DNA from: a virus
Virus record (IMG/VR): IMGVR_UViG_3300021475_000002
Span: 1 to 47,198 of that record
DNA: 47,198 nucleotides
Strand: one strand, 5' to 3'
In this document: piece after piece, positions 1 through 47,198 of the stretch
Position numbering within the stretch: position 1 is the stretch's first letter
Layout of the letters: each line of letters opens with the position of its first letter
Made by a program: the position numbers and the translations under genes
The notes under the pieces: generated by a model
Databases searched by the model: none
Told to the model about the DNA's origin: nothing
The model's input: only the letters and a program-made list of their open reading frames with translations

Positions 1-69
1 CGCCGGAATTGTTGTATGAATTAAGTTGAAAATCGCTGCCGGCGTTGCCGGCCCCCTCGGCCGTGCTGT
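1..69. repeat. Terminal direct repeat, copy 1 (contig overlap)
   Basis: The first 69 bases are identical to bases 47130-47198. Together with the fibre gene that continues in frame from one end to the other, this shows that the window is one full turn of a circular or circularly permuted molecule. The repeat is most simply an assembly overlap, not a biological terminal repeat, because it lies inside a coding sequence. Confidence 0.95.
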
Positions 70-1294
70 TACCGAGTTGCAATGTCCAGCGAGCCGACCC
101 GGCGGTCTGCGCCTGAATGTTTCTATTGGCCACGGCCGCGACGTTGAGGATGAGATTCGCCCCACCCGAAGCTGGGGCGATACTAATCGTACCCGACGTC
201 GTTACCGTTGTTCCGTTCAGCGCGCCGGTCAGCGTCCCGCCGGCAAGCGGTAAATAACTGCCGAGCGACGCAGTGACTTGCGCCGCCGTCTGGTAGCCCG
301 ATGGGTTGGCGGCAGGATAGGCGCCAAGATTAGTCAGCGCCGCCGCCGCCGCCGTCGCGCCGGTGCCGCCATTGGCAACCGCGAGCGTGCCGGCGACAAC
401 GATCGCGCCCGACGTCGCCGCGCTCGGGGTCAGGCCAGTCGAACCGAAACCGATCGAATTGACAGTGACCGCGGCGACCTGGGCCGCCGTCTGAAAACCC
501 GACGGATTGCTCGCCGCGTAACGGCTCGTATCGCTCGGATGAACGTGATCGGCGCGGGCATAAGTCGTGCCGGTTCCGACCGCCGCCGTTCCGTCCATCG
601 CAGGCGTCGTCGACGACGGGGCGGCCCCTTGCTGCGGCACATAGATCAAGCTGTCGCCGCCCAACCGCGCGGTGTTGCCGGCGTCCGTGCTCACGGCCGT
701 CGGCCCCGGCGGCCCGGCCGCTCCGGACGACCCCGCAGGGCCTTGCGGACCGGCCCCGCCCAATTCACCCTTGTCGCCCTGCGGGCCTTGCGGTCCTGCC
801 GGTCCTTGCGGCCCTGCGGAACCGACATCACCCTTTATGCCGGGAGAACCGGGAGAACCGACAGCTCCCGCAGCGCCCTGCGGCCCCTGCGGCCCAGTCG
901 CGCCTGCGGGACCAACCGGCCCCTGCGGGCCGGGAGGTCCGGCAGGACCGACATCGCCGCTCGCGAGGGCGTCGATCTGCGCCTGCTGAGCAATGAAGGT
1001 CGATGCGGGGTCATTGGCGAAATAATTATGGCGAGGAACCGAACCCGTGACGATCGCCCCTTTGGGCCAAAGCCGCGCCGAGTTGTTAGTGATGACGACA
1101 GCGCCAGGCTGAGAAATAAAATCCGCCGAAGCCTGCGCGGGAAGAAGCAGTGGCGTAGCGTTGATCATGACCTGAGTGCGCGTCGGATCACAAACAGACC
1201 CGTCGACATTGGCGGACAGCACCACCGACACACTCCCGCCCGGCGGGACGTCGGCCGCCAGCGTTCTCGACCCACTCCAGCTCATTTCGGCCAT
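1..1294 (-). CDS. Tail fibre with collagen-like region, N-terminal 431 codons (continues at window end)
   Basis: This is the 5' part of a 611-residue fibre protein. It starts with ATG at 1294, sharing one base with the upstream stop (TAATG), and runs leftward through base 1, continuing in the same frame at 47129. Residues 113-199 are a collagen-like stretch of Gly-X-Y triplets ([13 protein letters not shown] type), as used for trimeric phage fibre shafts. Later residues carry fibre-type phrases such as [18 protein letters not shown] and [15 protein letters not shown]. The C-terminal part (46588-47198) holds an intramolecular chaperone domain. It probably forms a trimeric receptor-binding fibre on the virion tail. 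The GP-rich frames on the plus strand here are shadows of this repeat. Confidence 0.9.
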
Positions 1295-2733
1295 TAGAGC
1301 TTCGCCTCCAGAGCGGCGAGGCGCCGGGTAAGCACCTGGACCTCCAGCTTGAGCCTGGCAATGTCGGCCTGCGCCTCGTCGGCTTTCGCCTGCGCCTCTT
1401 CCCGCGTCAGGGCGGCGTAAGCCGGCCAGTAAAAAGCCCCGCCGTCGCGCAGGCCGACCACTGCGGAGCCAGTAAACTGCATCTCATACATGTTTTCCGA
1501 ACGGACGAGATAACCTTGGTCACCGCCGTCGACGCGGTGGCGGGTGCCGGAACCGTTCCAGCCGAAGGCGTAGTCGTGGCCGTAAAACGTGCTCGAGACG
1601 AAGTGGTTGTAGTAGACCGTGTCCGCGGTGAGGGTTGAGGTGACGAACGACCCGATGCTGAACGACCCGCCGACTACGAGATTGCCGTTGACCGTCAGGG
1701 CGCCGTCGACCTGGCCGGCGCCGGTCGAATGAACGACGCCCGCCTGCAGCGTATTCGGCGTGATAACGTTGCCGGCGACGTTGGCCTGCCCGGAAACGGC
1801 GAGATTACCGGAAGCGGCAAGCAATCCGGTCGAAGCGACCGCCGCGCCCTGAACGGTGGACGGCGAGATGATCGCCCCGCCCGCATTGACGGCGCCGCGC
1901 ACGGTGAGGTTGCCCGCGCCATCGAGGAGCATGCAATTGTAGGCGTTGGTCCCGTCGAAGCCCGCCCAGTTGCGCGTCCCGTTGGCGGCGCTCCAGCCGT
2001 CGTACCAATTCGCCGCCCACTGGAGGTAACGCGTGGCCGTGGAAGCGTTGAGGATAAAATCGGACGCGTTGTTGTAGGACGGGTAGGTCGCGCTGCGCGC
2101 CAATAGGGCGCCGTTCGACGTCACGCTGGCGGCCGTCAGACCGCCGTTGACGTCGATCGTGGCGACGACGGCAGGGGTCACGTTGGCGTTGGCCGCCGCG
2201 CTCGCCGTCGTATAAAAATTGAATTGCCCCAGGGACACGTCGTAACCAATGAACGCCGCCCGGCCGGCGCCGAGCGCTTTCCACCCGGAGCCGCCTGAGA
2301 CGGCGTAGGCGTTGAAAGTATAAACCCCCGACGTAATCGGGGCGGTTGTGACGAGGGCGTTGGTCGTCCCGGCGGGCGGCGCAGTGATGACGCCGAGCGG
2401 GCCGGTGAGGGTTCCCCCGGATATAGGGAGATAAGCGCCGGTGATGTCGACCGTGGTCTGTACTTTATCCCACTGGGCGGGGACGAACCCCCCTGGCCCG
2501 GCGGCGGCGTTGGCGCGGTAGAGGAAACCGCCTTGGACAACATAAGCCCCGACGGCGTAGGCCGCCGTAGTCGAGAACACCCGCACCGCGAGGAGATCAA
2601 TAGGGTTTTTGCCGCTGTCGACCACGCCGATCTGGCGGTCGGGCCAATTGGCGTAAAGCACGCCAGGGAGGTTCGAACCCGCCGCAGGGCGGACGCCGGT
2701 CGTGTTGGCGCGGATCGTCTGGATGCGGTTCAT
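1294..2733 (-). CDS. Tail fibre protein with C-terminal coiled coil
   Basis: This 479-residue protein overlaps its upstream neighbour by ATGA and its downstream neighbour by TAATG, so it is part of the fibre operon. Residues 40-90 contain a carbohydrate-binding-like segment ([20 protein letters not shown], then W) typical of phage fibre and tail modules. Residues near 100 contain [15 protein letters not shown], the GGTLTG phrase shared by many fibres and by the next gene downstream. The middle is Ala/Gly/Asn/Thr-rich beta structure. The last 45 residues ([19 protein letters not shown] onward) are a heptad coiled coil, probably a trimerisation element. It lacks the autocleaving chaperone found in its neighbour. 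Role as a receptor-binding fibre is inferred from composition and position. Confidence 0.8.
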
Positions 2734-3452
2734 GCCATCACCATTACACGGGCCTGCGCAGTCGAAGGCGGCGGCGCCCCGGTGAGCGCATCGAAGATCG
2801 CCTCGCCACAGCTCGCCGTCCCAAAGCCGTTGGTCAGCGCGCCGCCCCAGGTGTAGGTCGCATTGACCTGAAGCGCGCCGACCGTCTGCCCGGCTATCGT
2901 GTTGTTAGCCGTCCAGGCGCCCCCAGGGTTGCCCGTGCTGACCAAGAGGGAAAAACCAGACGCAACAATGGTGTACGCCCCCGAGACCGTCCCGACGAGA
3001 AAGAGCAGTAAATCATTAGCGCTGGAGGTGTTTATGCCGGTGAACGACGGGGTCCAGGTCGCTGTCGGCGCCGACAATTTGGCCGGAAGGCCGGCGTTGA
3101 CGTCGAACGGCGCGGACGGGCTGCAACCGGAGACAACGACGACGCAAGCGCAGGCGTCGTCGTAAGCGCCCGCCATATTCACGGTGATGACATAGCCGGA
3201 AAGCGCCCCTGCGCCGTGCGCCCACCATAGTTCCAGGCCGCCGGTCGTGCTGCCGTTCGACCGCTTGCGCAGCGCCCAGGTCACGCCGGCGCTTGCGACC
3301 GAAGACACCGTAGCCGCCGCGGTCCCGGCATGCTCGTTGTAAATCGCCAGGACGAGAATGTAGTCTGTTTGCGTCGTGGACAGCGACAGAGTGAAAGACG
3401 CGACGTTCGTTCCATTGCCGATGCCGGTCTCATGAGGCACGGGCGCAGGCAT
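2730..3452 (-). CDS. Beta-sandwich-like fibre-associated protein of unknown function
   Basis: The 240-residue product starts with ATG at 3452, overlapping the stop of the previous fibre gene as TGATG, and its own stop overlaps the next start as ATGA. It is rich in Thr, Ser, Val, Ala and Gly with alternating beta pattern and motifs such as TVSSVASAGVTWALRKR, LELWWAHGAGALSGY and a Cys-containing VVVVSGCSPSAPFDVN. I recognise this as a recurrent secreted or virion beta-sandwich type seen in alphaproteobacterial phages and genomes, but no activity is known to me. Its place inside the fibre cluster suggests an adhesion or fibre-tip role. Confidence 0.75.
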   Translation of the reverse strand: MPAPVPHETGIGNGTNVASFTLSLSTTQTDYILVLAIYNEHAGTAAATVSSVASAGVTWALRKRSNGSTTGGLELWWAHGAGALSGYVITVNMAGAYDDACACVVVVSGCSPSAPFDVNAGLPAKLSAPTATWTPSFTGINTSSANDLLLFLVGTVSGAYTIVASGFSLLVSTGNPGGAWTANNTIAGQTVGALQVNATYTWGGALTNGFGTASCGEAIFDALTGAPPPSTAQARVMVMA

Positions 3453-4105
3453 CAGACCCGCATCGCCAGGATGGTGATCCCGATGTCGGCCAGGGTCGCG
3501 TCCTGGGTCGGCGCGACGACCTGGAGCACGTCGCCGATCGCAAGGGCGCCGCCCGCGCCCGCCAGCGTCGCCGACGTATGCGAAGTCGAGGTGATCGTCA
3601 CCGTGCCGAGCGCGGTCGTCGTTCCGCCGCTGATCTTGTTGACGGCGAACGCCGCGCTCGCCGTCGCTTGCGTCGTGTCGTAGACAACGGTCCCGGCAAG
3701 GCCCGAAGGCACGGTGACAGCAAACGCCATCGGTACGTTGACTATGGCGCCGGTCGCGGGCTTGCCCTGGAACGGGAACGAAATCGGGACTTGCTGCACC
3801 TCGGCCGGCAGGGCTGCATAGGTCCAGGTCTTGGCGTCGACATAAGTCGTCAGCGCGTAAGGCGCGAGGGTCGCGGCCCAGTCGGTCAAGTCGGCATGGG
3901 TCAGATGCGCCCAAGCCAAACTCTTGCGGGCGTAAGCGGTGGCGTCATTAGGCGCGTCGGTTATGCCGCCGCCACCGGCATGAGCGTCGACATATTGCTT
4001 GGTCGCCGCGACAAGGGCGGCGCCTGGGTCGGCGTTGAGGGTGAGCGGCCCGCCAAGGGTTCCGCCCTGGGTAAGAAAACGCGCGAGGTCGAACGTCTTG
4101 GTCAT
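3452..4105 (-). CDS. Tail fibre-like protein
   Basis: This 217-residue protein begins at ATG 4105, overlapping the upstream stop as ATGA. The long open frame upstream of this codon is antisense-type noise and was not used. Residues 1-45 carry the classic fibre repeat phrase [14 protein letters not shown] followed by [14 protein letters not shown], which occurs in many phage tail fibres next to GGTLTGPL-type repeats. The C-terminal half is hydrophobic beta structure. It probably forms part of the distal fibre together with the products of the two flanking genes. Function is inferred from these motifs and from the operon. Confidence 0.8.
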
Positions 4106-5373
4106 GGCGAGAACCAAACGCCGAACACGTAAGCATCGGCTGCGGGCGCAGTGGTGAAGGTGATCTGGTCGCCGACGACCGTGTAGGCGCCGGTCGGCTC
4201 TTGCGGCACGCCGTCGACGCTGATCCACACTTGGGCGTCGTTGGCGATCGACAGCGTCGCGCCGTCGGCCGACTGCAGGGTGAAGGTCACGCGCGTCCCG
4301 TCCGGCGCGGGCGTCAAGGGCTTCAGGCTCTTGACCAAAGCGACGCCATGGGCGAGCTGCGCCGGCAGAATGAGGGTGTCGACGGCGAGAATCAGGCCCG
4401 CGGGAGAGGCCGCAGTCAAAGTGATGGTCGAGGCCGGTTGGCTGACGGTGTAATCGTCCACTGGCGTTAAGCGCACGCCGTTGAGGCAGACGTTGACGCC
4501 CTGACCGATCTGCAGGGCCGCGGTGCGGCCGAACTTGTCGGCGGTCGAAAGGGGAAAAACCGTCTGGCCGGCAGTGGTGAGATAATAGAGCGACGCCGCG
4601 ATCGCCGCCTGGGGCGCGCCCAGCGACTGCCAGGTCGTCCCGTTCCATACCATCATCTGCTCGAGATCGATGTCGTAATAGAGCATCCCCGGCTGAAGGG
4701 GATCGCCGGTCGGCGTATGGGTCGGGGCGTCGGCGTGATGGTAGGCGCCGAGATACCACCACACAAGATAACCGCCGAACATCGAGGCGGCGCGGTTCGC
4801 CCACCAGCGCGAGGACCAATGGTCGCCGCTGATGGCGTTGATCGCCAGAATGTTGGGCGGGATCGTATCGGGCATGTGTTCGGCCCATGCGATCGTGACT
4901 TGCGCATAATCCGCCGCGGTGGCGTCCGCCCCCTCGACGTCGGCGGCGTAAGGCCCGCCGGTGTTGGGACCGAGCTGAGGAAAGGCGGGCAGGGGCGTCG
5001 ACAGGGGTTCGACGACAGGCATGTCTTTAACGATAGTCTCGGCATGCCGGGCCTGCTCAGAGGCGCGCATGGCCTCCGCGGCGGCGTCGCGAGCAAATTG
5101 CTCGGCGGCTTGGCTCAAGGCGGCGACGTCGCGCGCCGCATTGAGCGATCGCTCGAGCGCGGGCTCGAGGCGCGCAAGCACGCGCTTGACGATCGCATCG
5201 AGGTCAATCGGTTCGGGCTTGGCGATTTGCTCGAGGCCAGCGATGATTTGGTTAATGGCGTCCGCATGCTGACGGAACTGGGCATCGAGCCGGTCGCCTG
5301 GCGGGGGCGCATTCGGGGTTCTGCGCGCAAAAGCAGTAAAGTCGTAGATCTGAACGGGTCGCGCGGTCTTCAT
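4102..5373 (-). CDS. Tail fibre/adaptor protein, first gene of late operon
   Basis: The 423-residue product begins with [20 protein letters not shown]. Residues 25-120 are an alanine- and glutamate-rich helical, probably coiled-coil, segment. The C-terminal half has fibre features including a T7-gp17-like virion-attachment layout, [20 protein letters not shown] and [15 protein letters not shown]. It is the most promoter-proximal gene of the leftward late operon and overlaps the next fibre gene by ATGA. It is likely to attach the downstream fibres to the virion. No strong ribosome site precedes the ATG (only a weak purine run), so expression may depend on the leader. Confidence 0.75.
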
Positions 5374-5416
5374 GTCGGGTGTAGGGTCTTAACGCCAAAA
5401 CCACAGACACGCAAAA

Positions 5417-5444
5417 AGCCCCCGCCTCGAAGGAAGCGGGGGCT
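5417..5444 (-). terminator. Hairpin with T-tract read leftward, upstream of late operon
   Basis: AGCCCCCGC (5417-5425) pairs perfectly with GCGGGGGCT (5436-5444) around a 10-base loop. Read leftward, the stem is followed by TTTTTGCG, as in an intrinsic terminator. It lies 44 bases upstream of the first late gene, so it would stop leftward transcription entering the fibre genes unless antitermination occurs, or insulate the late operon from the leftward 7090-6818 transcript. Confidence 0.7.
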
Positions 5445-5447
5445 ATG

Positions 5448-5481
5448 CGAAAACCTTCAGTTAGCCCACATCAGGTTTTCG
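5448..5481. promoter_or_regulatory. Inverted repeat in divergent region before late operon
   Basis: CGAAAACC (5448-5455) is the reverse complement of GGTTTTCG (5474-5481), with an 18-base gap. It lies in the 127-base region between the divergently transcribed late operon and the rightward gene at 5501. It may be a protein-binding site or a leader hairpin for the rightward transcript. No clear sigma-70-like promoter was found here for either direction. Confidence 0.4.
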
Positions 5482-5500
5482 GCTTAAGAAAGGTAGCACG

Positions 5501-6814
5501 ATGGGCGACGGCGTTCCAGCATCGGCAGTGACGGTCCACCTCGACTGCGGCGGCAAGACCGACGCCGCCGTGCGCGCCGACAACGGCTGGCCGATCACTT
5601 GCACCGAAGTGCGCAACCTGATGTCTTACGACGGGAGAGTGTTCGTCGGCACGGGCTTATGGACGTACACGCCGACGGAAGGCGACCCGCCGGACCCCGG
5701 CTGCGCCATCATGCGCCTCCAGGGCGACGAGCCCGTCATCGAACATAGCTTCACCGGGGCGGATACGGCGGTCTCGCTCCTGCACGTCGCCCAGTTCAAG
5801 AACTACACCGTGCCGATCGCCTCGACATGGAAGAAGGCCCGAACCGACATCTACTATCGCGACCATCCGTCGAGTTCATGGCATTTCGCGCAAGAGCTTT
5901 CGTCGGGCGACACTACGGTAAAAGGCCAGCCGCAGGTGAGGTGCGCCTACAATTTCACCGACCCTGAAACCGACGTCTCGCTCCTGTTCCTCGGCCATAC
6001 CAACGGGATCTATTCGCTCGGGCACGACCCCGACGCACGCGGCGGGCTCGGGCGGGCGACGCTGGAACTGGACGTTCGCGGCCTTCCGCCGACAACGACG
6101 GGCGGCCAGCCGCGGGTGATGTCGATGAGCGAAATGAGCGGCAGGCTGTACGCCACCGCGTGGAACAGATTGTATGAGCGCGAGAACGGCGTGAACGCAT
6201 GCTGGCATGTGGTTCATGAAGACCCGGACATCGGGACGTCCGACAGCGGCTTGCGCGGATTGACGCATGGCGGGACCGATCCCGGTTATTTCTTCGTCGG
6301 GCGGGAGAGCGACAATCACGCCATCCTGAAGCTCGTCCGGTCGGCCGAAGGGAAATGGACGCAGACGGTCGCATACGATTGCGTCGCCGAACTCTCGAAG
6401 GCGTGGAGCGAGCTTTACGGCGCGGACGTTAAAGCGACCTATGGCATCCCCGCTTACAACACGATGACGTGGTTCCAGCCGCCGGGGACATCGCACTGGG
6501 CGTTATGGATCGGCTTCGAAAGCCTCATCCGCAATCCGCCGCCGAACGTGCCGATCTGGGAGAACACGGTGAACGACACCAAACTGATGGCGCTCGGCTG
6601 CTATCTGGTGTTCAACTATGAGAAGAAGGGCGAATGGCGCCTGAACCATCTGCCGCCGGTGACGTCGCAGTCGATGGTGGCATGCCGCTGCGGCCTGCCG
6701 TTCGGGGAACGGTTCTATATCGGCGGCATGGACTGCAATTCCGAGCCCTGCCACAACAGCGGGTTTCTGGTCAGCCTCGAGGCGGGACGCCTGACGGAGA
6801 ACGCCGTCGCTTAG
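5501..6814 (+). CDS. Unknown 437-residue protein, possible beta-propeller
   Basis: This gene stands alone on the plus strand between the leftward late operon and the leftward lysogeny block. The ATG has a good ribosome site (GAAAGG, nine bases upstream). The protein shows repeated blade-like patterns: GRVFVGTGLWTY, YYRDHPSSSWHFAQEL, GHTNGIYSLGHD, SGRLYATAWNRLYERENG with a following Trp, and GGTDPGYFFVGRESDNHAIL. These are typical of beta-propeller folds but no catalytic motif is evident. Eight or so Cys residues are scattered through it. No signal peptide is visible. It may be a lysogenic-conversion or accessory virion gene; this is inference. It ends three bases before the convergent gene at 6818. 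Confidence 0.75.
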   Translation: MGDGVPASAVTVHLDCGGKTDAAVRADNGWPITCTEVRNLMSYDGRVFVGTGLWTYTPTEGDPPDPGCAIMRLQGDEPVIEHSFTGADTAVSLLHVAQFKNYTVPIASTWKKARTDIYYRDHPSSSWHFAQELSSGDTTVKGQPQVRCAYNFTDPETDVSLLFLGHTNGIYSLGHDPDARGGLGRATLELDVRGLPPTTTGGQPRVMSMSEMSGRLYATAWNRLYERENGVNACWHVVHEDPDIGTSDSGLRGLTHGGTDPGYFFVGRESDNHAILKLVRSAEGKWTQTVAYDCVAELSKAWSELYGADVKATYGIPAYNTMTWFQPPGTSHWALWIGFESLIRNPPPNVPIWENTVNDTKLMALGCYLVFNYEKKGEWRLNHLPPVTSQSMVACRCGLPFGERFYIGGMDCNSEPCHNSGFLVSLEAGRLTENAVA

Positions 6815-6817
6815 CGC

Positions 6818-7090
6818 TTATCGCACGCGCCTGCTTTCGCGGATCTCGCGCAGGATCTCGTGCAAAGATCCAGCGGCCACGTTGACATCATTCAAGTCAA
6901 AATCGGCAGCAGCGCAGGGCACGCAGACGAGGACGAGGCGGGGATTGAGGGCGAGCGCACGCTGGCCGGTCGGGTAGAGGCCGAGCGCTTCGCCGCACTG
7001 CGAGCAGACGTGCGAATCGTCCTGGTCGGGATGCCTTCGGGTCATATCCTTGAGGCGCATGCTGACCAAGGCGTCGGGCTTATTCGTCAT
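6818..7090 (-). CDS. Small zinc-ribbon protein
   Basis: The 90-residue product starts at ATG 7090, chosen for its strong AAGGAGGA ribosome site seven bases upstream. It contains CSQCGEALGLYPTGQ and, about 28 residues later, LVCVPCA, a C-x2-C...C-x2-C zinc-ribbon arrangement. The C-terminus is helical (AAGSLHEILREIRESRRVR). Such proteins in phages can bind nucleic acid or modulate host transcription, but nothing more specific can be said. It is convergent with the gene ending at 6814. Its leader contains the tandem 37-bp repeat. Confidence 0.75.
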   Translation of the reverse strand: MTNKPDALVSMRLKDMTRRHPDQDDSHVCSQCGEALGLYPTGQRALALNPRLVLVCVPCAAADFDLNDVNVAAGSLHEILREIRESRRVR

Positions 7091-7111
7091 CGGGCATCCT
7101 CCTTGCGCTTC

Positions 7112-7185
7112 CATTTTCAGCGGGGGCGAAATTTTTCTGCGCTGGCCTCATTTTCAGCGGGGGCGAAATTTTTCTGCGCTGGCCT
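7112..7185. repeat. Perfect tandem repeat, 37 bp x 2
   Basis: Bases 7112-7148 and 7149-7185 are identical. Each unit contains a G-run and the string AAATTTTTCTGCG. The array lies immediately upstream of the leftward zinc-ribbon gene (start 7090) and would be in its leader. The reverse complement of the unit contains CGCAGAAAA, close to the CCGCAGAAAT motif found elsewhere in intergenic DNA. Confidence 0.9.
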
Positions 7186-7251
7186 GGCATGTGCTTGCGC
7201 GCCTCGAGCGGAGGGTGGGGAGGGGCAATTAGGCCCTCCCGTGCGTTCGAC

Positions 7252-7268
7252 CAGTTCTGTAAGAACTG
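7252..7268. promoter_or_regulatory. Perfect dyad CAGTTCTGTAAGAACTG
   Basis: Seven-base arms around a central GTA. The inner 14 bases (AGTTCTGTAAGAAC) recur on the opposite strand at 11906-11919, just upstream of the excisionase-integrase operon, with further downstream similarity (GCT then CTGTGC at matching spacing). The form suggests a dimeric DNA-binding protein site or a recombination arm site. Confidence 0.55.
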
Positions 7269-7293
7269 CGCTAAGCTGTGCGATATCAATGGC

Positions 7294-7343
7294 TTAGCAG
7301 TCCAGGCCCGCAGAAATGGCGCAGAATCATACACGTCCGAGCC
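7294..7343. repeat. Direct repeat A (50 bp; partner 7478-7526)
   Basis: This sequence matches 7478-7526 base for base except for one extra A. It contains CCGCAGAAAT at 7308-7317. The partner includes the last codons and stop of the small gene ending at 7510, so copy A looks like the relic of a short duplication. Confidence 0.9.
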
Positions 7344-7477
7344 AAAAGAAAAGCTGCAAACACGAGATGCGGTGATCCATAATCATCGCATCATCGCGTG
7401 CTTCACCTACTGTTTGCTCATGTTTTCTGTGTCTACGCCGTCGCCCGGACCCGCTCCGGACCCGCCTGGGCGCAGGT

Positions 7478-7526
7478 TTAGCAGTCCAGGCCCGCAGAAA
7501 TGGCGCAGATCATACACGTCCGAGCC
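7478..7526. repeat. Direct repeat B (49 bp; partner 7294-7343)
   Basis: This is the second copy of the 49-50-bp repeat. It holds CCGCAGAAAT at 7492-7501 and overlaps the final five codons plus stop of the leftward gene that ends at 7510. Confidence 0.9.
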
Positions 7527-7734
7527 GATCTATCTCACGCTCGATGTCGGCCAACGTCATGCTCTCAGGTTCGAAACCGTCATCCCTAAGTCCTTGATCA
7601 TCCTCACGTTTTGACCGAGCGCCGATCGCACCGACCAATTCGAGCAGGGTGCGCGCCGCGGCAGCGCGCACATTCGGCGGCGCGGTTGGCTCATCAAGTA
7701 AATTCTCCAGCGCGACTTCGGCTTTTAAACGCAA
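7510..7734 (-). CDS. Small helical protein, possibly C-terminal half of a split gene
   Basis: The 74-residue product is read from a TTG at 7734, preceded by AGAGAGG nine bases upstream and overlapping the end of the previous gene by 10 bases. Its sequence (KAEVALENLLDEPTAPPNVR then AAARTLLELVGAIG) resembles the C-terminal helical part of small phage proteins that begin with a Cys/HGG zinc motif, like the one encoded just upstream. The same frame stays open to 7995, so either an internal start is used or a frameshift has split an ancestral single gene. No canonical minus-one slippery heptamer is in the upstream frame at the junction. Role unknown. Confidence 0.5.
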   Translation of the reverse strand: MRLKAEVALENLLDEPTAPPNVRAAAARTLLELVGAIGARSKREDDQGLRDDGFEPESMTLADIEREIDRLGRV

Positions 7735-8222
7735 ACTTCGGTACCTCTCTGCTGTCGTTGATTTAATTGAGAAATTAGCTCCCGCCAGCTTTGCGTGTTC
7801 CAGGCTTTCACCAGCCGCATCCGCACCCATTGGTCGGCCTGCTGGTAGACCGGCATCCGCATCAGATCCGCTGGCGCGGTCAGCGATTGGCCTTCGACCG
7901 CGGCGGCCCTTGCCGCCTTGAACGCCGCCGTTCGGCCGGTCGGCTGAAGCTTTCCTTGTCTGGCCCATATGCTGAAGCCTCCATGCGCGCCGCACACTGT
8001 CAATCCTCTCAGCGCGAGGTTACCGCACGGTCCGCCGTTGCGTTTGGTGGCGCTGCATATTCTGCGATTGGTGCGACCCGGCAGGAAGGCGGTGCGCTTG
8101 GCCGCTTCCAGCAGCGCCGGCGGCGCGGTCTTGCGTCCGCCCCATGGTTTCGTCCGCTTTTGCATCTTACGGTATTTACTCGGCCGCCAGGTCGCGCGGG
8201 TGAAGAACTCACAATCGCTCAT
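7725..8222 (-). CDS. HGG-motif zinc protein, small-terminase-like
   Basis: This 165-residue protein starts at ATG 8222 with GGAG eight bases upstream. The centre carries ICSATKRNGGPCGN followed by GLTVCGAHGG, the C...C...C..HGG signature of a family common next to phage packaging and integration genes. A helical AAFKAARAAAVEG segment follows and then a C-terminal amphipathic region. Some relatives are annotated as small terminase subunits, but here the gene is far from the large terminase, so that assignment is doubtful. It ends within the next gene, with which it may once have formed one reading frame. Confidence 0.6.
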   Translation of the reverse strand: MSDCEFFTRATWRPSKYRKMQKRTKPWGGRKTAPPALLEAAKRTAFLPGRTNRRICSATKRNGGPCGNLALRGLTVCGAHGGFSIWARQGKLQPTGRTAAFKAARAAAVEGQSLTAPADLMRMPVYQQADQWVRMRLVKAWNTQSWRELISQLNQRQQRGTEVCV

Positions 8223-8557
8223 TTCACAACTCCGTTGTCGTCGGCATGAGGCTCAAAACACACATCACGATTTTAGCTGTAAACTGTTTTTTCTAGCATT
8301 CTCTAGCGTTTCCCCTCCGTCCGCTCCGTTCCCCTCTCCCTCCCCTCTATATATATATGTATGTATGTACTTAGAGAGAGATGTATAGTGTATATGATGA
8401 CGTGTAGCGTACTGAAATCATTGAGGGCAGGCCCACATGCCCAAAATGTGAGATCGTGTTATTGTAATCACAGTTGTGATTCCGCTAACACATGCCTAAA
8501 CAGCACAATGTGAAATGTTTTGGACCATTTTCCCTCTTTTTGATACAAGCTGCGTAT
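8223..8557. other. AT-rich/polypyrimidine intergenic region (335 bases)
   Basis: No gene is supported. In order rightward it contains a polypyrimidine tract (about 8309-8349), an alternating TATATATATATGTATGTATG run (8347-8370), an AGAGAGAG run, a GGGCA/TGCCC inverted repeat near 8424-8443, and the palindrome at 8466-8481. This composition is very unlike the GC-rich surroundings and could mark a replication origin, the phage attachment site or a promoter region for the leftward gene at 8222. Confidence 0.6.
8466..8481. promoter_or_regulatory. Palindrome AATCACAGTTGTGATT
   Basis: Perfect seven-base arms separated by two bases, in the AT-rich intergenic region between the leftward genes at 8558-9493 and 7725-8222. 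It has the form of a dimeric repressor or activator site. Confidence 0.5.
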
Positions 8558-9493
8558 TCATCCCGTCACCTCATAGCGACTGCGGGCAAGCGTGCCTTTC
8601 CCAAGCCCGTCTCGTATGTGCCCGCGCCACCAGTAGACGCCCGTGCGTCTGATCTTGAAGTGCCCGCGCACCAGGTGCTGACGCACTTCCGCCGCCGACA
8701 TGCCATGCGCTTCGGCCTGCCGCCCGTCGCGCCTGCCGAGGCGGATGCCGACGATCGTATGCGCCATGAGCGTCATGCGGCCGCGCTTGACGCGGGCGGC
8801 GTTGAGCCGCGCTGGCGGCTCGATCGTCTGCGTCGTCACGCAGTTCTTGGCGTTGAGCATAATCAGCATGCCGATCGCCGGCTTGACTTCCTGCGCGACG
8901 TCAAGGAACCGGGAATAGTCGAACGCGCGCCGCGGCGGCGCCGCGAGCGCCCCTGCGCCATCGCAAAAGCGTATGCACGCCTCGAGGTCGTGCATTGCTG
9001 CGGCCTCCTTCGGGTCGGCCGGCGTCTCCCATAGCGGCATGCGTTCGAACCGCCCGCTGAAATCGACCTCCGCATGCATGTCCGACCAGGCGACCGGCGG
9101 CTGGACGAGGAGCTTGCGCAAGTCTGCATCGATCTTTTCCGCCGCCTCGATCAACGCCCGCCTATCGTACGACCATGCCGTCGTCAACGAAAACGCCTGC
9201 GGCCCCATGCCCTCGATCAGGACGCCGATGCGGGTCGTGCGCACCTGCGTCGGATAGAGCGGCACGACGGCGGGCGACGGGTATTCGATCCAAGTGTGGT
9301 CGAACGGCGGCCTGGCGAACCGGCGCGCGGCGTCAATCAGCGACGACGGGCGCGAATGCAGAAGATTGATCACCGCCTCGACCGCAGCCGCGTCGAAGCA
9401 GAACTTCTGCGTGCGCGCGATGCGCGCCTTGATCTCAGCCGCAGGGCGCAAATGCGGGCCGTCGTAGTCCAGGATCTCGTCGGCGAGCGTCAT
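8558..9493 (-). CDS. Unknown protein with C-terminal VRGHFK...YWW...H motif
   Basis: The 311-residue product starts at ATG 9493, overlapping the upstream stop as ATGA. Residues 1-200 are a mixed alpha/beta domain of unknown type (for example YPTQVRTTRIGVLIEGMG). The C-terminal 60 residues contain HTIVGIRLGRR, then AAEVRQHLVRGHFKIRRTG and YWWRGHIRDG. I recognise this C-terminal HFK...YWW..H signature from a family of phage and bacterial proteins of unknown function. The gene is the sixth in the run of coupled genes downstream of integrase, so it probably belongs to an accessory or lysogeny-expressed set. Confidence 0.7.
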   Translation of the reverse strand: MTLADEILDYDGPHLRPAAEIKARIARTQKFCFDAAAVEAVINLLHSRPSSLIDAARRFARPPFDHTWIEYPSPAVVPLYPTQVRTTRIGVLIEGMGPQAFSLTTAWSYDRRALIEAAEKIDADLRKLLVQPPVAWSDMHAEVDFSGRFERMPLWETPADPKEAAAMHDLEACIRFCDGAGALAAPPRRAFDYSRFLDVAQEVKPAIGMLIMLNAKNCVTTQTIEPPARLNAARVKRGRMTLMAHTIVGIRLGRRDGRQAEAHGMSAAEVRQHLVRGHFKIRRTGVYWWRGHIRDGLGKGTLARSRYEVTG

Positions 9494-9732
9494 GGAAAGC
9501 GCAAGGCGCGCGCCAGGACGGCTTGAGCGCGCGCCAGGCGCATAAACAGCTCTTCGGCGCCGTAGACGGCAGGCTCGCCGCAGACTTCGCATTCATAGGC
9601 GCGCGCGTCCGGCTCGCACCCGCCCTGCTCGTGACCGCAGCCGATGCACAAGCCGGGATCGTCGAGGTTGGTCGTGCGCCGCCGCACGGCGTCCATGAGC
9701 CGTTCCTCAGTGATCGACGGGTGAATTTTCAT
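9490..9732 (-). CDS. Zinc-ribbon protein
   Basis: The 80-residue protein starts at ATG 9732; an upstream in-frame TTG at 9750 is possible but has no ribosome site. It contains GLCIGCGHEQGGCEPDARAY then ECEVCGEPAVYGAEELFM, two C-x2-C knuckles with an extra Cys. I recognise this as a small zinc-ribbon family frequent in phages and proteobacterial genomes. It overlaps the upstream membrane-protein gene by 26 bases and the next gene by ATGA. A DNA- or RNA-binding role is likely but unproven. Confidence 0.75.
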   Translation of the reverse strand: MKIHPSITEERLMDAVRRRTTNLDDPGLCIGCGHEQGGCEPDARAYECEVCGEPAVYGAEELFMRLARAQAVLARALRFP

Positions 9733-9937
9733 GCGCAGCCATCTTTTCAAGCTCGTCGATGCGTTTCACGGCGCGCTCGAGCGCCGCCTGGATCTGGGCC
9801 TGCGCCGCAATCACTGCGCCGAGCCTGGCGGCGGCGAGCGTGAACGCCTGCTCGAGCCGCCAGACGACATAGATCAGCACGCTGGCGATAAGCAGGATGG
9901 CGCACGTCTGGACGAAATCAATCTGTTCGGGCTTCAT
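9707..9937 (-). CDS. Small membrane protein with coiled-coil tail
   Basis: The 76-residue product has a short N-terminal segment, one transmembrane helix at residues 8-28 (FVQTCAILLIASVLIYVVW), then a helical region rich in Ala, Gln and Glu (LERAVKRIDELEKMAAHE). It overlaps the preceding gene, another single-helix protein of the same architecture, by 20 bases. They may form a membrane complex. Spanin-like or superinfection-exclusion roles are conceivable, but the position downstream of integrase favours expression from the prophage. No family is recognised. Confidence 0.65.
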   Translation of the reverse strand: MKPEQIDFVQTCAILLIASVLIYVVWRLEQAFTLAAARLGAVIAAQAQIQAALERAVKRIDELEKMAAHENSPVDH

Positions 9938-10118
9938 TCTTGAGTCGTTCGACTTCTCTGCACAGCGCCGCGACCGTGATCTCGAGCCTGGCGATCTCGA
10001 GCATGCGCGTCGCGAACGCCTGCCTTGTCCGCAGGATCGCCAGCCTGGCGGCGGCCGCCATCAGCATCGACGCCGCCAGCATCAGAACTACCGAAACCAG
10101 AAGGATGAATTCGCTCAC
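9918..10118 (-). CDS. Small membrane protein
   Basis: The 66-residue product starts at GTG 10118, overlapping the upstream stop as GTGA. An N-terminal transmembrane helix (residues 3-28, FILLVSVVLMLAASMLMAAA) is followed by a charged amphipathic helix. Architecture matches the next gene downstream. Function unknown; see the neighbouring membrane protein. Confidence 0.65.
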   Translation of the reverse strand: MSEFILLVSVVLMLAASMLMAAAARLAILRTRQAFATRMLEIARLEITVAALCREVERLKNEARTD

Positions 10119-10324
10119 AAGCGGCTTTCCATCCTCGCCAGGCGCTCGATGGCGTCGCTATAGCTCTCAGACGGGCGCCTGATGGCCGTCAGCTTGTCTG
10201 CCGTCTCTGGTGTCAGCCACAAGAAAAACCTGCCCTCGGGGCTTCTATGGGGCTCCATGAGCGGTCCGTCGGTCGAGGCGGCGATCGCCTCGTACGCCGC
10301 GGGTGAGATCTCGATGCGGATCAT
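10115..10324 (-). CDS. Small unknown protein coupled to integrase
   Basis: The 69-residue product starts at ATG 10324, overlapping the integrase stop as ATGA. It begins MIRIEISPAAYEAIAAS and continues with FFLWLTPETADKLTAIRRPSE and a helical C-terminus. The pattern (short beta strand, then helices) resembles small phage proteins of unknown role found near integrases. Translational coupling to integrase suggests co-expression. Confidence 0.65.
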   Translation of the reverse strand: MIRIEISPAAYEAIAASTDGPLMEPHRSPEGRFFLWLTPETADKLTAIRRPSESYSDAIERLARMESRL

Positions 10325-11454
10325 TCTGCCGCCACCAGTCGCGGTCCCGCGCTTTTCTGGCTGTCGTTCCACTTGACCCGGCTGCGGACGCTGTCCGGCA
10401 GGATATGCTCGTAGCGCTTGATCAACGTCAGGGGATTGTCGCCTACCATCTTGCCGACGATGTACACGTCCGTGCCGTTCAAGATCATCTGAGTGATGAA
10501 CGTATGCCGCAGCAGGTGCGGATGCACGCGCTCAAATTCGGTCCCGCGGATTGCCGAAGACCACATGCCTTCGATGTCGGCCGGGCTGTCGAGGACGTAA
10601 TCCGACGTCGCTTCGGTGCGCGCAGCGAGCAGGAACGCCTTGAGCCGCGGCGACATCGGCGAGACGCCGCGCTTCTTGTTCGCCGGGATCTTCTCTTCGC
10701 ACTTGTCGAAACGGATCAATTCGTTGGCGAAGTCGACCTGCGCCCAGCGCAAGGTGCAGATCGCCATCTTGCGCGCGCCGGTGTCGATCGCGATCGCGCC
10801 CCAGCGGGCTGCGCGCGACAGGCGCGCGGCGTGCTTGGCGTTGCCGTGCCGGTATGCCGTGACGATCAGCCATAAACGGTCGGTTTCCTCGACCGTCAGC
10901 GCGATACGCTCGGGCTGCGCCTCCTCCTTCGGCCGTTCGATCTTCGACAGGCGCATGGCCTTCTCGTACGGGATGAACTCATGGTCGACGGCGAACTGCC
11001 GGATGGTCTTGATGTAGCCGACCTCATTACGGATGCGCCCGTCGCCGACCGTCGCCCGGCGAGCGGCTTTGTACGCAAGGATCTCGGGAGCGCTGATCGA
11101 CGACAGGCGCCGGTCGCCGAACGTCTTTAGCGGCATGCCGATGACGTACTTGAAGCTTCCGTTCAGCCGCTTTTCCCGAGCGTAGATCTCGGCGATCTCG
11201 GCGAACGTCGGCTCGATGTGCTTGTCGACCAGATGCTCGAGCAGGTCCGCCTTCAACGCCCTTACGAACGCCGAAGCGTTCGGCTCGTCAGCGCAACCCG
11301 TAGTCCAATAGTTCTTTCGTCCATCGGGGCGGGTGATACAGGCATAGTCAATGTTGCCCGTGAGCTTCGACCGCCGCCAGTCGTTGGCGGCTTTGTCCCA
11401 TGCGAGCTTGACCGTGTGCGGGTCGATGGTTTGATCGGATTTGAGGGTAGGCAT
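10321..11454 (-). CDS. int: Tyrosine recombinase (phage integrase)
   Basis: The 377-residue protein would integrate and excise the phage genome at attP/attB. The start at 11454 has AGGGAA eight bases upstream. An N-terminal arm and core-binding region (residues 80-180) precede the catalytic domain. Catalytic residues visible are R228 (DTGARKMAICTLRW), a Lys near 260, H313 and R316 (HPHLLRHTF), and Y348 (LIKRYEH). The usual LGH box before the tyrosine reads VGDN, so its conserved His is replaced. The gene lies downstream of an HTH excisionase-like gene with which it overlaps by 193 bases. Its presence makes the phage temperate. The attachment site was not identified. Confidence 0.9.
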   Translation of the reverse strand: MPTLKSDQTIDPHTVKLAWDKAANDWRRSKLTGNIDYACITRPDGRKNYWTTGCADEPNASAFVRALKADLLEHLVDKHIEPTFAEIAEIYAREKRLNGSFKYVIGMPLKTFGDRRLSSISAPEILAYKAARRATVGDGRIRNEVGYIKTIRQFAVDHEFIPYEKAMRLSKIERPKEEAQPERIALTVEETDRLWLIVTAYRHGNAKHAARLSRAARWGAIAIDTGARKMAICTLRWAQVDFANELIRFDKCEEKIPANKKRGVSPMSPRLKAFLLAARTEATSDYVLDSPADIEGMWSSAIRGTEFERVHPHLLRHTFITQMILNGTDVYIVGKMVGDNPLTLIKRYEHILPDSVRSRVKWNDSQKSAGPRLVAAE

Positions 11455-11627
11455 TTAACTGTTTCCCTGTGGGCTAGGAAAGTGAGGAACGTAGGGTGAT
11501 CGATCAGCGGCGGCCGGCCTGGCAGGAATGGCAGTCCCTCTTCTCGCCGCCACCGGCGGATCGTTTCGGCTGACCGCCTGACCAGGCGCCCCGCGTCGAC
11601 GTCCGTGAGAAAAGGGCCGGAAATCAT
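11262..11627 (-). CDS. HTH protein, probable excisionase/directionality factor
   Basis: The start at ATG 11627 overlaps the upstream stop as ATGA. Residues 4-48 (FLTDVDAGRLVRRSAETI then RRWRREEGLPFLPGRPP) form a MerR/AlpA-like winged helix-turn-helix as in many excisionases. From about residue 58 the frame runs over the integrase start and becomes Ser/Thr/Arg-rich until the stop at 11262, so the last 64 residues are encoded in DNA that also encodes integrase. The tail may be real, as in other xis-int overlaps, or the working protein may be shorter through frameshifting. Position directly before integrase supports a role in excision control. Confidence 0.65.
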   Translation of the reverse strand: MISGPFLTDVDAGRLVRRSAETIRRWRREEGLPFLPGRPPLIDHPTFLTFLAHRETVKCLPSNPIKPSTRTRSSSHGTKPPTTGGGRSSRATLTMPVSPAPMDERTIGLRVALTSRTLRRS

Positions 11628-11830
11628 GTCTCGAACGCCTCCACCGCGCGAATGATCTCGATCAGGTCTTCGGGGCGGTAGCGGCTGTCGACCGCGAGCT
11701 TGGCGACGGCATATTGCGCGGCCAACAAGACCGCGGGGCCGCTTTTGTCCCAAGCGACGGCGAGCCCCGGCAGCATGTTCTCCTGGACAGCGGCGAAAGC
11801 TTTCGCGATATCGACATGATTCGGGGTCAT
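11624..11830 (-). CDS. Small unknown protein in lysogeny operon
   Basis: The 68-residue product starts at ATG 11830 with a strong GGGAGGA site eight bases upstream. An earlier in-frame start at 11905 was rejected because it lacks a ribosome site. The protein is helical (HVDIAKAFAAVQENML, AAQYAVAKLAVDSRY, DLIEIIRAVEAFET) and resembles no family I know. It is translationally coupled to the HTH gene by ATGA and lies between the repressor and the excisionase-integrase pair. Confidence 0.65.
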   Translation of the reverse strand: MTPNHVDIAKAFAAVQENMLPGLAVAWDKSGPAVLLAAQYAVAKLAVDSRYRPEDLIEIIRAVEAFET

Positions 11831-11905
11831 CGTCTTTTTCCTCCCTGCCGCCCCATTTCCGCAGACGTAAACGGTTAAATGGTTGAGCTTGCACAGTCCA
11901 GCCAT

Positions 11906-11919
11906 GTTCTTACAGAACT
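11906..11919. promoter_or_regulatory. Dyad shared with 7253-7266
   Basis: The minus strand reads AGTTCTGTAAGAAC, identical to the core of the palindrome at 7252-7268. It overlaps the repressor stop codon and lies about 80 bases upstream of the start of the 11830-11262 genes, where it could control their transcription. Confidence 0.5.
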
Positions 11920-12368
11920 TCTTTTTGCTCGGCCTTCAACAGCAGGCCATGAATCTCGTGCGCAATTTCAGCCGGCAGGTACTGAGCGATCTGGACGAAC
12001 ACGCCCTCTTGCCCGTGCGGGCGGGTGATCGACCAGTCGGCTGCGCCGTGATGGGCGGCCTTCAATTCGGCTCGCGGCGCGAGGTCGCCGATTTTGACAC
12101 CGAGCACTCGCGCCAGTTTCTCCAGGTTTTCTTTGTCGGGAAAGCTCTTGCCGCTGACCCAGACTGAAATCCGGTCGCGGCCGCGGGCGACGTTCTTGTC
12201 TTCGGAATTGGTGTACCGGCCCCAGATTTTGGCGGCGAGGTCGGATTGCGACCATTCACGTTCAGCCATGAGCTTCTGAAGCGTTTTTGCGAAATCGATG
12301 TCGCGGACGCGCTCGGCGGGCAATTGCGCCCCGCGGAGGCGCGGCAGTTGATTGACGGTTCTGGACAC
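11910..12368 (-). CDS. XRE-family (CI-like) repressor
   Basis: This is the probable lysogeny repressor. I place the start at GTG 12368, preceded by AAAGGA at good spacing, giving 152 residues; an ATG at 12413 in the same frame is an alternative. Residues 25-100 hold a helix-turn-helix domain: FAKTLQKLMAEREWSQSDLA (helices 1-2), then an unusual Arg/Asn-rich insertion (GRYTNSEDKNVARGRD), then RISVWVSGKSFPDKENLEKL. The C-terminal part is short and helical with no LexA-type Ser-Lys protease motif, so induction would not be by simple RecA-mediated cleavage. It is divergent from the replication operon, with dyads and repeats between them. Confidence 0.8.
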   Translation of the reverse strand: MSRTVNQLPRLRGAQLPAERVRDIDFAKTLQKLMAEREWSQSDLAAKIWGRYTNSEDKNVARGRDRISVWVSGKSFPDKENLEKLARVLGVKIGDLAPRAELKAAHHGAADWSITRPHGQEGVFVQIAQYLPAEIAHEIHGLLLKAEQKEVL

Positions 12369-12397
12369 GGCGGCGGTTCCTTTCATGGATAAGGAAC

Positions 12398-12451
12398 TGT
12401 CAATATATGTCAATGTTGTGCGTTTGGCAACTTAGTTGGTCATCGACCAAC
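12398..12451. promoter_or_regulatory. Probable operator region between repressor and early operon
   Basis: Two direct copies of TGTCAAT spaced 10 bases apart (12398-12404, 12408-12414) read leftward as TTGACA boxes. Beyond them lies a perfect 7-3-7 dyad, GTTGGTCATCGACCAAC (12435-12451). This is the expected location of lysogeny operators. The precise repressor promoter is not clear: TTGACA at 12413-12408 is followed 16 bases on by TATCCA, but its start point would fall within the ribosome site. Confidence 0.55.
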
Positions 12452-12515
12452 ACCTCCGCACCCGATTGCGTTCGTTGTCCAGCTAACAGATTTGTGGAGG
12501 TCGGAATTTGGCCCC

Positions 12516-12545
12516 TTGACAAACGAATTGGCGGGTGTCGTTAAT
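12516..12545 (+). promoter_or_regulatory. Candidate rightward early promoter
   Basis: A perfect TTGACA (12516-12521) is followed after 18 bases by GTTAAT (12540-12545). Predicted transcription would begin shortly before the first early gene at 12575. Just downstream is GCCCAACACC (12552-12561), a string that recurs in the 24.3-24.5 kb intergenic region. Confidence 0.5.
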
Positions 12546-12574
12546 GCCGAAGCCCAACACCAGACACCAGCGTC

Positions 12575-12781
12575 ATGAACGCCATCGTCCGCCAAGAATC
12601 GCTCTCCCGCTATAATTTCGATTCGCTACGGCATGGCGACGCGATCGCCGTCCGCTCGAAAGCATCCTGCCGGGAAATGTTCCGGCGCTGGAAAAAGACC
12701 AGTGGGCGGCGAGGCCGGCTGGTCAGCTCGCGCGAAGACCCGACGCTCTTGTATTTCATCGACGAGACGGACCCGGTCTAA
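12575..12781 (+). CDS. Small unknown protein, first gene of early operon
   Basis: The 68-residue basic product (MNAIVRQESLSRYNFDSL onward; many Arg/Lys, C-terminus LLYFIDETDPV) shows no recognised domain. There is no good ribosome site before the ATG, so the transcript may be nearly leaderless. Its stop overlaps the next start as TAATG. Position immediately behind the early promoter suggests an early regulator or host-takeover factor, but this is inference. Confidence 0.6.
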   Translation: MNAIVRQESLSRYNFDSLRHGDAIAVRSKASCREMFRRWKKTSGRRGRLVSSREDPTLLYFIDETDPV

Positions 12782-13224
12782 TGCGCATTCTCGGCGTCGA
12801 TCCGGGCGTGAGCGGCGCCTATGCCCTCCTTAGCCATGTGGCGGAAATCGTCGACGACCTTCCCGTCGTCAACCGTCAGGTCGACGGCGCGGAATGGCGG
12901 CGCAGGCTCGCAACTCTCAAGCCCGACGTCGCCGTCGTCGAATTGGTGCATTCGATGCCTAAGCAGGGCGTCGCCTCGACCTTCCGCTTCGGCATGGCGT
13001 GCGGGATCATCCGCGGCGTCTTGTCCGGCGCCGGCGTGCCGATCGTCGATGTCGCGCCGACCGTATGGAAGAAACACTTCAAGCTCGACAGCGACGCCGA
13101 GAAATCGCGCGCCCTCGCCATCCGGCGGTTTCCGACGTCACCGGCGCTGGCGCGCAAGAAGGACCACAACCGCGCCGAAGCCCTCCTGATTGCATTGTGG
13201 AAACTGGAGACGGACTTGCCATGA
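12781..13224 (+). CDS. RuvC-like Holliday junction resolvase
   Basis: The 147-residue protein has the RNase H-fold signature of RuvC-type crossover junction nucleases: D7 in ILGVDPGVSGAYAL, E54 in VAVVELVHSMPKQGVASTF, and the C-terminal KKDHNRAEALLIALW with a catalytic Asp. The segment FRFGMACGIIRGVL followed by VPIVDVAPTVWKKHF matches the family. It probably resolves branched DNA before packaging, or debranches recombination intermediates during replication. It is coupled to the genes on either side by TAATG and ATGA. Confidence 0.85.
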   Translation: MRILGVDPGVSGAYALLSHVAEIVDDLPVVNRQVDGAEWRRRLATLKPDVAVVELVHSMPKQGVASTFRFGMACGIIRGVLSGAGVPIVDVAPTVWKKHFKLDSDAEKSRALAIRRFPTSPALARKKDHNRAEALLIALWKLETDLP

Positions 13225-14630
13225 AAGCGGCGAAACGGCGGCCGGCGCCGCAAACGCCACGGCATGGACTGGGCGATCGTGTGGCTTTCGATAGAACCAA
13301 CTTATGGAGGCATCAGGTCGAAGGCGTCGAGCATGCAGCGCGCCACCACAAGGTCGCGCTCGTCCACGACACCGGCACGGGCAAGACCCGCACCGCGATC
13401 CGTATCGCCGACCAGGTCGCCAACCGCATTCTGGTCATGTGCCCGGCGATCGCCGTCGAGCACTGGGCGCACGAACTCGACCAGTGGAGCCAGATCCGCC
13501 GCAGCGTGGCGATCGTGCGCGGCGTGCGTGAGGCGCTCAACGCCGGCGTCCTGATCGTGCCGTTCAGCCTCGTTTCGACACGCCCGTCCCTGGTCGTACG
13601 CCTTAAGGCGTACGACTTTGACCTCGTCATCATCGACGAAGCGCACGCGCTGAAAGAGCCGACGACCAAGCGCACCGAAGCGGTCTATGGCGACGGCGGC
13701 CTGGCGTGCTCCGCACCCTACGTCGTCTTGCTGACGGCGACGCTGATGCCCAACCATCCAGCCGAACTTTGGCCGCATCTGCACGCCCTGCGCCCCGAAC
13801 TGCTCGCGCAGCCGGGCTATGACAGCTTCATCGAGCGCTATTGCGAGACGAAAACGACCTGGCGCGGGTCGACGCCGGTCGAGCGCATCGTCGGCATGAA
13901 GAAGGGCGCGCCCGCGGCCGACCTCAAGCAACGGCTCATGACGTTCGTCCACCGCGTGCGCAAGAAGGACGTGCAGAAGGATCTGCCGGCGGTCGTCGTC
14001 GACGTCTGGCCGGTCCATGTCGCCGACCTCAACGTCCCCGACGAGATCATGCGCCAATGGCGTCTGGCGGAAGCGGGCCTGGTGCGCGACGTCGGCGCGG
14101 GCGTCGGCGAGGAAGCGCTTGCGCTCGCGCGCGCTTCACCGCATTCGGCGACCCAGCGCCGGCTCACCGGCGTCATCAAGCTGCAGGCGATGACTGCGGT
14201 TCTTACCGACGAGCTCGCTGAACCCGATCACAAGGTCATCGCGTTCAGCTACCACCGCGCCGTTCTCGATGCGCTCTCTCAGCGCTTCGCCGGCTACGGC
14301 GTCGCGACAATCGACGGCGGCACGCCGGCCGGGCGGCGCTTCGACCTCGTCAAGTCCTTCCGCATGGACCCCAAGATCCGGCTGTTTAACGGCCAGATCA
14401 ACACTGCCGGCGAAGTGATCGACCTTACGCCCTGTTCGTCCATGTGGATCATGGAGAGCGATTGGACCCCGAAGACGATCGTGCAGGCGATCGGCCGGGC
14501 TAACCGGCCGGGTCAGGTCGAGCCCCTGACCGTGCGCATGCTGACGCTCGAGGGGTCGATCGACACGGCGCTCGCTCGCACGCTCGCACGCAAGGCGCGC
14601 GACATCGAAACGATCCTGGAGGGCGTCTGA
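13221..14630 (+). CDS. SNF2/DEAH-type superfamily 2 helicase
   Basis: The 469-residue protein starts at ATG 13221 (ATGA overlap). The frame is open further upstream but that extension overlaps the resolvase gene and was rejected. Motifs in order: Walker A HDTGTGKT (residues 49-56), DEAH box LVIIDEAHALK (around 139-142), motif III LLTATLMPN, and motif VI QAIGRANRPGQ. Length and layout match phage DEAD/SNF2 helicases that accompany DUF2800, DUF2815 and family A polymerase in temperate phages. It probably remodels forks or recombination intermediates using ATP. Confidence 0.9.
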   Translation: MKAAKRRPAPQTPRHGLGDRVAFDRTNLWRHQVEGVEHAARHHKVALVHDTGTGKTRTAIRIADQVANRILVMCPAIAVEHWAHELDQWSQIRRSVAIVRGVREALNAGVLIVPFSLVSTRPSLVVRLKAYDFDLVIIDEAHALKEPTTKRTEAVYGDGGLACSAPYVVLLTATLMPNHPAELWPHLHALRPELLAQPGYDSFIERYCETKTTWRGSTPVERIVGMKKGAPAADLKQRLMTFVHRVRKKDVQKDLPAVVVDVWPVHVADLNVPDEIMRQWRLAEAGLVRDVGAGVGEEALALARASPHSATQRRLTGVIKLQAMTAVLTDELAEPDHKVIAFSYHRAVLDALSQRFAGYGVATIDGGTPAGRRFDLVKSFRMDPKIRLFNGQINTAGEVIDLTPCSSMWIMESDWTPKTIVQAIGRANRPGQVEPLTVRMLTLEGSIDTALARTLARKARDIETILEGV

Positions 14631-14858
14631 ATGAAACGCGCTTTCCTGATTTTCTATCTTGCTGCTCAACCGGCGGAAGCGGCGGCTTGCCACCGTTTTC
14701 ACCATTGGGCCTATCCATGGCCGCAACGATGCGGTGTCGTTGTCGTCGCGCGTGCGGTCTTCCGACCGCCGGCGCGGCCGGTCGTCGAGGAGGACGCCGG
14801 GCGGCGCGAAGCGCTGGAGCAGCTCAAGCTTGAACTTAACCAAGGAGTAAAACCGTGA
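14631..14858 (+). CDS. Small Cys/His-containing protein
   Basis: The 75-residue product begins directly after the helicase stop. MKRAFLIFYLAAQPAEAA is hydrophobic and signal-like, followed by CHRFHHWAYPWPQRCG, a Cys...Cys segment I recognise from small alphaproteobacterial proteins of unknown role. The C-terminus is helical and charged (EDAGRREALEQLKLELNQG). Its stop overlaps the next start as GTGA, which supports that it is a real gene despite a weak ribosome site. Confidence 0.6.
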   Translation: MKRAFLIFYLAAQPAEAAACHRFHHWAYPWPQRCGVVVVARAVFRPPARPVVEEDAGRREALEQLKLELNQGVKP

Positions 14859-15274
14859 CCACTGAATTGCATTTGACGATCCATGCGAACAGCGCGGCCG
14901 ACGCCCTGTCCGAACTGGCGGCGCTCGGCCGTCGCGCGGCTGTGGAGTTGGGTGTCGCTCCGCAACCGCAAGACATTCCCGCGCCTGCGCCCGACAAGGG
15001 CAACGGCGAGGACGCTGCGCCGGTGGCCGGGAAGAAGGGCCGCCCCAAGAAAGCCGACGCCGCGCCGCCAGCCGACGCCGGGCCGGACCGGGCCGACATC
15101 ATCAAGGGTCTGACCGACCTCTACATGGCCGGCAACCCGGTAGTGCGCGACCGCATTACCGCCTTCCGCGACACGCACGGCGCGCAACGCTTGCGCGAAT
15201 TAAAGGACGAGGCGCTGCCGGAAGCGGCCAGACTTCTCGGCGAACTGCAGCAGATCGAGGCGGCGGCGCCGTGA
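14855..15274 (+). CDS. Unknown early protein
   Basis: The 139-residue product starts at GTG 14855 with AAGGAG eight bases upstream. Residues 1-35 are a helical domain (ADALSELAALGRRAAVEL). Residues 40-75 are a Pro/Ala/Lys linker with GKKGRPKK, which resembles an AT-hook. A helical C-terminal domain follows (ADIIKGLTDLYMAGNPVVRD). The AT-hook-like patch suggests DNA binding. The place between helicase and DUF2800 suggests a role in replication or recombination. Confidence 0.65.
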   Translation: MTTELHLTIHANSAADALSELAALGRRAAVELGVAPQPQDIPAPAPDKGNGEDAAPVAGKKGRPKKADAAPPADAGPDRADIIKGLTDLYMAGNPVVRDRITAFRDTHGAQRLRELKDEALPEAARLLGELQQIEAAAP

Positions 15275-15564
15275 CCACAGACGAAATCGAAAAGCTCGTC
15301 GACGAGCTCGAATATCTCATCGAAAATGATCCGACGATGCGGGATCATTTTGAACTGTCGCGAAAATTCAGCCTGGCGGTACGCAAGCACTTCAAAGGCC
15401 GGGCGATTGACCCGATCAAAGTCATTCATGCCAGCGCGAGCATGGTGGGGGTCAATCTGCGTCAGCTCCCTGCCAAGGATCGTGACGCAATCGCGCGTCA
15501 GGTTGTCGATCAACTCGCGTTCGCTTGTACGGCTGACGATGACGCGGACGGGCCGGCGCAATGA
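15271..15564 (+). CDS. Unknown small helical early protein
   Basis: The 97-residue product starts at GTG 15271, overlapping the upstream stop as GTGA, and ends overlapping the next gene by ATGA. It is acidic and helical (TDEIEKLVDELEYLIENDP; LPAKDRDAIARQVVDQL). No family is recognised. Tight coupling shows it is co-translated with the recombination and replication genes. Confidence 0.65.
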   Translation: MTTDEIEKLVDELEYLIENDPTMRDHFELSRKFSLAVRKHFKGRAIDPIKVIHASASMVGVNLRQLPAKDRDAIARQVVDQLAFACTADDDADGPAQ

Positions 15565-16751
15565 CCGAGCATGCCGAGCTTGGCGCGTCATCGTCCGCCA
15601 GATGGATGGCGTGCCCTGGCTCGGTGCCGCTTTCCCGGCCCTACGAAGCCCGCCAATCGGTCTATGCGGCCGAAGGGCATGTCGCCCATGCCCTTGCGGA
15701 AGCGCGGCTCGGCGGCGCTCCTGGGCCTACTGCAGGGGAGGTCGTCGAGGCGGACGGGCACAAGGTCGTCATCACCGCCGAGATGGAGGACGCCGTCGAA
15801 GTCTATACCGGCGTCGTCGAAGCGATCCGCAAGGGCGCGGATCGCGCCGGCTTCGAGATCAAGGTCAGCATCCTGTCGGTCCCGCCGGGGGCGGAATGCT
15901 ACGGCACGACGGACTTCGTCGCCGTCAAGGCCCGCACCCTGCACGTCGTCGACTTCAAGTACGGCAAGGGCGTCGCCGTTCACGTCGCGGGCAACAGCCA
16001 GGCGCTGTTCTATGCGCTCGCTGCCTGGGAGACGCTCAAGCCCGACATTGACGAGATCGAAATCGTCATCGTCCAGCCGCGCATCGACGGCGCCGCGCCG
16101 AAGGTTTGGACGATCGACCTCATCGACCTCCTGATGTGGCGCGACAACGAACTCCTGCCTGCGGTCCAACGTATCCTGGATGGCGATAAAAGCCTTCACG
16201 ACGGCCCCTGGTGCCGTTTCTGCCCGGCCTTGGCCGCATGCCCGCTCAAGCACGACTTGGCGCAGGCGGCGGCGAAATTGGCGTTTATCGGAGACGGCGC
16301 GCCCGCCAACGTCGAGGACGTCTCGCCGGCCGAATTGGCGGACCGCCTCAAACTCGGCATGCGCCTCGCCGATTGGTTTGCGGCGCTGCAGGACGAAGCG
16401 ACGTTGTTGATCCGCCGCGGCGAGGACGTGCCGGGCTTCAAGCTGGTCGAGGGCCGCGCGCACCGCAAGTGGGCCGACGACGACAAAGCGATCATCGCTG
16501 CACTGATGAAGCGCGGGCGGTTTGACGCGCGCCAGGCCGAAAGCTTCTACGCGCCGCCCGAGCTGCAGTCGCCGGCGCAGCTCGAGAAGACGCTCAAGCG
16601 CATGCGGCTCAATCCCGCCCCGCTGCTCGAGGGGCTGATCAACCGGCCCGCCGGCAAGCCCGCCCTGGTCACGATCGACGACCCGCGACCGGCCATGCGG
16701 TTGATGACCGTGCAAGAGGCGTTCCGGCAATCAGTCGAGGAGGATGTCTGA
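15561..16751 (+). CDS. DUF2800 family, Cas4/RecB-like nuclease
   Basis: This 396-residue protein matches the phage DUF2800 family. The N-terminus SSARWMACPGSVPLSRPYE and EGHVAHALAEARL are typical. A PD-(D/E)XK nuclease core is visible: GTTDFVAV then LHVVDFKYGKG (Asp...Asp-x-Lys), then QALFYALAAW. It is followed by a four-Cys-like WCRFCPALAACPLK segment that recalls the iron-sulphur cluster of Cas4/AddB exonucleases. It probably works with the downstream ssDNA-binding protein in phage recombination or DNA-end processing. Confidence 0.85.
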   Translation: MTEHAELGASSSARWMACPGSVPLSRPYEARQSVYAAEGHVAHALAEARLGGAPGPTAGEVVEADGHKVVITAEMEDAVEVYTGVVEAIRKGADRAGFEIKVSILSVPPGAECYGTTDFVAVKARTLHVVDFKYGKGVAVHVAGNSQALFYALAAWETLKPDIDEIEIVIVQPRIDGAAPKVWTIDLIDLLMWRDNELLPAVQRILDGDKSLHDGPWCRFCPALAACPLKHDLAQAAAKLAFIGDGAPANVEDVSPAELADRLKLGMRLADWFAALQDEATLLIRRGEDVPGFKLVEGRAHRKWADDDKAIIAALMKRGRFDARQAESFYAPPELQSPAQLEKTLKRMRLNPAPLLEGLINRPAGKPALVTIDDPRPAMRLMTVQEAFRQSVEEDV

Positions 16752-16961
16752 ATGATCGAGACGACACAGTTTCGCTTGCCTTTTTCCTACCCCGCCACGG
16801 TAAAGCCGCCGCCGTTGAGGGCCGAAGACCTGCCGGCGGAAATGACGAGGCTGAGAATGGAAGTCGCCATTCTGCGCGCCAAACTCGAGCGCTTGGGCGT
16901 GATCCTCGAAACGGCGGCAATGCTGATCGACGCCCACCCTGAAAACTTGGAGAACCGATAA
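16752..16961 (+). CDS. Small leucine-zipper-like protein
   Basis: The 69-residue product sits between DUF2800 and DUF2815 genes with no gap and a TAATG overlap with the latter. After a short Pro-rich N-terminus, residues 25-60 form a heptad-like helix (AEMTRLRMEVAILRAKLERL). It may be a dimerising accessory to one of its neighbours. Confidence 0.6.
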   Translation: MIETTQFRLPFSYPATVKPPPLRAEDLPAEMTRLRMEVAILRAKLERLGVILETAAMLIDAHPENLENR

Positions 16962-17494
16962 TGCCTAATTTCCAGACTGCCGTCGGAACGCTCAGCTATC
17001 CGCACTTGTTCAAGCCGCGCGAGAAAGCCAAGGGCGCGACCGAAAAAGTCTACAGCGCCGTCCTCTTGTTCGACGCCAAGCAGATCAAGTCGCCGCAGTA
17101 TCAGGCCATGGTCAAGGAGGTCGAGGAGCTGGCGCGCACGGCGTTCCCCAAAGACATCCTAGGGCGATCGCTGCGGACGCCGTTCCGCGACGCGCACGAA
17201 AAGGACAGCTTCCCGCCCGAATACGATGTCTTCATCAACGCCTGGTCGAACGAAAAGCCGGGCATCGTTGACGCACAGCGCAACGACATCTTCGATTCCG
17301 GCGAGGTCTGGCCGGGTCAGCAGGCGCGCTTCGTCATCGCGCCGTTCACTTACGCAAATTCCGGCAACAAAGGCGTGAGTTTCTATCTGCATCACGTCCA
17401 GATCGTGCGGTCGGAAGGCTGCAAACGCCTCGACAACCGTAAGTCCGCAAAAGAGGCGTTCGACGCCGAATACGACGACCTCGACGATGTGTGA
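16961..17494 (+). CDS. DUF2815 single-stranded DNA-binding protein
   Basis: The 177-residue protein belongs to the DUF2815 family of phage ssDNA-binding proteins related to T7 gp2.5. Typical features are the N-terminal VGTLSYPHLFKPREKAKG, KVYSAVLLFD, FINAWSNEKPGIVDAQ, WPGQQARFVIAPFTYAN and a highly acidic C-terminal tail (DAEYDDLDDV) that usually binds partner replication proteins. It directly precedes the DNA polymerase gene. It would coat single strands during replication and recombination. Confidence 0.85.
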   Translation: MPNFQTAVGTLSYPHLFKPREKAKGATEKVYSAVLLFDAKQIKSPQYQAMVKEVEELARTAFPKDILGRSLRTPFRDAHEKDSFPPEYDVFINAWSNEKPGIVDAQRNDIFDSGEVWPGQQARFVIAPFTYANSGNKGVSFYLHHVQIVRSEGCKRLDNRKSAKEAFDAEYDDLDDV

Positions 17495-17497
17495 ACG

Positions 17498-19486
17498 ATG
17501 GCGCTCAAGCTGTCGGGCGATTTCGAGACGGCGTCGCTCGGCAGCCTGCCGCAGATGGGCGCGCACAAGTACGCCCGTCAGCCATCGACCCGCATCTTGT
17601 GCTTCGCTTACGCGATCGAGGAGGACGACCCCGCCGTCTGGTTCCCCGAGCATCAGGCGCCGCCGCAGCCGCTCCTGAAAGCCGCCGCCGACCCTAAGCT
17701 CGAATTCTGCGCCTGGAACGCGCAGTTCGAATTCAACGTCTGGAACGTCTGCGGCAAGGTCTGGCGCCTGCCGCCGCTGCCGATCGAACGCTTCCACTGC
17801 ACGATGGCGCGCGCGCTCTATTGGGGCGCGCCGCCCAAGCTCGAGCAGGCCGCCCCGGTCGTCGGCGCCAACGTCAACAAGGACAAGGAGGGCGCAAGGC
17901 TAATGCGTCGAATGACCCGGCCGCGCGACGACGGCTCATGGTGGGACCAGGACGAACGCGACGGCAAAGACCTCCTCATCCGCCTCGGCCAATATTGCAT
18001 GCAGGACGTCCGCACCGAACGCGCGGTCGCGCGCCGGTTGAAGCCGATGCCGCCCGAAGAGCGTCGCCTGTGGCTTCTCGACCAGCGCATGAACGCCCGC
18101 GGGCTCGAGGTTGACATCGACGCCGTCCATAAGATGCAGGCTGTCGTCGAGCATGAGCTTCGCCGCTTGGGCGGACGTCTCGACAAGCTGACCGGTGGCG
18201 CAGTAACCAGCGTCACCCAGACCGGCCGCATCGTCGAGCACCTCAAGGCGCAGAAGGTCCAGATCGACAGCCTCGACAAGCGCGTCCTGCCGCTCGTTCT
18301 CAACGACCCCAAAAATCCGCTAACCGGCGACCAACGCCTGATCCTGACGCTTTACCAAGAGGGCGCCAAGTCTTCGACCGCGAAGCTCGCCCGCATGCGG
18401 AGCTATCAGGACGACGACGGCAGGGTGCGCGGCCTCGTCCAGTATGGCGGCGCGATGCGCACGCTGCGCTGGGCCGGCCGCGGCGTCCAGATCCAGAACT
18501 ATCCGCGGCCGACCAAAGCCATCGATCCGCGCGCTGCGCTCGAGGACATCTTATGCGGCGCCGACGCCGACGCACTCGATTGCATCCACGGCAATCCGAT
18601 GGACGTCGTCTCGCAGTGCTTGCGCGGGGCGTACGTGGCGGCCGCCGGGCGCATGCTGGCGGTATGCGACTATTCGGCGATCGAGGCCCGCGTCGTCGCT
18701 TGGCTCGCCGGCCAGGCTGATGTCCTCGACGTCTTCAGGCGCGGCGAGGACATCTATGTCAAGGCCGCCCGCGACGTCGGTTCGTCCAACCGCCTCTTAG
18801 GCAAGGTCATCATTCTCGCCTGTGGCTTCGGCATGGGATGGAAACGCTTCCACGAAATGGCGGCGGCCTTCGGCATCACTCTGCGCGAACAGCAATCGAA
18901 AGACATCGTCTACGGCTGGCGCGACGCCAACAGCGATACTCGATCGCTTTGGCACAACGTCGATGACATCGTTCGCACGGTCATCGAAGAGAACGTCGTC
19001 GACCGCTGGACATGGACCGACTCGAAGAGGCTTGCCTTCCGCATGGCGCGCGACGAGCGCCTCGCCGGCGCGATGCTGATGCAACTGCCGAGCGGCCGCT
19101 CGATCGTCTACCGCGAGGCGCGCGTCGACGAAATCATCAACGATGCGGACGACGACGGCGTCGGCGAGGTCGAGAAAGTGATCCGTTACGCCGGCCTCGA
19201 CTGGCGCAAGACGTGGACCCGCATCCGCACCTGGGGCGGCAAGCTGGTCGAGAACGCCACGCAAGCAATGGCGCGCGACCTCCTGGCCGACGCCATGCTG
19301 CGGCTCGAGGACGACAGCGACGACCTCAACGTCACCGTTCACGACGAGCTGATCGCCGAGCCCAAAATCGAATGCGCGCACGCCCGTCTCGCGGAAATGA
19401 AGGCGGTGATGTCGGCGCCGCCATCCTGGGCGAGCGGCCTGCCGCTCGCGGCCGAAGGCGCGCTGATGACGAGGTACGGAAAATGA
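17498..19486 (+). CDS. Family A DNA polymerase with 3'-5' exonuclease
   Basis: The 662-residue protein is the phage replicative polymerase. Exonuclease motif I is GDFETAS (D8, E10), motif II lies in AWNAQFEFN and motif III in QYCMQDVRTE. Polymerase motif A is AVCDYSAIEARVVAW, motif B LLGKVIILACGFGMG, and motif C VTVHDELIAEP. All key acidic residues are present, so both activities are likely. The last 14 codons lie in a 42-bp sequence repeated at 20337-20378. The stop overlaps the radical SAM start as ATGA. In the presumed ancestral arrangement it would have overlapped the methyltransferase start instead. Confidence 0.95.
   Translation: MALKLSGDFETASLGSLPQMGAHKYARQPSTRILCFAYAIEEDDPAVWFPEHQAPPQPLLKAAADPKLEFCAWNAQFEFNVWNVCGKVWRLPPLPIERFHCTMARALYWGAPPKLEQAAPVVGANVNKDKEGARLMRRMTRPRDDGSWWDQDERDGKDLLIRLGQYCMQDVRTERAVARRLKPMPPEERRLWLLDQRMNARGLEVDIDAVHKMQAVVEHELRRLGGRLDKLTGGAVTSVTQTGRIVEHLKAQKVQIDSLDKRVLPLVLNDPKNPLTGDQRLILTLYQEGAKSSTAKLARMRSYQDDDGRVRGLVQYGGAMRTLRWAGRGVQIQNYPRPTKAIDPRAALEDILCGADADALDCIHGNPMDVVSQCLRGAYVAAAGRMLAVCDYSAIEARVVAWLAGQADVLDVFRRGEDIYVKAARDVGSSNRLLGKVIILACGFGMGWKRFHEMAAAFGITLREQQSKDIVYGWRDANSDTRSLWHNVDDIVRTVIEENVVDRWTWTDSKRLAFRMARDERLAGAMLMQLPSGRSIVYREARVDEIINDADDDGVGEVEKVIRYAGLDWRKTWTRIRTWGGKLVENATQAMARDLLADAMLRLEDDSDDLNVTVHDELIAEPKIECAHARLAEMKAVMSAPPSWASGLPLAAEGALMTRYGK
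19445..19486. repeat. Direct repeat flanking radical SAM cassette, copy 1
   Basis: This 42-bp sequence encodes the polymerase C-terminus and matches 20337-20378 at 38 positions, the first 24 being identical. The stop and overlapping start (AAATGA) launch the radical SAM gene. Confidence 0.95.
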
Positions 19487-20358
19487 CCGCCCCGCTTCCG
19501 GTGACGGGTTGGGTGAAAGGCGTCGCGCATTGGCATGACGACGAAACAGCCTTCATTTCAGTCGCTTTCACCTGGCGGTTGAACGAAGCCCGGCGTTTAG
19601 CGGAAGATTATCGTTCGCTTGGCTACGAAGTCCGCGTCGGCGGCCCTGGCGTTTTCACTCGCAAAACTTTCTTAGCCGACATCGCCAAAGTCGGCGGTGA
19701 ATATCTGGATGCGATCGTGCGCCACCATTCCCAAGCGACCCGTGCAAGCTATGGCTGTCCTGTCGGCTGCTGGTTTTGCATCGTTCCGAAAATGGATGGA
19801 AAGCAGTTCCGTCTACTGCCGGACTTTCCCGTTCGCCCGATCCTTTGCGACGACAACCTGTCAGCACTGCCCGCCGATTATCAAAACCACATTGTTGCTC
19901 GCTATCGCACGACCGGTATTCCGCTCCTTGACGCTAATTCAGGTTTCGAACCAGGGACATTCGATCAAGACGTATTCGAACGTTGGCGACCGATCTTAAA
20001 AGGTCCATGGCGCTTCGCGTTCGACGAGATGAGCGAAGGGGACAATGTCAAACGCGCTTTTCGCGTCCTGAAGGACATCCCGGCGCGGCGCAAGCAAGTT
20101 TACACAATGATCGGCCATGAACCTTTTAACGTCTGCATGGATCGCATCCGCAGCGTTATCGAGGCCGGCGGTGAACCTTATGCCCAACCGTTCATCAAGC
20201 TCAATGCTTTAGAGAAAAAACCAGCAATTCGACATGACTGGACGCCCGAACTCCTGCGGCATGTTCAACGCTGGGTGAACCGCCGGCTTTGGCGAAAGGT
20301 CGTTTTCAAAGACTACGACGCATCCGTCCGCACTAACTCGCGGCCGAAGGCGCGCTGA
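19483..20358 (+). CDS. Phage radical SAM protein of unknown function
   Basis: The 291-residue protein starts at ATG 19483 (ATGA overlap with polymerase). The CxxxCxxC cluster motif is GCPVGCWFC (C92, C96, C99), which should bind a 4Fe-4S cluster and SAM. The N-terminal 60 residues (AFISVAFTWRLNEARRLAED, then GYEVRVGGPG) resemble a truncated B12-binding-type domain. Other signatures are ILCDDNLSALPADY, DANSGFEPGTFD, WRFAFDEMSEGDN, GHEPFNVCMDRI and VNRRLWRKVVFKDY. I recognise this as a recurrent phage radical SAM family without known reaction. GC content is visibly lower than in neighbours. Its last five codons are read from the second flanking repeat in another frame. Possible roles are nucleotide or DNA-base modification, or tRNA modification. 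Confidence 0.85.
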   Translation: MTAPLPVTGWVKGVAHWHDDETAFISVAFTWRLNEARRLAEDYRSLGYEVRVGGPGVFTRKTFLADIAKVGGEYLDAIVRHHSQATRASYGCPVGCWFCIVPKMDGKQFRLLPDFPVRPILCDDNLSALPADYQNHIVARYRTTGIPLLDANSGFEPGTFDQDVFERWRPILKGPWRFAFDEMSEGDNVKRAFRVLKDIPARRKQVYTMIGHEPFNVCMDRIRSVIEAGGEPYAQPFIKLNALEKKPAIRHDWTPELLRHVQRWVNRRLWRKVVFKDYDASVRTNSRPKAR

Positions 20359-20378
20359 TGGCGCGATACGGAAAGTGA
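20337..20378. repeat. Direct repeat flanking radical SAM cassette, copy 2
   Basis: This is the second copy of the polymerase-end sequence (38/42 identical to 19445-19486). Read in the polymerase frame it encodes [12 protein letters not shown] and a stop that overlaps the methyltransferase start as GTGA. It therefore looks like the original junction between polymerase and methyltransferase genes. Confidence 0.95.
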
Positions 20379-21421
20379 GCGTTTTTTATAATGACAATGA
20401 CCTTTTCGTTTGCGACTGGCTCCGCAACCTCATCGCGAACGGGCGGCTCCCCGCCGGCGTCGTCGACGATACGAGCATCGCTGACCTCGACCGACGAAAG
20501 CTGGCCGGCGTTCGCCAGGTTCATTTCTTTGCTGGGATCGGCGTCTGGCCGGCCGCGCTCCGCGCCGCCGGCTGGCCCGACCGCCAGCGCGTCTGGACCG
20601 GATCGTGCCCGTGCCAGCCTTTCAGCGCCGCCGGCAAAGGAGGCGGGTTCGCCGACGACCGGCATCTCTGGCCGGCCTGGTTCCGGCACATCCGCCAGCA
20701 TCGCCCTGACACGATCTTTGGGGAACAGGTTGAAGGCCCGGCTGGACGGGCGTGGCTCGACCTTGTTTTCGCTGACCTGGAAGGAATCGGTTACGCCTGC
20801 GGGGCGGCGGTATTCCCTGCTGCGGGCGTCGGCGCCCCGCACGCCCGTCACCGCATTGTCTTCGTGGCCGACGCCGCGGGGGCGCGACGACGAACGTTGC
20901 TCGGAGAGCAAGGAATCCCGAAATACGCGCGGGACAAGAAGCGCGATCGACCTAGTGACGACGGCGCAATTGGCGGGCTGGCCGACGCCGCAGGCGCGCG
21001 ATCACAAGGGGGCCGATCTGGAGTGGGTCCACGACCGGGGCGGCAAGGGGCCGCCGCTGAACGAAGTGGCGCGGCTAGCGGGCCGGCCGACGCCAAACGC
21101 GAACCCATCCGGCAACAGCTTGAGAGCGAACGAGGAACGGCAGCGGAAGAACCCCAATTTAGGGGTTCGGAAATCACCATGCGATCTCTCGGTAGCGGTT
21201 CAGTTGGCAGGCCCGGCCCGGTTAACGGCGTCTGGCGAGATGCTGACTGGATCTTCTGCCGCGACGGCCTCTGGCGGCCAGTTGAACCCGGCTCATTCCC
21301 GCTGGCTCATGGGGCTCCCGCCAGAGTGGGACGCCTGCGCGCCTACGGCAACGCGGTCGTCCTCCAGGCCGCGCAAGTCTTCGTCGAAGCCTTTCTCGAG
21401 CACGAAGCCTTGAGCCTATGA
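20375..21421 (+). CDS. C5 cytosine DNA methyltransferase
   Basis: The 348-residue protein starts at GTG 20375. Motif I is [17 protein letters not shown] (residues 50-66), the catalytic motif [19 protein letters not shown] (Cys 80), motif VI is represented by FGEQVEG, motif VIII by [15 protein letters not shown], and motif X by [11 protein letters not shown] near residue 320. It would methylate cytosine in phage DNA, likely protecting it from host restriction. It carries the recurrent C-terminal phrase [12 protein letters not shown]...[14 protein letters not shown]. The central target-recognition part is unusually Arg/Gly/Ala-rich because a second reading frame covers the same DNA. It overlaps the primase-helicase start as ATGA. 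Confidence 0.9.
20391..21413 (+). CDS. Overlapping +1 frame within methyltransferase gene
   Basis: A second 340-codon open frame lies wholly within the methyltransferase gene. Its product contains [56 protein letters not shown] and [20 protein letters not shown] recognise these phrases from many phage proteins annotated as hypothetical or methyltransferase-associated. This may be a real dual-coded product, perhaps reached by frameshifting, or a frame kept open by high GC and conserved methyltransferase codons. No start with a good ribosome site is evident; the ATG at 20391 lies just 16 bases after the methyltransferase start. Confidence 0.4.
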
Positions 21422-23787
21422 CCAAGCGGCATGTTGACTATGTCAAGAATTATGCCGCCAACCTCACGCCGGTCATTCCGCACGATGCCCGGCTGGCTGC
21501 GAATTCGAAGATTGACGCCGCGAATCGCGGCAAGGTGCCGGGCCGGCGCCTGGCCGACGGAACCTGGGTCGGCGGCTGGAAAGACCTCGGCGACGCCGAC
21601 ATGGCCGCCGCCCGCTCGTGGGACGAAATGGGCGCAGGCGTCGGGTTCCGCTTCGGCCGTCCGCTTCCCGACGGCGTCGGCGCGATCGACGTCGACCTCA
21701 CTGTCAAGGACGATTCCGAGCGCGTGCTGGCGATCGCCAAGACGACGTTCGGCTTCAGGCTTGCGGTGCGCCGGGTCGACCATCCCGAACACGCCAAGCT
21801 TCTCATCATGTTTCGTCTTAAGGGCGAAATGCCGCGCAGCTTCGACGTCGCCGTCAAGCAGAGCGACGGCGAGCGCGGCAAAGTGCAATTCCTCGGGCCG
21901 GGCCGGTATGGCAACATCCACGGCGTCCATCCGACCCGCCTTCGGCCATACGTCTGGGACAATGACCCGGCCGACGTTCCCCTGGCGCTGGTCGATCGCG
22001 CGACCTTCGACAGCTTCTGGGCGCGCCTGGGAAAAGAATTCGACAGCGTCCGCACGACACCCAACTATTCCGCGCACGAGGTCGAGCGTGAGCCCGAGCG
22101 CTGCGCGCCGGAAGAACTGACTGCGCTCGTTGCGCTGATCCCCAACGACCAGGCGTTCGAAACCTACGACGCTTTCATTTCGATGGGCTCCGCGATCCAC
22201 GGCGCGAGCGGCGGACAGCCATGGGGCCGCGCGCAATGGCTCGACTGGTGCGACCAGGTCGACCAGGGCGACCCCGACAAGCCCGAGCGCTTCTGGGATA
22301 CGATGCTGAAGGCGCGCATTGGCGTCGAGCGGCTGCGTCGCTGGGCCAACGAACGCTGTCCCCAGGAAATGGCCAAGCGGGCGTTCGCTGATGCGCCGAT
22401 CGAGCCCGAAGCGCTCGAGGAGGCCGACGAGGATCTGCGCTTCGCACAGACGTTCCTCAACCGCTATTGCCTGGTCGGCGGGGCGGAATTCTACGCCCTG
22501 CCGCCGCGACAGCCCTACGCCGCGGCCGCCTTCAACCTGATGATGGCGAAAGACGAGAAACGCCTGCGCCGCTATTTCGGCGACAAGCGCAATACGCTTT
22601 CGCATCTGTTCGCCCGCCACAGCGAGAACACGGTCGATGCCGTCGTCCATGAGCCCGGCCGGCCACGCTTTATCGACAAAGGCCAAAGCCGGTGCCTGAA
22701 TCTGTGGACCCCGCCGCCGCGCCCGCACCGCGACAAGCCGATCGATATGGAGGTCGTCGATTTCTACGAGGAGCTAGTGACGTTCGTCCTCGGCGCAGCC
22801 AAAGAAGCGCGCCTGTGGATGCTATGGCATGCCTATCTCATGCAGCACCCGGACTGGGCGCCGGGCTGGCACTGGATCGTCCAGACGGACCAGGGACTGG
22901 GCAAAGACCTCATCCTGCGTCCGATCGGGCTCGCGCACGGCGACGACTATATTCCGGTCGGTCCCAAGGTACTGACCAGCCCATACAATCCCTATGCCGA
23001 GAAGCACCTGGTCGCTATCAGCGAGATGCGCGAGCGCAACCGTGATGACGTCTACACGATGCTGAAGGCGATCACGTCCGGCAATCCGGTCGTCTCGATC
23101 CACCGCAAGTATCGCGACCCGTATCTCGCGCCCAACGTCGCCGGCTTCGTGATCTTCTCCAACGAGCTGCACCCGCTCAAGATCGCGCACGACGACCGGC
23201 GCTTTCACGTCGTCAGTAATTTTGGCGTCACCCGACGCTTGCCGGCCTACTACGCCAAAGCCGTCACGGCGTTCGACCGGCATTGGCCGGCGATCGGCGA
23301 GTGGCTGATGCGCACCCAGATCGACGACGCCGACCTCGACATCCTCCAGGGCAACGCCGCCAAAAGCGAAGCCAAGACGCAGATGGCGCTGCGCGCCTGG
23401 GAGCGCATGTTCCTCGACATCGTCGGCGAGATCGAGAGCGACGCGCCCCCGCCCGGCTATCTGCCGGTCGCCACGACGACCGACCTCATCAAATGGTTCA
23501 AGGCGCAGGAACTGCCGGCGCACGACATGCCCAACCGTCTCGACTTCCCCGATGAGATTCATCGTCTCGGCGCGCGCCCGCTCAACCCAGCGCCCGACAA
23601 CCCGAAGCGCGCAAACCCAACCATGGGCTCGCGCCTGTGGCGCATCGCCAGGTTCTGGACCGACCAGACCGGCGTGCGTTGGGACATCGAGAAGGTCGGC
23701 CCGACGCGCCTGGCGAAGCTCTACGACGAGCGGGTGATGCCGGCCCCCGACTTGAGGGCGGTCGACGACGAAGAGGACGTCGTCTGA
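21418..23787 (+). CDS. Primase-helicase (AEP prim-pol plus SF3-type helicase)
   Basis: The 789-residue protein combines an N-terminal bifunctional primase-polymerase domain, with catalytic Asp pair D91/D93 in GVGAIDVDLTV and GKVQFLGPGRYGNIHG, a PriCT-2-like linker (YDAFISMGSAIHGASGG then WLDWCDQV), and a C-terminal helicase domain. Walker A is QTDQGLGKDLI (about 489-499), the Walker B position is HLVAISEM, and the sensor is GFVIFSNELHPLK. It closely follows the layout of phage DUF5906/virulence-associated E-type helicases. It would prime and unwind DNA at phage forks and works with the polymerase encoded upstream. Confidence 0.85.
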   Translation: MTKRHVDYVKNYAANLTPVIPHDARLAANSKIDAANRGKVPGRRLADGTWVGGWKDLGDADMAAARSWDEMGAGVGFRFGRPLPDGVGAIDVDLTVKDDSERVLAIAKTTFGFRLAVRRVDHPEHAKLLIMFRLKGEMPRSFDVAVKQSDGERGKVQFLGPGRYGNIHGVHPTRLRPYVWDNDPADVPLALVDRATFDSFWARLGKEFDSVRTTPNYSAHEVEREPERCAPEELTALVALIPNDQAFETYDAFISMGSAIHGASGGQPWGRAQWLDWCDQVDQGDPDKPERFWDTMLKARIGVERLRRWANERCPQEMAKRAFADAPIEPEALEEADEDLRFAQTFLNRYCLVGGAEFYALPPRQPYAAAAFNLMMAKDEKRLRRYFGDKRNTLSHLFARHSENTVDAVVHEPGRPRFIDKGQSRCLNLWTPPPRPHRDKPIDMEVVDFYEELVTFVLGAAKEARLWMLWHAYLMQHPDWAPGWHWIVQTDQGLGKDLILRPIGLAHGDDYIPVGPKVLTSPYNPYAEKHLVAISEMRERNRDDVYTMLKAITSGNPVVSIHRKYRDPYLAPNVAGFVIFSNELHPLKIAHDDRRFHVVSNFGVTRRLPAYYAKAVTAFDRHWPAIGEWLMRTQIDDADLDILQGNAAKSEAKTQMALRAWERMFLDIVGEIESDAPPPGYLPVATTTDLIKWFKAQELPAHDMPNRLDFPDEIHRLGARPLNPAPDNPKRANPTMGSRLWRIARFWTDQTGVRWDIEKVGPTRLAKLYDERVMPAPDLRAVDDEEDVV

Positions 23788-23803
23788 AGTGCGGAAGAGA
23801 AAA

Positions 23804-24016
23804 ATGCTGTGGAATTGGCTCCAGCGACGATGGCATGCACAGCAACGGCGCATCGACATGGACATTCTGTGGCCGGCCTGCCTCCGCGAAGCGCGCGACC
23901 TCGACCATGCCAAGGCGGCGTTCGCCCGGCACTGCATGCACGACGAAGCCTGGCTGGCGCTCGGCGAGAACGCCATCATCGAACTCATCGACGACCTTCG
24001 AAATGACGGAAAATGA
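23804..24016 (+). CDS. Small conserved phage protein
   Basis: The 70-residue product starts at ATG 23804 with GGAAGAG close upstream; a GTG at 23789 is an alternative. The sequence MLWNWLQRRWHAQQRR then MDILWPACLREARDLDHAKA and AFARHCMHDEAWLALG matches a small family common in alphaproteobacterial phages and genomes, of unknown function. It overlaps the next gene by ATGA. Confidence 0.7.
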   Translation: MLWNWLQRRWHAQQRRIDMDILWPACLREARDLDHAKAAFARHCMHDEAWLALGENAIIELIDDLRNDGK

Positions 24017-24255
24017 GCACTTACTGGCGGCGGCCGATCGTCTGCGAATGCGGTCACAAGGGATCTGTGCGCCGGCGAGAATCCGACTGGAGTTCGGACG
24101 AATGGTTCAACCTCGAGGGCTTTGCCGGCGGGCATCTCGAAATCACCAACGGAAAGCTCCTCCCTGACGACCTCTTAGCGGCCATGACCCCGAAATGCCC
24201 GCAGTGCAGGCGGACAGGAAAGGCGTCCTATGCCGGCAATTGGACGATGGGATGA
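24013..24255 (+). CDS. Small zinc-ribbon protein
   Basis: The 80-residue product has two C-x-C/C-x2-C knuckles: VCECGHKGSVRRRESDW near the start and PKCPQCRRTGKASYAG near the end. This suggests a zinc ribbon that binds nucleic acid. It is the last gene of the coupled replication operon and is followed by a 363-base gene-free region. Confidence 0.7.
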   Translation: MSTYWRRPIVCECGHKGSVRRRESDWSSDEWFNLEGFAGGHLEITNGKLLPDDLLAAMTPKCPQCRRTGKASYAGNWTMG

Positions 24256-24348
24256 ACCGCGGAAATCCGCAGAAATAAGTTAAGCCGTTGAAATCGTAGA
24301 GCCCGATCCGCAGAAATACCGCCCGAAATATCCCGGCTGCGCCCAACA

Positions 24349-24372
24349 CCGGCGCCCGACATCGGGTGCCGG
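24349..24372 (+). terminator. Strong hairpin after early operon, possible terminator
   Basis: CCGGCGCCCG pairs with CGGGTGCCGG around ACAT, a 10-bp stem with one G-U pair. There is no T-run after it, so intrinsic termination is uncertain; it could also be a processing or binding site. A second small hairpin (GCCCG/CGGGC, 24406-24418) follows. Confidence 0.4.
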
Positions 24373-24382
24373 TCCTAGAGAA

Positions 24383-24405
24383 CGCTGGTGTCTGGCGTTG
24401 TGGGC
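24383..24405. repeat. Inverted copy of early-leader sequence
   Basis: The reverse complement of this stretch reads GCCCACAACGCCAGACACC and ends AGCG. It matches 12552-12572 apart from a two-base gap and one substitution; the last 13 bases (CCAGACACCAGCG) are identical. The pair brackets the 12 kb early operon in inverted orientation. Confidence 0.7.
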
Positions 24406-24551
24406 GCCCGCTTCGGGCAGTTTGTCAAGAACGGGTCGATTAAGTCTCGAGCCGGCATGCTCTCGCTGCGAAAGACCAATCAGATCAACTCGTTACCCGC
24501 ACTCGCCCAACACCCAACACTTTCGCCGAAACGCAGAAATTCCGCAGCGGT

Positions 24552-24580
24552 TTGCAATACGGCAGTCGGATGTTTATATG
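24552..24580 (+). promoter_or_regulatory. Candidate promoter for 24619-25010 genes
   Basis: TTGCAA (24552-24557), a 17-base spacer and TATATG (24575-24580) give a fair sigma-70-type promoter. It would drive the two small rightward genes that follow. Confidence 0.45.
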
Positions 24581-24618
24581 TTGTGGTTGCGCTAACTGCG
24601 TTGTGAGGAGCATGAGCC

Positions 24619-24780
24619 ATGGTTGTCCGGTATGTCACCTCAAACGGCGTGAAAGTGATGGGTCCGCCCTACACCGACGCGGAAGTGCGCGAGATGTTTC
24701 GCCGCATGCAGAACGGTCCGCGCATGATGACCAAGGTTGGCGCCCGCGCGCCGAAAGCCAAGCAAGAAGCCCAGAAATGA
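24619..24780 (+). CDS. Small basic protein
   Basis: The 53-residue product starts at ATG 24619 with GAGGAG about ten bases upstream. It begins MVVRYVTSNGVKVMGPPYTD and continues with a helical AEVREMFRRMQNG and a Lys/Ala-rich tail. No family is recognised. The stop overlaps the next start as ATGA. Confidence 0.6.
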   Translation: MVVRYVTSNGVKVMGPPYTDAEVREMFRRMQNGPRMMTKVGARAPKAKQEAQK

Positions 24781-25010
24781 AACCCACTAAGAAACTGGCG
24801 TTGGAATTTGCCGACATGCTTGAACTCAGCGCGCTCGAGCCAGGTCAGGATCTCGACTGGAACGACGTGCGCGAAGTGATCGCCGGTCTCACTGAAGACC
24901 AACTTGACAGTTTTCGGCTCGGCCTCCTGACCGACTGGACGCACGCGATCGCTACTAAGCGCCTAAGTTGGCGGCGCGGGCGCCCCGCCGGCAAATTGCT
25001 GGTCCTGTAG
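24777..25010 (+). CDS. Small unknown protein
   Basis: The 77-residue product starts at ATG 24777 and is coupled to the preceding gene. MKPTKKLALEFADMLELSA is followed by DWNDVREVIAGLTEDQLDSF. It has a helical, acidic character and a basic C-terminus (RRGRPAGKLLVL). Its last 48 bases overlap the end of the convergent late gene at 24963. Confidence 0.6.
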   Translation: MKPTKKLALEFADMLELSALEPGQDLDWNDVREVIAGLTEDQLDSFRLGLLTDWTHAIATKRLSWRRGRPAGKLLVL

Positions 25011-26597
25011 CTTTTTCCACCAATCGTCGTATTCCGGCGACGTCCCGATCGGCGTCGCCGCCACCGGCGCAGCCCCGACCGCGAGCAAGGGCCATTTGCG
25101 CTGCCAGAAGCCCTGCGCGACGTCCCGCGGGTCTTTGCCCGTTCGATAAGCAGTGTTTTTGATCCGGTCCTGATACATATCGAGCCAGGTCTTATTCGGG
25201 TCGGTTTTGACGCCCGTCAGTTGAGCATTGCCGACCCACCCGGACGCCTGCGCCTGACCGGGCGCCATCTCGGCCTCTTGGCCCAAATCCTGATAATAGT
25301 CCTCCAGGCCCGCGTATTCGTTTTTCGCCGGCATGTCGACCCAATAGGTCGGGTTCTTAAGGGCGTCCTCCATCGTGAGGTTGCCGGCGTTGAATTCGTC
25401 CTGCGGGCGATACTTGCTTTTATCCGGCAACGTGATTTGCGTCTGCAGCCAGCGCGGATCTTCAGCCAGCATGGCGGGCGCGCGAACGGCGTGCCGGTCG
25501 ACCGCCACGGGCGTCAGGTTGCCCTCCAAATTCGCGCCGTAGGACGGCGTCTTGGCCGCGTCGCCCTGGCCCCATGCTCCCTCCAGAATCTGATTGACCG
25601 CCTTCTGGTGGCCCTGGTTGGCCAACCCGCCATGGTACGGATCGGGAGGGGTTTCGCCGACGACCGGCGGCGGAAGATCTTGCCCTTCGCGCCAATAATA
25701 ATACGACGCTTCGCGTAAATTGGTCGGGACTTCGTTCAACGAACTGGTGGCGGCGTTATAGTCGATGTACCGCTTGAAAGCGTCCCGTCCGGCCTGCTCG
25801 GACCCCAGAGCGTCGATCGCATCCTGAATCGCCGGCTGCGCATTGTGCCAGGACATGCCGACGTCCGTGCCCCGGCGAATGGCCTCGAGCATCTTCTCCC
25901 GCACGGCTTCGTTAGCGATGAGATCCTGTACCCGCTGGGACGAACCCTTGGCCGGTTCGTACCGCGGCAACTCGACTTGCGGCACGTTCGGGACGTTAGC
26001 CAGTTCGGGCGCTTTGGTGTCGTAGATATCAGGGATCGTAACGTGCGGCGGCGGGTCCAAAGGCACGCCCTTGACTGGGCCGCCCTCCCAGGTCTGCGTC
26101 TGCGGGTTCCAGGAAACCTGGGGCAAATCTTTCGGCGCCTTGGCGCGCTTGGCGACCGTCTCGGCGACGGTCGGCGTCTGCGATGCGGCCCGAGCTTCAG
26201 CACTGACGGCGTCGAGCGGGCTCGCTGCCCTGGCGGTCTGCGCGGCTTCCTCGGCAACTTTGGCCGTCCTGGCGATTTTAGCGGTCAATGCGAGAGGCGC
26301 AGCCGCAAGGACGGGACTAACGTCATGGAGAGCCGATGCCGGGTTCATACCACCGCCGAACGTCGGCGAGGTGAGCATCTGGTAGGCTTCCCTGCCGAGC
26401 GTCGGTTGACTGAAATCGTCGCCGGACGATGGCGCGCCGGTAGCGGTGTCGATGCCGCGCCCGACGCCCCGCGCGCCGAGGTCATAAAGTCCACCGACGA
26501 CCTGGCGCGGGTCGACGGGAAAGAGGTCGTTGAGAAAACCGCGGCTCGGAGGCGGCGTCGGGCGAGGCGGCGAACCCGGAAGCGGTTTATCAGGCAC
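24963..26597 (-). CDS. Large virion-associated protein, last gene of late operon
   Basis: The product is about 544 residues from GTG 26597 (AGGG seven bases upstream); a TTG at 26603 is possible. The N-terminus is Pro-rich (GSPPRPTPPPSRGFLNDLFP), followed by an alanine-rich region (APLALTAKIARTAKVAEEAA) and a domain at about residues 330-390 (HQKAVNQILEGAWG, LEGNLTPVAVDRHAVRAP). The latter recalls a conserved motif of large phage polyvalent/internal proteins. Two hydrophobic residues stretches near the C-terminus (WPLLAVGAAPVAATP) may be membrane-active. It is probably an ejected internal protein. Confidence 0.6.
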   Translation of the reverse strand: MPDKPLPGSPPRPTPPPSRGFLNDLFPVDPRQVVGGLYDLGARGVGRGIDTATGAPSSGDDFSQPTLGREAYQMLTSPTFGGGMNPASALHDVSPVLAAAPLALTAKIARTAKVAEEAAQTARAASPLDAVSAEARAASQTPTVAETVAKRAKAPKDLPQVSWNPQTQTWEGGPVKGVPLDPPPHVTIPDIYDTKAPELANVPNVPQVELPRYEPAKGSSQRVQDLIANEAVREKMLEAIRRGTDVGMSWHNAQPAIQDAIDALGSEQAGRDAFKRYIDYNAATSSLNEVPTNLREASYYYWREGQDLPPPVVGETPPDPYHGGLANQGHQKAVNQILEGAWGQGDAAKTPSYGANLEGNLTPVAVDRHAVRAPAMLAEDPRWLQTQITLPDKSKYRPQDEFNAGNLTMEDALKNPTYWVDMPAKNEYAGLEDYYQDLGQEAEMAPGQAQASGWVGNAQLTGVKTDPNKTWLDMYQDRIKNTAYRTGKDPRDVAQGFWQRKWPLLAVGAAPVAATPIGTSPEYDDWWKKLQDQQFAGGAPAPPT

Positions 26598-27156
26598 TGC
26601 CAATCCCTACATCTTGAAAGTTTGTCACCAAAGGCGGCGACGCCTGGCCTGGCCCGGTCCCACCGCCGATGAAGATCTGATTGCCGATCTTGGTCTTAGG
26701 CTGCGCTTGCACCCATCCGGCCGGCCATTGCGCCGGCGGCCGGCCTCCCGGCATGCCGCCTGGCGCATAATAGTGGGTCGCGCCACCCGTCGGATCGGGG
26801 ATCATGCCGTTATAGACCTGGTCGACGATCGCACCGATGCGCGCATAATCAGGCGAGTTCGGGTTAATGCCGCCTTGCCTATTGCCGCCTTTGCCGGGCG
26901 CATTCCACATGCTGAATTGATGGTAGCCTTGCTGACCGGCTCTTCCTTCGGCCGGCGCTTGGACCACGCCTTGGATGCCTTCGCCATATCCGCCCGCGGC
27001 GACGCGGTTCAAGATGACGTGCGCGACTGCAGCCTGACCGGCCGGCGGCTCGCTGCCGGCTTCGCCGGCAATCGTCTTGATCATCGCATCGCGATCGTTC
27101 GGGTTCATCGGCGGCGGACGCGCGATCTGCGCCAGGGTCGACGGCACGTCAGGCAT
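26590..27156 (-). CDS. SleB/CwlJ-type cell wall hydrolase
   Basis: The 188-residue protein has the Hydrolase_2 (SleB/CwlJ) fold signature: MIKTIAGEAGSEPPAGQAAV, AHVILNRV, QFSMWNAPG, and PTGGATHYYAPG. The conserved Glu of AGEA is the expected catalytic residue. SleB-type enzymes cleave peptidoglycan glycan strands. It lies next to a second, larger protein with the same domain, among internal virion proteins rather than in the lysis cassette. A role in local wall opening during DNA entry is therefore likely. Confidence 0.85.
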   Translation of the reverse strand: MPDVPSTLAQIARPPPMNPNDRDAMIKTIAGEAGSEPPAGQAAVAHVILNRVAAGGYGEGIQGVVQAPAEGRAGQQGYHQFSMWNAPGKGGNRQGGINPNSPDYARIGAIVDQVYNGMIPDPTGGATHYYAPGGMPGGRPPAQWPAGWVQAQPKTKIGNQIFIGGGTGPGQASPPLVTNFQDVGIGSA

Positions 27157-27159
27157 AGG

Positions 27160-28605
27160 TCACCCGGTTGGAAAGAGCATGCGGAGGAGGTTCTGCGCCG
27201 ACGCCGTCACCGGGTTCGGCGGCGACATTGGCGGCACGTTGGCGGGCGCGAGCGGATCGTAACGGTCCGGCGCGAACTTGGGCGGTCCGGGGAACGACGT
27301 CGGCCGCGGCACGGGCTTGGGCGTCTCGTCGAGCGGCACGCTCTGCGCCGCCGGCGCGGCTGGCGCGGCTGCGGCTGGCGCAGGCGTCGACCCGACGCCG
27401 GGCGTAAGGTTCAACGCCGTGATCAGCGGCGCATTGCGGGCGCCCGTGCCGGTCGTCATACGCTCGAGCGGTATAAATCGGTCCTGAGGGTTGGCTGCAC
27501 TGCCGGCGGGCGCGACGGTCGCCGCGGGACTCGCTTGGGGCGCTGGCGCCCCTGCGGCGGGCGCGACGGCCGCCGCGGGGCTCGCCTGGGGCGCTGGCGC
27601 CCCCGCGGCGGCTACCGGAGGATAAGACTGGCGGGTTGCGACCTGGCTTTCGGGCGACGCGTTCGAATAAGCATCCCAAACGCTTTGATAGTTGCCTGTC
27701 GCCTTGGCCGCCTTGAGCGCCGCCAGCAGTTGGGGCGTTCGCTCGAGCGGCACGGCCGGCAGTTGCCAGTGATTGAACTCGGTAGCGTTGCCCGTCCCAT
27801 AGGGGTTGCTCAGCCCGTTCGCCTGGGCGATTTGCGCCCAGCGCTGAGTGATTCGTCCGTTCGGCCCATCGAGGCCGGCGATGTCCGACGCCAGGCCATA
27901 GGAATGCGACGAATTGCCACCCGCGTCATATGCGCTTCCGGTCTGGCCGGGTTCGCGGAATGCCGATGTGAGGCCGATCGGCAACCCTTCCGCCCGCGCC
28001 TGCTTGATCGCCGCGGCCAAACGAACGGCGAACTGCGGGTTCAGGTTGGCCGTATCGCCCGGCCTGTCGCCATGCTGGCTCAACGACGCCAAAAAACTGC
28101 GCGCTTCTTGGGCCGGGTCACCGCCGGCGCTGGAAGCCGCCCCCGGTGGCGGCGCGTGCAGGTCGACGGTCCCGGCGGTGGTCGCAGCGTTGAGCGGCAG
28201 GGTCATGAACGTATGGGCGCCGATCTGCGTCGGCGTTCCCGTCGCCCAGGCGGGTTGGGCGAGCTTCGGGTTATAGAAGTGCGTCGCACGATTGGTGTTG
28301 TCGTCGAGCTGCCCGGAGAACACCGCCTGCGCGACCTGGGCGACCCGCTGGTAGATCGGGCTGTTAACCGAGACGGAACGAGCATATTCGCCGCGGGGAT
28401 TGCCGGGGTTCCAGGAGGTAAACTGCTTCGGCGCGTAGATCACCCGCGCCATGCCGCCCTCTTGCGCCGGGTCGCCCCATGCGCCGCTGTCGGCGCGGTT
28501 CTTCAAGACGTTGGCGACCGCCTGCCATCCCGCCGGGCCTTCGTTCTCGGCTTCGGCAATGATGGTGCGGGTCACGGCGTCCAGCGCCTTTGCGCCCAGA
28601 GGCAT
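27160..28605 (-). CDS. Two-domain virion wall hydrolase (SleB plus M15 peptidase)
   Basis: The 481-residue protein has a SleB-type domain at residues 8-135 (TRTIIAEAENEGPAGWQAVA, VLKNRA, QFTSWNPG, RATHFYNP). A second domain at about 185-285 has the zinc-peptidase pattern of VanY/L5-like M15 enzymes: TSAFREPG, then SSHSYGLASDI (HxxxxxxD) and EFNHWQL. The first would cut glycan strands and the second cross-linking peptides. A Pro/Ala-rich linker contains a tandem 17-residue repeat, and the C-terminus is proline-rich. It is probably carried in the virion to breach the wall during infection. The ribosome site is weak. Confidence 0.85.
   Translation of the reverse strand: MPLGAKALDAVTRTIIAEAENEGPAGWQAVANVLKNRADSGAWGDPAQEGGMARVIYAPKQFTSWNPGNPRGEYARSVSVNSPIYQRVAQVAQAVFSGQLDDNTNRATHFYNPKLAQPAWATGTPTQIGAHTFMTLPLNAATTAGTVDLHAPPPGAASSAGGDPAQEARSFLASLSQHGDRPGDTANLNPQFAVRLAAAIKQARAEGLPIGLTSAFREPGQTGSAYDAGGNSSHSYGLASDIAGLDGPNGRITQRWAQIAQANGLSNPYGTGNATEFNHWQLPAVPLERTPQLLAALKAAKATGNYQSVWDAYSNASPESQVATRQSYPPVAAAGAPAPQASPAAAVAPAAGAPAPQASPAATVAPAGSAANPQDRFIPLERMTTGTGARNAPLITALNLTPGVGSTPAPAAAAPAAPAAQSVPLDETPKPVPRPTSFPGPPKFAPDRYDPLAPANVPPMSPPNPVTASAQNLLRMLFPTG
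27505..27606. repeat. Tandem 51-bp repeat in wall hydrolase linker
   Basis: Two adjacent 51-bp units (27505-27555 and 27556-27606) differ at a few bases and encode two copies of a Pro/Ala 17-residue unit (GAPAPQASPAA type). Copy number could vary by slippage. Confidence 0.85.
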
Positions 28606-28664
28606 GTTGCTTTTAGACCTCGTACGGCTTATGTGTTAGCCGAAATGCAACTGAGTTGGCCCAC

Positions 28665-28826
28665 ATGAACCCCGCAACCAAGCAGGACATCGAGGACGCG
28701 ATCGACGAATTGAAGCTGTATGTCGTCGAGCGCGAAAGCGCGTGGATCAAGTGGGTTCTCGGCATCCAGATCACCTACTTCGTCATCACCATCACCGTGG
28801 CGTTCGTTGCCGCGCACATCAAATAA
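28665..28826 (+). CDS. Small membrane protein, reverse-strand cassette
   Basis: The 53-residue product (MNPATKQDIEDAIDELKLYV, VERESAWIKWVL) has a charged N-terminal helix and a C-terminal transmembrane helix (GIQITYFVITITVAFVAAH). It is on the plus strand in a gap of the leftward late operon. A weak promoter-like TTGCTT-17-TATGTG lies at 28607-28635. It is followed 12 bases later by another membrane-protein gene. Together they look like an independently expressed pair. Possible roles are immunity or superinfection exclusion, or a holin-like function. Confidence 0.65.
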   Translation: MNPATKQDIEDAIDELKLYVVERESAWIKWVLGIQITYFVITITVAFVAAHIK

Positions 28827-28838
28827 TTAGGGAACACC

Positions 28839-29105
28839 ATGTCCATTCGCGATCTGTTTAACGCCATTGTCGACTACCAGTTTGATTTCAGCGGCGTCGG
28901 CCGCTGGATCGACAGTCTTACCCCGCCCCCCGGAACGCCAGTTTCGCACCATGTCGCATCCGCGCCGCCCGTGCCGGTTACGCTTGGCGATTTCTACCAA
29001 GTCGGTCTTTTAGCTCTCGCCTTCGTCGGGTGCATGCTGTGCCTATGGGGCGCGCCAAAGGTCATTGGTATCTTATCGAACCACCTGCTGCAGATAAGGC
29101 AATAG
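28839..29105 (+). CDS. Small membrane protein, reverse-strand cassette
   Basis: The 88-residue product starts with ATG after AGGGAAC. It begins MSIRDLFNAIVDYQFDFSGV, has a Pro-rich middle and one strong transmembrane helix (VGLLALAFVGCMLCLWG). The C-terminal 33 bases overlap the convergent end of the internal virion protein gene (29073). No family is recognised. See the preceding gene for context. Confidence 0.65.
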   Translation: MSIRDLFNAIVDYQFDFSGVGRWIDSLTPPPGTPVSHHVASAPPVPVTLGDFYQVGLLALAFVGCMLCLWGAPKVIGILSNHLLQIRQ

Positions 29106-31163
29106 CGCCGAAAGGACACTGCCCGGCGCGCTCATTGCTGCGTTCTTGACGCGCGGAATGATGTCCGGCGGCTGCGGCACTGCGCCGAGCCCGCCGCGCG
29201 TGAGATATTGCTGCATCAGCGGATTTATGGTTTCCGGCGTTACTCCCCGGCCGGCGACCGACCGGATGAATGACGGATCTTCGAGCGAAGACACGGCCAG
29301 ATGTCCGAGCCCGGTCGAGATCGGACGGAAAATCCCGCCGCCGACCGTCCCGGCCATATCGACCGCCGTCGCCAGGGCGCCGAGCTTCTCGCCTAGACCG
29401 CGCGTCGTGCGGGGCTTTACGGTCGTCTGCGCGGCGGCGATCGCGTCCTCGATGTCCTGCAGCCCCTGCGCGCTAACCGGATCGCTGCGCAGATCGCTCC
29501 TCACCTGATTGCCAATTTCGCCTGAGCGCGTCGCCAAGACGTCCGGTCGAAACTCACCCGACCCTGTACCGGATTGAGGCCGCGCCTTGGCGGCGATCGT
29601 TTCGGCAATCGCCCGATTGCCGGTCGCGGGATGAAACCCGCGATCGATCGCATCGAGATAACCCGGCTCCCCTTTCACCGCCGCATTGAGCTTATGGCCG
29701 ACCTCGGTCGAACTGGGACTGCTCCACGCGGATTCGCGCATCGTAGGCCCAACCCGCTCGAGGGTTCCGCCGACATCGGCAAGATCGGCTTTCCTTCGAC
29801 CCGCTGCGGTCCAATCGGCATCGAGTTGACGCCACTCGGGATGCCCGGCCTGATCGGCCGCCTCTCCGAGCGCCTGGGTCATGGCGTCGCCGATCTGATC
29901 CAGATGCGCGCCGACCACACGCTTGTTCGAAGCGCTGGTCGGCGACGCCGATTGGAACATATTGTCGACGATCGGGCCTAATGCGCTTCGGGTCTGCTTC
30001 AAGGCCGACCACTCGATCAATCCCGTATCGGGATCGACCTTCGCCAGCAGTTTCTGCAGCGCTACGTTCGCCGCGGCGCTGACGTCATCCGACACGCCTC
30101 GACTGTCTATGATGCTTTGCGCAAGATCGATGACCGGCCGTGCTTGAACCGGCACATTGGCGATCGGCGTTTCAATCCGGTCGGCGCGAACTTTGAGCGC
30201 CGTTTCCTCGTTAAACAGCTTTTCGCGAGCCTGCTGCCCTAGCTGTTCGGCGTAAGCATTCATCGACCCTGGGCCGGCCTCGGTAATGTCGGTCGTGCCT
30301 GGCGAAATCGTTTGCAAACCGCGATTGGCGCGCTCGGCTATGGCGTCGCTCTGGGCTTTACGCGCCGATCTGATTGGCGCGCCAAAAAACGGCAAATCAC
30401 CGAGCGCCTCCTCGGTGTTCGCCAACGACGGACCCGCGACCGAACTCAGCGGCGGGGTCACGTCGATCTTGCGGTTGACGTCAAAAGATTCACCGCCTCC
30501 GCTCTTGCCGAAAAGTCTGACAAAGGCGCCGCCCGTGCGAGTGGCGAGGTTGCGGCCCGTCGGGCCTAGCGCGCCCGCGACCTGCTGCGCCTCATCACTA
30601 TAGCCATGCGCTTTCGCCCATTCCTGCGCGGCGTTAGCCGCGAGCCAGTCGGCGACGCTGGCGCCCTCGGAACGCACCCCCGTGTAAATCTTGTTCAGAA
30701 CTCCAGGGGCTTCCTGGACACGAGAAATCGTGTTCGACGTCGGCACGAGGAATGGCGCGACCGATTCGGTCATTTGCTGGGCCGGCGTTTGATCCGGCGG
30801 CGCTTCGACCCCGAGCTGCTTGATAATGGCTTCGCTCGGCAGGCTTTGATCGACCGGCTGACCGTTGGTGTCGAGCAGGGGCGGCGGCTGTGGGGCGAAA
30901 TGCATGCCCAATTTTTCGGCGGCCCATCCGATCGCCTTCGGCACGGTCACCCAGGCGTTCATCGGCGCAGTCATGACTCGAACGCCGGTGCGCGTTCCGA
31001 TGTCCGCCCATGGCTGCGCTGCGGTCAGCGCGCCGCCAACCCTGTCCTGAAGTGAAACGACCGGGTTACCCTCTTCGTCAACTACGGTTGAACGCCCATT
31101 CGACGACGCTCCCGGCGCCGCGATCGGGTTCCCGTTTTCGTCAACAACCGTGGAGCCGGCCAT
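29073..31163 (-). CDS. Large internal virion (ejection-type) protein
   Basis: The 696-residue protein starts with a repeated STVVDENGNP/STVVDEEGNP motif (residues 4-33). It is long, helical and Ala/Gln/Asp-rich, without recognised enzymatic motifs. Position after the head and tail genes and size match the high-molecular-weight internal or ejection proteins of P22-like podophages (gp7/gp20/gp16 analogues). It probably enters the host cell with DNA. The sequence itself shows no homology that I can name. Confidence 0.65.
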   Translation of the reverse strand: MAGSTVVDENGNPIAAPGASSNGRSTVVDEEGNPVVSLQDRVGGALTAAQPWADIGTRTGVRVMTAPMNAWVTVPKAIGWAAEKLGMHFAPQPPPLLDTNGQPVDQSLPSEAIIKQLGVEAPPDQTPAQQMTESVAPFLVPTSNTISRVQEAPGVLNKIYTGVRSEGASVADWLAANAAQEWAKAHGYSDEAQQVAGALGPTGRNLATRTGGAFVRLFGKSGGGESFDVNRKIDVTPPLSSVAGPSLANTEEALGDLPFFGAPIRSARKAQSDAIAERANRGLQTISPGTTDITEAGPGSMNAYAEQLGQQAREKLFNEETALKVRADRIETPIANVPVQARPVIDLAQSIIDSRGVSDDVSAAANVALQKLLAKVDPDTGLIEWSALKQTRSALGPIVDNMFQSASPTSASNKRVVGAHLDQIGDAMTQALGEAADQAGHPEWRQLDADWTAAGRRKADLADVGGTLERVGPTMRESAWSSPSSTEVGHKLNAAVKGEPGYLDAIDRGFHPATGNRAIAETIAAKARPQSGTGSGEFRPDVLATRSGEIGNQVRSDLRSDPVSAQGLQDIEDAIAAAQTTVKPRTTRGLGEKLGALATAVDMAGTVGGGIFRPISTGLGHLAVSSLEDPSFIRSVAGRGVTPETINPLMQQYLTRGGLGAVPQPPDIIPRVKNAAMSAPGSVLSALLPYLQQVVR

Positions 31164-32489
31164 TTAATTCACCTTGTGAAGCACGCCGTCCGGCGTCCTG
31201 AAAAACGACCCTGACGGCCCTTTCTCGCCTTCCTCGACGGTCGGAACGAGCTTGATGTCTTTCGGCTTGCTAACGACCTTCGGCGCGGGCGCGGGCGCCG
31301 GCGCCGGCGCCGGCGCCGGCGCGGGCGCCGGCTCTTCGGTTTTCGGCGCCGACGCCGCAGTTTTTAACGCTTGATCCGCAGCCGCAGCCGCAGCGGCATG
31401 GCGGGAAAGCTTACCCGAACGAAAATCGTCCGCAGCCCTCGGACTGCCGGGGTTCCTCAGAAACTCGTTGGCGGCATTAGCGTCATCGACCGTCGCGCCT
31501 AACGTCTTCGTTAATGCGTTAACACTATTGTCAAACTGCTCGCTTTCCGGGTCTGGCAACGATTCATCAAGCTGCGCCGAAAGGCCGCGCAACGCCGGAT
31601 CGCCCGCATACGCTTGACGGGTCGCCGCGGTGATCGCCTTCATGCGAGCGCGGATCGCAGTCATAATATCGAGGCGGTCGTTCAACCGAGTGAAAGCACC
31701 GATCCCAAAGTACGCATCCGCTTTCTTGGCCGCTTCGTCATAGATGACATCGCCAGGGGTAAAATGCCCTTGCACGACTGTGCTTCGCAAAGCCCGCAAG
31801 GCGGTCAGTTGAGCAATGGCGTCGCTGGCCTGCGCTCCGGCTTTTTGGTCGGCGAGCGCATCTTTTGCGGTCGCGCTCTGCACCTCCTGCTCGACCGGAC
31901 TACCGCCATAGACGACCGCGCCAGGACTGGCGTTTTCCGGCACACCCGGAAAATGCCGCGATGTGCCGACCGGGAGGTCGTACGGCATTTTGCGGGCTTT
32001 CTCGATCTCGCTCTGCACCAAGTCCGTGTTGCCCGGCCCGCGCGTCTGCGACTGGCCGATGTTGATGGTCGTCTTGAGCGCGTCGGGCGACATGCGCCCG
32101 GCAGCGATCTCGTTGGCGACATATTTCTCATAGGGCGTCATGCCCGCGGACGACACGACGCCGCGCCCCGCCGAGCCCCTGCCCGCCTGCGCGGCGTCTA
32201 TCGGCGGCACGGCCAGGCTTGCGGCCGTGCCGGCGACCGTCGAACCTCCCGGAGGCTGCACGTCCGCGCCGGTCGACTGAAGGATCCCCGGCGCGGCCGC
32301 GGCGGCCTGCTCGGTCAGCGGCACCTGACTCGACAGCAGACGGTTGTTCCAGTCGGCCTGCTCGCTGCGCAGGCGCAAGAGCTGTGCCTCGGCCTGCGCC
32401 TGCGGCCCGAGCCCGCTCGCCAGGCCGCCGAGAACATTGCCGAGCGCGCTCGAGGTCGCGCCGCCGTCTTGAACGTACAATCCTGGCAT
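31164..32489 (-). CDS. Internal virion protein with Pro-Ala repeat
   Basis: The 441-residue protein (MPGLYVQDGGATSSALGNVL) overlaps the upstream stop as TAATG. It is alanine- and glutamine-rich and helical. A run of about nine Pro-Ala pairs lies near residue 390, encoded by a GCGCCG-type simple repeat (31282-31332). The C-terminus contains GSFFRTPDGVLHKVN. It belongs to the group of putative ejection proteins between the tail and wall-hydrolase genes. Confidence 0.65.
   Translation of the reverse strand: MPGLYVQDGGATSSALGNVLGGLASGLGPQAQAEAQLLRLRSEQADWNNRLLSSQVPLTEQAAAAAPGILQSTGADVQPPGGSTVAGTAASLAVPPIDAAQAGRGSAGRGVVSSAGMTPYEKYVANEIAAGRMSPDALKTTINIGQSQTRGPGNTDLVQSEIEKARKMPYDLPVGTSRHFPGVPENASPGAVVYGGSPVEQEVQSATAKDALADQKAGAQASDAIAQLTALRALRSTVVQGHFTPGDVIYDEAAKKADAYFGIGAFTRLNDRLDIMTAIRARMKAITAATRQAYAGDPALRGLSAQLDESLPDPESEQFDNSVNALTKTLGATVDDANAANEFLRNPGSPRAADDFRSGKLSRHAAAAAAADQALKTAASAPKTEEPAPAPAPAPAPAPAPAPKVVSKPKDIKLVPTVEEGEKGPSGSFFRTPDGVLHKVN
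31282..31332. repeat. GCGCCG/GCGGGC simple-sequence tract
   Basis: A near-perfect hexanucleotide tract encoding alternating Pro and Ala in the internal virion protein. Such tracts can change length by replication slippage. Confidence 0.85.
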
Positions 32490-33160
32490 TAGGGTGTCTT
32501 TCCAAAACCCTTATACTTCGAAGCGAACGCACTGCCGGCCGCACTCGCCAACGTGTCGGCGACCGTGCCGGCGATGTTGCTTCCTTGAACGTAATGCAGC
32601 GGCTCCACCTGTTGAGCGACGCCGAGCGTTTGGGTGTCGCCCTTGCGAAAGTCCGACGCCAGGTTGATGTTCTCGTTCGAAGTGGACAGCGCCTGGTTGG
32701 CGGCCGCGCCCATGTCGTTGTAACCGCCGCCGTACGAAGTGATGCCTGCGAGCGCCTTGATGCGCCCCTGCGCCTCGCGCGCGGCCGACGTCACCCGCTG
32801 CGCCATGTCGGTGCTGACGTTCGTGTCGGCGGGCTCGCCGCCGAGCAGCGTGATGTTCGAATCGGGCGCCGCTGGCGACCCGGCCAACATCTGGGTGTTG
32901 AGATCGGTCGCGGCGGTCTGCTGCGCCGCCTCCTGCGACGCCGGGGAAAGCTTTTGCTCCGCGGTCGTCAGCGCCGCCGTCGCCTTCTGCCGATTGGCCT
33001 CGTCCGCTGCGGCGGCCTTGTTGGCGGCCGTGCGCTGGTAGGCGACCCAATCGTCATTCGCCTGTTTCTGGGCGTTCACCGTCTCCTGCTGGCCCATGTA
33101 GTTAACGCCCGCGGCGACGGCGCTGCCGGCAAGGGCGATGGCTGAAATCGGATCGCAAAT
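32489..33160 (-). CDS. MCDP-type internal virion protein, probable AUU start
   Basis: From an ATT codon at 33160 the protein reads (M)CDPISAIALAGSAVAAG and then VNYMGQQETVNAQKQAND, 223 residues. The CDP-initial, Gly/Ala-rich, membrane-prone N-terminus is a hallmark of a widespread family of podophage internal virion proteins. A strong GGGAGG lies five bases before the ATT, whereas the first in-frame ATG (33097) has none. The frame is closed upstream by the previous gene's stop (33178-33176), with no ATG, GTG or TTG in frame before the ATT. The rest is a helical, Gln/Ala-rich protein. It probably forms part of the DNA ejection apparatus. Confidence 0.75.
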   Translation of the reverse strand: MCDPISAIALAGSAVAAGVNYMGQQETVNAQKQANDDWVAYQRTAANKAAAADEANRQKATAALTTAEQKLSPASQEAAQQTAATDLNTQMLAGSPAAPDSNITLLGGEPADTNVSTDMAQRVTSAAREAQGRIKALAGITSYGGGYNDMGAAANQALSTSNENINLASDFRKGDTQTLGVAQQVEPLHYVQGSNIAGTVADTLASAAGSAFASKYKGFGKTP

Positions 33161-33175
33161 AACCGCCTCCCGCCG

Positions 33176-34228
33176 TCAATTGTAGTTGGTCAATTTACCG
33201 GACCCGGCGCTCGCCGGCGCCGGCGCCGGGTTCGTGGGTTGCGCGGTATAAGGATTATAAGGACTGGCCAGACCGCTCAGCGCGCTGGCGCCGCCGACGA
33301 CCGCCGGCGTGAACAGCGCCGCCGCGGGCGTCAAGGTCGGATTCTGCAGCCTGGTGGCGTTGACGCTCGACTGCGCCAGGTTGGCGGTCAAAGTCGGGTC
33401 TTCGGTGGCGTAGAGCTGATTGATCAGCGTTTCCTTGTTGCTCTGGATCTGATTCCTAAGCTCGCCGGTCTGCTTGTTGGCGTTGGCCACGATGTCCGCT
33501 TTATTGAGCGCATCCTGATAGCCGAGATCGCCCTGCGTGTCGGCCGCCATGCTCGACTGCAAGGTGCCGGCGTTCGCCAGTTTGTACCTCAAGTCCCGCT
33601 GGGCGACGTCGTATTGCCGCGCCTCTTGCGGATTATAGTAATCGAGAACCTTCTGGTTGTAAGCATTGTAAAAAGCGTCGTCGAAGCCGCCGGTGCGCTT
33701 GCCAGTGTCGGTGCTAGTCGTGACGTCGAACGGATCGCCCTGGAAATAAAGCTTTCCGTCCGGCCCCTTGAGCGCCCACGTCTTCGCCCCGGCGGCGCCG
33801 CCTGCGCCGGCGACCGGCGCCGGCGCCCCGCTACCGCCGCTATAACCCCGCCCGCTTCCCGCCGCCGCCCCGCGGTTTGCCGCCCCAAAGCTCGCCGATG
33901 AGGCGCCAGGCTGTACGGCGCCGGCGGCAGTCGGGCGCACCGCCTGCACTGCCGTGTAATCTTTGGGCACGCCAGAGGCATATGTACCTTCAGGTTGGCC
34001 GGACGCGCCCGCGTATGTGGTCAACGCTGCGCTCGGCGCCTGGAACGTCGACCAGTCGAACGGCGCCGTCTTCGTATCCATGACCGGTTGGCCATTGAAG
34101 ATCTGGTCGATCAGCGTCTGGCCCTGCGTCAAGCGGTCCTGGCGGGCGGCCTCCTTCGCATCGGCGGCGGCCGCCTGCTGCTTCTCAAAGTCGACGGCTG
34201 CAGTGTTGGAGGGGGCCGAACCGGACAT
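33176..34228 (-). CDS. Virion structural/internal protein
   Basis: The 350-residue protein starts one base after the upstream TAG. It has an Ala/Gln-rich N-terminal helix, a Gly/Ala/Ser-rich linker (about residues 95-150), then LKGPDGKLYFQGDPFDVTT, a helical YNAYNQKVLDYYNPQEARQY region and a Pro-rich end. It is not assignable to a named family. Location between acetyltransferase-like and MCDP genes is typical for a tail or ejection component of podophages. Confidence 0.65.
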   Translation of the reverse strand: MSGSAPSNTAAVDFEKQQAAAADAKEAARQDRLTQGQTLIDQIFNGQPVMDTKTAPFDWSTFQAPSAALTTYAGASGQPEGTYASGVPKDYTAVQAVRPTAAGAVQPGASSASFGAANRGAAAGSGRGYSGGSGAPAPVAGAGGAAGAKTWALKGPDGKLYFQGDPFDVTTSTDTGKRTGGFDDAFYNAYNQKVLDYYNPQEARQYDVAQRDLRYKLANAGTLQSSMAADTQGDLGYQDALNKADIVANANKQTGELRNQIQSNKETLINQLYATEDPTLTANLAQSSVNATRLQNPTLTPAAALFTPAVVGGASALSGLASPYNPYTAQPTNPAPAPASAGSGKLTNYN

Positions 34229-34714
34229 CTAAAGCGCTTTCGAAAATGCGCCGCCCATCGGCTCGAAACCAAACGAACGGAACAGATTGCAAAGGGACTG
34301 CGCCGCCGGCGAAGTCGGCGCGACGGTAGCGAAGAACGCGCACGCGTCTTCAGACTTTGCGATGTCGGCAGCGAACCAGACCAGACGCCGGCCGACCGCA
34401 CTGTGCCGATATTCCGGCGTAACATAGATGATCCAAAGCACGGCGATCGGCCGCGCCGTAAAGACGTGCATCATCGTCCAACTGATTAAGCCGACCAGCT
34501 CGCCGTCGACTTCGGCTACAACAAACGGTGTATCATCCTGCAAAACTTGCCGCCGCATTTCGCGCACGGCGCGCGGCAAGTCGAACGTCGAGAAGGCGTC
34601 AAAACCGGCTTCATGGAAAAAATCGACGCCATACTTTTCGAGCAGCGGCTCGATATCGTCGACCTTGCCGGTGCGAAACTTCAGACTGTCTCGATCAATG
34701 TCGGGTCGCGTCAT
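34229..34714 (-). CDS. GNAT-type acetyltransferase
   Basis: The 161-residue protein starts at ATG 34714, 20 bases inside the end of the preceding gene. The GNAT fold is seen in RTGKVDDIEPLLEKYG, PFVVAEVDGELVGLISW and the acetyl-CoA-binding motif A region IIYVTPEYRHSAVGRRLVWF (R/Q-x2-G-x-G/A variant), ending with LFRSFGFEPMGGAFSK. Similar genes occur in the tail regions of phages. The substrate is unknown; it may modify a virion protein. Confidence 0.75.
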   Translation of the reverse strand: MTRPDIDRDSLKFRTGKVDDIEPLLEKYGVDFFHEAGFDAFSTFDLPRAVREMRRQVLQDDTPFVVAEVDGELVGLISWTMMHVFTARPIAVLWIIYVTPEYRHSAVGRRLVWFAADIAKSEDACAFFATVAPTSPAAQSLCNLFRSFGFEPMGGAFSKAL

Positions 34715-35174
34715 GCCCTGCCGTCCGCGCACAAAGGACAAAGTCCTCGCGCCCCTGGCCGAATTGGGCGGTGACGGCCTCCTGCCGGAATCCGACCAGC
34801 TTAAGCCAGCGGATGACGGCAGCATTGCCGGCCATAGGCCGGCACTCGATACGATGAACGCCTCTGGCGTCGAGCGCCGGCAGAATATGCCGTTTCATCG
34901 CCCGCGTCACCTCGAGCGCGACCTCTTCCCAACGGTCGGTCCCCCATAACCAACCCGAGCCCAAACCCGGCCATACCGGCACGAAACCGCCGATCGCGGC
35001 CGGTTCGCCGCCGACCGTGCGCGCTTCCCACTTCGGACCGGGGATCGACCAAATCAGCGCGGACGTCGATGCGGCGTCGCCCTGAAAGATTGTGGCGCGC
35101 ACCTCGACCGCATCGGCCGCGCGCAAGTTGCCCAGCACGTACTCGAGGCCAATCATGGTCAGGCCCTGGATCAA
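34695..35174 (-). CDS. T7 gp13-like/GNAT-related virion protein
   Basis: The 159-residue protein overlaps the tail-protein stop as ATGA. It shows a GNAT-related core: EPAAIGGFVPVWPGLGSGW, LWGTDRW, EVTRAMKRHILPALDARG, HRIECRPMAGNAAVIRWLKL and VGFRQEA. This pattern is shared with the DUF2833 family that includes T7 gp13, an internal virion assembly protein. A full acetyl-CoA motif is not obvious, so activity may be lost. Confidence 0.75.
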   Translation of the reverse strand: MIQGLTMIGLEYVLGNLRAADAVEVRATIFQGDAASTSALIWSIPGPKWEARTVGGEPAAIGGFVPVWPGLGSGWLWGTDRWEEVALEVTRAMKRHILPALDARGVHRIECRPMAGNAAVIRWLKLVGFRQEAVTAQFGQGREDFVLCARTAGHDATRH

Positions 35175-36583
35175 TCCTGGCTCCCGTCGTCGAACATCAG
35201 CATCACATGCCCGAGCCGAGCCCGGCCGGCGTCGGTCGTGCGGAAACGCAGCGAGATATGCGTGCTGCTTTCGGGCATCGTCATTTCGGGGTTAACGTAA
35301 GTCGCGCCGGTAAACGTCGCGACGGTTTCTTCGGTCGCCGGGTTGTTCGGGTCGCAGCCGGCCGACAGCGTCCAGGTTCCCTCGGCGCCGACGTCGAACG
35401 AATGAAAGAGCTTGTTCCTCGCCGGACTGTCGCAACTCAACGCGGGCGTGATCACTTCCGCCAGCGTGGCGTCATAAGCCGCCGCGACGTCACTACCGTA
35501 CAAATAAAGTATATTGTCGTCGCCGCGCAGGACGATCCAGGGATCGGCCACGCAGCAGTCGATAAACTGAAACGGCGCATCGAACACCGACCAAGCCGTG
35601 ATCGCCGGCTCTTGGAACGTCGACAGCACATAAATCCGATCGGGCAGCACGACGAACAACCGTCCGCTGCGCGGCTGGATCAAACAGCGCGCCTGCGCAA
35701 ACCAGCCCGCGCCTTTCTGAATCAGAAGATCACGATAAACTTCATCGAGCGGCGTGCCGACGTCGGTCGTGCCAGCAGTCAGGCTGATGTTCTGCACGCG
35801 AAGCGATCGGATCCCGTGCGAACTGACATACAGCACGTCGCCGTTGCCGAATTGGCTCAAGCCATTAGTAGCGATAAGCCCGGTCGAGCGCAAAAGCTGC
35901 TTGAACTGGTTCTGCGTCGGATCGGCGTTGACCGCCCAGAATTGCGTCGACAACTGCGAAAAGATCGCCAGCTGGCCCAAATAGACTTCAAGCCCGACGA
36001 GGTTGGTGGAATCAGCGTCCTGCGCGGAAAGATCGATATAGCCCGAACCGTCGTTGGTCGTGCCGGTCGGCGGGGTCCAATGGGTCGGGTCGTTAATCGC
36101 CGAGAACCGGAGCAGGCGGCCGTCGACGCCATACATCTTGCTGCCGAAGGTGCGGACCGACGAACTGGTCGCCATCGCATCCGTCACCTGAACTTGATTG
36201 TAATAGTGATAGAAACGCCCGTCGGCGCCGGCCATAACAATGTAAAACTGACCGTTGAACAGATCCCAATCGGCCACACGCGTCATGGTGACGCCACCGG
36301 GAAATGGCAAAGAAATAACGCCTGGATGGTTAGGGCTGGCAGTCTGGTCAGTGATCCCGGAAGGCCCGTTAACGACGACAAAAAATTCGCTGTTGCGTGA
36401 CAGCACGCCAAAAGTAGCGGCCCCCGCCGGTCCCCAGGAAATAAAAGACGTACGCTTTTCGATTTCAGCGCCGGCGGTGATAAAACAATTGCGCAAAAGC
36501 CGCAGCGATCCGGCGGCCGCCGTCACATACGACTTCCTCAAATCCATGCCGAGCTTGAAGTCTTGGATGGCGTAAGCCGGCAT
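35171..36583 (-). CDS. Tail tubular protein B / P22 gp10-like stabilisation protein
   Basis: The 470-residue protein starts MPAYAIQDFKLGMDLRKS. It contains the diagnostic LRLLRNCFITAGAEIEKR, followed by propeller-like repeats (FNGQFYIVMAGADGRFYHYY; VLYVSSHGIRSLRVQN; GRLFVVLPDRIYVLS). This layout matches the T7 gp12/P22 gp10-type nozzle proteins that extend and close the short tail. It lies directly after the head-tail adaptor gene. Confidence 0.8.
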   Translation of the reverse strand: MPAYAIQDFKLGMDLRKSYVTAAAGSLRLLRNCFITAGAEIEKRTSFISWGPAGAATFGVLSRNSEFFVVVNGPSGITDQTASPNHPGVISLPFPGGVTMTRVADWDLFNGQFYIVMAGADGRFYHYYNQVQVTDAMATSSSVRTFGSKMYGVDGRLLRFSAINDPTHWTPPTGTTNDGSGYIDLSAQDADSTNLVGLEVYLGQLAIFSQLSTQFWAVNADPTQNQFKQLLRSTGLIATNGLSQFGNGDVLYVSSHGIRSLRVQNISLTAGTTDVGTPLDEVYRDLLIQKGAGWFAQARCLIQPRSGRLFVVLPDRIYVLSTFQEPAITAWSVFDAPFQFIDCCVADPWIVLRGDDNILYLYGSDVAAAYDATLAEVITPALSCDSPARNKLFHSFDVGAEGTWTLSAGCDPNNPATEETVATFTGATYVNPEMTMPESSTHISLRFRTTDAGRARLGHVMLMFDDGSQD

Positions 36584-36588
36584 TTTAC

Positions 36589-37317
36589 TTATGGTCCGGG
36601 GATGTAATCCAAATAGGGCGTCGCGCCTTGCTGATAGGTCGGTTGATTCCCACGCCCCTGACCGAGCGCGGAAATGTCACGCTTGTTAGCGCCCTGCCGG
36701 CCGATCAACCTGCGAATGTACGCCTGCGCCTTCTGACCTTTCAGCGCCGCTGTCTCGGACTTCTGCGCGCCAAGCAGCTCGGCCGCGGCCGTCATCACGA
36801 TCGCGGTCGAATCGATCATGCATGTGTCGGTATCGACCTTGAGGGGATTGAGCGGCGCTTGACCAAGCCAGCGCATCTGAACGTTCGCGTTCGGAATCGG
36901 CCACAGTTGCGCCGCGCCGATATAGTCGGTCAAGCCGCTAGTGACCTTGACTATATTGCGCCAGCGCGTCGGCGGGTAGCTCTGCAGCGTTTCGTTGACC
37001 CAGTCGTCGAACCCATATTTCAACCGCAGCCAAGGCGAATTCGAATCTGTCGAATTGTAATTGAACCAGAGCGACAGCACGTTCTCGAACGGCATCGAGG
37101 CAGCATACTCAATCAATTGCGAGCCTGCCGGCACGTTGAAACTGACGCGATATTGAAGATGCGGCCATTCGTACTGGTTCCACAATTCGCGCTGGGTGCG
37201 CTCGAGAATGACGTTTTGCATGTCGACGCTCGACACTCCGTGCGCCGGCAGGAGCGACGAATAGATCTCGGCGCGCAATTCGTAACGCAGATCGGAAAGC
37301 GCGACCCCGAGCGGCAT
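36589..37317 (-). CDS. Head-tail adaptor (T7 gp11/P22 gp4-like)
   Basis: The 242-residue protein has the adaptor pattern: LRYELRAEIYSSLLPAHGV, helical QNVILERTQRELWNQYEWP, then WLRLKYGFDDW, RWRNIVKVTSGLTD, QLWPIPNANVQMRWLG, and a C-terminal helix (SETAALKGQKAQAYIRRL). It would dock under the portal to begin the short tail. It lies between coat and tail-nozzle genes, as expected. Confidence 0.8.
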   Translation of the reverse strand: MPLGVALSDLRYELRAEIYSSLLPAHGVSSVDMQNVILERTQRELWNQYEWPHLQYRVSFNVPAGSQLIEYAASMPFENVLSLWFNYNSTDSNSPWLRLKYGFDDWVNETLQSYPPTRWRNIVKVTSGLTDYIGAAQLWPIPNANVQMRWLGQAPLNPLKVDTDTCMIDSTAIVMTAAAELLGAQKSETAALKGQKAQAYIRRLIGRQGANKRDISALGQGRGNQPTYQQGATPYLDYIPGP

Positions 37318-37321
37318 CGGT

Positions 37322-37714
37322 TCAGACCTCAGCGCGCGACGGACGCTTCGCCGGCGCGGGCGGCGCGGGCAGATCAGGCATTGGCTCGGGCGGCGGCGCG
37401 TTGGCCACGCGGCGTTCGGCGCGCATCTGCCCGGCCGGGTCTTTGTCGCCAGGGAAGTCCATGTCCATCATCGGCCGCGCGCCAGGGAAGCAAAGATTGA
37501 CGACTTCGGCGCCGTAGACGCCAAGGAGGCGCATCTTCTCGGCTTGCGTCAGGACATGCTCCGAACGAACGAACTCGCAGTCGAACACGTTCTCGTCGCC
37601 GTGGAGGTGCTGCAGCACCCGCACTTCCGGCCAACTCACCGGATTGTCGGGGCCGCGGTACATGACATTCATCGTGTCGCCGCCGAGCGCGATCTTCGCC
37701 GTGACAAAATCCAT
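37322..37714 (-). CDS. Head-region protein of unknown function
   Basis: The 130-residue protein follows the coat gene. It contains MNVMYRGPDNPVSWPEVRVL and GDENVFDCEFVRSEH, then a helical part and a Pro-rich C-terminus (PPPEPMPDLPAPPAPAKRPS). It may be a head decoration or completion protein. No family is certain. Confidence 0.65.
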   Translation of the reverse strand: MDFVTAKIALGGDTMNVMYRGPDNPVSWPEVRVLQHLHGDENVFDCEFVRSEHVLTQAEKMRLLGVYGAEVVNLCFPGARPMMDMDFPGDKDPAGQMRAERRVANAPPPEPMPDLPAPPAPAKRPSRAEV

Positions 37715-37768
37715 CGAAAGCTCCTTTTCATGTAGGGCGCCGGTGCGGGCCGACGCCCTACACTGAGG

Positions 37769-38878
37769 TCACTTGATCTCAATGCAAAGGGAGGAATTGC
37801 GTTGAGTGGCGACCATCTGCCCTGTACTTGTCACGCTTTTATAAAGTACAAATTGCGACGCTGGCCGGGCCGGCGTATGATCCTTCCGCCATTCGTCCTG
37901 CATCTGCACCAGGAAGATCTTCTTCGGGTCGAACCAATAGCAGCGCTTGTTGAACCCGAGGTCGTCGAGCGTCGGATCGTATTTGAAATCCGTGCCACTG
38001 AACGACAAGCCGCCGACCGACACGTCACGCGACGATGAAAAACCGGTCATCGAGTAATTGCCGTTCGCCCGAACCTCAATCTCCATCGCGCCGATGAAGT
38101 CCGACCCGCACAAAGCCATCGTCGGCTTGCCGCCGTAACGGATAAGCTGACGATATTCCTTCTGCAGGGCGGTCAGGAGCGCGCCGCCGTTAGACGGGTC
38201 GGACGTGATCGAATCCCCGCCGTGCACCGCGAGCGCCGGCGTGCCGCCGACCTTGATGCCAAAGGCGGTCGTGCGGGCGCGGTTCCTCCACCAGGCGTTG
38301 GCCGCCAGCGACTGGTCGAGCCCGCCGACCGTGCCGACCGACGGGTCGGTGCTGACCAAGAACTGGACGCCGGCGAGCGCCTTGGGGTCAGCAGTACCGT
38401 CGCCCCACAGTAGGCCGTTCATGCCGCGCGAATATTGCTCACCCAATTCGAACAGCTTGTCCTGGAACAGGTTGACCAGCACCGTCTCTTCGCGGTCGGT
38501 ATGCTCGGTCGTATTCTCGCCGTTGGTGTCGACGACGCTGATGCCGTCCATCTTCAGTTCGGTATGCGTGAGCGTCAGGCCGATATGATGCTCGCGCCAG
38601 GGATAGGCGCCGCGAACGATGTTGGCCGGCGTGAAGAACGCCACAGTGTCATTATGTGTGTACCCTTTCACGACATCGTTGCCGGAACCGTCGCCGAACT
38701 TCCCGTGCAGCGCGACGCTGATGTTGCCCTTGCCGCCGGGGAAGGTCTTCGGATTCTGTTCGGCCCATTTGAGCAAGGGCTTATCCTGCAGGGTCTGGTA
38801 GAACTGTTCGAGCTTACCCCAGTAGAAGTCCATCGCCGCATTGGCGATGTTGTTGATTTCGCCAGCCGTGAAGGCCAT
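37769..38878 (-). CDS. Major capsid protein
   Basis: The 369-residue product follows the scaffold gene. It begins MAFTAGEINNIANAAMDFY and contains GKGNISVALHGKFGDGSG, REHHIGLTLTHTELKMDGIS, a long NLFQDKLFELGEQYSRGMNG helix and a C-terminal LYKSVTSTGQMVATQRNSSL. Length, position and beta-rich layout are those of a HK97-fold coat protein of the podophage type. Assignment rests mostly on gene order with a plausible sequence match. Confidence 0.8.
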   Translation of the reverse strand: MAFTAGEINNIANAAMDFYWGKLEQFYQTLQDKPLLKWAEQNPKTFPGGKGNISVALHGKFGDGSGNDVVKGYTHNDTVAFFTPANIVRGAYPWREHHIGLTLTHTELKMDGISVVDTNGENTTEHTDREETVLVNLFQDKLFELGEQYSRGMNGLLWGDGTADPKALAGVQFLVSTDPSVGTVGGLDQSLAANAWWRNRARTTAFGIKVGGTPALAVHGGDSITSDPSNGGALLTALQKEYRQLIRYGGKPTMALCGSDFIGAMEIEVRANGNYSMTGFSSSRDVSVGGLSFSGTDFKYDPTLDDLGFNKRCYWFDPKKIFLVQMQDEWRKDHTPARPASQFVLYKSVTSTGQMVATQRNSSLCIEIK

Positions 38879-38908
38879 TTGATAAAAGCGCTCCGAGCGC
38901 GAGATTCA

Positions 38909-39958
38909 TCAACGCGTGCGCTCGATCGCCTGGTGGATCGCCTCCTTCAGCGACCTGGGCTCCGCGCGCGCACCGTTGACCCGATTGATGCTGCTCGGAA
39001 CCTGTTGAGTTTGCCGGGGAACCGGGACGAAACGTGACACAACCGCGTTCGCGCGTTCGTAAGCCTGGCGAGCGATCTCGACGGCTTCGGCGGGCGAACG
39101 CGGAGGGCCGCGCTCCTGGACGACGGCGTGCAACAGATCCCGCACAACGGGTTCTTTGCGCGCGTAATCGGGGTCGGATTTTCGGACGCCCTGTTCCCAA
39201 TTGGAAACCGCGCCCGCGACCGAAGCCTGAAATTCCTGCACGGCTTCGGCGCGTTCGCGTTGCGACGTTTCCTGCGTCGTCCGATTGAGCCTCGTCTCGG
39301 CAAGAAGCCGAGCGCCGCGCTCTTGGGCGACATACCGCGCCGCGTCCTGGGTCATGTGCCCCATCCGAACCGCATTCTGCAGGTCCGCGGGGAGCGAAAT
39401 GCCAAGGTTTTCCTGCGCCAATTTGACGTAGGGCGTGACGCCTTCCAAGAACGTCTTGAAATCGCCACGTCGCATCGACGCGGCGAGGTCGAGGACCAGC
39501 CCGAAATCTTCCTTGGCGATATCCGCCTGTTTCAGGAAGTTTTGCAGCTCGGCCGTCGTTCGCGCCTGAGCCTGAAGCGGGACCATCTGCTCGTTGAGCG
39601 TCTTGATCTCTCTTCGAAACTCGTCAATGCGCTTTCGCGTACGCGGGTGAAAACTGTCGTATTCCGCCTGGGTCAGCGGTCCTTGATCAGGTCTCGACTG
39701 CGCGCTCGGAGCTGCCGAGGCTCCCCGCGTCGGATCCCCCGCGACGGCGCCGTCACCAGGCTGATCCCGTTTGGGGGCGGCCTTACGGACGACGTCGAGA
39801 AGGCTTTCGCGGCTTTCGGCCGGTTCGCCGGGTGCGGGCGACGGGCTCCCGCTTACGTCAGGCGCCGCTGGGGTTGAGGCAGCAGGCGGAGCTTCGGCGC
39901 TTGCCGGCGCAGGCGTCGAAACGGATTCGCTTTCGACAGTGGACGTGCTGTCTTGCAC
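38909..39958 (-). CDS. Scaffolding protein
   Basis: The 349-residue protein starts at GTG 39958 with GAGGA six bases upstream. The N-terminal 95 residues are Pro/Ala/Ser-rich and acidic. The rest is strongly helical (RKRIDEFRREIKTLNEQMVP; AEAVQEFQASVAGAVSNWE) with a basic C-terminus, as scaffold proteins have. It lies between portal and coat genes. A strong hairpin precedes it. Confidence 0.8.
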   Translation of the reverse strand: MQDSTSTVESESVSTPAPASAEAPPAASTPAAPDVSGSPSPAPGEPAESRESLLDVVRKAAPKRDQPGDGAVAGDPTRGASAAPSAQSRPDQGPLTQAEYDSFHPRTRKRIDEFRREIKTLNEQMVPLQAQARTTAELQNFLKQADIAKEDFGLVLDLAASMRRGDFKTFLEGVTPYVKLAQENLGISLPADLQNAVRMGHMTQDAARYVAQERGARLLAETRLNRTTQETSQRERAEAVQEFQASVAGAVSNWEQGVRKSDPDYARKEPVVRDLLHAVVQERGPPRSPAEAVEIARQAYERANAVVSRFVPVPRQTQQVPSSINRVNGARAEPRSLKEAIHQAIERTR

Positions 39959-39973
39959 TTACGTCCTCTTCAA

Positions 39974-40013
39974 GTGTTGCGTGTCTGCCACGATTGTGGA
40001 CGACACGCAACAC
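39974..40013 (-). promoter_or_regulatory. Perfect 12-bp stem-loop between portal and scaffold genes
   Basis: GTGTTGCGTGTC (39974-39985) is the reverse complement of GACACGCAACAC (40002-40013). The 16-base interior can form an extra CCAC/GTGG stem. No T-run follows in the direction of transcription, so it more likely acts as an RNA processing or stability element than as a terminator. It would separate portal and scaffold/coat mRNA levels. Confidence 0.6.
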
Positions 40014-40021
40014 CGAAGACG

Positions 40022-42409
40022 TCAGTGTGTCGGCCCGGTCAGCCGATGCATGCCGGGCGCCGGCGTCGGCGGGCCTGACGCCTGACCGGGCACCGGCGGC
40101 GGGAAGCTGCCGCCGGGACGCGGGTTCTGCGGCGCGTTCTGCTCGCCGGCCGGCTGCTGCATCTGCGGGCTCGCCGGCGTCGCGCCCTTCGCCGGCGTCG
40201 CCATCTGCCCAACGCCCGGCTGCGGCGGCCCGCCACGCATAGCGGTGTTCATCGCCACGATCGACGGCAGGGGCGACTTGAACGCCTGCGTCAGGTCGAG
40301 CTTGTCGTCGAGGCGGTGTAGGAGGTCGCGCGCCAGGAACTCGGGATCAATGCCGGGGATCTGCATCACCAGCGGATAGATGCGCTGCGCGTTGGCGATC
40401 TGCTGCGCCTGGTTCGGGTTGCCCGAACTGCCGGCCTCGATCTCAAGCCAGACCTCCTCGGCGATCTGCTGGCGGGTCAAGTCAGGCCATACCGCGCCCG
40501 GCCCGACGATGCGCTTGACCGTCGCCTCGCTGACATTGGCAAACAGAAGCTGGCCACCGTATTTCGCCAGATGCGTCAAGAGGTCGTCGAGGTCGTCGAC
40601 GTTGGAGTCCATCGTCGTCGTGCGGCTCGCCTCAGCGATCTGCGACTGGGTCGCGGTGTCGCTGTTGGTCGGCCCCATATTGGCCTCCTGAAACCCGACG
40701 ACACGCAGCGTGTCTTCAAAGTACGGGCTGACGTCATAAAGCGCCGGATTGATCTCCGGTCCGGTGAACGGCTGCAGGAGGTCGTCGACCTTTTGTCCGG
40801 GCTGCAGGCCGTTCAACTCGAGAATGGCGTTGGCCGGGTGACTTTCAAGCTTCTCGACGTCCTCCGGGTCGAGCGCGCCCGCGCTGACGACGGTCTTCGG
40901 CCGCGCCGCCCGCCGATGCTCGCGCGTGCCTTGCCGCGCCGTGTTGTAGTCAAGCTGCATGTCGCGCATCAGACGCACGTCAGACGGCGGGAACACTTCG
41001 TCTTCGTGATCCGTCTCGTTGAAGGTCAGGGTGAACCATGGCCAGAAACGCTCGAGCGGCGTGTCGGGCGCGCCGGGCTCGCGCAGGAAATCCGGGTAGC
41101 CGTCGCAAACGACATACACCAGGCCGTCCTTGCGATTGTAGATCTCCCAGATGCAGCAGCACTGCTTATCGTCGCCGGCGCCCTTGTCCTTGTCGTCGGC
41201 GCTCAACTGCAGGAAGTTGGCGCGGACGCCGGCGTCGAGGCCGGCGTCGGGCCGGCGATAGCTGGTAAACGATTTGCCAACGTCCTTATTGTAGATCTCC
41301 TTCACCTCGTTGGGCGACAGAATATACTCCTCGGCGACCCAGTCGGACCCGAGAAAACCACGCAAATGCACGCACTTGGTGTCAGGGATGATCGAAAAGC
41401 TCGACGGATAGTCAAACGTCAAACCCTCGTGCGCGATGAACTCGACCTCCTGCTGCAGATCTTGCACCAGTAGCTTAAGCTGCTCGGCTTCGGCGCTGTC
41501 GGGGTCACTCTCCTCGTCGGCGATGTCGGCCGCCAGGCGCTCGAGCGTGCCCAGGCGCTCGTTGATGTCACTGAGCTTGGCGACGACGTCGGGGCGCTTC
41601 TGCATCACCCGTTCGAAACCGAGCTTGACGTAGGCGACGCCAACCGTCAGCGCCCGCCGTACGGTCATCTTCATCAGTTGCTTGAACGGATGCAGTTGCT
41701 GGCCAACCTGGTAGGCGTAAAGCAGCTCGAGGGTCTTGGCGATCTTGTCGAGCAGCTCCGTCTGCTGCTTCACCTGGCTGGCGTCCTGGATGATCGCCAT
41801 GCCCTGCTGCAGAACCGGCCCCATCATCGGATTGGGCGGCGGCGTTCCCGGCATGCCGGGCGCTATGCCAGGCGGCTCGCCGGAAGGGGCGCCTGGCGGC
41901 CCTACAGGGGCGCCTGGCGGCATTCCCGGCGGCGGCGCGGCGCCCGGCAGCATCCCGCCCTGCAGGGCCATGGCGCCCGCCTGCTCGATCGACTGAAGCT
42001 GCTGCTCGGTGCCATCCCAAACCGTGTTGAGGATCATCTCGCGGCGCTTGGCGACCGCCTTCGGATTACGGGCGTAAAGAAACGACACCCGCTGCGTCAC
42101 TTCTCGCAAAGTGATGTTGGCGACATAACGCTTATCCTTGATGTTCTTCGACCACTGCCGGCCGATGCAGAAATCCTGGTCCTCCTTCATCCGCTCGAAT
42201 GCGGACTTCCAATGCCGCTTGGCGTGCTTGACCTCGGCGGCCCAGGCGTTGACCAGGGCCTTGCGCGCGATCGGCGGGTCCGGCCGGTCGCGCTCCATCA
42301 TCTTGGCCTCCTGCATGCCGGTCTGCAGGATGGCGGCGCCAGGCACGCCCGGCGCCGGGCCGAACAGGTTGAAAGCCGGATCGTTGGGATTCTGAGGGCC
42401 TTGCATCAC
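40022..42409 (-). CDS. Portal protein
   Basis: The product is about 795 residues, from GTG 42409 (GTGA overlap with terminase) or the adjacent ATG at 42406. It shows portal features of P22-like phages: AWAAEVKHAKRHWKSAFERM, DFCIGRQWSKN, LFYNFSI-type wing strands represented by EGLTFDYPSSFSIIPDTK, DYNTARQGTREHRRAARPK and a helical C-terminus. An unusual Gly/Pro-rich insert (GAAPPPGMPPGAPVGPPGAP, about residues 150-205) lies in the N-terminal part. The C-terminus is Pro/Gly/Gln-rich. It forms the dodecameric DNA gate at the packaging vertex. Confidence 0.85.
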   Translation of the reverse strand: MMQGPQNPNDPAFNLFGPAPGVPGAAILQTGMQEAKMMERDRPDPPIARKALVNAWAAEVKHAKRHWKSAFERMKEDQDFCIGRQWSKNIKDKRYVANITLREVTQRVSFLYARNPKAVAKRREMILNTVWDGTEQQLQSIEQAGAMALQGGMLPGAAPPPGMPPGAPVGPPGAPSGEPPGIAPGMPGTPPPNPMMGPVLQQGMAIIQDASQVKQQTELLDKIAKTLELLYAYQVGQQLHPFKQLMKMTVRRALTVGVAYVKLGFERVMQKRPDVVAKLSDINERLGTLERLAADIADEESDPDSAEAEQLKLLVQDLQQEVEFIAHEGLTFDYPSSFSIIPDTKCVHLRGFLGSDWVAEEYILSPNEVKEIYNKDVGKSFTSYRRPDAGLDAGVRANFLQLSADDKDKGAGDDKQCCCIWEIYNRKDGLVYVVCDGYPDFLREPGAPDTPLERFWPWFTLTFNETDHEDEVFPPSDVRLMRDMQLDYNTARQGTREHRRAARPKTVVSAGALDPEDVEKLESHPANAILELNGLQPGQKVDDLLQPFTGPEINPALYDVSPYFEDTLRVVGFQEANMGPTNSDTATQSQIAEASRTTTMDSNVDDLDDLLTHLAKYGGQLLFANVSEATVKRIVGPGAVWPDLTRQQIAEEVWLEIEAGSSGNPNQAQQIANAQRIYPLVMQIPGIDPEFLARDLLHRLDDKLDLTQAFKSPLPSIVAMNTAMRGGPPQPGVGQMATPAKGATPASPQMQQPAGEQNAPQNPRPGGSFPPPVPGQASGPPTPAPGMHRLTGPTH

Positions 42410-43965
42410 CAGTCACTCGCCCGCGCCAGCGCCTGCGCGCGTTTGGTATTTTCCTTGACCCAACCGAGGGTGAAAAGCTTCGGGCCGGCGGGCGCGGCCT
42501 TCGGCTTGCCGCGGGCGGGAAGCTGCTTCATCAAACCGAGCCCAATCAGCGAAAGCGTGTCAACGAAATCGTCGAAACCGCTGTGGGGAAATTTGAGGAT
42601 CTGGTCACGCGCGTCCGCCCACCAGCGGGTAAAACTCGGGAAATAGACGCGCCCCATGGCCATGCGCGCATTGATGCTCTGCGCGCGAGCGAGCTTGTCC
42701 GAAATCGGCGCCATCTCGTCGATCGCGCAATAGACGCGCTTCTCCAGCATACGCTTGCGCAGGAACGGCCCAATCGACTTGGTGATCTGGCCTTTCTCGC
42801 CCCACCACACTGCCGGACGGTATTTCGCCATCAAGTTGATGATGGCGGCGATCGACATGTCCGACGGCATGCGCGACCACACGATGTCCGGCAGAATCCA
42901 AATATTGTCGTTCTCGTCGACGCCAACGACCAGGTGGCAGGACTTGTCGTTCTCCTGCTTGGTGGCGACAGCGAAGTCGCTGGCGCCGTAGTAGCGCATC
43001 GCGTCGGCGTGCGGCAGATCGGACATCTTGTTGTAAGTCCGAATAAAGTCCGCCTTGAAGAACGCGCCCTCGGCCGGCGTCGGGCGACCTTGATAAAGAG
43101 CGGTGAAAGCGCGCGGGTCCGATCGGCGCTGGTCGGCAAGGAACGGCTCGTCGAAGCGCGCCGGCCACAACGGCGCGTCAATCTCGCGCCCAAGCGGGTC
43201 GTCGTGCTCGGCGAGCGCCGGCAGGTTGATCATACGCCAGCTGTCCGCCTCCTCCTGCGAGAAATACGGATTGGTCGGGTCGATATGGCGGCCGATCAGG
43301 TCGTCCTCGTTCCAACGGGTGGCGATGACGACCAGCGCGGCCTCCTTGGTCATCATGCGAGTCCGCAGCACGCTCTGGTACCAATTCCACAGTTTGTCAC
43401 GCACGACGGCGCTGTCGGCCTCCTGGCGGTTCTTAATCGGGTCGTCGAGGAGGTTGATGTCGCCACCGCGGCCGGTCAGCGTGCCGCCGACGCCGACACA
43501 GAACATGTCGCCGCCGTCGACGATGCGCAGGCGGTCGTTGGCGGCGCCGCCGTAGCGCAGCTTGAGCGAGGGAAAAACGTGCTGATAGAGCGGCGACTGC
43601 AGCATGGTCTTGACGACGCCGCCGACGTCCTGGGCATATTTGTCGTTGTAGGTGGCGAACACCACCGACTTGAGCGGATTGCGGCCAAGGTACCAGGCGG
43701 GAAAGCAGATGGAAGCTAGGCGCGTCTTGCCATGCCGCGGCGGGCAACTGATGATCAAACGCCGGATCCGGCCGGCCTCAACCTCCTCGAGCGCGGCGGC
43801 GATCACCCGATGGTGACGCGCGTCCTCATACGACGACCGACCAGGATCGAGACGGCAGTCGGGATCCGGGCTCATGTAACGCGCGAAAGCGATCAAGCCG
43901 GCGCGCGCCTTCAGAATCGCTTTTTTGCGCTCGAGCAGAAGGACGCGCTTATCGGCGTCGTTCAA
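42406..43965 (-). CDS. terL: Terminase large subunit
   Basis: I place the start at TTG 43965, which overlaps the upstream stop as TTGA and has GAGGGAG upstream; the longer frame begins with Arg-rich shadow sequence. The 519-residue protein has the packaging ATPase Walker A LIISCPPRHGKTRLAS, LLDDPIKNR as Walker B, VVIATRWNEDDLIGRHID coupling region, and a nuclease domain with YGASDFAVAT (Asp) and a later DFVDTLSL. It translocates DNA into heads and cuts it. With a circularly permuted contig, headful packaging is likely. Confidence 0.9.
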   Translation of the reverse strand: MNDADKRVLLLERKKAILKARAGLIAFARYMSPDPDCRLDPGRSSYEDARHHRVIAAALEEVEAGRIRRLIISCPPRHGKTRLASICFPAWYLGRNPLKSVVFATYNDKYAQDVGGVVKTMLQSPLYQHVFPSLKLRYGGAANDRLRIVDGGDMFCVGVGGTLTGRGGDINLLDDPIKNRQEADSAVVRDKLWNWYQSVLRTRMMTKEAALVVIATRWNEDDLIGRHIDPTNPYFSQEEADSWRMINLPALAEHDDPLGREIDAPLWPARFDEPFLADQRRSDPRAFTALYQGRPTPAEGAFFKADFIRTYNKMSDLPHADAMRYYGASDFAVATKQENDKSCHLVVGVDENDNIWILPDIVWSRMPSDMSIAAIINLMAKYRPAVWWGEKGQITKSIGPFLRKRMLEKRVYCAIDEMAPISDKLARAQSINARMAMGRVYFPSFTRWWADARDQILKFPHSGFDDFVDTLSLIGLGLMKQLPARGKPKAAPAGPKLFTLGWVKENTKRAQALARASDW

Positions 43966-44237
43966 GCGTAACCGTCTCCCTCGTCGTTCAGCTCGGCGCC
44001 GACCGGCACGTCGGAATCCGGCATGGCGCCGCCTCTCGGGCGATACTTCGCCACCATCGCTTCGCCGTCGGGGCTCGACCCGCCGCGGCTCATCGAACCG
44101 GAAAAATTGCCGTCGTCGTCGCGGCCCATGCCAACGTGGCCGCCACTGCTCGGCGAACCGACGCCGTGACCGTGCGGATCGCAAAAATCGTCAGTCTGGC
44201 TCGACTTGCCCGGCGAGCCGGGGTCAATTCTGTTCAT
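43962..44237 (-). CDS. Small low-complexity protein before terminase
   Basis: The 91-residue product starts with ATG after AGGAGAG. It is Gly/Asp/Ser-rich with HGHGVGSPSSGGHVGMGRDD and no recognised domain. It sits where a small terminase subunit could be expected but lacks a helix-turn-helix, so that role is not supported. Its stop overlaps the terminase start. Confidence 0.55.
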   Translation of the reverse strand: MNRIDPGSPGKSSQTDDFCDPHGHGVGSPSSGGHVGMGRDDDGNFSGSMSRGGSSPDGEAMVAKYRPRGGAMPDSDVPVGAELNDEGDGYA

Positions 44238-44252
44238 CGTTTCTCTCCTGTT

Positions 44253-44678
44253 TTACGGCACGGTCACCGCATTACTCTTGGCGACGACGGCGCCTGCGCC
44301 GTTGGTCGCAGTCACCTCGCACTCGACCTGGTAGCCGGAATCGACCGCCTGAAGCGTATAGGTCGCCGCCGCGGCGGCAGGGATGTTCACTGCCTTGCGC
44401 CGCCATTGGTAGACGAAAGTCGGCGAATTGAGCCAGGTTCCGGTCGTACACGTCTGCACTTGGCCGACCGTCGCCGTGCCGGTCACCGCCGGCGCGACGG
44501 TGCATACCGGCAAACCATTCTTATGGTTCTGCTTGACCATCTTGAGGCGCGGCTTCTGCGCCTTAACGACACTGCGCGGATGCCCCTGGATATAAGCGAG
44601 GTCAGCGGTGCTTACCGGCGCGACCGCCTGCGTGCCCGCTTCCGGCGGCGTCGCGACCGCCGCTTGCACTTTCACCAT
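44253..44678 (-). CDS. Ig-like domain protein
   Basis: The 141-residue protein starts with ATG after AAAGGAAG. Residues 58-141 form a bacterial Ig-like/Ig-fold repeat: VCTVAPAVTGTATVGQVQTC, TTGTWLNSPTFVYQWRRKAV, AAATYTLQAVDSGYQVECEV and TATNGAGAVVAKSNAV. Such domains decorate capsids or tails and bind surface carbohydrates weakly. The N-terminus may attach to the virion. Confidence 0.8.
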   Translation of the reverse strand: MVKVQAAVATPPEAGTQAVAPVSTADLAYIQGHPRSVVKAQKPRLKMVKQNHKNGLPVCTVAPAVTGTATVGQVQTCTTGTWLNSPTFVYQWRRKAVNIPAAAAATYTLQAVDSGYQVECEVTATNGAGAVVAKSNAVTVP

Positions 44679-45267
44679 GGTCTTCCTTTCTCTTGGTTGC
44701 GCCGCCGGCCTCCTCGAGCGCCAGGACGCGCTGCTGCAGATCCCAGATTTGCTCTTTGACGTCGTACTGATTGTCGCTCGTGCTGAGCAGATGCGGACAG
44801 AAAACGTAAATCTCGTCGCCGGCCGGCCACGTCGCCGCAGTGTGATTAGTGAGCGTGACGGTCACCGGCTCTTCGTGCCCGGCCTTGTTGAAGACTGCAG
44901 CGACACCGGCGTCGCCCTCATTCGCCCGATAGACCTGATTGAGCGAGCCGACGCGCACGTCAGTAAAGCGCGTGTCGGTATAGCGATGGTCGAAGCCGGG
45001 CGCGGGGACCGTGACCTCGCCGCCGTCTTCGACCGGCGCGCCGAGCGTCGCCTGCCACCCGTAAGATTGAGCCTGCTTGTCGCCAACCGCCATTGGATCT
45101 CTCCTGTCTCTCTCGCGCGCCCACATTCGTTCGACTTCGTGCTTGAGCGCATCCCTTTCGGCTCGCACGTCCTCAACAACCGCCCCCGACGGCACGACAT
45201 CGTAGTTTTGCAAAATGTCCGCCGGCGGCGGCCATTGCACTTCCGTTGGCCAGATAAAGGTAGCCAT
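44602..45267 (-). CDS. Virion-associated protein of unknown function
   Basis: The frame runs 221 residues from ATG 45267; an internal ATG at 45093 has a much better AGGAGAG site and would give 163 residues. The core (KQAQSYGWQATLGAPVEDGG, TRFTDVRVGSLNQVYRANEG, PVTVTLTNHTAATWPAGDEI) is beta-rich; a helix DVKEQIWDLQQRVLALEEAG follows. The last 25 residues overlap the Ig-like gene and are low complexity. It may be a decoration or fibre-attachment protein. Confidence 0.6.
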   Translation of the reverse strand: MATFIWPTEVQWPPPADILQNYDVVPSGAVVEDVRAERDALKHEVERMWARERDRRDPMAVGDKQAQSYGWQATLGAPVEDGGEVTVPAPGFDHRYTDTRFTDVRVGSLNQVYRANEGDAGVAAVFNKAGHEEPVTVTLTNHTAATWPAGDEIYVFCPHLLSTSDNQYDVKEQIWDLQQRVLALEEAGGATKRKEDHGESASGGRDAAGSGHAGGRAGKHR

Positions 45268-45321
45268 TCATTGTCCGCCAGAGATCGCGCCCTCGACAGG
45301 CGCGACCTCCCGGCGCTCCCT

Positions 45322-45390
45322 TTAACGCGGCGGGGGCGGTGGCTTCGGCGGATCGCCTGGCTTCGGCGGGTCACCTGGATTGATTGGCAT
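45322..45390 (-). CDS. Tiny proline-rich peptide
   Basis: A 22-codon gene: ATG 45390 is preceded by a strong AAGGAGAG at ideal spacing. The peptide is MPINPGDPPKPGDPPKPPPP followed by PR, with a repeated PGDPPKP unit. It lies directly after the holin-like gene. A clear ribosome site and repeat structure support it as real, but its role is unknown. Confidence 0.5.
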   Translation of the reverse strand: MPINPGDPPKPGDPPKPPPPPR

Positions 45391-45421
45391 CGCTTTACTC
45401 TCCTTCTTTGCCTTCGCCGGA

Positions 45422-45679
45422 TCAGCCGGGGAAGATCAGCTGCGGTCCCATGCCGTAACGACCGAAAAGGCCAGCGCATTCCGCCAACCGCCAAATGAAC
45501 AGAAGGATCAAGATCGCGATGACGCCGCCAATCACGATTTGAATAATGTTCCAGTAAGGCGCGGACGTAATGCTCGCCATCCATTGTCCAAAAGCCACCC
45601 GCAGCAGCGCGAGAATAACCAGGACGACGATGATGAAGATCGCAACCTTGAAGATCAGGTCGAGCCCAAAGCCGCACAT
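45422..45679 (-). CDS. Two-helix membrane protein, probable holin
   Basis: The 85-residue protein starts at ATG 45679 (TAATG overlap). It has two transmembrane helices (LIFKVAIFIIVVLVILALL at about 8-27 and IIQIVIGGVIAILILLFIW at about 45-65) separated by a short polar loop. This fits a class II holin. It is third in the cassette behind the endolysin. Holin identity is inferred from topology and location. Confidence 0.65.
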   Translation of the reverse strand: MCGFGLDLIFKVAIFIIVVLVILALLRVAFGQWMASITSAPYWNIIQIVIGGVIAILILLFIWRLAECAGLFGRYGMGPQLIFPG

Positions 45680-45855
45680 TATTTTGGCGCTCCTGCGCTC
45701 GGCTTCGCCCAGCATTCGAGCGGAAGGTCGGAATTGGCGGCCTTGATCTGAACGCAGATCTCCTGCGAAGGCGTCTGGATCGTCACCGCCGGCGCCGGCT
45801 CGCACTTGCCAGGGCAATTGGCGCCGTGAATGAAGACAATCAGAAACCAAGTCAT
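45679..45855 (-). CDS. Small exported Cys-containing protein
   Basis: The 58-residue protein starts at ATG 45855, coupled by ATGA. A short hydrophobic N-terminus (MTWFLIVFIHGANCPGKCEP) precedes a Pro-containing, four-Cys domain. It may be a periplasmic lysis accessory, for instance a spanin-like partner, but it lacks a clear lipobox. Confidence 0.6.
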   Translation of the reverse strand: MTWFLIVFIHGANCPGKCEPAPAVTIQTPSQEICVQIKAANSDLPLECWAKPSAGAPK

Positions 45856-46028
45856 GGGCGGCCCCTGCAATTGTCGATAAGGCCCGCCATCAGCTCCCTG
45901 CGTTCCTCCTGCTGCGCCTTAGCGACATAAAGCAGGCCGGCAATCATCATCACATTGAGCAGCGCCACCAGGAGCAGCATCGGCTGCGCCGAAAGGCCTT
46001 TGATGGCGCTGTTGGCGACGTCGGTCAT
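45852..46028 (-). CDS. Single-helix membrane protein in lysis cassette
   Basis: The 58-residue protein starts at ATG 46028, overlapping the endolysin stop as ATGA. One transmembrane helix (PMLLLVALLNVMMIAGLLYV) is followed by a charged AKAQQEERRELMAG tail. It may be a pinholin, antiholin or inner-membrane spanin. It is too short for the ordinary gene scan but the overlaps on both sides support it. Confidence 0.65.
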   Translation of the reverse strand: MTDVANSAIKGLSAQPMLLLVALLNVMMIAGLLYVAKAQQEERRELMAGLIDNCRGRP

Positions 46029-46591
46029 GCCAACGCGTCCTTGAAAAGCCAGTAGTAGCCGGCGATCGTGTCAGCCTTGTCGAGCGCGTTGACGATCGTG
46101 CGCGCGTGAACCGGGTCTTCTGCGTTCTCGTTGAAGTAGTCCGGCAGGGCCGTGCCGGTGAACCAGCCGTGGATCATGCCGTCGAACAGCACGAGCGCGC
46201 TCGGCTCGTCCTCGAGCATGCGGTGGGGATATTTGTACATCGGGACGTTAACGTTATAGCGCTCGGCGAGAAACTGCTCGCCCTTCTGGTAGTTCACGTC
46301 CCAGGTCAGCTGAACATGACCGCGGCCGTAATAGACCTGATCGTTCGGCCCCGCCGGCTCGCCGTAAGCCATGCCGGCCCCCTGCCCATATTCCTCGATC
46401 GGCCGCATCGTCTGCGCCGTCTCATGAAACGCCGTCGCCAGCGCGTAAGCGAGCCAGCGAATGTCCTGGTCGAAGAAATGCACCTCCCAGACGTCGAGAA
46501 GGGTATTCATCCCGTCGACCTGACGCTGGTTCAAGACGCCGTCGAAGAGCGACGCACGGATGCTGGCGAAGAACTTGTCGCGATCGATCAC
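46025..46591 (-). CDS. Endolysin, GH19 chitinase-like
   Basis: The 188-residue enzyme starts at GTG 46591, overlapping the fibre stop as GTGA. It shows the glycoside hydrolase 19 fold used by phage endolysins: ALATAFHETAQTMRPIEEYG with catalytic Glu 57, YYGRGHVQLTWDVNYQ (87-102) and PHRMLEDEPSALVLFDGM. It would degrade the murein glycan at the end of infection, after release by the holin. There is no signal peptide. Confidence 0.9.
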   Translation of the reverse strand: MIDRDKFFASIRASLFDGVLNQRQVDGMNTLLDVWEVHFFDQDIRWLAYALATAFHETAQTMRPIEEYGQGAGMAYGEPAGPNDQVYYGRGHVQLTWDVNYQKGEQFLAERYNVNVPMYKYPHRMLEDEPSALVLFDGMIHGWFTGTALPDYFNENAEDPVHARTIVNALDKADTIAGYYWLFKDALA

Positions 46592-47198
46592 GGGACCGCC
46601 TCCAGCGCCTCGATGCGCGCCATAGCTTCCTGCAGCGCCTTGGTCAGCGTGGCGATCACCGTCCACGGATTGGGCGACTGGATTTTGTCGGGTTCATCCT
46701 TGGCGCAACTCGCCGCCGTGGGGATTAGCGTCTCTTGCAGTTCGTGGGCGAGAAAACCCCAATTTTCATCGTCGTCGTCAACGAACATAGGATCGGGAGG
46801 GCTCCCGTCTTCCTTGTTTGCCAACCCCGGCGGCGTAAACTCCTTGTGCGTGTAGCTGATCGGGCGCAGCGCCTTCACCCGCTCCCACATCGATGGCAGC
46901 GGCGCGACATCCTTCTTGATGCGGTAGTCGGAAGTGAAGGTCAGATATCCCTGCTGGACGTTGTCTACATAGCCGAACAATTTTAGGCCGCTCGAATTGA
47001 GCCACGCCCATCCGATATAGTTGGTCGCATAGCCAGTGTATTGAATGCCAATCCCGGCCACGCTGACCGTCCCGCCAAAACTCGCATTGCTGGTGGCGCG
47101 GTTGATCGAGAGCGATGTGCCTATCAGCACGCCGGAATTGTTGTATGAATTAAGTTGAAAATCGCTGCCGGCGTTGCCGGCCCCCTCGGCCGTGCTGT
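46588..47198 (-). CDS. Tail fibre C-terminal part with S74 intramolecular chaperone
   Basis: This is the 3' end of the 611-residue fibre that begins at 1294. Frame is preserved across the contig junction: base 1 and base 47130 are both first codon positions. It ends in a Peptidase_S74-type chaperone domain: SDYRIKKDVAPLPSMWERVK (start of the domain, Ser about residue 498), ALRPISYTHKEF, WGFLAHELQETLIP, then a C-terminal helix (TVIATLTKALQEAMARIEAL). These domains assist trimer folding and then cleave themselves off. Confidence 0.9.
   Translation of the reverse strand, partial: STAEGAGNAGSDFQLNSYNNSGVLIGTSLSINRATSNASFGGTVSVAGIGIQYTGYATNYIGWAWLNSSGLKLFGYVDNVQQGYLTFTSDYRIKKDVAPLPSMWERVKALRPISYTHKEFTPPGLANKEDGSPPDPMFVDDDDENWGFLAHELQETLIPTAASCAKDEPDKIQSPNPWTVIATLTKALQEAMARIEALEAVP
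47130..47198. repeat. Terminal direct repeat, copy 2 (contig overlap)
   Basis: Identical to bases 1-69; see copy 1. Confidence 0.95.

Follow-up and report, generated by a model that had tools for sequence, protein, structure and literature searches.

The window, by which we mean the whole stretch of 47,198 nucleotides analysed here (IMG/VR record IMGVR_UViG_3300021475_000002), carries tailed-phage genes for the terminase large subunit, the portal, and the major head protein, as well as genes for a DNA polymerase, a primase, and a helicase. On its minus strand, a 223-codon gene that appears to start with ATT lies between the two other genes listed in Table 1.

Table 1. Features around the putative ATT start in the window
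Feature	Position	Strand	Basis
ATT, proposed start codon, read as fMet	33158..33160	-	sequence and homologous codon in relatives
GGGAGG Shine-Dalgarno element, 5 nt before ATT	33166..33171	-	sequence; duplex energy
TGA ending the upstream gene, same frame as ATT	33176..33178	-	sequence
Codon 22, the earliest ATG in frame; alternative start lacking a Shine-Dalgarno element	33095..33097	-	sequence
223-codon gene, (I/M)CDPISAIALAGS..., probable internal virion/ejection-type protein	32489..33160	-	
Upstream gene of 350 aa starting with ATG; first base of its stop codon 18 nt 5' of the ATT	33176..34228	-	
Downstream 441-aa gene (MPGLYVQDGG...), ATG in the window	31164..32489	-	

The TGA is placed six codons 5' of the ATT, and none of the five codons in between (CGG CGG GAG GCG GTT, 33175-33161, minus strand) is ATG, GTG, or TTG; the codons after the ATT are TGC GAT CCG. 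The duplex between the GGGAGG leader and the 16S rRNA tail, as typed in for the calculation, has an energy of -12.0 kcal/mol. A UUG overlaps the AUU two bases on, and RNA folding around the start is ordinary (z -0.48). The ATG at codon 22, 63 nt beyond the ATT, is preceded by GTTAACTAC, which contains no GGAGG. The preliminary description of this locus had proposed an AUU start five bases from a strong GGGAGG, with the first ATG 63 bases further on and lacking a ribosome site. The TGA, the five codons, the GGGAGG, the ATT, and the ATG at 33097 are exactly as it gave them, and the AUU start itself is borne out by the lack of any NTG codon since the stop and by homologues from independent contigs whose corresponding codon is ATT, ATC, or ACG; these came from the comparison that it had suggested. 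Judged from the sequence, ATT is the only plausible start of the 223-codon gene. It is very probably a genuine start codon, because the conserved N-terminus of the relatives begins exactly at its position, and the protein would then be produced from AUU.

The same description called the product an MCDP-type internal virion protein. The MCDP-type N-terminus stands: the profiles of the window's subfamily (A) and of a second subfamily (B) align from residue 1 with an hhalign probability of 94 (columns 1-177). The virion role is less direct. The window protein has no match in PHROG or Pfam and no profile match to the internal virion proteins phrog_418 and phrog_805; phrog_805 is matched weakly by 3 of 20 subfamily B members (best E 0.084), and phrog_418 is matched by L089 and L092, two pattern-found loci (see below) with a strong-Shine-Dalgarno ATT and the same Cys-Asp-Pro N-terminus. 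The gene order acetyltransferase, gene, MCDP, injection-type gene, long gene, lysin is common to the window and Rhizobium phage RHph_N65, in which the gene after MCDP is annotated as a putative injection protein. From the N-terminal profile similarity and this gene order, we infer with good reason that the product is an internal virion or ejection-type protein. An AlphaFold model (mean pLDDT 44.8) was too poor for a fold search.

Homologues of the window gene

Viral contigs were scanned twice, giving 21 relatives confirmed by tblastn and thus 22 rows with the window. The homologous first codon is ATG in 14 rows, ATC in 5, and ATT in 3, so that 8 of the 22 have ATT or ATC. Two near-copy pairs from different metagenomes, L003/L006 and L010/L016, are among these eight, and their starts are ambiguous, with an in-frame ATG four codons upstream (-4) in the former and a GTG directly before the homologous codon (-1) in the latter. 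L004, L007, and L014 lack any NTG between the upstream stop and this codon; likewise, L116 and L024 have no ATG, GTG, or TTG able to serve as the start of the conserved protein. The upstream stop lies 12-15 nt before the codon in many relatives, and TAGGAGG, in which the stop overlaps the Shine-Dalgarno sequence, is often seen.

Protein conservation among the relatives starts at residue 2. In codons 2-21 of the eight ATT/ATC rows, differences at the three codon positions are 0.22/0.11/0.52, whereas in the 30 nt 5' of the codon they are even (0.53/0.58/0.51). As the third-position-rich pattern of change runs from the ATT onward, coding constraint starts there. The non-NTG start recurs among the relatives, yet it alternates with ATG, TTG, and GTG.

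No match to the window protein was found in INPHARED by tblastn, and scanning genome contigs with query A1 found nothing. When 397 genomes of the order around G011 were searched, 6 had a match, 2 of which were previously in the set. A GGAGGCG leader before ATT or ATC is common to the window, L004, L007, L014, L024, L116, L121, and L160, which belong to different subfamilies; it could have arisen by convergence or have been passed around as a small start module.

The wider family and its start codons

Scanning for the pattern GGAGG, 3-8 nt, ATH, and Cys-Asp-Pro gave 96 stretches at 79 distinct places, including diverged MCDP proteins. A crude composition filter passed 19 of the 79 ATH places, and 15 of the 19 were MCDP-like by eye. 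Ten of these 15 have no in-frame NTG upstream (L024, L034, L039, L056, L069, L079, L088, L089, L110, and L116). In the ATG version of the scan, 49 of 62 places survived this filter, compared with 3 of 51 in the AAG/ACG/AGG version; one of the three looks real (L307, with ACG at the homologous start and a TTG seven codons upstream). ATA was absent from the filter-passing ATH places, and no MCDP-like ATA start was seen; an ATA followed by TGY would contain an ATG in another reading frame.

Homology searches for subfamily B (CDPxTIAG) gave 58 viral loci and 6 in bacterial genomes, and 4 loci of a third subfamily were added, for 68 in total. The bacterial loci include prophage-like ones in Mesorhizobium sp. 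BR1-1-16, with ACG, and in the Rhizobiales assembly UEIJ01, with ATT and an in-frame GTG 26 codons before it. The homologous codon is ATG in 46, ATC in 7, ATT in 6, TTG in 3, ACG in 2, GTG in 1, and another codon in 3. Five loci (L146, L157, L162, L170, and L188), in which the Cys-Asp-Pro start was not reached or was absent, were left out later; one ATC and one ATG count fall among them, and 12 ATT/ATC and 2 ACG loci are then retained. The share of non-NTG codons is a biased frequency: ATT/ATC loci from the pattern scan went into the B query, and one of the search peptides accepted no residue but I or M in first place. In-frame upstream NTG codons are also present in L145 (TTG at -7) and L187 (GTG at -26); therefore, the starts of these two loci, as well as those of L003/L006 and L010/L016, may lie elsewhere. 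A tblastn search of INPHARED with L034 and L092 gave no match. RHph_N65, annotated with TTG at the homologous codon, is the sole annotated isolate phage found for subfamily B.

ACG, a second-position near-cognate codon, is at the homologous codon in L130 (L130:2498-2500), L184 (L184:2498-2500), and L307, and the L130 leader hardly differs from the leaders of L133 (ATT) and L151 (ATC). The close relatives L121 (ATC), L122 (ATG), L123 (ATT), L124 (TTG), and L126 (GTG) form a natural start-codon series.

Repeated changes of the start codon

Trees were built without the first residue by a quick method, and some branches are long. The subfamily A tree (23 rows) has 3 changes between NTG and non-NTG, at least 2 of which are forced by well-supported branches; the subfamily B tree (60 rows, pattern-found loci included) has 11, of which at least 8 are forced. 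Taken together, these quick trees suggest ten or more switches of the start between NTG and near-cognate codons. Belinky et al. (2017, PMC5622118), working with annotated starts, reported a single AUG-to-AUU switch in 61,358 ancestral AUG starts, whereas AUU, AUC, and ACG recur here in one gene family.

Shine-Dalgarno strength and the start codon

The 20 nt upstream of the codon were paired with the 16S rRNA tail in 79 distinct sequences. The median pairing energy was -7.65 kcal/mol for ATG (52 sequences) and -12.0 kcal/mol for ATT/ATC (21 sequences). In a homology-only set, from which the window and the ten pattern-found loci were dropped (52 ATG, 12 non-NTG, and 4 GTG/TTG), the medians were -7.65 for ATG and -10.8 for non-NTG (p = 7e-4). 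In this set, GGAGG or AGGAG occurs just upstream in 5 of 52 ATG, 12 of 12 non-NTG, and 3 of 4 GTG/TTG sequences; the window, with GGGAGG at 5 nt, also has such a strong element. Fisher's test, which ignores relatedness, gave p = 2e-9 for ATG versus non-NTG and, when rows with an in-frame upstream NTG were also dropped (9/9 versus 5/52), p = 1e-7. Relatedness was handled by the test of tree-independent pairs alone: in subfamily B, for which the set includes pattern-found rows, 6.4 pairs went the same way and 0 the opposite way (median p = 0.016, non-ATG), and in subfamily A, 2 went the same way and 0 the opposite way.

Neighbouring genes

Of 23 sequences examined, 16 contain the downstream gene (PG[IL]Y...DGG, the PGIY family); most of the others are cut short. 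Its start is ATG in 10, including the window, GTG in L014 and L015, ATT in L002 and L008, ATC in L005, and ACG in L018. L116 has non-NTG codons in both genes, ATC in the first and ATT in the second, and the idea that such starts are mutually exclusive in the two genes was therefore rejected. We also rejected a conflict of overlapping start sites as the driver of the changes: the ATG members of the MCDP family read ATG TGY, that is, the AUGUG arrangement described in E. coli (PMC9841429), and the same substitutions are seen in the downstream gene, whose ATG CCN offers no AUGUG.

Where the N-terminus was aligned, other neighbours keep NTG: the upstream gene in 18 of 18 loci, the RHph_N65-type acetyltransferase in 49 of 50, the injection-type gene in 45 of 46, and the N65 upstream gene in 37 of 37. 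An ATG lies close by in both exceptions (L172 and L135). The w_gnat198 rows, 12 of which had an aligned N-terminus without NTG, were set aside owing to an over-long reference frame. A comparison of 11 contigs (33 families in at least 4 contigs) and an ORF scan gave no convincing third family with non-NTG starts; the control is leaky and this negative is weak, since the automatic start column hit an internal Met in the MCDP family itself and so missed it, and a third family could hide in the same way. The same column counted the downstream ATT of L008 as 'near'. Four other non-NTG flags in the comparison (TCT, CTG, GCG, and CTC) were judged by eye to be misplaced columns. The ORF scan flagged 125 of 438 ORFs, mostly noise, and the only ORF (G007) beyond the two families with at least 7 supporting matches was judged to be an antisense shadow.

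Upstream in the window, 34229-35174 (minus strand) contains two overlapping open frames, the second with acetyltransferase similarity. The second seems to be called too early, with its extra N-terminus inside the first frame, and both starts need curation.

Alternative explanations

The ATT might be a real start on which nothing is tuned, the codon wandering among near-cognates under weak selection wherever the Shine-Dalgarno sequence and the supply of ribosomes are strong enough. The changes in subfamily B are indeed as scattered as those of shuffled labels (11 versus a shuffled mean of 11.1), and one small clade contains ATC, ATT, ATG, TTG, and GTG. However, the non-NTG starts seen are all in two adjacent genes, whereas the neighbouring families keep NTG, and we regard such neutral drift as possible but doubtful. 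A regulatory switch would be another reading: as in infC, AUU or AUC would tie synthesis to the ratio of host IF3 to ribosomes and thus set its timing by the stage of infection. AUU, AUC, and GUC starts are repressed by IF3 in infC and sigR (PMC5472188), but many close relatives use ATG instead, which makes this switch rather improbable.

That translation begins at codon 22 and leaves the first 21 codons untranslated is very unlikely. The ATG is in frame and is found in some relatives; however, codons 2-21 evolve as a coding sequence, codons 1-90 of L003, L004, L014, and L024 include no ATG, and no Shine-Dalgarno sequence precedes codon 22. Fusion to the upstream gene product by stop readthrough or frameshift is highly improbable. 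The best upstream open frame shares the reading frame in 13 of the 22 loci, the window being one of them, as would follow from a fixed spacing of stop, Shine-Dalgarno sequence, and start; in the other 9 the two frames differ, the stop may be TGA, TAG, or TAA, and ATG occupies the homologous codon in relatives. Finally, an ATG misread in sequencing or assembly, conceivable for a metagenomic contig, has next to no likelihood, given ATT, ATC, or ACG at the same codon with a strong Shine-Dalgarno sequence in independent contigs.

Interpretation

We favour, as the probable reading of the whole, a real ATT start whose weakness is offset by a strong Shine-Dalgarno sequence, giving a modest output of a low-copy ejection-type protein. 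In this scheme, fMet-tRNA would initiate on AUU (AUC or ACG in relatives), pairing with the AU of AUU or AUC despite the third-base mismatch, while a near-perfect GGAGG, mostly 5 nt off, would anchor the 30S subunit over the near-cognate codon. Ribosomes ending the upstream gene a few bases before would probably aid 30S loading by coupling. IF3 destabilises initiation complexes on such codons (PMC2268962, PMC5472188); therefore, output should be below that with AUG. The codon would thus lower the efficiency of initiation, and the strong Shine-Dalgarno sequence would regain part of it, so that AUG with a weak Shine-Dalgarno sequence and AUU or AUC with a strong one may be two routes to a similar modest output. 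Such output would suit a protein that each virion needs in small numbers. T7-type core proteins are present in few copies per virion. Synthesis from AUU, a modest and selected output, the ejection role, and the help from coupling are all presumed here. The repeated switching, together with the stronger ribosome-binding site, suggests that a weak start is tolerated or favoured at this position.

To our knowledge, AUU and AUC starts occur in very few genes. Non-canonical starts and their compensation by the Shine-Dalgarno sequence are already known. The infC gene, encoding IF3, has AUU as its sole start in E. coli and AUC in Streptomyces, and IF3 represses such starts (PMC5472188). The window gene resembles it in that AUU, or AUC in some relatives, would be the only start; unlike infC, which is cellular and autoregulated, it is a phage structural-type gene with a start codon that often changes, and no autoregulation is expected. 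Similarly, sigR of Streptomyces combines a non-canonical start that is conserved among species, GTC or in a minority GTT, with an extended AGGAGG-type ribosome site, and its output is lowered relative to the partner gene (PMC5472188); it differs in using GUC rather than AUU, and in sigR the effect of IF3 has been demonstrated. For GUG and UUG starts, a weak start codon is accompanied by a strong Shine-Dalgarno sequence (Belinky et al. 2017, PMC5622118). In the open-access literature covered, we found no report of recurrent AUU, AUC, or ACG starts in a phage gene family.

Gene callers limited to ATG, GTG, and TTG would shorten this gene by 21 residues, a predictable annotation error. The switching family offers a natural mutational series for the trade-off between start codon and Shine-Dalgarno sequence and for the fidelity of IF3 during infection. 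More tentatively, the start codon might be an evolvable rheostat in ejection-protein operons, in which AUU, AUC, or ACG with a maximal Shine-Dalgarno sequence would be selected repeatedly, both in the MCDP gene and in the gene downstream of it, and fix the ratio of the proteins, possibly via host IF3. If this is true, there would be a class of phage genes with near-cognate starts that gene callers systematically miss or truncate.
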